Positions 1 to 38,832 of a stretch of DNA of 38,832 nt are shown here, piece by piece. Made by a program: the position numbers and the translations under genes. Positions within the stretch are counted from its first letter, which is position 1. Each line of letters starts with the position of its first letter. The DNA comes from Oscillospiraceae bacterium (lineage in GTDB: Bacteria > Bacillota > Clostridia > Oscillospirales > SIG530). The stretch lies in NCBI GenBank assembly GCA_015067075.1, contig SVND01000021.1, positions 1 to 38,832 on the forward strand, read 5' to 3'. The notes under the pieces were generated by a model. That model ran no database searches and was not told the DNA's origin. It was given only the letters and a program-made list of their open reading frames with translations.

Positions 1-245
1 CGTAGACACCTCATCCGTCAGCTAAAGCTGACACCTTCTCCTCAAGGGGAAGGCTCTTTCCACGCTGTTGTTTTCGGACAGTCGAGACGCCTGTCCAGTA
101 ACGCCCTCTCCGTCACAGCTACGCTGTGTCACCTGTCTCGCTGCGGCTCGGTCACGCTCGCGTTTTTTGCGCATCACGCCGCTTCGCTACCCTCAAGGGG
201 AAGGCAAAGAAGGGACGAACTTTGTTCGTCGTCGGCGTTTACATT
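1..245. repeat. hairpin-rich composite intergenic repeat
   Basis: This stretch has no convincing gene and is a chain of short inverted repeats. Visible hairpins are GTCAGCT-AA-AGCTGAC (about 17-32), an imperfect CCTTCTCC-TCAA-GGGGAAGG (33-53), GGACAG/CTGTCC (76-96), GTCACAGC/GCTGTGTC (112-130) and GACGAAC-TTT-GTTCGTC (213-229). The block ending CCTCAAGGGGAAGGC occurs twice (near 40-54 and 191-206), and TCCGTCA also occurs twice. Elements of the form CTCATCCGTCAG...CCCTCAAGGGGAAGG are, from general knowledge, dispersed intergenic repeats in gut Clostridia. I infer two nested or degenerate copies here. The short ORF readable through 68-277 is judged non-coding. Confidence 0.7.
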
Positions 246-261
246 TAACGTATACGAAAAA

Positions 262-864
262 TTATTCGCCGCAATAGCTTACGAAATCGGCTACTGTCTC
301 GGCGGGGTTTGCTTTTTTATTTTGTTCGGCGATCTCGTCATAATATTCAAGCTCATGTATCAGCAGGGGAATATCCTTGCCAAACTGCGTTTTGACAAAT
401 CCGCTTTCATGAAGCTCTTTCACGATAGAAATAAGTTCATCGACAAAGGCTTCGGTAATGCCCTCATATGTATCGGGATCGATCTCGTTATCGGAGAAAA
501 ACAGCTCATTTTCCGTATAATAGTAAAAGCCCTTTTCCTTGATCCAACGCTGAACGAGCTTTTGCGTGGATTTATCCTCGCCGAAAACATATTCGCAGTT
601 TTGAAGCCAAAAGGCGTAGTTCCATTTCGCCTCTTGTTCGTCGGAGGCGTCGTCTATTTGACTGCGGAAATGCGTTTCCGTGTTGTAGCCCAAGGTGACG
701 GTGGGCTCGCAAGGGTTGTCTTGAATATCGCAAACGTACAGAGAAACTGCATAAATATCGCTTTTATCCCAACTTATAATGGCTTTTTTTATTTTATCCT
801 TCAAAAATTCGTGCAGTTTGCTGCTTTGCGTGTCTTTTTTCTTTAAAAAATCCAATAAACCCAT
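262..864 (-). CDS. hypothetical cytoplasmic protein, weak DUF4303-like character
   Basis: This is a 200-residue soluble protein of unknown function. It has no signal peptide or membrane segment. It starts with a short basic helix (MGLLDFLKKK) and has an aromatic, acidic middle (WNYAFWLQNCEYVFGED, about residues 82-98). The overall look, with an N-terminal helix, a YAVSLYVCDI strand and a Trp-rich core, resembles DUF4303/immunity-like cytosolic proteins, but the match is weak and I would not assign a role. The start is well supported: AAAGGAG lies 7 nt upstream on the minus strand (plus 870-877), and a promoter with a TATAAT -10 is seen at 892-920. A longer open frame on the opposite strand (322-846) has no ribosome binding site and is its antisense shadow. 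Confidence 0.75.
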   Translation of the reverse strand: MGLLDFLKKKDTQSSKLHEFLKDKIKKAIISWDKSDIYAVSLYVCDIQDNPCEPTVTLGYNTETHFRSQIDDASDEQEAKWNYAFWLQNCEYVFGEDKSTQKLVQRWIKEKGFYYYTENELFFSDNEIDPDTYEGITEAFVDELISIVKELHESGFVKTQFGKDIPLLIHELEYYDEIAEQNKKANPAETVADFVSYCGE

Positions 865-891
865 ACAAAAACTCCTTTACTTTTTGTATTC

Positions 892-920
892 ATTATAGCA
901 TACGCTCCGCAGAAAAACAA
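892..920 (-). promoter_or_regulatory. sigma-A promoter for the hypothetical gene at 262-864
   Basis: Reading the minus strand, TTGTTT (plus 915-920) is followed after 17 nt by TATAAT (plus 892-897). This places transcription start about 20 nt before the start codon. The -35 box lies in the loop of the 901-936 hairpin. Confidence 0.55.
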
Positions 921-936
921 GCATCTGCGGAGCGTA
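901..936. terminator. strong hairpin between GH2 gene end and next promoter
   Basis: TACGCTCCGCAGA (901-913) pairs perfectly with TCTGCGGAGCGTA (924-936) around a 10-nt loop. The T-rich tail (GTTTTA) is on the plus-strand side; on the minus strand, where the GH2 gene ends at 983, the tail is only TGCTATAAT. It probably ends GH2 transcription, but the missing U-tract on that strand makes it imperfect. It also overlaps the -35 region of the next gene. Confidence 0.5.
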
Positions 937-982
937 GTTTTATGAATTTAGTCAAATTTTCTATGAAAAATCGATCATACCT

Positions 983-3718
983 TTATAAAGCTGTTAAGTA
1001 AAGCGTATCGCCGTTCCAAAAGCTTATTTTTACATCGCTTACTTTACCGCTGTCGCAGGTTATACGCAAGGTTTTTTCTTCATTCGGCTTAAGCATAAAG
1101 AAGTTTTCGCTGAGGAAAAAGCGCTGGTCCTCGTTGACTGTCTCGGCAGTTATGGGGTAGGCTGTTATGTCCGATATGTTTTTCAAAGCAATATCGGCAA
1201 AGTGGTATTTACCATTGATGCCCGTGCTGACGATGGAGGCAGAAAGCTTTGCTTTCTTTGCGCTTTCGATGGTGGGTTTGAGGTATGGACCGTTTTTAAA
1301 GTAGAGATTTTCCGTCGGAGCAAGGCGATACTTGTCGTAAAGCTCCTTGTCGGATAAAGCGTCGGTGCATTTGTTAAAATAAACGGAACGGCTTATGATG
1401 TCGCCGTCAAGCTTAACATCAGCACAAACCAAAAAGCAAGTGTTTGTGAAGCTGTCGTCAATTTGCAAAATTCCGAAATCGCATACGGGCTTAAAGGAGG
1501 CTGTATACTCCTTGAAAACAGTCATATCGGGTCTGAAAACAGTCAGGCAAAGCCGGGCATCGGAAAGATCCGTATCATTTTGATTGAAGGTCTTTACGAC
1601 CAAAGAAAGACTTTCCTTCGGCGCAAGGACTGACCATTGCTGACACCAGCATACGTTTACGGGCGCGTAGCTGTTTAAAACGGCGTAATAGCAAAGCCCT
1701 GCGTTATCATCGCCGTCCACCGTTTGACAGCCGACAGTCGGCCACGGTCTTTTGAAACCCCACGGCATAACGCCGCCGCAATAGGGGAAGTTTTCGCGCA
1801 TAGCCTGTATCATAAGCTGATAAAACTCATAAACCTGCACCTGTGACGCTTCGCAAAGTTCACCGAGTGAGCAGGCGGAGATGTCGATTATCTGCGAGTT
1901 TCTTGCCATCATGCGCGGAACTCTTTCGGGCAAAAACTCTGTAACGTGGTTGAAAAAGCTGGGAAATTGCGTGGCAAAATCGGGCGCAGTAAGATCGACG
2001 GGCTTTTTTTGAATTTCTTTTTCGCCGACAAACTTTTTCAGCGTCCTATGGCAGGGAAAGCTGTGAATGCCCGACTCCGCAAGGAATGGAAGTTGCTTAT
2101 ATCGGTGCCTGTACCACACGGGCTCCATGTCGATATAAATATGAGCGCTTCCCTTATCTGCCGTGGTGTAATAAAAAACACGGTCAGGAGCGAGCATATC
2201 CACCGTTCGCTGTATTACGAACATGGACGCGCCGTTGCCCTCGGTGTAAGGATTGAATTCGTTTCCGCCGCAAAGGATGACCAGGGAAGGATGATTTCTC
2301 GTGCGGTAAAGATTGTATGCGCATTGACATTCCAGAACATCGTGGGGAAAGCTGACGGAGCTGTCGGTGTTGGAGATATACTCATCCTGCCAGACCATTA
2401 TGCCGTACTTGTCGCAAAGCTGATAAAACAGATCCGTTTCAGGGTAGCCGCCGCCGTTCCATACGCGCAAAAGCTGTATCCCAGCATTTTTAACAAGTGC
2501 AAGACACCATTTATAGCGATCGGGGGAAATATCGTAAAGGTAATCAATGGGCATCCAATTCATACCCTTTAAAAATATCTCCTTGCCGTTTACGGAAAAC
2601 AAAAACTTGTCCCATCGGTTACGGTATTTATTGCCGCGCGTATACGAAGCTGTAAACGTGCGAACGCCGTATTTAAACGCTTGCGTGTCCATAAGCACGC
2701 CGTCAGCAAACAGCTTCACCGTAACGTCGTACAAAAACGGATCGCCCATGCCGTTGGGATACCACAGCTTCGGCTCGTTTAACGTAATATCCGTGCGGTA
2801 AAACTGCATTTCATGATAGCGCGCATCCATTCCGAGTCCGTTAAAATCAGTAAGAGGAATGCTGTTTTTAGTGTAATAAACGCGCTTACCGTTGTCGGAA
2901 AACTCTATCTCAAGCTCTACGGAGCGATCGCGCACAGCTCCTGTCAGACCGCTGTCAAAGGCTCTCGTATAGTCGTAAAGATGATCCCGTATGCCGAAAA
3001 ATTTTCTTAGCTCAGCTATGGTGCCGTCGGCGATCTCGACTTCAAAGCGAATTTCAGCGCTGTCTTTTCCGATGCTTTCGGTATACATATAGGGGCGGCT
3101 TATATGAATTTTATTTAAAAGCTCAAGCCGCACGTCGTTCCAAATGCCCAAAACGATAAAATCACCGTTGCTGGTGCTTGTATCGCGAACGATGTTCCAG
3201 GGAATTATCTCCCTGTTTTCTCCGTTTCTGTTCCAAAAATCGTAGCCGTCCTTTTTGTCAAAGTTGCAGGAGCGCACTTCGACGATTATCTCGTTTTCAC
3301 CGCAAAGATTAAGAAGGCTGTAAACGTCGGCGCACGGTCCGCCGAACATACCCTCATGCTCGCCCAAAAGCGTGCCGTTTACCCATAAGCGGCAATAATA
3401 TGCAACGCCATCAAAGCAAAGATATGCGTTGCCGTCAAAGCTTGCTCTGTCTAAATTGAACCTTTTTCTGTAGTACCATACCTTTTCGTCTACCCAGCCG
3501 TAATCCTTGCTATTCGTACCGTAATAGGGATGGGGGAGTACACCTGAGGCGGAAAGAGAATGATATACCGACGAGGGCAAGGTGCATTGATAATCAAAGG
3601 TGAGAGAGTCGACGCTGTCGCAAGCTGTATCGCGCCAGCAAAAATCCCATTTTCCGTTAAGGTCAATGTGATCGTCGTTATTTCTTTTTTCAATATAATA
3701 TGCTTGACAAAGATCCAT
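983..3718 (-). CDS. glycoside hydrolase family 2, beta-mannosidase-like
   Basis: A 911-residue GH2 enzyme expected to remove terminal beta-linked sugars (most likely mannose) from oligosaccharides in the cytoplasm, since no signal peptide is present. The order is an N-terminal sugar-binding sandwich (about 18-200; LNGKWDF, then WYYRKRF and DGVAYYCRLWVNG), immunoglobulin-like domain(s) (200-350), a TIM barrel (about 360-690) and a C-terminal beta region. The likely acid/base is Glu487 in CGGNEFNP and the likely nucleophile is Glu548 in FLAESGIHSFP; the overall form fits beta-mannosidase better than beta-galactosidase. Its start is 12 nt after the upstream DMT permease stop and has AAGGAG, so the two are co-transcribed and probably controlled by the divergent IclR protein. 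Exact substrate is inferred only. Confidence 0.88.
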   Translation of the reverse strand: MDLCQAYYIEKRNNDDHIDLNGKWDFCWRDTACDSVDSLTFDYQCTLPSSVYHSLSASGVLPHPYYGTNSKDYGWVDEKVWYYRKRFNLDRASFDGNAYLCFDGVAYYCRLWVNGTLLGEHEGMFGGPCADVYSLLNLCGENEIIVEVRSCNFDKKDGYDFWNRNGENREIIPWNIVRDTSTSNGDFIVLGIWNDVRLELLNKIHISRPYMYTESIGKDSAEIRFEVEIADGTIAELRKFFGIRDHLYDYTRAFDSGLTGAVRDRSVELEIEFSDNGKRVYYTKNSIPLTDFNGLGMDARYHEMQFYRTDITLNEPKLWYPNGMGDPFLYDVTVKLFADGVLMDTQAFKYGVRTFTASYTRGNKYRNRWDKFLFSVNGKEIFLKGMNWMPIDYLYDISPDRYKWCLALVKNAGIQLLRVWNGGGYPETDLFYQLCDKYGIMVWQDEYISNTDSSVSFPHDVLECQCAYNLYRTRNHPSLVILCGGNEFNPYTEGNGASMFVIQRTVDMLAPDRVFYYTTADKGSAHIYIDMEPVWYRHRYKQLPFLAESGIHSFPCHRTLKKFVGEKEIQKKPVDLTAPDFATQFPSFFNHVTEFLPERVPRMMARNSQIIDISACSLGELCEASQVQVYEFYQLMIQAMRENFPYCGGVMPWGFKRPWPTVGCQTVDGDDNAGLCYYAVLNSYAPVNVCWCQQWSVLAPKESLSLVVKTFNQNDTDLSDARLCLTVFRPDMTVFKEYTASFKPVCDFGILQIDDSFTNTCFLVCADVKLDGDIISRSVYFNKCTDALSDKELYDKYRLAPTENLYFKNGPYLKPTIESAKKAKLSASIVSTGINGKYHFADIALKNISDITAYPITAETVNEDQRFFLSENFFMLKPNEEKTLRITCDSGKVSDVKISFWNGDTLYLTAL

Positions 3719-3730
3719 GGCTTTTTCTCC

Positions 3731-4591
3731 TTATTTGATATTTACCAATATAATTGCGGCAACGCAAAGTAAAACGGCAAGAATGTTTTTCGCCTTGAGC
3801 TGTTCTTCCTTGTAAAAAAAGTAGGAGACCAGCCAAAGGGAAACAACGAGAATTCCCGATGTCAGAGGATATACTATCGCCGACGAAACTGTTTTTACGG
3901 CGAGCATTTGAAAAAGATTTGCTCCTGACGTTCCGATGCCTGCGAAAACGCCGAAAAGTATCAGCTTCGGACGCTTTAAAACGATGGCGGCATCATCTCT
4001 GTTTGCTTTTGTAAAGCTTAAAAAGAGAAACGCAAACAGAGCGGCAAAGAAAAAGCCCCAAATGAGGAAAATCTGTATGTCATCGGCATAAAGGGCGACG
4101 GCTTCGCGTTTTATTGAAGCGACGATGCCGTTGGAAATGCCTGAAGCCAAGGCTGTCCAAAACCATTTGAAGCTGACCTTTTTCTCAATTGGCGTGCAAA
4201 GCAAAATAGCGATGAAAAGCAGTGCCGTGCCTATGCCGATATATACGGTAAAAGCATCTCCGAAGCGGAAAATGCCGTAAAAGGATGCAATAAACATTCC
4301 TATATTACATATGAGCGTGGAATTTCCCATAGAGCCAAGGTGAAAGGCTTTGAGCAAAAGGAAAACGGTGAGCAGGTAAAAGCAACCGAAAAGCGCGGCG
4401 ATAGCCATGATGGGTGCAGGCATTATTTTTACGCCGCTGACTATAAGCAACGCCAGGGCGCTGCAAAGAACGCAGATGCCGTTTTGGACAAGGGTTATTC
4501 CCGTTGAGCTTCGTTTGACAGTTTTGCTGAATTGTTTGTTTGAAAAATTCTGCAAAAGGTAAAACAGAATAGATGCGACAAAGCAAAGCAT
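3731..4591 (-). CDS. EamA/DMT-family permease
   Basis: A 286-residue membrane protein with about ten hydrophobic segments and the internal two-fold layout of EamA drug/metabolite transporters (FGCFYLLTVFLLLKAFHLGSM at the end of the first half; YPLTSGILVVSLWLVSYFFYKE near the end of the second). DMT proteins move small metabolites, nucleotide sugars or amino acids across the membrane; the substrate cannot be read. It is the first gene of the IclR-linked transcription unit, with a perfect consensus promoter and AGGAG before the ATG, and sits directly ahead of the GH2 gene. That suggests import or export of the GH2 substrate or product, which would be unusual because oligosaccharide uptake is normally ABC- or PTS-based. 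Confidence 0.85.
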   Translation of the reverse strand: MLCFVASILFYLLQNFSNKQFSKTVKRSSTGITLVQNGICVLCSALALLIVSGVKIMPAPIMAIAALFGCFYLLTVFLLLKAFHLGSMGNSTLICNIGMFIASFYGIFRFGDAFTVYIGIGTALLFIAILLCTPIEKKVSFKWFWTALASGISNGIVASIKREAVALYADDIQIFLIWGFFFAALFAFLFLSFTKANRDDAAIVLKRPKLILFGVFAGIGTSGANLFQMLAVKTVSSAIVYPLTSGILVVSLWLVSYFFYKEEQLKAKNILAVLLCVAAIILVNIK

Positions 4592-4627
4592 TTTACTTCT
4601 CCTTTATTTAAATAAATTAATGCTAAC

Positions 4628-4656
4628 ATTATAATAAGGCAGTGTTTCCTTGTCAA
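4628..4656 (-). promoter_or_regulatory. consensus sigma-A promoter for DMT permease-GH2 operon
   Basis: On the minus strand, TTGACA (plus 4651-4656), a 17-nt spacer and TATAAT (plus 4628-4633) match the textbook sigma-A consensus at all twelve positions. A promoter this strong next to an operator palindrome implies repression as the main control. Confidence 0.9.
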
Positions 4657-4657
4657 G

Positions 4658-4678
4658 AAATTTCATATTGTGAAATTT
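4658..4678. promoter_or_regulatory. inverted-repeat operator, probable IclR-family binding site
   Basis: AAATTTCA-TATTG-TGAAATTT is a perfect 8-bp inverted repeat with a 5-nt centre. It fills the gap between the -35 boxes of two divergent promoters (4651-4656 leftward; 4681-4686 rightward). IclR proteins bind AT-rich dyads as dimers or tetramers, so the adjacent regulator is the likely ligand. This is inference from position and symmetry. Confidence 0.7.
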
Positions 4679-4680
4679 TG

Positions 4681-4709
4681 TTGAAAAAAGCACGGTTTTG
4701 TGATACAAT
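4681..4709 (+). promoter_or_regulatory. sigma-A promoter for the IclR-type regulator
   Basis: TTGAAA (4681-4686), 17 nt, then TACAAT (4704-4709) preceded by TG, an extended -10. Predicted transcription start near 4716 leaves a leader of only about 5-11 nt, so the mRNA would be almost leaderless. It also rules out the GTG at 4700 as start codon. Confidence 0.75.
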
Positions 4710-4726
4710 ATTTAAAGGTGATGAAA

Positions 4727-5491
4727 ATGATAAAATCAGTACAAAAAGCAACGATGCTTTTGTCTATCCTTGCCGACCAATATGAACAGCCCGTCTCCTT
4801 GGCGGAGCTGTCTGAAAGATCGGGGCTGAATAAATCTACCTGCTCCCATATCATGAGCACGCTCGAAAATGAGGGCTTTGCCGTGAAAATATCACATACG
4901 AGGGGATACGTATTGGGCCCTGCCGCGTACTGTCTTTCGCGCTTTGGCAGATATAAAAACAGCTTTATTTCAGTTTGCAGACCCATAATGCAATATCTGC
5001 ACAGAAATTCAGGTTATTCCGTGGTTTTGGCTGTTATTGAGGGCGATACGAAATATATTATTGACTACATTGACGATGGCACGATATTTGAAACGAAAAC
5101 GAAAATAAGGAAGGACGATATATATCGGACGGCGACGGGCAGAGCCATATTGATGAATTTATCGGAGGAGCAGAGAAACGCTATTTTTAAAAAATACGGC
5201 AAGCCGTCGCAGAGCGAGTGGCCTGAAATCCTCCATTTGCTTGATGTGTCCTCGTATACACAGCAAAAGTGCGACGATGTTTTCAAAAGCTGTATCGTTA
5301 CAAATGAAGATAACACCGTAAACCTCGGTTACGGCACGGCTTTATTCAGCGGTCATAGCTGTGTCGGTGCTATAGGCATCGCTGTAAATATACCGTGCGA
5401 AAGGGAAAAATCCTTTGGCGAGGAAGAAAATAAGATAATTAAGCTCATTGAACGGGGTGCAAAGGAAATAAACAGACGGCTTGAATGGTGA
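4727..5491 (+). CDS. IclR-family transcriptional regulator
   Basis: A 254-residue regulator. The N-terminal winged helix-turn-helix (about 1-60) contains SLAELSERSGLNKSTCSHIM and is followed by the IclR effector domain (about 70-250), with AVIEGDTKYIIDYIDD, TATGRAILMNLSEEQR and the family-typical closing GAIGIAVNIP. It probably senses a small sugar acid or aromatic-type ligand; none can be named. Three starts are possible (GTG 4700, ATG 4721, ATG 4727). ATG 4727 fits the family N-terminus (IKSVQKATMLL) and has AAAGGTG 6 nt upstream. The gene is divergent from the permease-GH2 pair and shares the palindrome at 4658-4678, so it probably controls both them and itself. Confidence 0.9.
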   Translation: MIKSVQKATMLLSILADQYEQPVSLAELSERSGLNKSTCSHIMSTLENEGFAVKISHTRGYVLGPAAYCLSRFGRYKNSFISVCRPIMQYLHRNSGYSVVLAVIEGDTKYIIDYIDDGTIFETKTKIRKDDIYRTATGRAILMNLSEEQRNAIFKKYGKPSQSEWPEILHLLDVSSYTQQKCDDVFKSCIVTNEDNTVNLGYGTALFSGHSCVGAIGIAVNIPCEREKSFGEEENKIIKLIERGAKEINRRLEW

Positions 5492-5506
5492 AATTTTAAA
5501 GAATAG

Positions 5507-5536
5507 AAAAAGCCGAGGCGATGGCCTCGGCTTTTT
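5507..5536. terminator. bidirectional rho-independent terminator
   Basis: AAAAAGCCGAGG-CGATGG-CCTCGGCTTTTT is a perfect 12-bp stem with A- and T-tracts. It lies between the convergent IclR gene and the YeiH-type gene and can serve both. Confidence 0.9.
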
Positions 5537-5550
5537 CAGATGATTAATTA

Positions 5551-6576
5551 TTACATTATTCCCATGAGCCAAACGACGAAAAGTGCCGTAAGCGTGACGA
5601 GCGTATCAATGGTTATTCCGTAAAGCATGGGAGCGAAGCCTGCCTTACGAAAGTCTGTTATGCTTGTTCCAAGTCCGATGGCGGCCAGTGCAGTTACCAT
5701 CAGAAACTTGCTTGACGTTTTCATTATGCCTGATGCTGCGGCGGGGATAAAGCCGACGCTGTTCAAGGCGGAGAGAGCGAGAAAGCCGACGATGAACCAC
5801 GGAATTATTTTAAGTATATTTACCTTTTTTCCTCCGCTTGCATTTTGAAGCTCTCTGCGTTTTATGCGAGTGCCTATGTATGCAAAAACTAAAACGGTGG
5901 GAATGATGGCAATGGTTCTGGTGAGCTTGACCATTGTTGCGAAATCACCTGCAAGCTCGGAAAAAGCATAGCCTGCGGCAACGACGCTTGCGGTGTCGTT
6001 TACAGAAGTGCCTGACCAGATGCCGTAGGCAATGTCGGACATACCCAAAAGCCTACCCATAATGGGATACAGCGCCACCATGATCATGTCAAAAATAAAC
6101 GTGGAGGACATGGCAAAGGCTATATCTTTATCATCTGCGTCGATAACGGGGGCGATGGCCGCAACGGCAGAGCCGCCGCAAATACCTGTTCCGGCGGAAA
6201 TGAGATTGCTCAGCTTCCAATTAAGCCCGAAAAGCTTTCGGATAAAATAGCCGCCGCCAAAGCACACGGCGAAAGTAAAGAGCATAACAAAAAACGTCAT
6301 TTTTCCAACGGACATTATTACGTTTACGGACAGAGATGCGCCTAAAAGGATAATGGCAAGCTTCAGAATTTTTTTAGATGTAAATTTAAGGGCGGGCTTT
6401 ATCCAAACGGGATGGAAAAAGGTGTTGATAATGGTGCCCATGAAAAGAGCGATAATAGAAGCGCCCAAAATATCACCCGGTACGATGCGTTCTATAAAAA
6501 CGGACAAGCCTGCCACGGCGAAGCAAATGGCAACGCCTGCTATAAAAATTCCACAATCTTTTATTTTTGTTCTCAT
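5551..6576 (-). CDS. YeiH-family (UPF0324) putative sulfate/anion exporter
   Basis: A 341-residue integral membrane protein with about ten hydrophobic helices. It has the family landmarks GTGICGGSAVAAIAPVI (about residues 138-154), IWSGTSVNDTASVVAAGYA (about 187-205) and the closing GLGTSITDFRKAG. The YeiH/UPF0324 family is annotated as putative sulfate exporters, a function that is weakly supported experimentally; related proteins have been linked to sulfite or taurine metabolism. Ribosome binding is weak (GGGG about 10 nt upstream), but an extended -10 (TGCTATAAT, plus 6665-6673) lies upstream. It appears to be a single-gene unit with no sulfur-metabolism neighbours. Confidence 0.87.
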   Translation of the reverse strand: MRTKIKDCGIFIAGVAICFAVAGLSVFIERIVPGDILGASIIALFMGTIINTFFHPVWIKPALKFTSKKILKLAIILLGASLSVNVIMSVGKMTFFVMLFTFAVCFGGGYFIRKLFGLNWKLSNLISAGTGICGGSAVAAIAPVIDADDKDIAFAMSSTFIFDMIMVALYPIMGRLLGMSDIAYGIWSGTSVNDTASVVAAGYAFSELAGDFATMVKLTRTIAIIPTVLVFAYIGTRIKRRELQNASGGKKVNILKIIPWFIVGFLALSALNSVGFIPAAASGIMKTSSKFLMVTALAAIGLGTSITDFRKAGFAPMLYGITIDTLVTLTALFVVWLMGIM

Positions 6577-6664
6577 TTTTGTATCCCCATTTAATTTTCT
6601 GACTATTTATTTGCAACGAAGCAGCAAAATAAAATAACTGCACGCATTTAGACTTTCTATAATT

Positions 6665-6693
6665 ATTATAGCACAAAAACAGACAGGAGTAAA
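6665..6693 (-). promoter_or_regulatory. extended -10 promoter for the YeiH-type gene
   Basis: On the minus strand, TTTACT (plus 6688-6693), 17 nt, then TGC-TATAAT (TATAAT at plus 6665-6670). The -35 box overlaps the terminator hairpin of the preceding spoIVB gene. Confidence 0.5.
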
Positions 6694-6701
6694 GACTCCT
6701 G
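6675..6701 (-). terminator. terminator after spoIVB
   Basis: CAGGAGT (plus 6684-6690) and ACTCCTG (6695-6701) form a 7-bp stem around AAAG. Read on the minus strand the hairpin is followed by TCTGTTTTTG. It lies just past the spoIVB stop codon. Confidence 0.65.
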
Positions 6702-6709
6702 CCCATTTT

Positions 6710-7915
6710 TTATGGCAATGCATTAAGCATATTTTCAATGAAAATGCCGTAGCCTTTCGTTGGATCATTTACAAAAACGTGAGTCACGGCGCCGATGAGC
6801 TTGCCGTTCTGGATAATGGGGCTGCCACTCATTCCTTGAATAATACCGCCTGTTTTCTCCAAAAGCCTTGCGTCCGTAACCTCAACGACCATATTTTTTG
6901 TCATTCGATTGCTGTTTTTGTTAACGCTTACGATGTTTACCTGATATTCCTTCGGTCCGTTTTCACCCAGCGTGCAAAGGATGCAGGCACTTCCCTCGTG
7001 TATCTCGTTGCGAAGAGCTATCTTCATGGGCTTCCCCTTCGGCAGCTTGTATCCCTCGCAAAGCTTGCCGTAAACACCGCATTCGTTGTTGTCCGACAGC
7101 GTGCCGACAGGTGCGTTTTCGTCAAAGCTTCCGATAAGCTCACCGGGCGCGCCTTTTTCACCTTTTTTTATACCGAACACATCGCATCGGACGACGTCAC
7201 CGCTTTTAAAGGGCATAAGCCGCCCCGTGTCAACGTCGCAAATGCCGTGGCCGAGTCCGGCAAAACAGCCAAGCTTTGGGCTGTAGAACGTCATCGTACC
7301 GATGCCTGCCGTGCTGTCACGCGTCCAAAGTCCGAGACGGTAATGTCCCGTGCCGTCCTCCTTGACGGGCGTGACGGTAATATCTGCTTTCTGCTCGTTT
7401 CTGCTGACGGAAAAGGTTATAGGCTTGCCGCCGCTTTCCTGTACAGACTGCAAAAGCTCGACGTCTGTAGTTATATCCTTTCCGTTGGCGGACAGGATAA
7501 CGTCGCCGAGGCGCATACCTGCATCGCGGGCGGGAGAGTAAAGAGCGCCGCCGCTTTCAAGCTCACAAATGCCGACCACCATTACACCTTCCGTTTTCAT
7601 GCGAAGCCCGAAAGCCTCGCCGCAGGGAATGAGCGTGTCCGTTGGCAAAACGGATACAGCCACGGATTTTAAAGGGAAAATACTGAGAAAGCGTGCTTTA
7701 ATATTATAAGAGCCTGAGTTTACCTCAGCAGATACAGCAGGTAATACAGTATCGCTCAGGGCGCTGACATAAGGCGTGTCAAGCTTGACCTCGTCGCCGC
7801 GGGCAAAAACGCAAGCCGTATCGGGCGTTGATGCATATGCGCCGATGTAAAAAACAGCGAAAGCAAAAACCGCCACAAATGCAAGCGTTTTAATAAATGG
7901 ATTTATTTTTGTCAT
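6710..7915 (-). CDS. spoIVB: SpoIVB-type S55 peptidase, sporulation signalling protease
   Basis: A 401-residue protein that in Bacillus is made in the forespore, crosses its membrane and triggers pro-sigma-K processing by cleaving SpoIVFA. Residues about 10-28 are a membrane anchor; a PDZ domain covers about 100-185 (SPARDAGMRLGDVILSANG); the SpoIVB peptidase domain follows. Signature stretches are GLWTRDSTAGIGTMTFYSP, GLGHGICDVDTG (His223), VTDARLL (Asp348) and TGGIIQGMSGSPIIQNGK (catalytic Ser363, by alignment to the Bacillus triad), then THVFVNDPTKGYGIFIE. The start at 7915 has AAAGG 10 nt upstream; an extension to 7999 would read through a hairpin. In Bacillus spoIVB lies beside recN and spo0A; neither is adjacent here, although a Spo0A-like gene is at 23521. 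Confidence 0.93.
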   Translation of the reverse strand: MTKINPFIKTLAFVAVFAFAVFYIGAYASTPDTACVFARGDEVKLDTPYVSALSDTVLPAVSAEVNSGSYNIKARFLSIFPLKSVAVSVLPTDTLIPCGEAFGLRMKTEGVMVVGICELESGGALYSPARDAGMRLGDVILSANGKDITTDVELLQSVQESGGKPITFSVSRNEQKADITVTPVKEDGTGHYRLGLWTRDSTAGIGTMTFYSPKLGCFAGLGHGICDVDTGRLMPFKSGDVVRCDVFGIKKGEKGAPGELIGSFDENAPVGTLSDNNECGVYGKLCEGYKLPKGKPMKIALRNEIHEGSACILCTLGENGPKEYQVNIVSVNKNSNRMTKNMVVEVTDARLLEKTGGIIQGMSGSPIIQNGKLIGAVTHVFVNDPTKGYGIFIENMLNALP

Positions 7916-7931
7916 ATAAACCGTGCCTTTC

Positions 7932-7959
7932 TGCCAAATGAAGCATTTTTCATTTGGCA
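7932..7959 (-). promoter_or_regulatory. leader hairpin before spoIVB
   Basis: TGCCAAATG (7932-7940) and CATTTGGCA (7951-7959) are a perfect 9-bp inverted repeat with a 10-nt loop, ending only 16 nt from the start codon and touching the AAAGG. It could influence translation of spoIVB or be a protein-binding site. Confidence 0.45.
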
Positions 7960-7978
7960 ACGTCCGCTTTATGCGAAC

Positions 7979-8021
7979 AATTTCATTTTGTCCGAGCAAA
8001 AGTCGATTATGAAATGAAATT
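7979..8021. repeat. AT-rich inverted repeat between divergent genes
   Basis: AATTTCATTT (7979-7988) and AAATGAAATT (8012-8021) are a perfect 10-bp inverted repeat separated by 23 nt. It sits in the gap between spoIVB and the SLOG gene; possible operator or hairpin, unknown role. Confidence 0.4.
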
Positions 8022-8045
8022 TTTTAATTTAATGGTACAAAACAT

Positions 8046-8074
8046 TTGAAAAATTGCGCTGTATAGGGTATAAT
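8046..8074 (+). promoter_or_regulatory. sigma-A promoter for the SLOG-fold gene
   Basis: TTGAAA (8046-8051), exactly 17 nt, then TATAAT (8069-8074). The predicted leader is about 80 nt. TAATGGTTATAG (8071-8082) and CTATACCATTA (8118-8128) are complementary except for one extra T, so the leader could fold back on itself. Confidence 0.75.
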
Positions 8075-8161
8075 GGTTATAGAAAGTCGAAATAGTGTGC
8101 AGACACATAAAATTTGACTATACCATTAAATATATTCAGCATTTGATTTATGGGTGATGAG

Positions 8162-8512
8162 ATGAAGGTTGCAATCGTCGGTTCAAGACATACAAATAAA
8201 AGCACGCAGGAAATTTTCGATATAATCGACAAATACCTTCCCCGCGGCTGCTCAGAGATAGTCAGCGGCGGCGCAATCGGTATTGACACAGAAGCGGAAA
8301 AATATGCGAAAAAGTATAACATTCCCTTTACCTGCTTTCGACCCGATTATGATGCTCTTGGGAAAACAGCTCCCTTGGCACGCAATGATACGATAATCGA
8401 CTATGCCGATTACGTTATTGTTATATGGGATGGATCGTCACGCGGTTCAGCTTACGTTATAAAAAGATGTATTGCCGTTCAAAAACCGATGAAGGTTATA
8501 AATTTGCGATAA
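8162..8512 (+). CDS. small SLOG-fold nucleotide-binding protein (YspA/DUF2493-like)
   Basis: A 116-residue single-domain protein with the Rossmann-like SLOG fold related to DprA and lysine-decarboxylase-like (LOG) proteins. Visible motifs are MKVAIVGSR at the N-terminus, SGGAIGIDTEAEKYAKKY (GGA-GID nucleotide-binding loop) and RNDTIIDYADYVIVIWDG near the C-terminus. Relatives are thought to bind NAD-derived or nucleotide ligands, and some belong to defence systems, but no effector partner is next to it here, so a housekeeping role is equally possible. ATG 8162 is chosen because the fold begins there; an in-frame ATG at 8150 is also possible. It has its own promoter. Confidence 0.8.
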   Translation: MKVAIVGSRHTNKSTQEIFDIIDKYLPRGCSEIVSGGAIGIDTEAEKYAKKYNIPFTCFRPDYDALGKTAPLARNDTIIDYADYVIVIWDGSSRGSAYVIKRCIAVQKPMKVINLR

Positions 8513-8595
8513 AATAGTACAAAAAATCGCGAAAAAATATAATATTTATTCTTTGATTTAGTGTAAAATAAATGTAACATGATAAGAGGTGGCTT

Positions 8596-9909
8596 ATGGC
8601 TCAATCAGGAAAAACGAATACAGGTGTTGATATTGCGGCCCTTGATTTTGACTATAAGTTGGCTTGTAATACGGTAACGGCTTTCGTCCGCGCCTGTAAT
8701 GTGGGATGCACGATAATAGATGCGGAGGGCACGCTTGTTTTTGACGGCAAGTCTGCCGACGCGCGATGCGATTTTTGCAAAAGGCTTCAAAATATAACGG
8801 GGAATACTATCTCCTGCAGTAAAGCCCATCTTTACGGCTCGATGCAAGCGGAGCATTTCGGCGGTAAGTATATATACTTTTGCCCGTCGGGCATGGCGCA
8901 TTTTGCATGCCCCATAATGGTGCGCGGTGTTATGCGCGGAGCAATTATCGGCGGACCGCTTCTTATCGTTGATAAGGAAGAGTATATACTTGACGATATA
9001 ATTAAAAAGCATAATATCCCTGATGAGTATTATAAGGAATTTGAAAGCTTTTTCCTCGATACTGTCGTTGTCCCGCCCGATATGGTAAGCCATTATGCAA
9101 ACCTGCTCATGGCAGTTGCATCCTTTATCGGTCAGATAGAAACGACTCAGCTTTTGGATAACGAAAAAAATAACGAGCAGCAAAGCCGTATAAACGATTA
9201 TATCCAGATGCTCAAAGCGTCGTCAGGCGTTCACGGGATGAAAACTTCCTATCCTTTTGAGAAGGAAAAGGAGCTTATGCACTATATCGCCGAGGGCGAT
9301 AAGCAAAAGTCACAGGAGCTTTTAAACGAGATCTTAGGCCACGTTTTCTTTTCCAGCGGCGGCAAGTTCGACCTTGTAAAGGCTCGCGTTATGGAGCTTA
9401 TTGTAATGCTTTCCCGTGCGGCTGTTGAAGGCGGCGCAGACGTTGAGCAGATATTCGGTCTTAATTATCGTTACCTTAATGAGATAGATAAATTCAAAAC
9501 AGTTGAAGATATTTCATATTGGCTTTCAAAAATAATGGTCCGTTTTACAGATTTCGTGTTCAATTTCTCTGAAGTCAAGCATATGGACGTTATTTATAAG
9601 GCAGTTGACTACATAAAGCACCACTACAACGAGAAGATATCACTTGAGGAAGTTGCAAATTATGTTTTCCTTTCTCCGTCCTACTTCAGTAAGATATTCA
9701 AAAACGAGATGAATTGTAACTTTTCCACATATCTCAACGATTACCGCATCGAAAGAAGCAAAAAGCTTCTTTTGAACGATTCAATCAACCTTGTTGACAT
9801 TTCCGATATGGTAGGATTTGAGGATCAAAGCTATTTTTCAAAGGTGTTCAAAAAGGTCACGGGTGTAACTCCCGGAAAGTACCGCAAGGCGCGCGGTCAG
9901 CTTAAGTAA
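8596..9909 (+). CDS. PocR-domain sensor with AraC-type DNA-binding domain
   Basis: A 437-residue regulator. Residues about 15-180 form a PocR ligand-binding domain, including the Cys pattern C58-x2-C61, C74, C96 and C105 (CPSGMAHFACPI) and GVMRGAIIGGPL. A helical linker follows (180-330), then two AraC helix-turn-helices (about 335-434; ISLEEVANYVFLSPSYFSKIF and VDISDMVGFEDQSYFSKVF). PocR controls cobalamin-dependent propanediol use in Salmonella; similar domains occur widely in Clostridia next to corrinoid methyltransferase genes. The corrinoid protein 54 nt downstream on the same strand is the obvious target. AGAGGTGG lies just upstream of the ATG. The ligand is unknown: a methylated substrate, a diol or the cobamide itself are all possible. 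Confidence 0.9.
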   Translation: MAQSGKTNTGVDIAALDFDYKLACNTVTAFVRACNVGCTIIDAEGTLVFDGKSADARCDFCKRLQNITGNTISCSKAHLYGSMQAEHFGGKYIYFCPSGMAHFACPIMVRGVMRGAIIGGPLLIVDKEEYILDDIIKKHNIPDEYYKEFESFFLDTVVVPPDMVSHYANLLMAVASFIGQIETTQLLDNEKNNEQQSRINDYIQMLKASSGVHGMKTSYPFEKEKELMHYIAEGDKQKSQELLNEILGHVFFSSGGKFDLVKARVMELIVMLSRAAVEGGADVEQIFGLNYRYLNEIDKFKTVEDISYWLSKIMVRFTDFVFNFSEVKHMDVIYKAVDYIKHHYNEKISLEEVANYVFLSPSYFSKIFKNEMNCNFSTYLNDYRIERSKKLLLNDSINLVDISDMVGFEDQSYFSKVFKKVTGVTPGKYRKARGQLK

Positions 9910-9963
9910 AAATCCGCATTTAAGCGGTTAAAAATAATAATAATTTTTTGGAGGAAATAAAAT

Positions 9964-10605
9964 ATGAGCATTTTAACAGATATTTCTGAGGCATTACAGA
10001 GAGGTAAAGCTAAAATAGTTCAGGAGCACGTTCAGAAGGCTCTTGACGAAGGTATTGCCGCAAAGGAAATTCTTGATAACGGCTTGCTTGCAGGTATGGG
10101 CGTTATCGGTGAAAAGTTCAAGAACAACGAGGTTTATGTTCCCGAAGTTCTTATTGCTGCAAGAGCTATGTACGCAGGTATCAACATTCTTAAGCCCCTT
10201 CTTGCTACAGAGGGCGCAGAAGCTGTCGGAAGAGCTTGTATCGGTACTGTCCGCGGTGACCTTCACGATATCGGTAAGAACCTTGTAAAGATGATGCTCG
10301 AAGGCAAGGGCATTGAAGTTATCGACCTGGGCGTTGACGTAACTCCCGAGCAGTTTGTTAACACAGCTATTGAAAAGGATTGCCAGATCATCTGCTGCTC
10401 CGCTCTTTTGACAACGACTATGAACGTTATGAAGGAAGTCGTAGATCTCGCAAATGAAAAGGGTATCCGTGAAAAGGTAAAGATCATGGTTGGCGGCGCT
10501 CCCGTTACAGAGAACTTCTGCCAGTCCATCGGCGCTGATTGCTACACATCTGACGCTGCTTCCGCTGCAGACGCTGCTCTTGCTATTTGCAAGGAAATGA
10601 AATAA
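9964..10605 (+). CDS. corrinoid (B12-binding) methyl-carrier protein
   Basis: A 213-residue cobamide protein of the MtaC/MtbC/MttC type. It has an N-terminal four-helix cap (about 1-88) and a B12-binding Rossmann domain. The cobalt-ligand motif DLHDIG is at 99-104 (His101), SALL at 146-149 and VGGAPVTE near 175-182. Such proteins carry a methyl group between a substrate-specific methyltransferase and a corrinoid:folate or thiol methyltransferase. Neither enzyme, nor a reactivase, is adjacent. It follows the PocR/AraC regulator with a strong GGAGG site; codon choice (AAG, GTT, GGT, CTT) is more biased than in neighbours, suggesting high expression. A terminator follows directly. Confidence 0.93.
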   Translation: MSILTDISEALQRGKAKIVQEHVQKALDEGIAAKEILDNGLLAGMGVIGEKFKNNEVYVPEVLIAARAMYAGINILKPLLATEGAEAVGRACIGTVRGDLHDIGKNLVKMMLEGKGIEVIDLGVDVTPEQFVNTAIEKDCQIICCSALLTTTMNVMKEVVDLANEKGIREKVKIMVGGAPVTENFCQSIGADCYTSDAASAADAALAICKEMK

Positions 10606-10617
10606 GAAACTGTTTAC

Positions 10618-10656
10618 AAAAAACTCCCACAGAAATTTTTCTGTGGGAGTTTTTTT
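10618..10656 (+). terminator. terminator after the corrinoid protein gene
   Basis: CTCCCACAG (10624-10632) pairs with CTGTGGGAG (10641-10649); flanking AAA/TTT extends it and a run of seven T follows. The A-run on the other side lets it act for the convergent deacetylase-like gene. Confidence 0.9.
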
Positions 10657-10671
10657 AACAGCTTGCGCTTT

Positions 10672-12354
10672 TTATTTAGTGTATTTTACCGTTACAGCAT
10701 CGCCTTTTAATGTAAGAAGCTTTACCTTTTTGCCGCTGATCTCTCTTTCTTCAATGTGAGAAAGGCAAGCACTTGTGGAAATATTGCTTACGCCCAAGGG
10801 CAAAACTACTGTAAAATCACGTCCCGATGGATTTTTTACCGTAAATCCGTTTTCCGTGACGTTTTCAAAGGAGCATTTTGCTCTGTCATGCCACCAATAT
10901 GCAAGGTGGTCAGGCGTACAATAAACAACATTCCAGCCCTTTTCCTTGATATACGCCGTCGCATGGTCAAGCGCCTTAAGTGCAGGCTTTGAATCCATCC
11001 ATATATTCGAAATATAATGGGGGTGAATGAAAAGCTGGGATGTTCTTGCCTTTTCCTTCGCTTCATTGAGGTAGCCCTCAACCTTTTCAAATTCCCAAGG
11101 CTCGTCGTTATGTATACGCGGCTCGTAATATGTGGCGTAGACCTCGCAGAAGGGAAGCTCTGCGTTGCCGTGCTCCGCATCGTCCGCAACAAAGCGAGGG
11201 AAAGCCGAGCCGAAGGCATAGCCGATGATGTTGAAAGCGTTTATATCGCTATAATCAAGCTTTGTCTGAATTCTGTTGTTGTCGGCGATAGCGCCGCATT
11301 CTATCTGCATACGCCATCTGTCGTGGGTAGTACCATGCTGAATGACGCAGTGATTTACGGGGCAAACGCTCTTTACGCCGAAGGTCTGCTCATACATTTG
11401 CGTTTGAGTTTTATGTCCTTCAAGGGTATAGGGAAATTTTGTGAAATCGTAATGGATAGCAAAATCATGGCCGCGCTCGCGAATAGCATCAAACTGCTCC
11501 TTCGTCAAAACAAAGCCGCCCTCAAGACCGCAGGGCATAAGATTCATATGGTAAGGCAAGCCTCTTTCATACATCACATCGGACGCCACAAGGTCAATAT
11601 TCGTATCGCTTGCATCATCGTCGCCGCCCAGATAAATAACAAGCTCTGCCGCTTTGCCACCGTTGGGCTCAAGCTGGAAAATACGAGGCATACCTGCTTT
11701 TGTAAGCACATTCGTTATATATTCCATATAAACGTCGGCGTAAGCAATGGAATAATCGTACTCATACTCCAAAATGCAAGCATCGGGCACTCTGCCCATA
11801 TGGAAAACCTGGGTTGCCTTATCTGTGGGCTTACCGTCGCCCAAGGTCTTCAGCGATACGGGAAGGTCAAAGGTGAAATAATAAATATTTTCGCCAAGGC
11901 GCAACGCCGATGCATATTTTTCACCGTTTTTCGCCTTTATAAAGCCGTCCGACTGACCCTCATATCCCTCGGCAACGAAGAATTTATCAGTAAGCGGAAG
12001 CGGTGTTTCATCATTGAAGTAAAAATATCCCGCAATCTCATATTTACCAAGGGGTGCTTGAGGCTGAGAAAGATTCGGGAAAATCTTACCCTCCGTAGCA
12101 AAAGCAATAACTGTACAGCCCTTTTCAGCCGCTTTTGCAATTTCATCAGCGCATTTATCGGAAAGTACGTCGGACGCTGTAAAAATAACGTCGTTTCCTG
12201 AAAGCTTTCCGTCGACTATATCCTTTTCCGATATTTTTTCAGCAGTAAAGCCTAAGTTTTTAAGCATTACAGGGATATAGGAAGCGGAATAATCTTCGCC
12301 GTTTTGGTTTTTATTCTTATGAGCAAGCTCATCGTTGTAAATAAATATTTTCAT
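10672..12354 (-). CDS. NodB/polysaccharide-deacetylase-like protein with N-terminal GATase-like domain
   Basis: A 560-residue protein without signal peptide or transmembrane segment. Residues about 1-90 look like a class-I glutamine-amidotransferase/ThuA-like Rossmann domain (KIFIYNDE, NDVIFTASDVL, CTVIAFATEG). Residues 235-490 resemble a carbohydrate-esterase-4/NodB barrel: YLGGDDDASD (metal-binding Asp near 245-248), ERGHDFAIHYD (His301) and LFIHPHYISNIW. The second metal His of NodB, expected four residues after His301, appears to be Thr305, so catalysis may differ or be lost. It is the last gene of the oxidoreductase-permease cluster and probably acts on the same sugar. The start at 12354 avoids overlap with the permease gene and has GGTGA upstream. 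Confidence 0.65.
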   Translation of the reverse strand: MKIFIYNDELAHKNKNQNGEDYSASYIPVMLKNLGFTAEKISEKDIVDGKLSGNDVIFTASDVLSDKCADEIAKAAEKGCTVIAFATEGKIFPNLSQPQAPLGKYEIAGYFYFNDETPLPLTDKFFVAEGYEGQSDGFIKAKNGEKYASALRLGENIYYFTFDLPVSLKTLGDGKPTDKATQVFHMGRVPDACILEYEYDYSIAYADVYMEYITNVLTKAGMPRIFQLEPNGGKAAELVIYLGGDDDASDTNIDLVASDVMYERGLPYHMNLMPCGLEGGFVLTKEQFDAIRERGHDFAIHYDFTKFPYTLEGHKTQTQMYEQTFGVKSVCPVNHCVIQHGTTHDRWRMQIECGAIADNNRIQTKLDYSDINAFNIIGYAFGSAFPRFVADDAEHGNAELPFCEVYATYYEPRIHNDEPWEFEKVEGYLNEAKEKARTSQLFIHPHYISNIWMDSKPALKALDHATAYIKEKGWNVVYCTPDHLAYWWHDRAKCSFENVTENGFTVKNPSGRDFTVVLPLGVSNISTSACLSHIEEREISGKKVKLLTLKGDAVTVKYTK

Positions 12355-12382
12355 ATCATTCACCGTTTCGTTTAAATTTCTG

Positions 12383-13267
12383 TTATACAAGATTCATATA
12401 CTGACAGGCAATGGCTATTGCGCAAAAGACAAGGCTTACAGCCTCCTTCGGGCGTATTTTTTCCTTCATCTTTATGCAACCTACCAAAAGCGAGATCATT
12501 ATGGAAAGCGCTGTTATTACCGTAAACTGTGCCGCCGCGTTCATGAAATTCGTCAACAGGCTTATGGTGAAAAAGCAAACGCCGTTGCAAACGGCAATAC
12601 CGCATGCACCCGTTGCAAGGGCTTTAATATCTTTTTTCTCAATCTCGGTTTTTTTGCCTGTAATCGCCATTGCTCCGTATGCGATAATGCATATTACTGC
12701 GGCAAAAACGTAGGAAAAGAAGAAAAATGAATTTTCCCCTTCGCCGGGCATATTATGCTGCTGAAGCGTTATGGCGAAATCTATCGTTCCGTTGCCAAGG
12801 GAGGAAAGCACGGCAAAAATAAGCGCAATAACGGAGTTTTTACCGCCCTTAACGCCGATATTGATAAACACGATAACAGCTATCGCTAAAATCATACCGA
12901 TAAGCTGAACGATGTGAGGCTGTTGGTTTAAAAACAGCATCGACATTATAACGGGAAAAACAAAGCTGAGATTTACGATGATTATTGCGATGGAGTATGA
13001 ATTTGACTTCATGCTTTCAAGCAGGCAAAATCCGCATACCGCATAGGAAACACCTGCAAGCAGTGCAGGTAAAATAACCTGCGAGCTTGCATCTATACCG
13101 TCTGTGAGCAATGCGGCAACGCCGAAGACCACAGCCAGCGGCAAGTACCACAAAACGGGTACTATTGCCGATGCTGTTTTGTTATCGCACGCCGTAGATG
13201 CTTTTTTGTAAAAAACACCGCTCATGCCCGAGGTTATAACTGCCAGGGCAAGATAAATAAATTGCAT
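12383..13267 (-). CDS. EamA/DMT-family permease
   Basis: A 294-residue protein with about ten transmembrane helices in two EamA repeats (first half from IYLALAVITSGMSGVFYKK; second half from KNSVIALIFAVLSSLGNG). The substrate is unknown. It lies 22 nt after the Gfo/Idh/MocA gene and 28 nt before the deacetylase-like gene, so it is part of that operon; AGTAGG precedes the ATG. It is the only recognisable transporter in the cluster, making it the likely route for the substrate. A second DMT permease in the IclR divergon (3731-4591) has the same kind of context. Confidence 0.87.
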   Translation of the reverse strand: MQFIYLALAVITSGMSGVFYKKASTACDNKTASAIVPVLWYLPLAVVFGVAALLTDGIDASSQVILPALLAGVSYAVCGFCLLESMKSNSYSIAIIIVNLSFVFPVIMSMLFLNQQPHIVQLIGMILAIAVIVFINIGVKGGKNSVIALIFAVLSSLGNGTIDFAITLQQHNMPGEGENSFFFFSYVFAAVICIIAYGAMAITGKKTEIEKKDIKALATGACGIAVCNGVCFFTISLLTNFMNAAAQFTVITALSIMISLLVGCIKMKEKIRPKEAVSLVFCAIAIACQYMNLV

Positions 13268-13289
13268 TTAACCTACTCTGCCTCTCTTT

Positions 13290-14441
13290 TTACAGTCTGA
13301 AATCGGGGACGTCCAGAAGAATGCCGCCTTTTCTTGCGGATTCTGCCGCCAAAATAGCGGGAGCCGCTGTTTCAACTGCCTTATAAACGTCAAGGGGAGG
13401 ATCTGTATCATTGATGATAGCGTCGATGAAATAGGAAATGGGATAATAATCGGCGCCGCCATGTGTTGCGTTGCGGATAAATTCGGGCTCATCGGGATCA
13501 GCCGTACCCCAATCCATGCTTTGCCATTCGCCGCCTGCAGTATACTTTTTCATCGTATCAAGTGTGCTTCTGCAAGTTTCAACTGTAGCCTTTGTACCCT
13601 TAATCTGATACCAATGAGCGCCTGTATGTGCTTTTGGACCGTAGGGTACGGAAAAGCCCGCACGAAGGGAGAAGATCGTATCGTTTGTGTTATACATGAG
13701 CGCCGTCTGAAGATCACAAGCATCGTAGCTTGATTCAAGATAGCTGCCCTGCTTTGTGCCGATACAGCTTACCTTTGAAATACGGCCACCTGTTACGGAA
13801 AGGAGGGGAGAAAGCTCATGAGGCATATAGAAAATGGGCTCAAGGAATGTATAATAACGCCATGACTTTACATATCTGGGATCGTCAAGATCTTCTCTGC
13901 ACTTGGGATGTACGGCAAAATTTGTCTTTTTATCTCTCAAAAGATCCCATACGGGCTCAAAGTGGAGATATTCACCTTCTGCGTAATAGATCTTACCGAA
14001 GTCACCGTTTTCAGCCATTTTGCGCCAATGCTTAAAGAAATTCCAATAGCGAGCCTGCTCGCCGAGCTGATACTTGACGCCGTTTTTTCTTACGGCGCTG
14101 ACAAGCTTGTAGCACTGATCGATAGTGTAAGCGGCAGGAACTTCAGTCATAACGTGAATACCGCGGCTCATTGCATCAACGGCATAATCGACCTGAGCGT
14201 TGGGGTCCATGGCGATAAGGAGCGCATCCATTTTTGCTTCCTTCATCATTGCTTCATAGCTTGTATATGCCTTGACATTGCCGCCGTGATTTTTGTTAAA
14301 AGCAGCTGCAACATCTGCTGCGCGGTTTTCCGCTATATCAGCAAAAGCAACAAATTCGACCTGCGGATGCATACAGTAGCATTCAATAATACCCTGTGCA
14401 CGAGGGCCGACACCGAGATAACCTATACGTACTTTTTTCAT
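13290..14441 (-). CDS. Gfo/Idh/MocA-family oxidoreductase, paralogue 1
   Basis: A 383-residue NAD(P)-dependent sugar-oxidoreductase-like protein. The Rossmann motif GYLGVGPRAQG is at residues 7-17, and the alpha/beta C-terminal domain starts near 120. In this superfamily a Lys in the EKP motif contacts nicotinamide and substrate; here the motif is EVP (100-102), so that Lys is absent. Other candidate catalytic residues include GEQARYWNF and THGGADYYP. The protein is roughly 80% identical by eye to the neighbour encoded at 14572-15723, so they are tandem duplicates. It has its own promoter carrying a pair of AraC-type direct repeats. GAGGTG precedes the ATG. Substrate unknown. Confidence 0.9.
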   Translation of the reverse strand: MKKVRIGYLGVGPRAQGIIECYCMHPQVEFVAFADIAENRAADVAAAFNKNHGGNVKAYTSYEAMMKEAKMDALLIAMDPNAQVDYAVDAMSRGIHVMTEVPAAYTIDQCYKLVSAVRKNGVKYQLGEQARYWNFFKHWRKMAENGDFGKIYYAEGEYLHFEPVWDLLRDKKTNFAVHPKCREDLDDPRYVKSWRYYTFLEPIFYMPHELSPLLSVTGGRISKVSCIGTKQGSYLESSYDACDLQTALMYNTNDTIFSLRAGFSVPYGPKAHTGAHWYQIKGTKATVETCRSTLDTMKKYTAGGEWQSMDWGTADPDEPEFIRNATHGGADYYPISYFIDAIINDTDPPLDVYKAVETAAPAILAAESARKGGILLDVPDFRL

Positions 14442-14480
14442 AATAATACACCTCTTGATATTCGACTTATTGTCAGCTAT

Positions 14481-14509
14481 ATTATAATTGTATTTAGCGT
14501 AGATGGCAA
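14481..14509 (-). promoter_or_regulatory. promoter of Gfo/Idh/MocA paralogue 1
   Basis: On the minus strand, TTGCCA (plus 14504-14509), 17 nt, then TATAAT (plus 14481-14486). The predicted leader is about 33 nt. The -35 box overlaps the first base pairs of the direct repeat at 14508. Confidence 0.75.
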
Positions 14510-14545
14510 TACGATTTTGGACATAAAAAATACGAATTCGGACAT
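14508..14545. promoter_or_regulatory. AraC-type activator site, paired direct repeats (site B)
   Basis: AATACGATTTTGGACAT (14508-14524) and AATACGAATTCGGACAT (14529-14545) match at 15 of 17 positions and repeat every 21 bp, two turns of the helix. The proximal copy overlaps the -35 box by 2 bp. The same arrangement recurs at 15851-15887. The geometry is that of AraC-family half-sites, so the regulator at 15909 is the probable binder. Confidence 0.8.
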
Positions 14546-14571
14546 TTTTTAAAACTTATTTACTTTTTCGG

Positions 14572-15723
14572 CTAAATTCTGAAATCGGGGACGTCCAAAA
14601 GCACGCCGCCTTGTCTTGCCGACTGCGCCGCCAATATGGCAGGAGCGGCAGTTTCAACGGCCTTGTAAACGTCCATGGGCGGTTGTTTGTCGTTTAAAAT
14701 AGCGTCAATAAAATACATTATGGGATAATAATCAGTACCGCCGTGGCTTGAATTGCGTATATATTCGGGCTCGCTGTAATCGACAGTGCCCCAATCTGCC
14801 ATTTCCCAGCCCGTGTCCGCACGGTACAGCTTCATCGTGTCGAGGGTGCTTCGCGCAGTTTCCGCGCAGGCTTTAGTGCCCTTTATCTGATACCAATGGG
14901 AGCCTGTATCGCGCCTGTCACCTGTGGGCGAGGCGAAGCCTGCACGCAAAGCAAAGATAGTGTCGTTCGTGTTATACATAACAGCCGATTGAAGATCGCA
15001 CGCATCGTAGCTTGTTTCCGTGTAGCTTCCGCGTTTCGTGCCGATACAGCTCACCTTGCTTATCCTGCCGCCTGTAATTGATAAAAGGGGCGACAGCTCG
15101 TGAGGCAAATAATAGATAGGCTCTAAAAAGGTGCGGTAACGCCATGATTTTATGTAGCGGGGATCGTCGAGATCCTCTTTTGACTTGGGGTATACAACGT
15201 AATTGGTCTTTTTATCTCGCAAAAGATCCCAAACGGGCATATAGTGAGTGTATTCGCCCTCGACGTAGTATATCTTGCCGAACTCGTCATTTTCAGCCAT
15301 TTTGCGCCATTGCTTAAAAAAGTTGCAATAGCGGTTTTGCTCGCCAAGCTGATATTTTACTCCGTTTTTCCTTACGGCATTTACAAGCTTATAGCACTGG
15401 TCGATGGTGAACGCCGCAGGGACGTCGGTCATAACGTGGACGCCCTTGTCCATGGCGTCTACAGCGTAATCCACCTGCACGTCAGGATCCATGGCGATAA
15501 GAAGTGCATCCATTTTTGCTTCCTTCATCATCGCCTCATAGCTCGTATACGCTTTAACGCTTGCACCATGCTTTTTGTTATATTCAGCCGCCACACTTTC
15601 GGCGCGCCCTGCGGCAATATCCGCAAAAGCAACGAATTGCACCTGCTCGTGAAAGCTGTAGCATTCCATGAGTCCCTGTGCGCGCGGACCGACACCGAGA
15701 TAACCGATACGTACTTTTTTCAT
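14572..15723 (-). CDS. Gfo/Idh/MocA-family oxidoreductase, paralogue 2
   Basis: A 383-residue protein, collinear with and about 80% identical by eye to paralogue 1, beginning with the same MKKVRIGYLGVGPRAQG. The lysine of the usual EKP motif is again absent; the motif reads DVP instead. The two differ in scattered active-site-side positions (for example GEQNRYCNF here against GEQARYWNF), hinting at different substrates or stereochemistry rather than simple redundancy. A longer frame reaching 15792 exists, but 15723 gives the same length as the paralogue and has GGGGTG 6 nt upstream. This is the first gene of the leftward operon and is divergent from the AraC regulator. No terminator is obvious before paralogue 1, whose own promoter follows. 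Confidence 0.9.
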   Translation of the reverse strand: MKKVRIGYLGVGPRAQGLMECYSFHEQVQFVAFADIAAGRAESVAAEYNKKHGASVKAYTSYEAMMKEAKMDALLIAMDPDVQVDYAVDAMDKGVHVMTDVPAAFTIDQCYKLVNAVRKNGVKYQLGEQNRYCNFFKQWRKMAENDEFGKIYYVEGEYTHYMPVWDLLRDKKTNYVVYPKSKEDLDDPRYIKSWRYRTFLEPIYYLPHELSPLLSITGGRISKVSCIGTKRGSYTETSYDACDLQSAVMYNTNDTIFALRAGFASPTGDRRDTGSHWYQIKGTKACAETARSTLDTMKLYRADTGWEMADWGTVDYSEPEYIRNSSHGGTDYYPIMYFIDAILNDKQPPMDVYKAVETAAPAILAAQSARQGGVLLDVPDFRI

Positions 15724-15793
15724 ATCAACACCCCATGTTTTTTGCGTTATTTTTTGTTGAAATATAAAATTTTTTACTTTTTCATGATTCATC

Positions 15794-15821
15794 TTGACTT
15801 TTTTTACCGTTCTGTTATAAT
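15794..15821 (+). promoter_or_regulatory. promoter of the AraC-type regulator
   Basis: TTGACT (15794-15799), 16 nt, then TATAAT (15816-15821) with an upstream TG (extended -10). Transcription would run rightward through the divergent promoter and both AATACGA repeats, so the two promoters overlap and probably compete. Confidence 0.7.
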
Positions 15822-15824
15822 TAT

Positions 15825-15852
15825 ATTATATTCAAATTTTAAAATATTTCAA
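15825..15852 (-). promoter_or_regulatory. promoter of Gfo/Idh/MocA paralogue 2
   Basis: On the minus strand, TTGAAA (plus 15847-15852), 16 nt, then TATAAT (plus 15825-15830). The -35 box overlaps the proximal direct repeat by 2 bp, exactly as at paralogue 1. Confidence 0.7.
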
Positions 15853-15887
15853 TACGAAATTAGTCTAAAAAAATACGAAATCAGTCT
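15851..15887. promoter_or_regulatory. AraC-type activator site, paired direct repeats (site A)
   Basis: AATACGAAATTAGTCT (15851-15866) and AATACGAAATCAGTCT (15872-15887) differ at one base and have a 21-bp period. They abut the -35 of the leftward promoter and lie in the leader of the AraC gene, downstream of its start site. Binding here would activate leftward transcription and block the regulator's own message. Confidence 0.8.
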
Positions 15888-15908
15888 TTTTTCAGGAGAA
15901 GCGATAAA

Positions 15909-16775
15909 ATGGATATCAATCCCGTAAATGTTTATTCCCTGCGTACTATAAACCAAATATTCTCCATATTTCATCTCACCTTTTCAAAGGATTATTCCTT
16001 TTCGGGCGAGACGCATAACTTTTGGGAAATAAGCTACGTTATCAAAGGAAAATGCGGCTGTACAAGCGGAGATAAGATATACATATGCGGCGAGGGCGAC
16101 GTTGTTTTGCACGCACCGAATCTGTTTCATAATATGTGGGTATGCGGTGACAGCGAATGTGAGCTTTTCACCATGTCCTTTGACGGCACGGGATTTGAAA
16201 ATAATCTTTCTTCAGGAACGTACCCGTCAACGGAGCAGGAAAAATACAGCTTTATGCAGATACTTGATGAGATTCCCGCTATTTTCGGAGGCTATTGCTT
16301 CGACGAGTTTACACACCTTACAAGCACGTCAACGCCCGATAATACGGGATATCAGATAGTGAAAAATCACCTTGAGCTTATCTGTCTTTCCCTTATTCGC
16401 CGAGGCAAAGCGGCGCGATTAACGCCGTCTCTCGACGCTGACTCAAAGTGCTATGCGAAGATAACTGCGTTTTTAAAGGAAAACCTTGATAAAAACTTGA
16501 CGGTTGACGATATTTGCAAGGGCGTTTTCGAGTCGCCCGGCAAGGTTAAAAAGGTGTTTTTGCGCTTTACGGGAAGCGGAGTTATCAACCATTTCAACGA
16601 TATGCGCTGTGAACGCATTATCGATATGCTCTCCGCAGGAAACAGCGTTAAATATATCGCTGAAAAAATGGGCTTTTCTTCGCCATATTATTTGTCCTAC
16701 TTTTTCAAGCGCGAAACAGGTATGACGGCAAGAGAATATTTAAAAAGCATTGCCAAAACGGAAAAAAGCGAATAA
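15909..16775 (+). CDS. AraC-family transcriptional regulator, cupin sensor domain
   Basis: A 288-residue regulator. The N-terminal half (about 20-130) reads as an AraC-type cupin barrel (SGETHNFWEISYVIKGKCG, GEGDVVLHAPNLFHNMW) that would bind a sugar-like effector. The C-terminal 100 residues form two helix-turn-helices (LTVDDICKGVFESPGKVKKVF and VKYIAEKMGFSSPYYLSYFF, ending FKRETGMTAREYLKSI). The start is preceded by CAGGAGAA. It is divergent from the oxidoreductase operon and the paired 21-bp repeats lie directly upstream, so it very probably activates that operon and limits its own synthesis. Confidence 0.92.
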   Translation: MDINPVNVYSLRTINQIFSIFHLTFSKDYSFSGETHNFWEISYVIKGKCGCTSGDKIYICGEGDVVLHAPNLFHNMWVCGDSECELFTMSFDGTGFENNLSSGTYPSTEQEKYSFMQILDEIPAIFGGYCFDEFTHLTSTSTPDNTGYQIVKNHLELICLSLIRRGKAARLTPSLDADSKCYAKITAFLKENLDKNLTVDDICKGVFESPGKVKKVFLRFTGSGVINHFNDMRCERIIDMLSAGNSVKYIAEKMGFSSPYYLSYFFKRETGMTAREYLKSIAKTEKSE

Positions 16776-16777
16776 TA

Positions 16778-16811
16778 AAACACGGATATACGGGAAGGTA
16801 TATCCGTGTTT
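16778..16811. terminator. bidirectional terminator
   Basis: AAACACGGATATAC (16778-16791) pairs perfectly with GTATATCCGTGTTT (16798-16811) around a 6-nt loop. It separates the convergent AraC-type and aroQ genes and has T-rich flanks in both directions. Confidence 0.88.
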
Positions 16812-16821
16812 CTTATATACA

Positions 16822-17244
16822 TTATTTAATAAGAATATCCACAGCCTCAAGGTAACCGTCAAAACCCTTACCTGCGATGGTAGCAACGCAGACGTCGCGG
16901 ACGTAGGATATTTGTCTGAAGGCTTCGCGCTTCGATACGTCGGAGATATGCACCTCGACGGTGGGGATACCTACAGCCTTGAGCGCATCGGCAATGGCAA
17001 CGCTCGTGTGTGTATAAGCGGCGGGATTCATAACGATGCCGTCGTAGCTTCCGTAAGCCTGCTGTATGGCGTCGACCATAGCACCCTCGTGATTGCTTTG
17101 GAAAAAATCAACCTGCACGTTTTTTTCCTTGCAGTAATCGCTTATCATTTCCACAAGCTCACCGTAAGTTGATTTGCCGTATATGGCAGGCTCGCGAATG
17201 CCGAGCATATTTATGTTAGGTCCGTTAATAACTAAAATTTTCAT
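16822..17244 (-). CDS. aroQ: type II 3-dehydroquinate dehydratase
   Basis: A 140-residue enzyme of the shikimate pathway that converts 3-dehydroquinate to 3-dehydroshikimate by anti elimination, normally as a dodecamer. Diagnostic features are NGPNINMLGIREP, the catalytic Tyr22 on the flexible loop (EPAIYGKS), Arg17, FFQSNHEGAMVD, the substrate-binding NPAAYTHTSVAI (Asn73) and the catalytic His99 in VEVHIS. Length fits the family. It follows dihydroorotase by 12 nt and shares its transcript. No other shikimate genes are nearby. GAGAGG precedes the ATG. Confidence 0.97.
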   Translation of the reverse strand: MKILVINGPNINMLGIREPAIYGKSTYGELVEMISDYCKEKNVQVDFFQSNHEGAMVDAIQQAYGSYDGIVMNPAAYTHTSVAIADALKAVGIPTVEVHISDVSKREAFRQISYVRDVCVATIAGKGFDGYLEAVDILIK

Positions 17245-17256
17245 AAAAACATCCTC

Positions 17257-18507
17257 TCATTCCTGACCGTTTATGAAGGTTTTTTTCACTTTGCCGAAAA
17301 GGGTGACGCCGTGGAAAGGAGTATTCTTGCCCATGGACTTGAACTCGTTTTTATCAACGGTGTACTGCTCGTCGGGATCGAAAAGCACTATGTCGGCGTC
17401 AGCGCCGATGCGAAGTGAGCCTGAATTTGTTCCGAGGATGCTTGCGGGAGTCAATGAGAGCTTTTTGATTATCTGCGGCAACGTCATGGCGCCTGTTTTG
17501 TAAAGGTTCGTGATGCAAAGGGAGAAGGCGGTTTCAAGCCCTGATATGCCGAAGGGCGCTTTTTCCAGCGGCTGTGACTTTTCCTGCTCCGTGTGAGGTG
17601 CATGGTCTGTGGCAATAACATCGATAGTGCCGTCGCAAAGCCCCTGTTTTATGGCGTCAACGTCGTTTTCCGTGCGCAAGGGCGGATTCATTTTCGCGTT
17701 TGTGCCGTATTGGAGCACGGCACTCTCGTCAAGGGAGAAATAGTGGGGACACGTTTCAGCGGTGACATTGACACCGAGACGCTTTGCCATGCGTATAAGC
17801 TCAACGCCGTACGCAGTGCTGACATGGGCGATGTGAAGGCGAACGCCTGTCTCCTTGGCTAAAAGTATGTCGCGGGCGATACATATCTCCTCGCAAGCGC
17901 CCGTAAGGCCCTTAACGCCGAGCTGTGCCGATACCTCGCCTTCGTTTATACAGCCGCCGATAAGCGACATATCCTCGCAATGGGAGATCATAAGAAGATC
18001 GTTTTCTGCCGCAATCTTCATGGCATCCATGAGCATATCGGATTGGGCAACGGGCTTGCCGTCGTCGGAGAAGGCGATAGCACCGAGCTTTGCAAGGACG
18101 GGCATATCCGTCAGCTTGCGGCTTGCAAGTCCTTCAGTTATGGCGGCGATAGGGAAGACCTTGCAGTTTCCCACGGATTCCACAGATTTTTTCACAGAAT
18201 TTAACACAATTTCACAGTCTATGGACGGATTTGTGTTAGGCATACAGGCGACGGCGCAAAAACCGCCTGCCTTGGCTGCGGCAGTGCCTGTCGAGATAGT
18301 TTCCTTATGGGTCTGTCCCGGCTCGCGCAGATGACAATGCATATCCGTAAAGGCAGGGGCAGCATAAAGTCCGCCTCCGTCGTATATTTCCCCGTAGGCT
18401 TCATCAAAGGGGGCGCAAATTTTGCCGTCCTGTATGTAGATATTGCCTTTCTCGCAAACGTCCTTTTCGGGATCAACTAAAATTACGTTGGTAATTATTT
18501 TTTTCAT
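17257..18507 (-). CDS. pyrC: dihydroorotase
   Basis: A 416-residue zinc amidohydrolase of de novo pyrimidine synthesis, closing carbamoyl-aspartate to dihydroorotate. The metal and substrate motifs are DMHCHLREPG (His57, His59, Arg61), MPNTNP, FSDDGKP, HCED, HIAHVST and ATDHAPHT (catalytic Asp near 301). Length and motifs match the multidomain-type class I dihydroorotases of Firmicutes. It lies between a DUF4830 gene and aroQ rather than with pyrB/pyrI. AAAGGA lies about 11 nt upstream of the ATG. Confidence 0.96.
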   Translation of the reverse strand: MKKIITNVILVDPEKDVCEKGNIYIQDGKICAPFDEAYGEIYDGGGLYAAPAFTDMHCHLREPGQTHKETISTGTAAAKAGGFCAVACMPNTNPSIDCEIVLNSVKKSVESVGNCKVFPIAAITEGLASRKLTDMPVLAKLGAIAFSDDGKPVAQSDMLMDAMKIAAENDLLMISHCEDMSLIGGCINEGEVSAQLGVKGLTGACEEICIARDILLAKETGVRLHIAHVSTAYGVELIRMAKRLGVNVTAETCPHYFSLDESAVLQYGTNAKMNPPLRTENDVDAIKQGLCDGTIDVIATDHAPHTEQEKSQPLEKAPFGISGLETAFSLCITNLYKTGAMTLPQIIKKLSLTPASILGTNSGSLRIGADADIVLFDPDEQYTVDKNEFKSMGKNTPFHGVTLFGKVKKTFINGQE

Positions 18508-18569
18508 AATAAAGCAGTCCTTTATTTTATTCTGCCTTTAGTATATCACATCTCGGCACTTTTGTCCAT

Positions 18570-19046
18570 TTATTTTTGGCTTTCCGCTGAAAAACCGTGG
18601 ACAAAGCCTGATGCGGCGGTGGAGCAGATATCGCCTGCGATTATGCGGTCCTTGTAAACGATGACGTTGGCGTGCACCTCGCCTTGCGCATCGGGATAGT
18701 TTGTGACGCGGTACGTCCATCGCTTGACGGTCTTGCCTTTGTACTTTGTAAGGTCAAGCCCTTGTGCCTTTTGTATTTCGTTGTAGCGCTCAAAAACGGC
18801 AGGGAATTCCTCGGGGATAACTGTTTCCACGACTTCGGCAGGCTGAATATCCACTTCCCAGCCAAAGGCTTTGAGAAATTCCACTCGGTCTTCGTTTGTT
18901 TTTATTTTTTTGTAGGAGATGCCGTCGCCCGATGCTTCTGCAAAGGCAGGGGGGACTGCCAGAATAATTGCGCCTGCAATAACGATTACGGCGGCAAAGA
19001 GGGCAAAAACCTTAGCTTTTGTGACTTTTATTGCTTTAATGAGCAT
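18570..19046 (-). CDS. DUF4830-domain secreted or membrane-anchored protein
   Basis: A 158-residue protein with a basic N-terminus and one hydrophobic segment (about 13-32, ending VPPAFAEA), which could be a cleaved signal (AFA site) or an anchor. The rest matches DUF4830 as I know it: NEDRVEFLKAFGWEV, VIPEEF, YNEIQKAQGLDLTKYKGK and the closing VIVYKDRIIAGDI. Function is unknown; DUF4830 proteins are common and usually solitary in Clostridia. A longer frame starts at 19097, but ATG 19046 has a perfect AAAGGAG. It lies 62 nt before pyrC, possibly the first gene of the transcript. Confidence 0.8.
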   Translation of the reverse strand: MLIKAIKVTKAKVFALFAAVIVIAGAIILAVPPAFAEASGDGISYKKIKTNEDRVEFLKAFGWEVDIQPAEVVETVIPEEFPAVFERYNEIQKAQGLDLTKYKGKTVKRWTYRVTNYPDAQGEVHANVIVYKDRIIAGDICSTAASGFVHGFSAESQK

Positions 19047-19206
19047 TTTAACGCTCCTTTCAAAGTTTTTTACACTTAATTTTATTGAATAATTCAAAAA
19101 AATATAACAAAACTATGGAAATATTTTTTAATCTATGGTATAATAATAAACCGTGATTGGAATAGAACGAAAAAAACAGTATATTTGCAGAAAGGTACTC
19201 ATACCA

Positions 19207-20298
19207 ATGAGTGTTGAACAGCAACAAAATATAAATACAAAAAAGAAGAAAAAGATATTAAGTAATATATTCACAGCGGCAGTTATCCTTTCGGCTATTG
19301 TAATAATGGTTTGGTTTTGCTTCACCTCGTCTGATCTTGACGAGCTGGCAGAAGTGTTTTTCACGCTCAATATGGGGTGGATCGCCGCGGCTGTTTGTTG
19401 TATGGTGCTTAGATGGGTGTTTGAATCGCTTGTGCTTTACTTTTTGGGTAAGGATGCAAACAATGAATACAGGTTCAAGGACGCATTTTTCACAACAATG
19501 GCAGGGCAATATTTCAATGCAATAACGCCATTTTCATCGGGCGGACAGCCCTTCCAGTTTTATCAGCTGAAAAGAAGCGGCATTGACGGTGCAATAGCGA
19601 CGGCTGTGCTTTTGCAAAAGTTTTTCATTTATCAATCGGCGCTGACGGCTTACTCGTTGATACTGATAATTCTTCGATTTAAGTTTTTCATGACCGAGGT
19701 GTCAAACTTTGCTTTGCTTGCACTGGTCGGCTTTAGCATTCAGCTTGTTGCAATAATAATAAGCTGGATATTCATGCGAAGCGAGCGGCTTACGGGGGCT
19801 GTAGTGCGCGGTATAACCGTGCTCTTGTCGAAGCTGCATATCGTTAAAAAAAGAGAAGCTATACTTGCAAAACTTAATGAAAAGGTTGAAAGCTTCAGTA
19901 GCTGTAACCGCATAATGCATAAAAATAAAAGGCTTTTTGTCAAGTGCTATCTTGCGACCTTTGTTCAGGAAACGGTATTTTTCCTCGTGGTATTTTTCGT
20001 TGTGCTTGCTTTCGGCGGCGAATGCACAGACGTAATTACGCTTATCGCGGCGCAATGCTTTGTCTCGGTTGCCACGTTTTTCTTCCCCTTGCCCGGTGCG
20101 GCAGGTGCATCTGAAGGCGGATTTTTGCTTTTCGCGTACAAGTTTTTCACCCCTGCGGCGAGAGTGCCCGCAACGCTTTTGTGGCGCATAATAACATATT
20201 ATATCAATATAATTGCAGGCGCGCCTTTTGCTGTTTTATGGAAAGGATCTAAGGATTTTTCTAAGCAGGAACAGGCAGAAGAAAGTAAAACGGAGTGA
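19207..20298 (+). CDS. flippase-like membrane protein (LPG synthase TM/UPF0104 family)
   Basis: A 363-residue membrane protein with about eight helices and the family hallmark PLPGAAGASEGGFLLF (about residues 297-312), together with ITPFSSGGQPFQFYQLKRSG (about 105-124). The fold is that of the transmembrane half of MprF and of YbhN/AglD-type proteins; relatives act on lipid-linked molecules, either lysyl-lipid flipping or glycolipid synthesis. There is no aminoacyl-transferase domain, so MprF function is unlikely. A start at 19207 is chosen because AAAGGT lies upstream; the frame is open from 19153. A TATAAT with extended TGG is present at 19139-19144. Confidence 0.85.
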   Translation: MSVEQQQNINTKKKKKILSNIFTAAVILSAIVIMVWFCFTSSDLDELAEVFFTLNMGWIAAAVCCMVLRWVFESLVLYFLGKDANNEYRFKDAFFTTMAGQYFNAITPFSSGGQPFQFYQLKRSGIDGAIATAVLLQKFFIYQSALTAYSLILIILRFKFFMTEVSNFALLALVGFSIQLVAIIISWIFMRSERLTGAVVRGITVLLSKLHIVKKREAILAKLNEKVESFSSCNRIMHKNKRLFVKCYLATFVQETVFFLVVFFVVLAFGGECTDVITLIAAQCFVSVATFFFPLPGAAGASEGGFLLFAYKFFTPAARVPATLLWRIITYYINIIAGAPFAVLWKGSKDFSKQEQAEESKTE

Positions 20299-20376
20299 AA
20301 AAAGTCTTATTTGATGAAAAAAACGCAAAAAAATTAAGTTTTTTTAAATAAAAACGAATTTTTTATAAAAAAAGGA

Positions 20377-20405
20377 TTGAAAAATTCTTTAAAATTGTAT
20401 ACAAT
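20377..20405 (+). promoter_or_regulatory. promoter of efp
   Basis: TTGAAA (20377-20382), exactly 17 nt, then TACAAT (20400-20405), in a strongly A/T-rich upstream region that could act as an UP element. Leader about 30 nt. Confidence 0.75.
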
Positions 20406-20443
20406 ATATATAATAACGTAAAATAACTTTGGAGGTCATATAT

Positions 20444-21001
20444 ATGATTACAGCTGGCGATTTCAGAAACGGCATTACATTCGAAATGGAAGGCAACGTC
20501 TATAGGGTTATAGAATTCCAGCACGTAAAGCCGGGTAAGGGTGCGGCATTCGTTCGCACAAAGATCAAGAACGCTATCACAGGCGGCGTTGTCGAGCGTA
20601 CATTCAGCCCGACAGATAAGTTCCCCGCTGCATACGTTGAAAGACGCGATATGCAGTATCTCTACAAGGATGGCGACCTTTGCTATTTCATGGACATGGA
20701 AACATTTGAGCAGATGCCTATCGGTCCCGACGTTATCGGAGATGCGCTCAAGTTCATCAAGGAAAACGAAATATGCAAGATCCTTTCCTACAAGGGTAAC
20801 ATTTTCGGCGTTGAGCCTCCCTTCTTCGTAGAGCTTCAGATCATCAAGGCTGATCCCGGTGTTGCAGGCAACACAGCTACAAACGTAACAAAGCTTGCTA
20901 CAGTTGAAACAGGCGCTGAGATCCGCGTTCCGCTTTTCATCAACGAAGGCGAAATGGTCAGAATCGACACACGTACAGGCGAATACATGGAACGTGCATA
21001 A
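20444..21001 (+). CDS. efp: translation elongation factor P
   Basis: A 185-residue EF-P of three beta-barrel domains, which enters the ribosomal E-site and stimulates peptide bond formation at consecutive prolines. The domain I loop reads [10 protein letters not shown] with Lys32 at the tip, the residue that is post-translationally modified in other bacteria. C-terminal signatures are [19 protein letters not shown] and [27 protein letters not shown] 20444 is the start: GGAGG lies 8 nt upstream and the protein then starts MITAGDF as the family does. The next gene follows after 31 nt, and an ABC-F protein soon after. Confidence 0.98.
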
Positions 21002-21032
21002 TGCGTGATACCGCATTGCAGAAAGGAATATT

Positions 21033-21491
21033 ATGATGAATCTTACAGAAAAAGCTGCTTACCTCAAGGGTCTTATGGAAGGACTTGAGCTTGACGAGAG
21101 CACAAAGGAAGCAAAAATATTCAAGGCTATGGCAGAGCTTCTTGACGATATAGCTCTCTCCGTTGCTGATCTTGAAGACGGCTACGCTGAGCTTGAAGAG
21201 TACATTGAAGAGATCGACGAAGATCTCGGCATGGTTGAAGACGATTTCTACGGCGACGATGAAGACGAAGATTGTGACGGCGACTGTGATTGCTGCTGCG
21301 ATTGCGACGACGAAGAAGAAATCGACGAAGACGATTATTTCGAGGTTGAATGCCCCGAATGCTCCAGCACAATTTATCTTGACGACGATCTTATCGACAG
21401 CGGAAAGCTCGTTTGCCCCGAATGCGGCAAGGCTTTCGAGATAAAGGTTGACGATTGTGACTGCGGCTGCTGCGGCGAAGATAACGAGTAA
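21033..21491 (+). CDS. CD1247-type acidic, cysteine-rich zinc-ribbon protein
   Basis: A 152-residue protein. The N-terminal helical part (1-65; LTEKAAYLKGLMEGLELDES, then ELLDDIALSVADLED) resembles the CD1247 N-terminal domain named after a Clostridioides difficile protein. A highly acidic stretch (60-100) contains a cysteine cluster (Cys81, 85, 87-89, 91), then a zinc-ribbon with C107-x2-C110 and C128-x2-C131, and a Cys-rich tail (142-147). It is likely cytosolic and metal-binding; function is unknown. AAAGGA lies upstream of a doubled ATG. It follows efp by 31 nt and is probably co-transcribed with it. Confidence 0.82.
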   Translation: MMNLTEKAAYLKGLMEGLELDESTKEAKIFKAMAELLDDIALSVADLEDGYAELEEYIEEIDEDLGMVEDDFYGDDEDEDCDGDCDCCCDCDDEEEIDEDDYFEVECPECSSTIYLDDDLIDSGKLVCPECGKAFEIKVDDCDCGCCGEDNE

Positions 21492-21528
21492 TTTTATCTT
21501 TCGCAGTAAAAATTAAAACATAATATAG

Positions 21529-21578
21529 CGCCGTATTGCGATGTGATCGCTTTTTGCGAATCCTATTCCGATACGGCG
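21529..21578 (+). terminator. weak hairpin region between CD1247-type and ABC-F genes
   Basis: CGCCGTAT (21529-21536) and ATACGGCG (21571-21578) are complementary. Nested inside is GCGAT-GTG-ATCGC followed by five T (21538-21555), a short terminator-like structure. Either may partly uncouple the ABC-F gene from efp. Confidence 0.4.
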
Positions 21579-21617
21579 TTTATTCCTATTTAAGAAAGTT
21601 ATAATTAAAGGTTTACG

Positions 21618-23498
21618 ATGTTTTGGCTGAATGTACATGATCTGTGCAAGTCCTACGGCGACACAGATATTTTGAAAGACGTTTCCTTCGATGTATTCGA
21701 CGGCGAGCACGTTGCCCTTGTCGGCGCAAACGGTGCAGGTAAGACGACGCTTTTCAAGCTCATTACGGGAAAAGAAGAATATGACAGCGGTGAAATATCT
21801 ACTCCATCCGGCGCTATCGTCGGAGTTTTGGATCAGATACCGAATTACCCCGCTGAATTTACCGTGCTCGATGTTTTGAAGACGGCTTTTTCGCGTTTGT
21901 ACGATATTGAAAAAAAGCTGGCTGTCCTTGCTCAGCAATTGAATGATCCTTTAAAGCTTGAGCAGTACGGTAAGCTGGAAGCTGATTTCGATATGAGCGG
22001 CGGTTACACCATCGACAGCACCATTGCAAAGGTTTGCGGCGGTCTTGCCATTTCTGCCGATATGCAGGCAAGACAGTTTTCCGTTTTATCGGGCGGCGAA
22101 AAGACGCGTGTCAATCTTGCAAGGCTTATGCTTATGCAAACGGATGCGCTGTTTCTTGACGAGCCGACGAACCATCTTGACATTTCATCTGTCGAATGGC
22201 TTGAGGATTTTATCAGCCAATACAAGGGTACTGTCGTTATAATTTCCCACGACAGATTTTTCCTTGACAGAACCACAAAGAAAACTATCGAGCTTGAGGA
22301 TACGCATTCCACGGTATATACGGGAAATTACAGCGAATATATCAAGCAAAAGGAGCAAAATTACGCCACCATGCTGGCGCAATACGAGCGGATACAAAAG
22401 GAAGCGACAAGGCTTGCCGATGTGGCACGAGTAATGCACGAGCGCGGTACGGAAAAGCAGCATAAAACGGCTTTTGCCATAGAAAGACGTGTTGAGCGTA
22501 TGCTGGCGGGACAGGTAAAGCCGCCGCGCAAGCAAAAACATCTTAACGCACGATTTGGCGAGCGTGAGTCCATGTCGATGGAGGTCATGAACGCTAAAAA
22601 CATCAGCAAGGCGTTTGGTGACAAGGTGATATGCGAGGGACTTGACCTTTCGGTGCGCAAGGATGACCGCATTGCACTTATCGGTGATAACGGATGCGGC
22701 AAGTCGACGCTTTTGAATATGCTGTCGAAAAAGCTTGCCTCGGATAGCGGATACGTGAAATTCGGCGACAGCGTAAAATATATTATGCTTGAGCAGGAGA
22801 TTCGCTTTCCGAATGGCGACGATACCGTACTTGACACGGTTATGACACAGCTTCGTTTTTCATCGTATCAGCAGGCGAGAGACAGACTCGGTTCTTTCGG
22901 TTTTTCAGGCGACGACGTATTTAAAACGCTCCGTTCCCTTTCGGGCGGCGAGAAAAACAGGCTTCATTTGTGTTTGCTTATGAAAAGCGACGTGAACTTT
23001 TTGATCTTGGACGAGCCGACGAACCATCTTGATATCATGTCGCGCGAATGGCTTGAGGACTCCATTGACGATTTCGGCGGAACGCTTCTTTTCGTTTCCC
23101 ACGACAGATATTTTATCAACAAGTTTGCGGACATAATCTGGGAAATGGAAAACGGTAAAATACGTATATTCCGCGGTACTTATGAGGAGTACCGAGAGGA
23201 TAAGCGCAGAAGAGATGCTCTTGCGGCGGCAGAGCAGGCAAAGCAAAGGGTGGCACAACAGGCAGAGCAAGCGCCGAAGCCGAAGGGTCAAAAGCCTAAA
23301 AGTGAAAAGAGCATTGAACGTGCGCGCAATGCCTGTGAAAATAAAATACTGTCATGCGAGCAGGAAATAGAAGCGCTTGACATGCAAATAAATGAAGCTG
23401 CCAGCGATTATCTGAAGCTGACAGAGCTTTTGGCAAAGCGCGAGGAGCTTGACAAAAAGCTTGGCGAGCTTTACGATGAGTGGGCCCAATATGACTGA
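21618..23498 (+). CDS. ABC-F family ATPase (Uup/YfmR-like ribosome-associated factor)
   Basis: A 626-residue soluble protein with two ABC ATPase domains and no membrane segment. Walker A motifs are at 36-44 (GANGAGKTT) and about 355-363 (GDNGCGKST); signatures LSGGEKTRV and LSGGEKNRL; Walker B with catalytic Glu181 and Glu465 (DEPTNHLD twice). The linker between domains (about 235-320, charged) matches the P-site tRNA-interacting motif of ABC-F proteins, and the C-terminal 100 residues are a coiled coil, as in Uup/YfmR. ABC-F proteins act on ribosomes with stalled nascent chains or confer antibiotic protection; a housekeeping role is more likely here given the efp neighbourhood. It has AAAGG 6 nt upstream. 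Confidence 0.93.
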   Translation: MFWLNVHDLCKSYGDTDILKDVSFDVFDGEHVALVGANGAGKTTLFKLITGKEEYDSGEISTPSGAIVGVLDQIPNYPAEFTVLDVLKTAFSRLYDIEKKLAVLAQQLNDPLKLEQYGKLEADFDMSGGYTIDSTIAKVCGGLAISADMQARQFSVLSGGEKTRVNLARLMLMQTDALFLDEPTNHLDISSVEWLEDFISQYKGTVVIISHDRFFLDRTTKKTIELEDTHSTVYTGNYSEYIKQKEQNYATMLAQYERIQKEATRLADVARVMHERGTEKQHKTAFAIERRVERMLAGQVKPPRKQKHLNARFGERESMSMEVMNAKNISKAFGDKVICEGLDLSVRKDDRIALIGDNGCGKSTLLNMLSKKLASDSGYVKFGDSVKYIMLEQEIRFPNGDDTVLDTVMTQLRFSSYQQARDRLGSFGFSGDDVFKTLRSLSGGEKNRLHLCLLMKSDVNFLILDEPTNHLDIMSREWLEDSIDDFGGTLLFVSHDRYFINKFADIIWEMENGKIRIFRGTYEEYREDKRRRDALAAAEQAKQRVAQQAEQAPKPKGQKPKSEKSIERARNACENKILSCEQEIEALDMQINEAASDYLKLTELLAKREELDKKLGELYDEWAQYD

Positions 23499-23520
23499 CA
23501 ATAAAATATGAGGAAACGCG

Positions 23521-24207
23521 ATGAGCAGGAAAAAATCTGTTTTGATATGTGCCTGCAATAACGATATGTGCCAATTGCTCAAGCTGAGATTTTTGGAGTC
23601 GGGATATTTTTCCGTAATAGATTCGACCAGCGACGGAGAAAGAGCGCTGATGAGCACAAAACAGCTTTATCCGGATCTTTTGATCTTGGATTACGAGATG
23701 AAGCGACCTGATATAAATTCAATGTTTTCAAGAATTGAGGAAATATCGGAATGCTGTCGTCCGCAAATATTTTTGCTGATACCGTATACGAGAAATTTGA
23801 GCGCAAAGGAGCTTTCATGCTTTTCGTTTAAAAAGTGCTTTACATATCCGTGTGATTATGATACAATAGTAGAAAATGGTATAGATATTTTTTCAAAAGC
23901 AGGCGAAAGCTTCAAAATGAATTTTGAAAAGAAAGCCGCGCTGCTGTTGCAAAAAGAAAGCATCCCGAAGCATTTGAGCGGATATAAATATCTGATGGAA
24001 GCATCGTTTATCGTGGCTTCCTCGCCACAGCAGTACCACGGAGCATACGAGCTTTATGCAGAAGTGGCAAAAACATATAAAACAAAGGTATCAAACGTAG
24101 AAAGAAATATCAGAACGGCTTTGACACAGGGATATGTGGGAGAAAAAAAGCCGACTAATCTCGCTTTTATCTATTATATAGCAAACAAAATATTATATGA
24201 ATTATAA
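23521..24207 (+). CDS. Spo0A-like regulator with degraded receiver domain
   Basis: A 228-residue protein. Residues 5-125 resemble a response-regulator receiver: the phospho-acceptor Asp57 (DLLILDYEM) remains, but the acidic pair that binds magnesium is Asn13-Asn14 and the usual Lys before Pro is missing (FTYPCD). Residues 147-228 match the Spo0A DNA-binding domain: IPKHLSGYKYLMEA, AEVAKTYKTKVSNVERNIRTAL and the closing KPTNLAFIYYIANKILYEL. The segment between the recognition helix and the last helices is shorter than in Bacillus Spo0A. It starts 22 nt after the ABC-F gene and precedes a glycosyltransferase by 12 nt. It may be a diverged Spo0A or a paralogue. GAGGAAA precedes the ATG. Confidence 0.83.
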   Translation: MSRKKSVLICACNNDMCQLLKLRFLESGYFSVIDSTSDGERALMSTKQLYPDLLILDYEMKRPDINSMFSRIEEISECCRPQIFLLIPYTRNLSAKELSCFSFKKCFTYPCDYDTIVENGIDIFSKAGESFKMNFEKKAALLLQKESIPKHLSGYKYLMEASFIVASSPQQYHGAYELYAEVAKTYKTKVSNVERNIRTALTQGYVGEKKPTNLAFIYYIANKILYEL

Positions 24208-24219
24208 AGGAGCGTTAAT

Positions 24220-25152
24220 ATGAGCAAAGCAGTATATTCCATAGTTGTTCCGCTTTACAATGAACAGGAGGTCTTGCCCACTTCTTATGCAAGACTTAAA
24301 GCTGTTTTAGAAACATTGGACGGACCGTATGAGCTTATTTTTGTAAACGACGGAAGTAAAGACAAAACGCTTGAAATGGCGAAGGAGCTTTGTGAAAAGG
24401 ATAAGACACTTCGTCTTATCAGCTTTGCTCGCAATTTCGGCCATCAGGCGGCTATAACCGCAGGTATGAACGCGGCTGAAGGCGATGCTATCGTTGTAAT
24501 CGATGCTGACCTGCAGGATCCACCCGAGGTCATCCTTGACATGGTGAAAAAGTGGAAGGAAGGCTACGACGTTGTTTACGGCAAGCGCGAAAAGCGTGAC
24601 GGCGAAAGCGCATTTAAGCTCGTTACGGCAAAGGCGTTTTACCGCATTCTCAAAAGCCTTACCGACGTTGACATTCCCGTTGATACGGGTGATTTCCGCT
24701 TGCTTGACAAAAAGGTAAATGAGGCATTGAAAACGCTTCCCGAGCGCAACAGATACGTGCGCGGTCTTGTTTCATGGGTCGGATTTAAGCAGACGGGCGT
24801 GTTTTTCCACAGACAGGAGCGCGCCGCAGGCGAAACTAAATACACGCTGAAAAAGATGCTCAAATTGGCGGGCGACGGTATAGTTTCCTTTTCATCGTCA
24901 CCTTTAAAGCTTGGCGCACCCCTCGGTATAGGTGTTTGCGGATTATCTGCGTTAGGCTTTATACTTTACCTTGTTTTATCCCTTGTGGGCGGATATTTCG
25001 CGCTTAATACAGCGCTTTTGTTTGCAATTCTTTTTGTAAGCGGTCTTATTTTAACGGTTTTCGGAATAACCGGACTTTATTTTGCCCGCCTTTACGATGA
25101 AGTAAAGGGCAGACCGATGTATATTATCGGGGAAAAAGTCAATTTTGACTGA
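24220..25152 (+). CDS. GT2 polyprenyl-phosphate glycosyltransferase (GtrB/CsbB-like)
   Basis: A 310-residue membrane enzyme that transfers a sugar from a nucleotide sugar to undecaprenyl phosphate for cell-wall or glycolipid decoration. The GT-A domain (1-230) contains FVNDGSKDKT, the DxD-type DADLQDPPE, RNFGHQAA, DTGDFRLL and RNRYVRGLVSWVG. Two transmembrane helices follow (about 233-258 and 265-290), as in GtrB, CsbB and DPM-type synthases. AAAGGAG precedes the ATG. A membrane protein of flippase type (19207-20298) is encoded nearby, and the FAD protein downstream is a type often seen next to such GT2 genes. Confidence 0.93.
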   Translation: MSKAVYSIVVPLYNEQEVLPTSYARLKAVLETLDGPYELIFVNDGSKDKTLEMAKELCEKDKTLRLISFARNFGHQAAITAGMNAAEGDAIVVIDADLQDPPEVILDMVKKWKEGYDVVYGKREKRDGESAFKLVTAKAFYRILKSLTDVDIPVDTGDFRLLDKKVNEALKTLPERNRYVRGLVSWVGFKQTGVFFHRQERAAGETKYTLKKMLKLAGDGIVSFSSSPLKLGAPLGIGVCGLSALGFILYLVLSLVGGYFALNTALLFAILFVSGLILTVFGITGLYFARLYDEVKGRPMYIIGEKVNFD

Positions 25153-25174
25153 TTTTTTGTTACCGAATATTAAT

Positions 25175-25203
25175 TTGACTTTTTTTTGTGGATGTGCGAT
25201 AAT
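25175..25203 (+). promoter_or_regulatory. promoter of degV-like gene
   Basis: TTGACT (25175-25180), 17 nt, then GATAAT (25198-25203), about 30 nt before the start codon of the DegV-family gene. Confidence 0.6.
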
Positions 25204-25233
25204 ATACCTAATATATTTGAAAGGGATCATCCA

Positions 25234-26094
25234 ATGAGCATTTTTAAAATCGTTACAGACACAACAGCAGACCTTCCAAAAAGCTTTATTGAGGAAAGTG
25301 ATATCAGCGTAGTTGAAATATCGTTTCAGCTTGAAGGAAAGGTGTATGGCAGTGCTGATATGACGCCTGTCGATTTCTACGCAGCTTTAAGATCCGGCGC
25401 TATGCCGTCCACACAGCAGGCAAATCCTTACGATATTGAAAAGGTTTGCGAGCCTTTAATGGAGCAGGGCAACGACGTGCTTTACCTCTGCTTTTCATCA
25501 GGACTTTCGGGCACATACGGTTCGGCTCTTATTGCAAAAAGCGAGCTCAAGGAAAAATATCCCGACAGAAAGTTTGTTGTAGTTGACAGCCTTGCGGCGT
25601 CAATGGGTGAGGGCTTGCTCGTTTACTATGCTGTAAAACAGCGTGAAAGCGGCAAAACTCTTGAAGAAACGGCGCAGTGGCTTGAGGATAACAAGCTTCA
25701 TCTTTGTATGTGGTTTACGGTAAACGATCTTTTCCACCTCCATCGCGGAGGAAGAGTGTCGAAGCTTTCTGCCGTGCTCGGCTCGGTGCTGAATATAAAG
25801 CCTGTTTTACACGTTGACAACGCAGGTAAGCTTATTCCCATGGCGAAGGCACGCGGCCGCAAAAAGAGCATAGATATGCTTTTTGAAAAGCTTGTTGCCA
25901 CAGGCATTGACGTTAAGGATCAAACGGTATTTATCAGCCACGGCGATTGCGAAGCAGAGGCCGTAGCTTTAGGTGAACGCATTAAAAATGAGCTTGGCGT
26001 AAAGGATGTATGGGTAAACTTCATTTGCCCGACCATTGGTACACATTCAGGCGCTGAAACTATTGCTTTGTTCTTCTTAGGTACAGAAAGATAG
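25234..26094 (+). CDS. DegV-family fatty-acid-binding protein
   Basis: A 286-residue protein of the DegV family, which in Firmicutes bind long-chain fatty acids and, as FakB, hand them to the FakA kinase for phospholipid synthesis. Motifs are TDTTADLPKSF near the N-terminus, DMTPVDFYAALRSG, the Ser-rich LCFSSGLSGTY and the C-terminal GTHSGAETIALFFLG. No fakA is adjacent. The start at 25234 has AAAGGGAT; the frame is open from 25186 but the earlier ATG lies in the promoter. It precedes the FAD gene by 10 nt, so the two are co-transcribed. Confidence 0.93.
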   Translation: MSIFKIVTDTTADLPKSFIEESDISVVEISFQLEGKVYGSADMTPVDFYAALRSGAMPSTQQANPYDIEKVCEPLMEQGNDVLYLCFSSGLSGTYGSALIAKSELKEKYPDRKFVVVDSLAASMGEGLLVYYAVKQRESGKTLEETAQWLEDNKLHLCMWFTVNDLFHLHRGGRVSKLSAVLGSVLNIKPVLHVDNAGKLIPMAKARGRKKSIDMLFEKLVATGIDVKDQTVFISHGDCEAEAVALGERIKNELGVKDVWVNFICPTIGTHSGAETIALFFLGTER

Positions 26095-26104
26095 GAGTTT
26101 TATT

Positions 26105-27418
26105 ATGATTGGCATTATCGGTGCAGGTTTTACAGGTCTTGCCGCGGCACTTAAGCTGTGCGAAAGCGGAGAGCGAGTCGTTTTGCTTGAAAAAAATGAT
26201 GAAGTTGGCGGTATGGTTGCTGATTTTCGCTTTTTTGATGACAAGGAAACGCTGGAATATATCTATCACCACGTTTTCACAAGCGATAAATATGTCGTCG
26301 AGCTTTGCGAAAAGCTGGGCGCATCCGATAAGCTGATAACCCATGAACCAAAGGATGCTCTTTATATCGACGGAAAGCTCTATCCCTTCACGTCACCCAT
26401 CGACCTTATTATGTTCAAGCCCTTGGCGTTTATTGATCGCATAAGAATGGGACTTACGGTGCTTAAGGCGGGAAGATTGCGCGATTGGGAGAAGCTTGAG
26501 GGCACACTTGCATCGGAATGGTTGCTTAAAAACGTAGGTAAAACGTCGTATGAACGTGTTTGGAAGCCGCTTTTGAAATCTAAATTTGCCGATGATTATG
26601 AAAAGGTATCGGCAGTTTGGATATGGAATAAATTTAAGCTTCGCGGAAACACTCGCGGAAAGGATATTTCCAAAGAACAGCTTGGCTATTTTGAGGGCGG
26701 TTTCGGTGAGCTTGCAAGACTTACGGCAAAATACGTACAGTCCATCGGCGGCGAGATAATATGCGGCGCTGACGTGAAAAATATCGCTAAAACGGGCGAG
26801 CAGTACGAGGTAAGCTACAGTGTTGGCGAGGAAGAAAAGAAGCTTACCTTTGATAAGGTAATAACGACTTTGCCGGGTCAGCTTGTAGCGCCCATGACAA
26901 AGGACGTTCCCTTTGACGAGGATACGAAAAAGCGTATGAGCGCCATTGACAGCAAGGCGAATATTTGCGTTTGCCTGCTTCTTAAAAAGCCTGTTTCAGG
27001 CTATTATTGGAATACGGTCTGCGACGACATGCCTTTCGTTGCCCTCGTTGAGCACACGAACCTCATAAAAGAGAAGGATTACGGCGGAACTGTCGTATAT
27101 TTGTCCCGATATATAAACGCGGACGACACGCTTTACACAAACGACGAGGAAAAAACCGTTGAGGAGTTTGAAAATGCGTTTTTGAAAATGTTCCCACATA
27201 TTTCGGAGGATGACATTATTGACGCGCGTATATTTAAAACTCGCTATTCCCAGCCCGTTGTGGAATGTGATTACTCAAAGAAAATGCCCCACATCACTAC
27301 CAGCGAAAAAGGATTTTTCACCGTTGGCATGGCGCAGATATATCCGGAGGACAGAGGCATAAATTATGCCATCAGAAGCGGATACGAAGCGGCACAGGCG
27401 GCGCTGGATGATAAGTAA
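26105..27418 (+). CDS. NAD(P)/FAD-dependent oxidoreductase (amine-oxidase fold)
   Basis: A 437-residue flavoprotein. The N-terminal dinucleotide motif GIIGAGFTGLAAALKL and ELEK-type ribose contact (LLEKNDEVGGM) are followed by an amine-oxidase-like substrate domain with VWKPLLKSKFAD, the C-terminal VGMAQIYPEDRGINYAIRSG being the second FAD motif. The family is related to protoporphyrinogen and phytoene dehydrogenases and to UDP-galactopyranose-mutase-type folds, and often lies beside GT2 glycosyltransferases or in glycolipid loci, as here. The true substrate is unknown. AGGAG precedes the ATG. Confidence 0.85.
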   Translation: MIGIIGAGFTGLAAALKLCESGERVVLLEKNDEVGGMVADFRFFDDKETLEYIYHHVFTSDKYVVELCEKLGASDKLITHEPKDALYIDGKLYPFTSPIDLIMFKPLAFIDRIRMGLTVLKAGRLRDWEKLEGTLASEWLLKNVGKTSYERVWKPLLKSKFADDYEKVSAVWIWNKFKLRGNTRGKDISKEQLGYFEGGFGELARLTAKYVQSIGGEIICGADVKNIAKTGEQYEVSYSVGEEEKKLTFDKVITTLPGQLVAPMTKDVPFDEDTKKRMSAIDSKANICVCLLLKKPVSGYYWNTVCDDMPFVALVEHTNLIKEKDYGGTVVYLSRYINADDTLYTNDEEKTVEEFENAFLKMFPHISEDDIIDARIFKTRYSQPVVECDYSKKMPHITTSEKGFFTVGMAQIYPEDRGINYAIRSGYEAAQAALDDK

Positions 27419-27432
27419 ATAATTATATGAAA

Positions 27433-27464
27433 ACAGGCTTTCACTTTTTGAAGTGAAAGCCTGT
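27433..27464. terminator. bidirectional terminator
   Basis: ACAGGCTTTCACTT-TTTG-AAGTGAAAGCCTGT is a perfect 14-bp stem followed by AATTTTA; it separates the convergent FAD oxidoreductase and NifX-like genes. Confidence 0.9.
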
Positions 27465-27479
27465 AATTTTATCTGTGTT

Positions 27480-27887
27480 TTAGTGATGACCGCCGCAATC
27501 ATGCTCGCCACAGCCGTGCTCGCCGCACACATGGTCGTCGCCGTGATGGGAGTCGTGGTGGTCGCAACGGGCGGCAGGGTCGTATTCGAGCTTGCCTGCA
27601 AGGAAAGCTTCGACTGCCTTATCAGCGTCGCCTTTTACACCGCCGTATATCTCAATATTTGCCGCATCCAGCGCATTTCTTGCACCGCCGCCGATGCCGC
27701 CGCAGATAAGCACGTTTGTTCTTATCTGCTTAAGGATATCTGCCAAAGCGCTGTGGCCACTTCCGTTTGTGCTGATAACGGTCTGAGCTGTTATTTTTTC
27801 GCCGTCGCTGTCGTACACCTTGAAATGTGTAGCGTGACCGAAATGTTGAAAAACCTCTCCGTTTTCATAAGTTACTGCAATTCTCAT
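27480..27887 (-). CDS. NifX/NifB-type FeMo-cofactor-domain protein with His/Cys-rich tail
   Basis: A 135-residue protein. Residues 1-105 are a dinitrogenase FeMo-cofactor-domain fold (MRIAVTYENGEVFQHFGHATHFKVYD, then ICGGIGGGARNALDAANIEIYGG). The last 28 residues contain nine or more His and several Cys (HHDSHHGDD, CGEHGCGEH, GGHH), a likely metal-binding tail. No nitrogenase gene is present; relatives in anaerobes are thought to handle iron or other metals. It has AAGGAG before the ATG and begins 21 nt after xylulokinase, so shares its transcript although no functional link is evident. Confidence 0.88.
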   Translation of the reverse strand: MRIAVTYENGEVFQHFGHATHFKVYDSDGEKITAQTVISTNGSGHSALADILKQIRTNVLICGGIGGGARNALDAANIEIYGGVKGDADKAVEAFLAGKLEYDPAARCDHHDSHHGDDHVCGEHGCGEHDCGGHH

Positions 27888-27908
27888 AATGTTTCTCCTT
27901 GTGATGTG

Positions 27909-29414
27909 CTAAAATATATCTTTAAGCGCGGGATAAAGCGCTTTATAGATTGAGTATGCTTTTTCATATGCTTTCTGTGAAGCCGTGTCGGGGTAGATCG
28001 TGCTTTTCACGCTGATAACTGCATCACACGCTTGCGGTACGCTGTCGTATATACCTGCGCCCACACCTGCCAAAAGCGCAACGCCAAGCGCGCCGCCCTC
28101 GGAGGAGTTGACAGTTTCAACGGGACAGCCGAATACGTCCGCTTGCATCTGACGCCACAGCGGACTTTTACCGCCGCCGCCCGAAGCGCGGACTGCCGAC
28201 GGAGCCATGCCGAGCTCGCGCACTATTTCCATGCAATCCAACAGAGAATACGCTACTCCCTCCATTACAGCACGAAGCATATCGCGCCGTGTATGAACGG
28301 CAGAAAGACCGAAAAATACACCCTTTGCATTGGGGTCGAGATGGGGCGTGCGCTCGCCCATAAGATAGGGTAGGTAAATAACGCCGTTTGCACCGCAGGG
28401 TGAAAGCTCCGCTTGCTTGTCCATAAGGACGTACGGGTCGGTATCCATCATTTCTGCCGCGGTTTTTTCAGCCTGACAGAAATTGTCGCGGAACCACTTG
28501 AGGGAAAGACCTGCACCTTGAGTTACACCCATAATGTGCCATGCGTTCGGTACGGCGTGGCAGAAGGTGTGCACACGGCCCTTGGGATCGATGCGCGGCG
28601 CATCAAGATGGGCAAAAACTACGCCTGACGTGCCGATGGTTGAGGAAACTCTGCCGCCCTTGACGATGCCGTTTCCGACGGCGCTTGCTGCTTGATCGCC
28701 TGCGCCGCCGACGACGGGAATGCCTGCCTTAAGTCCGCAAAGCGCGGCGGCTTTTTCTGTAAGAGTACCTGTAACGGCGCAGGATTCGTAGACCTTTCCC
28801 AAAGTATCGCGAGAGATGCCGAGCTTTGAAAGAACCTCGTCGCTCCAGCATCTGTTTTTTATATCGAGAAGCTGCATTCCCGAAGCGTCAGAGACATCCG
28901 TTGCAACCTCGCCTGTGAGCATGTATCTTATGTAATCTTTAGGTAAAAGAATTTTTGCGCATTTTTCAAAAATATAGGGCTCGTGGTTTTTGACCCACAT
29001 TATTTTCGAGGCGGTAAAGCCTGTGAGTGCAGGATTTGCCGTTATTTCAATAAGGCGGCTTGCGCCGACAAGGGATGTTATCTGCTCGCATTCGGCTGAA
29101 GTGCGCTGATCGCACCAGATGATACTGCGGCGCAAAATATTATCGTTTTTATCGAGCATAACAAGTCCGTGCATCTGACCTGACAGACCGATTCCAGCAA
29201 CGTCGTTTGCACTTATACCGCTTTTAGCCATGGCGCTTGCGATGGAGGAGTATACAGCCTTCCACCAATCCTCAGGCGCTTGCTCTGCCCAGCCTGCTTG
29301 AGGCTGATAAAGAGGATATTCGTAAAGTGCGGAAGCTATGGAATTACCTTTTTCATCGAAAATAACTGTTTTTGTTCCCGAAGTGCCGATATCTGTACCG
29401 ATTAAATATGACAT
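27909..29414 (-). CDS. xylB: xylulokinase
   Basis: A 501-residue FGGY carbohydrate kinase phosphorylating D-xylulose to xylulose-5-phosphate for the pentose phosphate pathway. The N-terminal phosphate loop is IGTDIGTSGTKTVIFD (Asp8), the substrate residues MH81-82 are in SGQMHGLVMLD, the catalytic Asp240 in GGAGDQAASAVG, and the C-terminal motif is VRASGGGGKSPLWRQMQADVFG. Length and motifs favour XylB over glycerol or ribulose kinase. No xylA, transporter or regulator is adjacent. AAGGAG precedes the ATG. Confidence 0.94.
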   Translation of the reverse strand: MSYLIGTDIGTSGTKTVIFDEKGNSIASALYEYPLYQPQAGWAEQAPEDWWKAVYSSIASAMAKSGISANDVAGIGLSGQMHGLVMLDKNDNILRRSIIWCDQRTSAECEQITSLVGASRLIEITANPALTGFTASKIMWVKNHEPYIFEKCAKILLPKDYIRYMLTGEVATDVSDASGMQLLDIKNRCWSDEVLSKLGISRDTLGKVYESCAVTGTLTEKAAALCGLKAGIPVVGGAGDQAASAVGNGIVKGGRVSSTIGTSGVVFAHLDAPRIDPKGRVHTFCHAVPNAWHIMGVTQGAGLSLKWFRDNFCQAEKTAAEMMDTDPYVLMDKQAELSPCGANGVIYLPYLMGERTPHLDPNAKGVFFGLSAVHTRRDMLRAVMEGVAYSLLDCMEIVRELGMAPSAVRASGGGGKSPLWRQMQADVFGCPVETVNSSEGGALGVALLAGVGAGIYDSVPQACDAVISVKSTIYPDTASQKAYEKAYSIYKALYPALKDIF

Positions 29415-29538
29415 GGTAAGCTCCTTTTTGTAAATAAATATATTTTTATTTTACACCTTTTTTAAGAAAAAAGAAAGCAATATTTTAAATTATGACAAGA
29501 TTTGTCCGATAAAAACCTTTTTTAAACAAAATATATGT

Positions 29539-31128
29539 CTACATACAGCTTTTTAAAAGTGCATCTGCGCATTTTACACCGTCTGCGGCGGAGGAAACGA
29601 TGCCGCCTGCATAACCTGCGCCTTCTCCGCAGGGATAAAGCCCTTTAATGCCTACGGCTTGAAAGCTGTCGTCGCGCAAAAAGCGCAGAGGAGAGGTGGA
29701 GCGTGTTTCCGGTCCTGTCAAAACGGCATCACCGTATGCGTAGCCGGGCATCCACGCTTCAAATTCATCAATGGATGCGCGCAAGGACTCGGTTATAAAA
29801 TCGGGAAGATACTCCTCGGGCGGTACAAGCGATACGCATGGTGCGTACGTGGGCTTGACGCTTCCAAGGGAGAAAGGGGATACTTTTTGCAAAAAGTCGC
29901 AAAGCCTTATTGACGGCGCGGCGTAAGTAGCACCTGCGCTTTTGAATGCGGCGTTTTCGATCTGTCTTTGAAGCTGTATACCTTTTAGCACGTCGTTTTG
30001 AAAATCATCAGGCGTTACGGAAACCAAAAGAGCGCTGTTTGCGTTTTCGCCGTCGCGGGCAAAAAGGCTCATACCGTTTGTTACAACGCAGTTTTCCTCC
30101 GATGTTGCGGCGACGACGTAACCGCCGGGACACATACAAAAGCTATAAACGGACCTGCCGTTTGGAAGGTGCGTTACAAGCTTATAGTCGGCGGCACCGA
30201 GTGCGGGATGACCTGCAAACCTGCCGTAGCAAAGCTTATTTATAAGCTTTTGCGGATGCTCAATGCGAACGCCGATTCCGAAGGGACGAGCCTCGGCGGC
30301 AAGACCGCTTTCAATAAGCTTTTTCACTGTGTCGCGTGCGCTGTGACCGATGGCGAGAATGATATGCTCCGTTTCGACGGTATGCTCTTCGCCGTTTTGC
30401 GTATAGACGGCGGCGCAAATTTTGCCGTTTTTAGTGATGAAACGCTGAAATTTTGCGCGGAAAAGCACGCGGCCGCCGAGAGAAATTATTTCGCGGCGCA
30501 TATTTTTTACCGTTTGGCAAAGCTTATCCGTGCCAACGTGGGGCTTGCCCTCGTAAAGTATCTGCTCTGGCGCGCCTGCTTTCACAAGCTCCGTCATAAC
30601 GAAGGTGCGTATCTCGTCCATAGCGCCCGGCTTTAGCTTGCCGTCGGAAAAAGCACCAGCACCGCCTTCGCCAAACTGCACGTTGCTCTCCGTGTCCAAA
30701 ACGCCGCATTTTTGCATAGCGTTTACCTTTTTTTCACGCACGTCAACGTCGTCGCCACGCTCTAAAATTATGGGAGCGGCACCTGCACGCGCAAGGGTGA
30801 GCGCGGCAAAAAGCCCTGCAGGCCCCATGCCGACGACAACGGGAGAGCTTTTCGGAAGGGCTTTCGGTATGACGTAGCGAGGCTCGCTGTAAACGGAAAC
30901 AGTTTTGTCCTTATGGCGCAAAACATAGGGACAGGAAGCGGAAAGCTCCACGATAACGGTCAGCTTATAAAAGATATTATCCTTGTTTTTCGTTTCAAGC
31001 TTGCGCTCGTAAAGGCGCGTGGATGCTATATGCTCGGGCAAAATGTCCATTACGCCGCAAACCGCATGGGTTATATCGTTTTCACCGTAGCCTAAAGGCA
31101 AGGGAAGCGATGTTATTTTATATGTCAT
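29539..31128 (-). CDS. COG2509-type FAD-dependent dehydrogenase
   Basis: A 529-residue flavoprotein of the uncharacterised COG2509 class. After an N-terminal domain (1-90) comes the FAD motif VVVGMGPAGLFAALTLARAG, then NVQFGEGGAGAFSDGKL, KPHVGTDKLCQTVKNMR, and the C-terminal FAD-contacting GLYPCGEGAGYAGGIVSSAADG. The family is widespread in Firmicutes and its substrate is not known. An ATG at 31143 is in frame, but ATG 31128 has AAGGA 7 nt upstream and the same N-terminal run, so is preferred. It begins 16 nt after the DNA glycosylase stop, so the two are co-transcribed. Confidence 0.88.
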   Translation of the reverse strand: MTYKITSLPLPLGYGENDITHAVCGVMDILPEHIASTRLYERKLETKNKDNIFYKLTVIVELSASCPYVLRHKDKTVSVYSEPRYVIPKALPKSSPVVVGMGPAGLFAALTLARAGAAPIILERGDDVDVREKKVNAMQKCGVLDTESNVQFGEGGAGAFSDGKLKPGAMDEIRTFVMTELVKAGAPEQILYEGKPHVGTDKLCQTVKNMRREIISLGGRVLFRAKFQRFITKNGKICAAVYTQNGEEHTVETEHIILAIGHSARDTVKKLIESGLAAEARPFGIGVRIEHPQKLINKLCYGRFAGHPALGAADYKLVTHLPNGRSVYSFCMCPGGYVVAATSEENCVVTNGMSLFARDGENANSALLVSVTPDDFQNDVLKGIQLQRQIENAAFKSAGATYAAPSIRLCDFLQKVSPFSLGSVKPTYAPCVSLVPPEEYLPDFITESLRASIDEFEAWMPGYAYGDAVLTGPETRSTSPLRFLRDDSFQAVGIKGLYPCGEGAGYAGGIVSSAADGVKCADALLKSCM

Positions 31129-31144
31129 AAGGCTGTCCTTCATA

Positions 31145-31981
31145 TCAGTTTAGCGCATTTTGGCGCGCAAAGTAAAATAAATATTGCTGGGCAATACCAC
31201 CGTAGGGTGCAAAAATTTCGGGAGTAAAATCGGGTGTGTTGTAATATTGCTGTAGAATGCGCTTCATCCATACGTCAATGGGAAACGCCTCAATGTGTCC
31301 CAAACCGAAGAGTGCCACGCAATCGGCAACCTTTGGGCCGACACCGCGAAGCTTTTTAAGCTCGGTCACAGCCTGCTCGTAAGAGCATTTTTTCAGCGCC
31401 TGCAGGTCTGTTTCACCGCTTGCAACACTGCGTGCGGCGCAAAGTATGTAATCGTCGCGAAAGCCTGCACGTAAGGGCGCAAGCTGCTCTTTGGAAAGAG
31501 CGGCAAGGGTGGGTGCATCGGGGAAGGAGTAAAAGCCCGTATCACCACAGGGAGTGCCGAACATGGAGCAAAGCCTGTTTACAATGCCTTTAATGCGAGG
31601 AATGTTGTTGTTTTGCGATATGATAAAGCTGATAAGCGCCTCAAAGGGGTCTTGACGCAAAATGCGGATACCGTAACCGCATTTGGTGGCTTTGCGCATG
31701 GTATCGTCGATGGAAAGAGCGGAGGCGACGCTGTCGTAATCGCGCTCAAGGTCAAAATAATCAAACCATATTTTTTCAAAGCTTTCCTGCGTTGCGCCGT
31801 AAAGACGTACAGTATCGCCGTCACGGGTTACGCGCAAAACACTGCCGAAGGCAACGCCCATATAGCCGCCGTCGTCGCAAGGGTCAAAGCGAAACGCCTG
31901 ACCGCATTCAAAAATACGCTTTTCATCGAATTGTTTTACACCTTTTAAACAAACATGGTCCTTTTCGTATGATATTTCCAT
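31145..31981 (-). CDS. 8-oxoguanine DNA glycosylase/lyase, OGG1 family
   Basis: A 278-residue base-excision repair enzyme. An N-terminal OGG domain (1-100; CGQAFRF) is followed by the HhH-GPD fold. The helix-hairpin-helix LRGVGPKVADCVALFGLG carries the catalytic Lys217 and PIDVWMKR carries the catalytic Asp236, the same 19-residue spacing as Lys249/Asp268 of human OGG1. It removes oxidised guanine and cuts the strand, an important repair in anaerobes exposed to oxygen. The start codon at 31981 lies in a gap with A/T-rich sequence and no strong Shine-Dalgarno (GGATAT nearby). It leads the FAD gene downstream. Confidence 0.93.
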   Translation of the reverse strand: MEISYEKDHVCLKGVKQFDEKRIFECGQAFRFDPCDDGGYMGVAFGSVLRVTRDGDTVRLYGATQESFEKIWFDYFDLERDYDSVASALSIDDTMRKATKCGYGIRILRQDPFEALISFIISQNNNIPRIKGIVNRLCSMFGTPCGDTGFYSFPDAPTLAALSKEQLAPLRAGFRDDYILCAARSVASGETDLQALKKCSYEQAVTELKKLRGVGPKVADCVALFGLGHIEAFPIDVWMKRILQQYYNTPDFTPEIFAPYGGIAQQYLFYFARQNALN

Positions 31982-32010
31982 TGTTTTTATATCCTTTTTC
32001 GTTAAATGCG

Positions 32011-32039
32011 TTGCAAAAGTGAAAGAAATTTGGTATAAT
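32011..32039 (+). promoter_or_regulatory. promoter of the DUF6062-LemA-two-component operon
   Basis: TTGCAA (32011-32016), 17 nt, then TATAAT (32034-32039) with upstream TGG, an extended -10. The leader is about 80 nt and ends in AAAGGG before the start codon. Confidence 0.7.
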
Positions 32040-32125
32040 ATATTTTAAGACATACGGTAACGTGCCGAAATGTTTTTATTATTATCATTATACCTCAAAT
32101 ATTACTTTTTGTAAAGGGCTTAAAA

Positions 32126-32809
32126 ATGAAAGAGCATATATACACAATACCTGTAAACGAGGCTTTTGACAAGGCTGACGGATGTCCCCTTTGCGCGCTT
32201 TTCAATCAAATGGAGGAGCGAGCCGTTGAATTTATTTTAGGCGATGCGATGATGCAGCCTGATATAAGAATCGAAACGAACAGAACGGGATTTTGCAAAA
32301 CACATTTAAAGCAGCTTTATGACGGTCAGAAAAGATTACCGTTGGCTTTAATGCTGAAAACCCATCTTGACGAGGTGAATAAGGAGCTTTTCACCAAGTG
32401 CGCGGGAGTTTTTGATAAAACACCCGACAGCGCGAAAACTGCTTCATCTGCGCAAAGGATAATGTCAAGCTGTTACATATGCGAAAGAATAGAGCGCAAT
32501 ATGGCACTCATTTATGAAACGGTAACGTATCTTTATAAAAATGAAACGTCCTTCCGTGAAAAAATGGCGGCGCAGCCCTTTTATTGCCTCGACCATTACC
32601 GTGCCCTTGCCCTTGCGGCATCAAAGCAGCTTTCGAAAAAGGATGCGGCTAATATGATGAAGATAATCGGTCAGGTGGAAAAGGATTACGTGGATTCTTT
32701 GACGGGCGACGTGGACTTTTTCTGCAAAAAGTTTGATTACAGATATAAGGATGAGCCTTGGGGCAACGCAAAGGACGCTGTTGAGCGCGCGATTAAATTT
32801 TTAAGCTAA
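32126..32809 (+). CDS. DUF6062-family protein with duplicated CxxC/CxxH zinc sites
   Basis: A 227-residue soluble protein matching DUF6062 as I know it from Clostridia (start MKEHIYTIPVNEAFDKADGC, CPLC). Four motifs alternate: C20-x2-C23, C57-x2-H60, C116-x2-C119 and C154-x2-H157. The CxxC to CxxH spacing is 33 and 34 residues, so the protein is an internal duplication of a likely zinc-binding helical unit. Function is unknown. AAAGGG lies 8 nt before the ATG. It starts an apparent four-gene operon with a LemA-like protein and a two-component pair. Confidence 0.82.
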   Translation: MKEHIYTIPVNEAFDKADGCPLCALFNQMEERAVEFILGDAMMQPDIRIETNRTGFCKTHLKQLYDGQKRLPLALMLKTHLDEVNKELFTKCAGVFDKTPDSAKTASSAQRIMSSCYICERIERNMALIYETVTYLYKNETSFREKMAAQPFYCLDHYRALALAASKQLSKKDAANMMKIIGQVEKDYVDSLTGDVDFFCKKFDYRYKDEPWGNAKDAVERAIKFLS

Positions 32810-32833
32810 AGGACGAAAGGAAAAGCAAATATC

Positions 32834-33445
32834 ATGGCAAACACAGTTAACGGACAGCAGTACAGCAAAGCGGAGCATAAGGTAAAATCGGGTATGATAC
32901 TTTTTTCCGCAACGATGCTGATACTCGTTGTTTTGGTTGGTTTTTTATCTAATTATAACAGCCTTTTGGCACTTCATACGGCTCGTGACATGGCGCAGGG
33001 TGACGTTAAGGAGCTTTTGGAGCAGCAGGCGGAGGAGGCAACAGCCTTGGCAGAAAAGCTGACGCAGGTAGCGCCGCTTGAAACGGACAGCGCAAACGTA
33101 CTTAAAGCTGCGGCGGCGCGTGCGCAGGCTGTTTACGAGGCGGCAAAGCAGACGGATTCTGAAATACCTTTTACAGAATTTATTAAAACAGATGAGGAAA
33201 TGAACGCGGCGCTCAATGCGTTCAAGGATGTAGTCGATAAATATGAGAACATAAAAGAAAGCGAAGAATACAAAAATATTTACGATGAGCAGGCGGGAAC
33301 GCTGGCGTATCTTACAAGTGTGCGCGGAGATTATAACGCGGTAATTAAAAGCTATAATACGAAAATAAAGCTTTTTCCGTCGAATATAATTTCAAATATA
33401 ATGGAATTTGAACCGTGGGATGAATATCCTGAGATTGGAAAATAA
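32834..33445 (+). CDS. LemA-family membrane protein
   Basis: A 203-residue protein with one N-terminal transmembrane helix (about 20-42; MILFSATMLILVVLVGFLSNYN) and an extracytoplasmic helical bundle. The C-terminal YNAVIKSYNTKIKLFPSNIIS is the LemA signature. The middle is less conserved and contains an acidic insert (DVKELLEQQAEEA). LemA proteins are widespread and poorly understood, sometimes tied to surface or stress signalling. GAAAGGAAAAG precedes the ATG. It precedes the response regulator by 25 nt and may act with it. Confidence 0.82.
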   Translation: MANTVNGQQYSKAEHKVKSGMILFSATMLILVVLVGFLSNYNSLLALHTARDMAQGDVKELLEQQAEEATALAEKLTQVAPLETDSANVLKAAAARAQAVYEAAKQTDSEIPFTEFIKTDEEMNAALNAFKDVVDKYENIKESEEYKNIYDEQAGTLAYLTSVRGDYNAVIKSYNTKIKLFPSNIISNIMEFEPWDEYPEIGK

Positions 33446-33470
33446 CTGAGAAAGAGAAAGGGAGTATAAC

Positions 33471-34178
33471 ATGGCTAAAACGATAGTAATTGTTGAAGAC
33501 GAAACAGATATTTCCGATATTCTTGAATTTAATATAACAAAGGAAGGCTACAACGCTATTCAGGCGTTTGACGGCGAAGCAGGCTTGAATAAGGCGCTTT
33601 TGCCTGAATGCGACCTTGTGCTTTTAGATATAATGCTCCCGAAAATGAACGGCTTTGAGGTTTTGGAGCAGCTCAGAAAAACGTCGTCCGTTCCCGTTAT
33701 AATGCTGACGGCAAAGGAAGGTGAGGATGACAAGATAAAAGGTCTTGAGCTTGGCGCTGACGATTATATAACAAAGCCCTTCAGCCTTAAGGAGCTTTTG
33801 GTTAGAATTAAAGCAAATCTGCGCAGAAGCACAGGTGATTTTGCCGCCCAAAAAAGCGAAGGCGCCGTGCAAAAGGTGCTTAAAAGCGGCGAAATCGAGC
33901 TTGATACAGATAAGTACGAGGTGCGCAAAAACGGCAAACAGCTTTCTGTTACGGCAAAGGAATACGAGGTGCTCAAGCTGTTCATGCTCAATCCCGAAAA
34001 GGTGTTTACAAGGGAAATGCTCTTGGAACAGGTATGGGGCTATGATGATTTCTTGGGCGATCTTCATACAGTCGACGTTATGATAAGCAGAATTCGTAAA
34101 AAGATCGAGGATAATCCCGCTGAGCCGAAATATATCGTAAGCAAACGCGGCGCAGGCTATATTTTCGCATTAATATGA
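33471..34178 (+). CDS. PhoB/WalR-type response regulator
   Basis: A 235-residue OmpR/PhoB-family regulator. The receiver domain (1-120) has Glu9-Asp10 in VEDETD, phospho-acceptor Asp53 (LLDIMLPKMNGFEVL) and conserved Lys near 103 (YITKPF). The winged-helix DNA-binding domain (about 140-232) includes TAKEYEVLKLFMLNPEKVFTR and TVDVMISRIRKKIE. A serine-rich linker is absent. GGGAG lies before the ATG. The histidine kinase follows after 41 nt and is its partner. The pair could be WalRK-like, but no yycH/yycI/walK-operon genes are present. Confidence 0.96.
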   Translation: MAKTIVIVEDETDISDILEFNITKEGYNAIQAFDGEAGLNKALLPECDLVLLDIMLPKMNGFEVLEQLRKTSSVPVIMLTAKEGEDDKIKGLELGADDYITKPFSLKELLVRIKANLRRSTGDFAAQKSEGAVQKVLKSGEIELDTDKYEVRKNGKQLSVTAKEYEVLKLFMLNPEKVFTREMLLEQVWGYDDFLGDLHTVDVMISRIRKKIEDNPAEPKYIVSKRGAGYIFALI

Positions 34179-34201
34179 GCGGTGAAAACCGCAAAATAAT
34201 C

Positions 34202-34222
34202 AGACGGAGGTGATCACGGTTG
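34202..34222 (+). promoter_or_regulatory. near-perfect Shine-Dalgarno before a TTG start
   Basis: GGAGGTGATCACGG precedes the TTG at 34220; GGAGGTGATC complements the 3' end of 16S rRNA almost fully. The strong site explains use of the weaker initiator codon. The next in-frame ATG is codon 12, with no Shine-Dalgarno, supporting TTG. Confidence 0.7.
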
Positions 34223-35989
34223 TTTAAAAGCGTTCAAACAAAGATAATTTTCATGCTTGTAATCTTTATTTTTGCCGTTATGGCTGTTGTCGGAACAGTT
34301 CTTATCAACGGCGTTGCATCATACGGCCGTGGCAGCTTCGTTTCTGAAATAGAAAAAGCGCTGACCGATGATTTTATGGAAAATCTGGCGGAGGTAGCAG
34401 CCGAAGGAAAGGGCGAGGAAATAAAAAGCTTTATTTCTGCGTATTACGGATCTCTCGGAATAAGCCTTGAGCGCAATTTTTACATATTAAAAATAGACGG
34501 CTCTTATGTAACGGGCTCCAACGAGGAGCTTGGCAGAGCCCTTGATATAACGCCCAACATAGTTGAAGCTATGGCGGGCAGTATAGGTAACGAGGTTTCC
34601 GTTTATGCGGATTTTGCGGATTACGCAAGAGCATTTCAGGCAGGGGAAAATGAATACATAATTTATTTCAAGGATACACTTGAGGAAATGCGCGAAATGA
34701 CGTGGATGATGTTTTTCATCATACTGCAATCTATCCTTTTCGGCTTTATCCTTGCGCTTTTGCTCAGCTATTTGCTCTCCCGCGCAATAACAGAGCCCAT
34801 TAAAAACCTGACAAGCGGTGCAAAAAGGATAGCATCGGGCGACTTTTCATATAAAATAACGCAGTCGTCATCTCACGATGAAATAGGTACGCTGACGAAG
34901 ACCTTTGGATACATGGCGAATGTTTTGGACAACACGCTCCATGAAATATCTGAGGAAAGAAGCCGACTTGAAACTATTTTCCTCTATATGACTGACGGCG
35001 TTATTGCCTTTGACGACGAGGGCAAGCTGACTCATATGAACAAGGTCGCGGCGGAGCTTTTCGGCGATATGTGGCAGGTAGGCTTCAGTACCTTCGAGGA
35101 TGTTTTTACAAACCGCGGTATTTTACAGCAAGAGGATATCAAGACGGGCACGTCACAGTCTCAAAAGGCTACGGTAAACGGCAGAGAAATTGAGCTTTAT
35201 TTTGCAACGCTTGCAAAAACTGAGGAAAATAACGACGGCGGTATTATTATCGTTGCCCACGATATAACGGAACAGCAACGCCTTGAAGCGGCACGAAGAG
35301 AGTTCGTGGCAAATGTTTCCCACGAAATGCGCACTCCTCTGACCAGTATAAAGGGCGCGGCGGAAACTGTTTATGAAAACCCCGATATGCCGCCGCATTT
35401 GCGCGATAAATTCCTGAAAATGACCATGAATGAAGCTGACAGAATGACGCGCATCGTAAAAGACCTGCTCGTTTTGTCAAGGCTTGATAACAACAGGATG
35501 CAATGGCAGAAAACTGATTTTTCTATACCCGAGCTTTTAAGCCGTGTTTACAGCGCACAGCAGATGACGGCTGAAAAGACAGGTCATACGCTGACGATGA
35601 AGGTCGCTGACGGCGTCGACACTATCTACGGTGACAAGGAGCGTGTGGAGCAGGTCATAGTAAATCTTCTTTCAAACGCCATAAAATATTCTCCCGACGG
35701 CGGCGACATTGAAATCGTTGCTGTTAAGGTGGATGAAACGGTGCAGATAAGTGTTACTGACCACGGTATCGGCATCCCGAAGGAGGATCTGCCGAGGCTG
35801 TTTGAGCGTTTCTACCGCGTTGATAAGGCGCGAAGCCGTGAAATGGGCGGAACGGGCTTGGGTCTGTCCATCGCCCGCGAAATAGCCGTTGCCCACGGAG
35901 GCGACATTTATGCGGAAAGTGAATTAGGCAAGGGCACGAAAATGACGGCAGTTTTCCCTGTAAATTATAGGGAAGAGGTAATACAATAA
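34220..35989 (+). CDS. PhoR/WalK-type sensor histidine kinase
   Basis: A 589-residue membrane kinase. Transmembrane helix 1 is about 8-30, an extracellular sensor loop about 31-160 and transmembrane helix 2 about 161-187; HAMP (190-245), PAS (about 250-355; TDGVIAFDDEGKLTHMNKVA), HisKA with His368 (NVSHEMRTPLTSIKG) and HATPase_c (N-box NLLSNAIKY with Asn482/Asn486, DHGIGIPKEDLPRLFERFYRVD, GGTGLGLSIA). It uses a TTG start with a near-perfect Shine-Dalgarno. It phosphorylates the adjacent response regulator in response to a cell-surface signal; the ligand is unknown. A terminator follows within a few bases. Confidence 0.95.
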   Translation: MFKSVQTKIIFMLVIFIFAVMAVVGTVLINGVASYGRGSFVSEIEKALTDDFMENLAEVAAEGKGEEIKSFISAYYGSLGISLERNFYILKIDGSYVTGSNEELGRALDITPNIVEAMAGSIGNEVSVYADFADYARAFQAGENEYIIYFKDTLEEMREMTWMMFFIILQSILFGFILALLLSYLLSRAITEPIKNLTSGAKRIASGDFSYKITQSSSHDEIGTLTKTFGYMANVLDNTLHEISEERSRLETIFLYMTDGVIAFDDEGKLTHMNKVAAELFGDMWQVGFSTFEDVFTNRGILQQEDIKTGTSQSQKATVNGREIELYFATLAKTEENNDGGIIIVAHDITEQQRLEAARREFVANVSHEMRTPLTSIKGAAETVYENPDMPPHLRDKFLKMTMNEADRMTRIVKDLLVLSRLDNNRMQWQKTDFSIPELLSRVYSAQQMTAEKTGHTLTMKVADGVDTIYGDKERVEQVIVNLLSNAIKYSPDGGDIEIVAVKVDETVQISVTDHGIGIPKEDLPRLFERFYRVDKARSREMGGTGLGLSIAREIAVAHGGDIYAESELGKGTKMTAVFPVNYREEVIQ

Positions 35990-35991
35990 TC

Positions 35992-36020
35992 AAGAGCTTG
36001 CGTTTTTCGCAAGCTCTTTT
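35992..36020 (+). terminator. terminator after the two-component operon
   Basis: AAGAGCTTGCG-TTTTT-CGCAAGCTCTT is a perfect 11-bp stem followed by further T, directly after the kinase stop codon. Confidence 0.9.
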
Positions 36021-36027
36021 TGTGTAA

Positions 36028-36042
36028 ATGCAAGCGTTTGCG
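36028..36042. promoter_or_regulatory. possible CcpA-type cre site upstream of the surface esterase
   Basis: ATGCAAGCGTTTGCG is close to the catabolite-response consensus WTGNAANCGNWNNCW, missing only the last base. It lies about 100 bp upstream of the -10 of the gene that follows. Catabolite repression of a glycan esterase would make sense, but no CcpA is seen here. Confidence 0.3.
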
Positions 36043-36136
36043 CATTTGACTTGTTTTTTGTGCTGAAATTGAGGGAAATTATGTGGGATTTGTGCTTGTT
36101 TCGTGATTTTGTGCTTTTGTATGCTTGAATGATGTA

Positions 36137-36145
36137 TGGTATAAT
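36137..36145 (+). promoter_or_regulatory. extended -10 promoter of the surface protein
   Basis: TGG-TATAAT (TATAAT at 36140-36145) lies about 33 nt before the start codon. A -35 box is weak (TTGTAT at 36117-36122, 17 nt upstream). The extended -10 may compensate. Confidence 0.55.
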
Positions 36146-36177
36146 AGAGATACTAAAAAAATTAGGAGGCAAAAACA

Positions 36178-38832
36178 ATGAAAAAAGCAACATCTATTTT
36201 ATTGGCAATTCTCATGCTGGTATCGCTTTTCACTTTTATGCAGGCATCGGCTGAAGGTGTGGAAAACCTGTTACCTGTAACGGATGAAAACTTCATCGAT
36301 ACAGGCTTAGGCACAAGTATGCCCTCTTGGGCTAACGCAGATGCTCTTGGCACAGGTGCAGGTATATGGCGCAGTGCAGGTGCTGTGTCGGAATTCGGTA
36401 TGTATGTGAAGCAGGATACGGAAAATGTAAAGGTTGGCTCGCGCTCCGTTAAGATAGATGCGGATGAGGCAACTCATACCGAAATTGATTTTCCCCTTGC
36501 CATAGGCGCCCTTGAAGCAGGCAAAACGTACACGCTTCAATGTTATGTCAAAACAAACAGGGTTTTGACCGAGTCTTCGGGTGCATTCATCGGCGTAAGC
36601 TTTAAAAAGGTCGTTCCCGAATATGTGACGGTCGAAAACGCAGTTTTCAGCGAGGTGTTGACAGGAACAAAGGATTGGAAGTTTTTGTCGGTGACATTTA
36701 CCGTACCGCAGGATCCCAATACGATAGTTATTCCGCATATGGGCCTTTACGGCGCATTTTCAGGCACAGCATGGTATGACGGATTTGTGCTTATTGAAGG
36801 CAAGACGCCCGTAGCGGATTACGCAAGTATTGAGCACGTAAGCGGAGATGCAAGCATCGCTCCTGCACCAATTCCCGACAAGTATAAAAACCTTATGCCC
36901 ATAACTGATGAAAATTATGAGGATATAGGTCTTTCCACATGGATGCCCTCTTGGGTGGGAAGCGAGGCGCTTGGCACAGGTGCAGGCGTATGGGCTTCTT
37001 CAAATGATACGGACTGCGTAACAGTTGACACGCAGACAGTAAAGATGGGTAAGCAATCTGTCAAGTTCGAACGCGGGGAGTCTATAAATACAGACGTCGT
37101 TTTTCCCCTTGAAATAGGATATCTTGAAGCAGGAAAAACATACACGCTTCAAGGATATATAAAAACAGATAAAATAATTACCGAAAACTCAGGTGTATCA
37201 ATAGGCATCTCCTTCAAATCAGTAGATCCTGAATATGTGAGTGTGACGAATGCTGTTTGGGGTCAAGGAGTTTCGGGTACAAAGGATTGGACTTTTATAA
37301 GTGTAAGATTCACTATGCCCAACGATCCTACTACTATTCCCATTATTGAGCTTGGATGCTACAGCTGTCATTCAGGTACGGCGTGGTTTGACGGCCTTGT
37401 GCTCATTGAAGGCGGAACGCCTGTCAAGGATTATTCTATGATAGAAGGCTACGATACGTCGACAGTAGAGCCGACCGCTGTTCCCACGGTGACAGATAAG
37501 CCTTCTGATTGGGCTGTGGATGAAGTAAACAAGGCAAATAAAGCCGGGATTGTTCCTGAGCATATCAACAGCAAGTATACCTCGGATATCACTCGCTCCG
37601 ATTTCTGTGACCTTATCATCAAGATGATCGAGAAAAAGAGCGGCAAAGCTATCGCTGACGTGATCGCAGGCTATGCAGATGCAAAGGCAGAGGTATCCTT
37701 CCCCGATACAGATAGTGCAAACGTGATCGCAGCAGCAAAGCTTGGTATCGTAAACGGACGCAGCAGCGGTGCATTCGATCCTTCTGCAAACATCACAAGA
37801 CAGGAAGCAGCAAAGATGCTTGCACTTGCAGCAAAGGTACTTGGCGCTGACATCACAGCAAGCGAAGTAGCATTCGCAGATGCAGATTCCATCTATGCAT
37901 GGGCAAAAGAGTTCATTTACTATGTAAATACAATAGGTGTAATGAACGGCACAAGCACAACAACACCTCCCAACTTCAGCCCCCTTCGCACATACACAAG
38001 AGAACAGTCTATCCTTACGGTTTACAGACTTTGGGGCGCCATTGAAAAGCCCGAGGATCCAACTGCAAAGCGTCTTCGCTTCCTTACTATCGGCAACAGC
38101 TACGGTAAAAATTCTACGGAATATATTTATCAGGTAGCGGAGCTTTGCGGCTATGATGAAATAGTTGTCGGTCAGCTTTATATCGGTGGAACAGAGCTTA
38201 GACACCATTTAGAAAACATAAATTCAAATAATATCGCATATACGTATTTTAAAAATACGACGGGCAAATGGGAGATCATTACGATGGATGAGCCTGAGGA
38301 TCCTAACGAGGAATGGAGTATGTATGTTCCAATGTCCTTTGGTCTTGCCGACGAGGATTGGGATTATATCGTTATAAATGCACAGTCTTTCGGTAGCGGA
38401 AGAGCTGATCAGATTACCCCGTATTTACAGGGAATTGTAGATTATGTCCGCACCTTCAGCGACGCTCCGCTTCTTTGGTTCATGCCGTGGGCTGATACAA
38501 AGGATTCCATAAATACACCGTTTATTGAGTGGTTTGACGGCGAGCCGCTTGTAATGCTTCAAGCTGTAATGGATGTGGCGGAGGATTACATTATGCCCTC
38601 GGGCAATTTCAGTGCAGTTATTCCCTCGGGTACAGCCATTGAAAATGTGAGAACAAGCTTTATCGGCGATAACCTTGACTCCGACGAGCATCACCTTAAC
38701 GAGCTGGGATGCTATATTTCGGGAATGACTTGGGTTGCGGCTATCGGCGGATACGATATTATGCAGATGGAATATGACGGATCGTTCTGTACGGAGGAGG
38801 AGTTTGAAGTTATCAAAGCGGCGGTAGATGCA
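36178..38832 (+). CDS. secreted SLH-anchored protein with DUF4886/SGNH-like esterase domain (partial)
   Basis: An open frame of 885 residues that runs off the window. A signal peptide (about 1-24; MKKATSILLAILMLVSLF, cleavage after ASA) is followed by two 208-residue repeats starting at Asn30 and Asn238, both with LPxTDENxxDxGL, MPSW, ALGTGAG, LEAGKTYTLQ, SGTAWxDG and a closing EGxTPVxDY; they look like carbohydrate-binding beta-sandwiches. Three SLH repeats cover about 440-625. From about residue 630 a DUF4886/SGNH-type hydrolase domain has RLRFLTIGNSYG (block I Ser), the later QSFGSG and the final DEHHLNELGCY (Asp836, His838/839). SLH repeats attach proteins to cell-wall polymers, so it is probably a surface esterase acting on glycans. 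AGGAGG precedes the ATG. Confidence 0.88.
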   Translation, partial: MKKATSILLAILMLVSLFTFMQASAEGVENLLPVTDENFIDTGLGTSMPSWANADALGTGAGIWRSAGAVSEFGMYVKQDTENVKVGSRSVKIDADEATHTEIDFPLAIGALEAGKTYTLQCYVKTNRVLTESSGAFIGVSFKKVVPEYVTVENAVFSEVLTGTKDWKFLSVTFTVPQDPNTIVIPHMGLYGAFSGTAWYDGFVLIEGKTPVADYASIEHVSGDASIAPAPIPDKYKNLMPITDENYEDIGLSTWMPSWVGSEALGTGAGVWASSNDTDCVTVDTQTVKMGKQSVKFERGESINTDVVFPLEIGYLEAGKTYTLQGYIKTDKIITENSGVSIGISFKSVDPEYVSVTNAVWGQGVSGTKDWTFISVRFTMPNDPTTIPIIELGCYSCHSGTAWFDGLVLIEGGTPVKDYSMIEGYDTSTVEPTAVPTVTDKPSDWAVDEVNKANKAGIVPEHINSKYTSDITRSDFCDLIIKMIEKKSGKAIADVIAGYADAKAEVSFPDTDSANVIAAAKLGIVNGRSSGAFDPSANITRQEAAKMLALAAKVLGADITASEVAFADADSIYAWAKEFIYYVNTIGVMNGTSTTTPPNFSPLRTYTREQSILTVYRLWGAIEKPEDPTAKRLRFLTIGNSYGKNSTEYIYQVAELCGYDEIVVGQLYIGGTELRHHLENINSNNIAYTYFKNTTGKWEIITMDEPEDPNEEWSMYVPMSFGLADEDWDYIVINAQSFGSGRADQITPYLQGIVDYVRTFSDAPLLWFMPWADTKDSINTPFIEWFDGEPLVMLQAVMDVAEDYIMPSGNFSAVIPSGTAIENVRTSFIGDNLDSDEHHLNELGCYISGMTWVAAIGGYDIMQMEYDGSFCTEEEFEVIKAAVDA

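Follow-up and report, generated by a model that had tools for sequence, protein, structure and literature searches.

Gene organization at the locus

The stretch of DNA analyzed here (38,832 nucleotides; hereafter the window) encodes a Spo0A-like protein that we designate P0001. Its gene and those on either side are arranged as follows.

21618-23498, same strand as P0001: gene for an ABC-F ATPase, separated from P0001 by a 22-nt gap
23510..23515, + strand: GAGGAA, a likely ribosome-binding site, read from the sequence 5 nt 5' of the P0001 start
23521..24207, + strand: P0001, gene for a Spo0A paralogue of 228 amino acids that joins a pseudo-receiver to a trimmed Spo0A_C domain (open reading frame, Pfam, alignment)
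24220-25152, same strand as P0001: GT2 gene, beginning 12 nt past the P0001 end

P0001 starts with ATG and its frame remains intact over 228 codons. The co-directional orientation and tight gaps make it likely that the ABC-F, P0001, and GT2 genes constitute one operon. P0001 has a GC content of 37.7% (window, 45.4%). No other gene among 25 has so low a codon score, yet the score is higher in frame than in both other frames. Relaxed selection or foreign origin would fit the low GC content and codon score. Scanning the window for 0A boxes revealed no enrichment (38 found versus 44 expected) and no 0A-like site in the 22-nt gap 5' of P0001. None of the GT2 homologues retrieved from related genomes (36-60% identity) adjoins a Spo0A-like gene.

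Within P0001, a sigma-70-like promoter match with an extended -10 element (TTTACA-17-TACAAT) is located at 23839-23867, upstream of Met133; a start at this methionine would give a receiver-less effector domain. We set aside an internal promoter for such a product because matches in the region (15 versus 9.9 +/- 2.8) barely exceed chance. Elsewhere in the window, two adjoining and closely similar Gfo/Idh-type oxidoreductase-like genes (13290-14441 and 14572-15792) appear by eye to be a tandem duplicate.

Analysis of the receiver domain

The N-terminal portion of P0001 contains the features listed below.

23521..23898, + strand: receiver-like domain, residues 1-126 (AlphaFold2 model, structural alignment)
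23551..23556, + strand: Ala11-Cys12, where an acidic, metal-binding pair is expected (alignments)
23689..23691, + strand: Asp57, the sole catalytic residue retained out of five (alignments)
23779..23781, + strand: Ile87, at the conserved Thr/Ser position (alignments)
23845..23847, + strand: Tyr109, at the conserved Lys position and followed by PCDYDT (alignments)

The overall fold of this domain is that of a receiver. Comparison to the receiver of phospho-Spo0A (1qmp) with VIA-align yields a Z score of 18.4 and an rmsd of 2.4 over 123 aligned residues, and Z scores of 17-19 are obtained against many receivers. The Response_reg profile (PF00072) matches below its gathering threshold (21.7 bits versus 30.2; E 2.4e-4).

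The phosphorylation pocket was aligned with those of the genome's own Spo0A, other Spo0As of the order, and B. subtilis Spo0A. VLICACNND of P0001 aligns to the canonical VLIVDDNKE, which places Ala11-Cys12 at the position of the acidic pair. An earlier note on this DNA had assigned Asn13-Asn14 to that position; Asn13 is instead the ordinary Asn that follows the pair. The note's broader claim of a lost pocket stands, as realignment yields no canonical acidic pocket, and the alignment also bears out the absence of the conserved Lys and the retention of Asp57. The substitution of Ile87 for Thr/Ser and a gap of ~18 residues in the effector domain had gone unnoticed. Phosphorylatable receivers are recognized by an acidic pair, Asp, Thr/Ser, and Lys; four of these five pocket residues are gone from P0001. 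Normal phosphotransfer to Asp57 thus appears unlikely because the direct metal ligand (the second acidic residue), Lys, and Thr are all absent.

Bacterial pseudo-receivers are set apart from receivers at the D+4 Pro, D+8 Gly, and K-3/Y-T positions (Bourret et al. 2025, PMC12632262). In P0001, Lys61 replaces the D+4 Pro, Ile65 the D+8 Gly, and Cys106 the aromatic K-3 residue, and the Y-T coupling residues are gone (I87, C106). P0001, a (beta-alpha)5 fold without key phosphotransfer residues, belongs with the bacterial pseudo-receivers, which share its receiver fold and its losses at D+4, D+8, and the Y-T positions. It differs from them in that its effector domain is altered as well; the text of Bourret et al. 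2025 that we searched makes no mention of Spo0A.

Analysis of the effector domain

The C-terminal portion of P0001 is organized as follows.

23911..24204, + strand: effector domain, residues 131-228 (structural alignment)
24088..24132, + strand: recognition-helix region, residues 190-204, VSNVERNIRTALTQG (alignments, AlphaFold2 model)
24130..24147, + strand: segment abutting the recognition-helix region (alignments, spacer comparison)

The earlier claim that the C-terminus follows Spo0A proved correct. The Spo0A_C profile (PF08769) matches well above its cut-off (55.4 bits versus 25; E 6.9e-15) over profile positions 4-66 of 104, and the open reading frame thus encodes a receiver together with Spo0A_C. 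VIA-align superimposes the domain on the effector domain of Spo0A (1fc3_B) with a Z score of 16.8, an rmsd of 1.6, 97 aligned residues, and 33% identity, minus helix E. A structure prediction, which the earlier note had proposed as a check, gives the same picture. The AlphaFold2 model (59-row alignment; mean pLDDT 92.9, pTM 0.69) contains receiver and effector folds and, from residue 113 on, a long helix (113-145) followed by helices at 153-167, 175-185, 190-204, and 213-227. In order, these five correspond to helices A through D and helix F; no helix lies between residues 204 and 213. Foldseek ranks other response regulators at the top for P0001, its list being filled by matches to the receiver.

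The DNA-reading helix-turn-helix (HTH) of P0001 is retained. The recognition-helix region of B. subtilis Spo0A (206-222) reads NTTASRVERAIRHAIEV, and its counterpart in P0001 reads KTKVSNVERNIRTALTQ. P0001 retains S210, E213, R214, and R217 (B. subtilis numbering), the V-E-R-x-I-R recognition core, and the C-terminal KPTN motif; R211 is replaced by N and H218 by T. Among near-invariant columns, P0001 retains 11/18 in the HTH, 4/8 in the receiver, and 5/16 in the region before the HTH. R211N and H218T, together with the 5/16 columns, suggest that the DNA affinity or specificity of P0001 may be changed.

A further alteration follows the recognition helix. Canonical Spo0A has ~24 residues between this helix and KPTN, including GNIDSISSLFGYTV (227-240), the sigma-A-activating region of the B. 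subtilis protein. P0001 has six residues (GYVGEK), and ~18 residues are absent; only 3 of the 20 columns that make up the E region (B. subtilis 223-242) are occupied in P0001. Helix E, with the sigma-A-activating region, is therefore missing from both the alignment and the model. Compared with divergent paralogues and with the Spo0A_C proteins that 24 viral contigs encode, P0001 has one of the shortest spacers. Deletion of the sigma-A-activating helix shifts the likely role of P0001 from a tuned activator to a non-activator.

There is a precedent for losing residues here. In C. pasteurianum M150B, Spo0A lacks residues 235-242 of the same region through an in-frame deletion, which accompanies loss of sporulation (PMC4690370). 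That case differs from P0001 in being a laboratory mutation in the only Spo0A of an asporogenous strain, with no change reported in the receiver. The A257V mutation in B. subtilis Spo0A blocks sporulation while repression of abrB is kept (PMC9195935), which indicates that activation and repression by Spo0A are separable. Truncated Spo0A_C proteins of phages, for which interference with host sporulation has been proposed (PMC10294663), resemble P0001 in having an effector domain freed from phospho-control. In contrast to P0001, which has a receiver fold and chromosomal neighbors, they are receiver-less and mostly have a full helix E. Spo0A_C genes on the viral contigs we collected (L186-L209) are mostly receiver-less; in three of them (L206, L193, and L205) the region after the recognition helix is shortened, reminiscent of P0001.

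A canonical Spo0A in the same genome

The second, canonical spo0A for which the earlier note suggested a search is present. The genome encodes one further Spo0A_C protein (G000:C43; 260 amino acids, 158-bit Spo0A_C match), the pocket of which is intact (D-D, D, S, K). The note's statement that sporulation genes exist in this genome also holds: spoIVB lies in the window, and core regulators are found elsewhere.

6710-7999: spoIVB

The core set comprises spoIIAA-AB-sigF, spoIIGA-sigE, sigK, sigG, spoIVA, and spoIVB, of which sigE, sigK, spoIIA, and spoIIGA were named by gene order and by match to the sigma-G profile. An in-frame TGA in sigF is only apparent; it lies upstream of the real start, and the spoIIA operon is intact. 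The presence of an intact-pocket Spo0A and core sporulation genes in the same genome identifies P0001 as a paralogue. Regulation without phosphorylation, which the earlier note had raised, becomes the natural reading for P0001 because it is a pseudo-receiver paralogue in such a genome.

P0001 resembles Spo0A of B. subtilis and Clostridium (TIGR02875) in joining a receiver to Spo0A_C and in retaining V-E-R-x-I-R, Asp57, and KPTN. It differs in being a second copy that is 22-30% identical and lacks the acidic pair, Thr/Ser, Lys, and helix E; its score against the TIGR02875 equivalog is 70.8 bits (E 1e-19) versus a cut-off of 200. Searches of 59 relatives, genome contigs, viral contigs, phages, and plasmids revealed no orthologue: the best match is ~30% identical, and none is close over the full length. 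The bacterial family that carries P0001 was represented in these searches by the present genome alone. In the tree, P0001 forms a long, unplaced branch (2.73 changes per column), and a sister relation to the own-genome Spo0A is not rejected (p-AU 0.28). Among all sequences collected, the PCDYDT motif that opens alpha 5 is common only to P0001 and the own-genome Spo0A, which suggests a lineage-specific duplicate as the simplest reading.

Possible roles of P0001

We tentatively favor a model in which P0001 is a diverged Spo0A duplicate, independent of phosphorylation and non-activating, that represses or competes at Spo0A targets. The protein would be made from the ABC-F/GT2 transcription unit and would act without a phosphoryl-transfer gate. 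It would occupy 0A-box-like sites or pair with Spo0A without activating sigma-A promoters. As a constitutive repressor or competitor, it would raise the threshold for sporulation or hold down Spo0A-repressed genes, and its activity would be set by its level or by a protein partner of the pseudo-receiver. Of the earlier proposal that a paralogue tunes sporulation or wall biogenesis, the paralogue is confirmed and its influence on sporulation is plausible; a wall role deduced from the GT2 neighbor is not borne out.

The main rival is decay. A non-essential copy of Spo0A under relaxed selection could persist as an open frame with no selected role, a reading that we rate as unlikely while taking it seriously. 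It would account for the occurrence of P0001 in a single genome on a long branch, for its low GC content and lowest codon score, for separate lesions in the pocket and at helix E, and for neighbors that are not conserved. Decay is countered by a frame intact over 228 codons, a confident two-domain model from which one helix is cleanly removed, a good ribosome-binding site with tight operon spacing, and stronger conservation in the HTH core than elsewhere in the protein.

The HTH also bears on a second alternative, in which P0001 acts at the protein level rather than through DNA, its pseudo-receiver serving as a decoy or heterodimer partner that binds the receiver of canonical Spo0A, kinases, or phosphatases. 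The receiver fold is kept (Z 18.4 to 1qmp), the own-genome Spo0A alone has the same PCDYDT at alpha 5, which belongs to the usual dimer face, and indirect protein-protein mechanisms have been proposed for pseudo-receivers (PMC12632262). We consider this mode of action distinctly unlikely given that the HTH is the best-kept part of the protein, a pattern one would not expect of a protein with no use for DNA, and that the Y-T coupling residues are gone.

P0001 could alternatively have come to control a separate set of targets, such as the downstream GT2 gene or envelope genes, with the link to sporulation gone. Its co-directional position with ABC-F and GT2, the latter 12 nt on, and the diverged flank of the recognition helix (R211N, H218T) would agree with such a role. 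We view it as quite improbable: GT2 homologues elsewhere lack a Spo0A-like neighbor, the 22-nt upstream gap contains no 0A-like site, and activation without helix E would require a new contact. Finally, descent from a mobile or phage anti-sporulation gene carrying a Spo0A effector plus receiver is suggested by the low GC content and by the Spo0A_C genes of phage contigs, mostly without a receiver (see also PMC10294663), but is highly improbable in view of the receiver, the PCDYDT motif common to the host's Spo0A, the sister relation that was not rejected, and surroundings devoid of phage genes.

Spo0A across the order

We assigned the order, probably Oscillospirales, by its named neighbors (in Spo0A, 74% to Flavonifractor and 65% to Agathobaculum). 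Several Spo0A_C genes per genome are common in this order. One well-supported clade comprises 12 second Spo0A-like proteins (L038, L048, L049, L051, L058-L061, L064, L065, L067, and L044:5172-6338) with a complete E-D/D/T/K pocket and a strongly diverged Spo0A_C; these are probably regulators that can be phosphorylated and that act at different DNA targets.

To survey main Spo0As, we used 40 proteins of the same order (L210-L249), selected solely on their C-terminal domain and drawn from across the families. All five pocket residues are present in 14 of the 40. The second residue of the acidic pair is non-acidic in 18/40, and the phosphoacceptor is Glu or Asn in eight; in sampled main Spo0As with an eroded pocket, the DNA-binding domain is fully conserved. 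Outside the order (Clostridiaceae, Lachnospiraceae, Syntrophomonadaceae, Bacillaceae, and others), named Spo0As keep all five residues in a set chosen by similarity to P0001. SpoIVA is found in 68/69 genomes examined, and pocket erosion is therefore not tied to loss of the SpoIVA gene. We found no prior report of order-wide erosion of the Spo0A pocket in the open-access literature searched.

It is tempting to speculate that Spo0A in this order has been repeatedly freed from Asp phosphorylation, the main Spo0A being a pseudo-response regulator in many lineages that carry sporulation genes, and that the present genome took another route by combining a phosphorylatable Spo0A with a non-activating pseudo-receiver copy as a standing antagonist. 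We regard this generalization as doubtful. If true, the phosphorelay would not be the only control on entry into sporulation, which would depend on the balance between Spo0A and anti-Spo0A or on a different signal.

Phosphorylation of Spo0A is regarded as the universal switch for entry into sporulation. P0001 is a Spo0A paralogue with a pseudo-receiver and is also, judged by its predicted anatomy, a non-activator. Lacking both the pocket and the sigma-A-activating helix, it represents a natural separation-of-function mutant of Spo0A and a candidate sporulation antagonist. Erosion of the pocket across the order is a more general lead than P0001 and may matter more. Our survey suggests that the textbook chemistry of the switch may not hold across a whole order of gut-type bacteria, in which sporulation bears on transmission.
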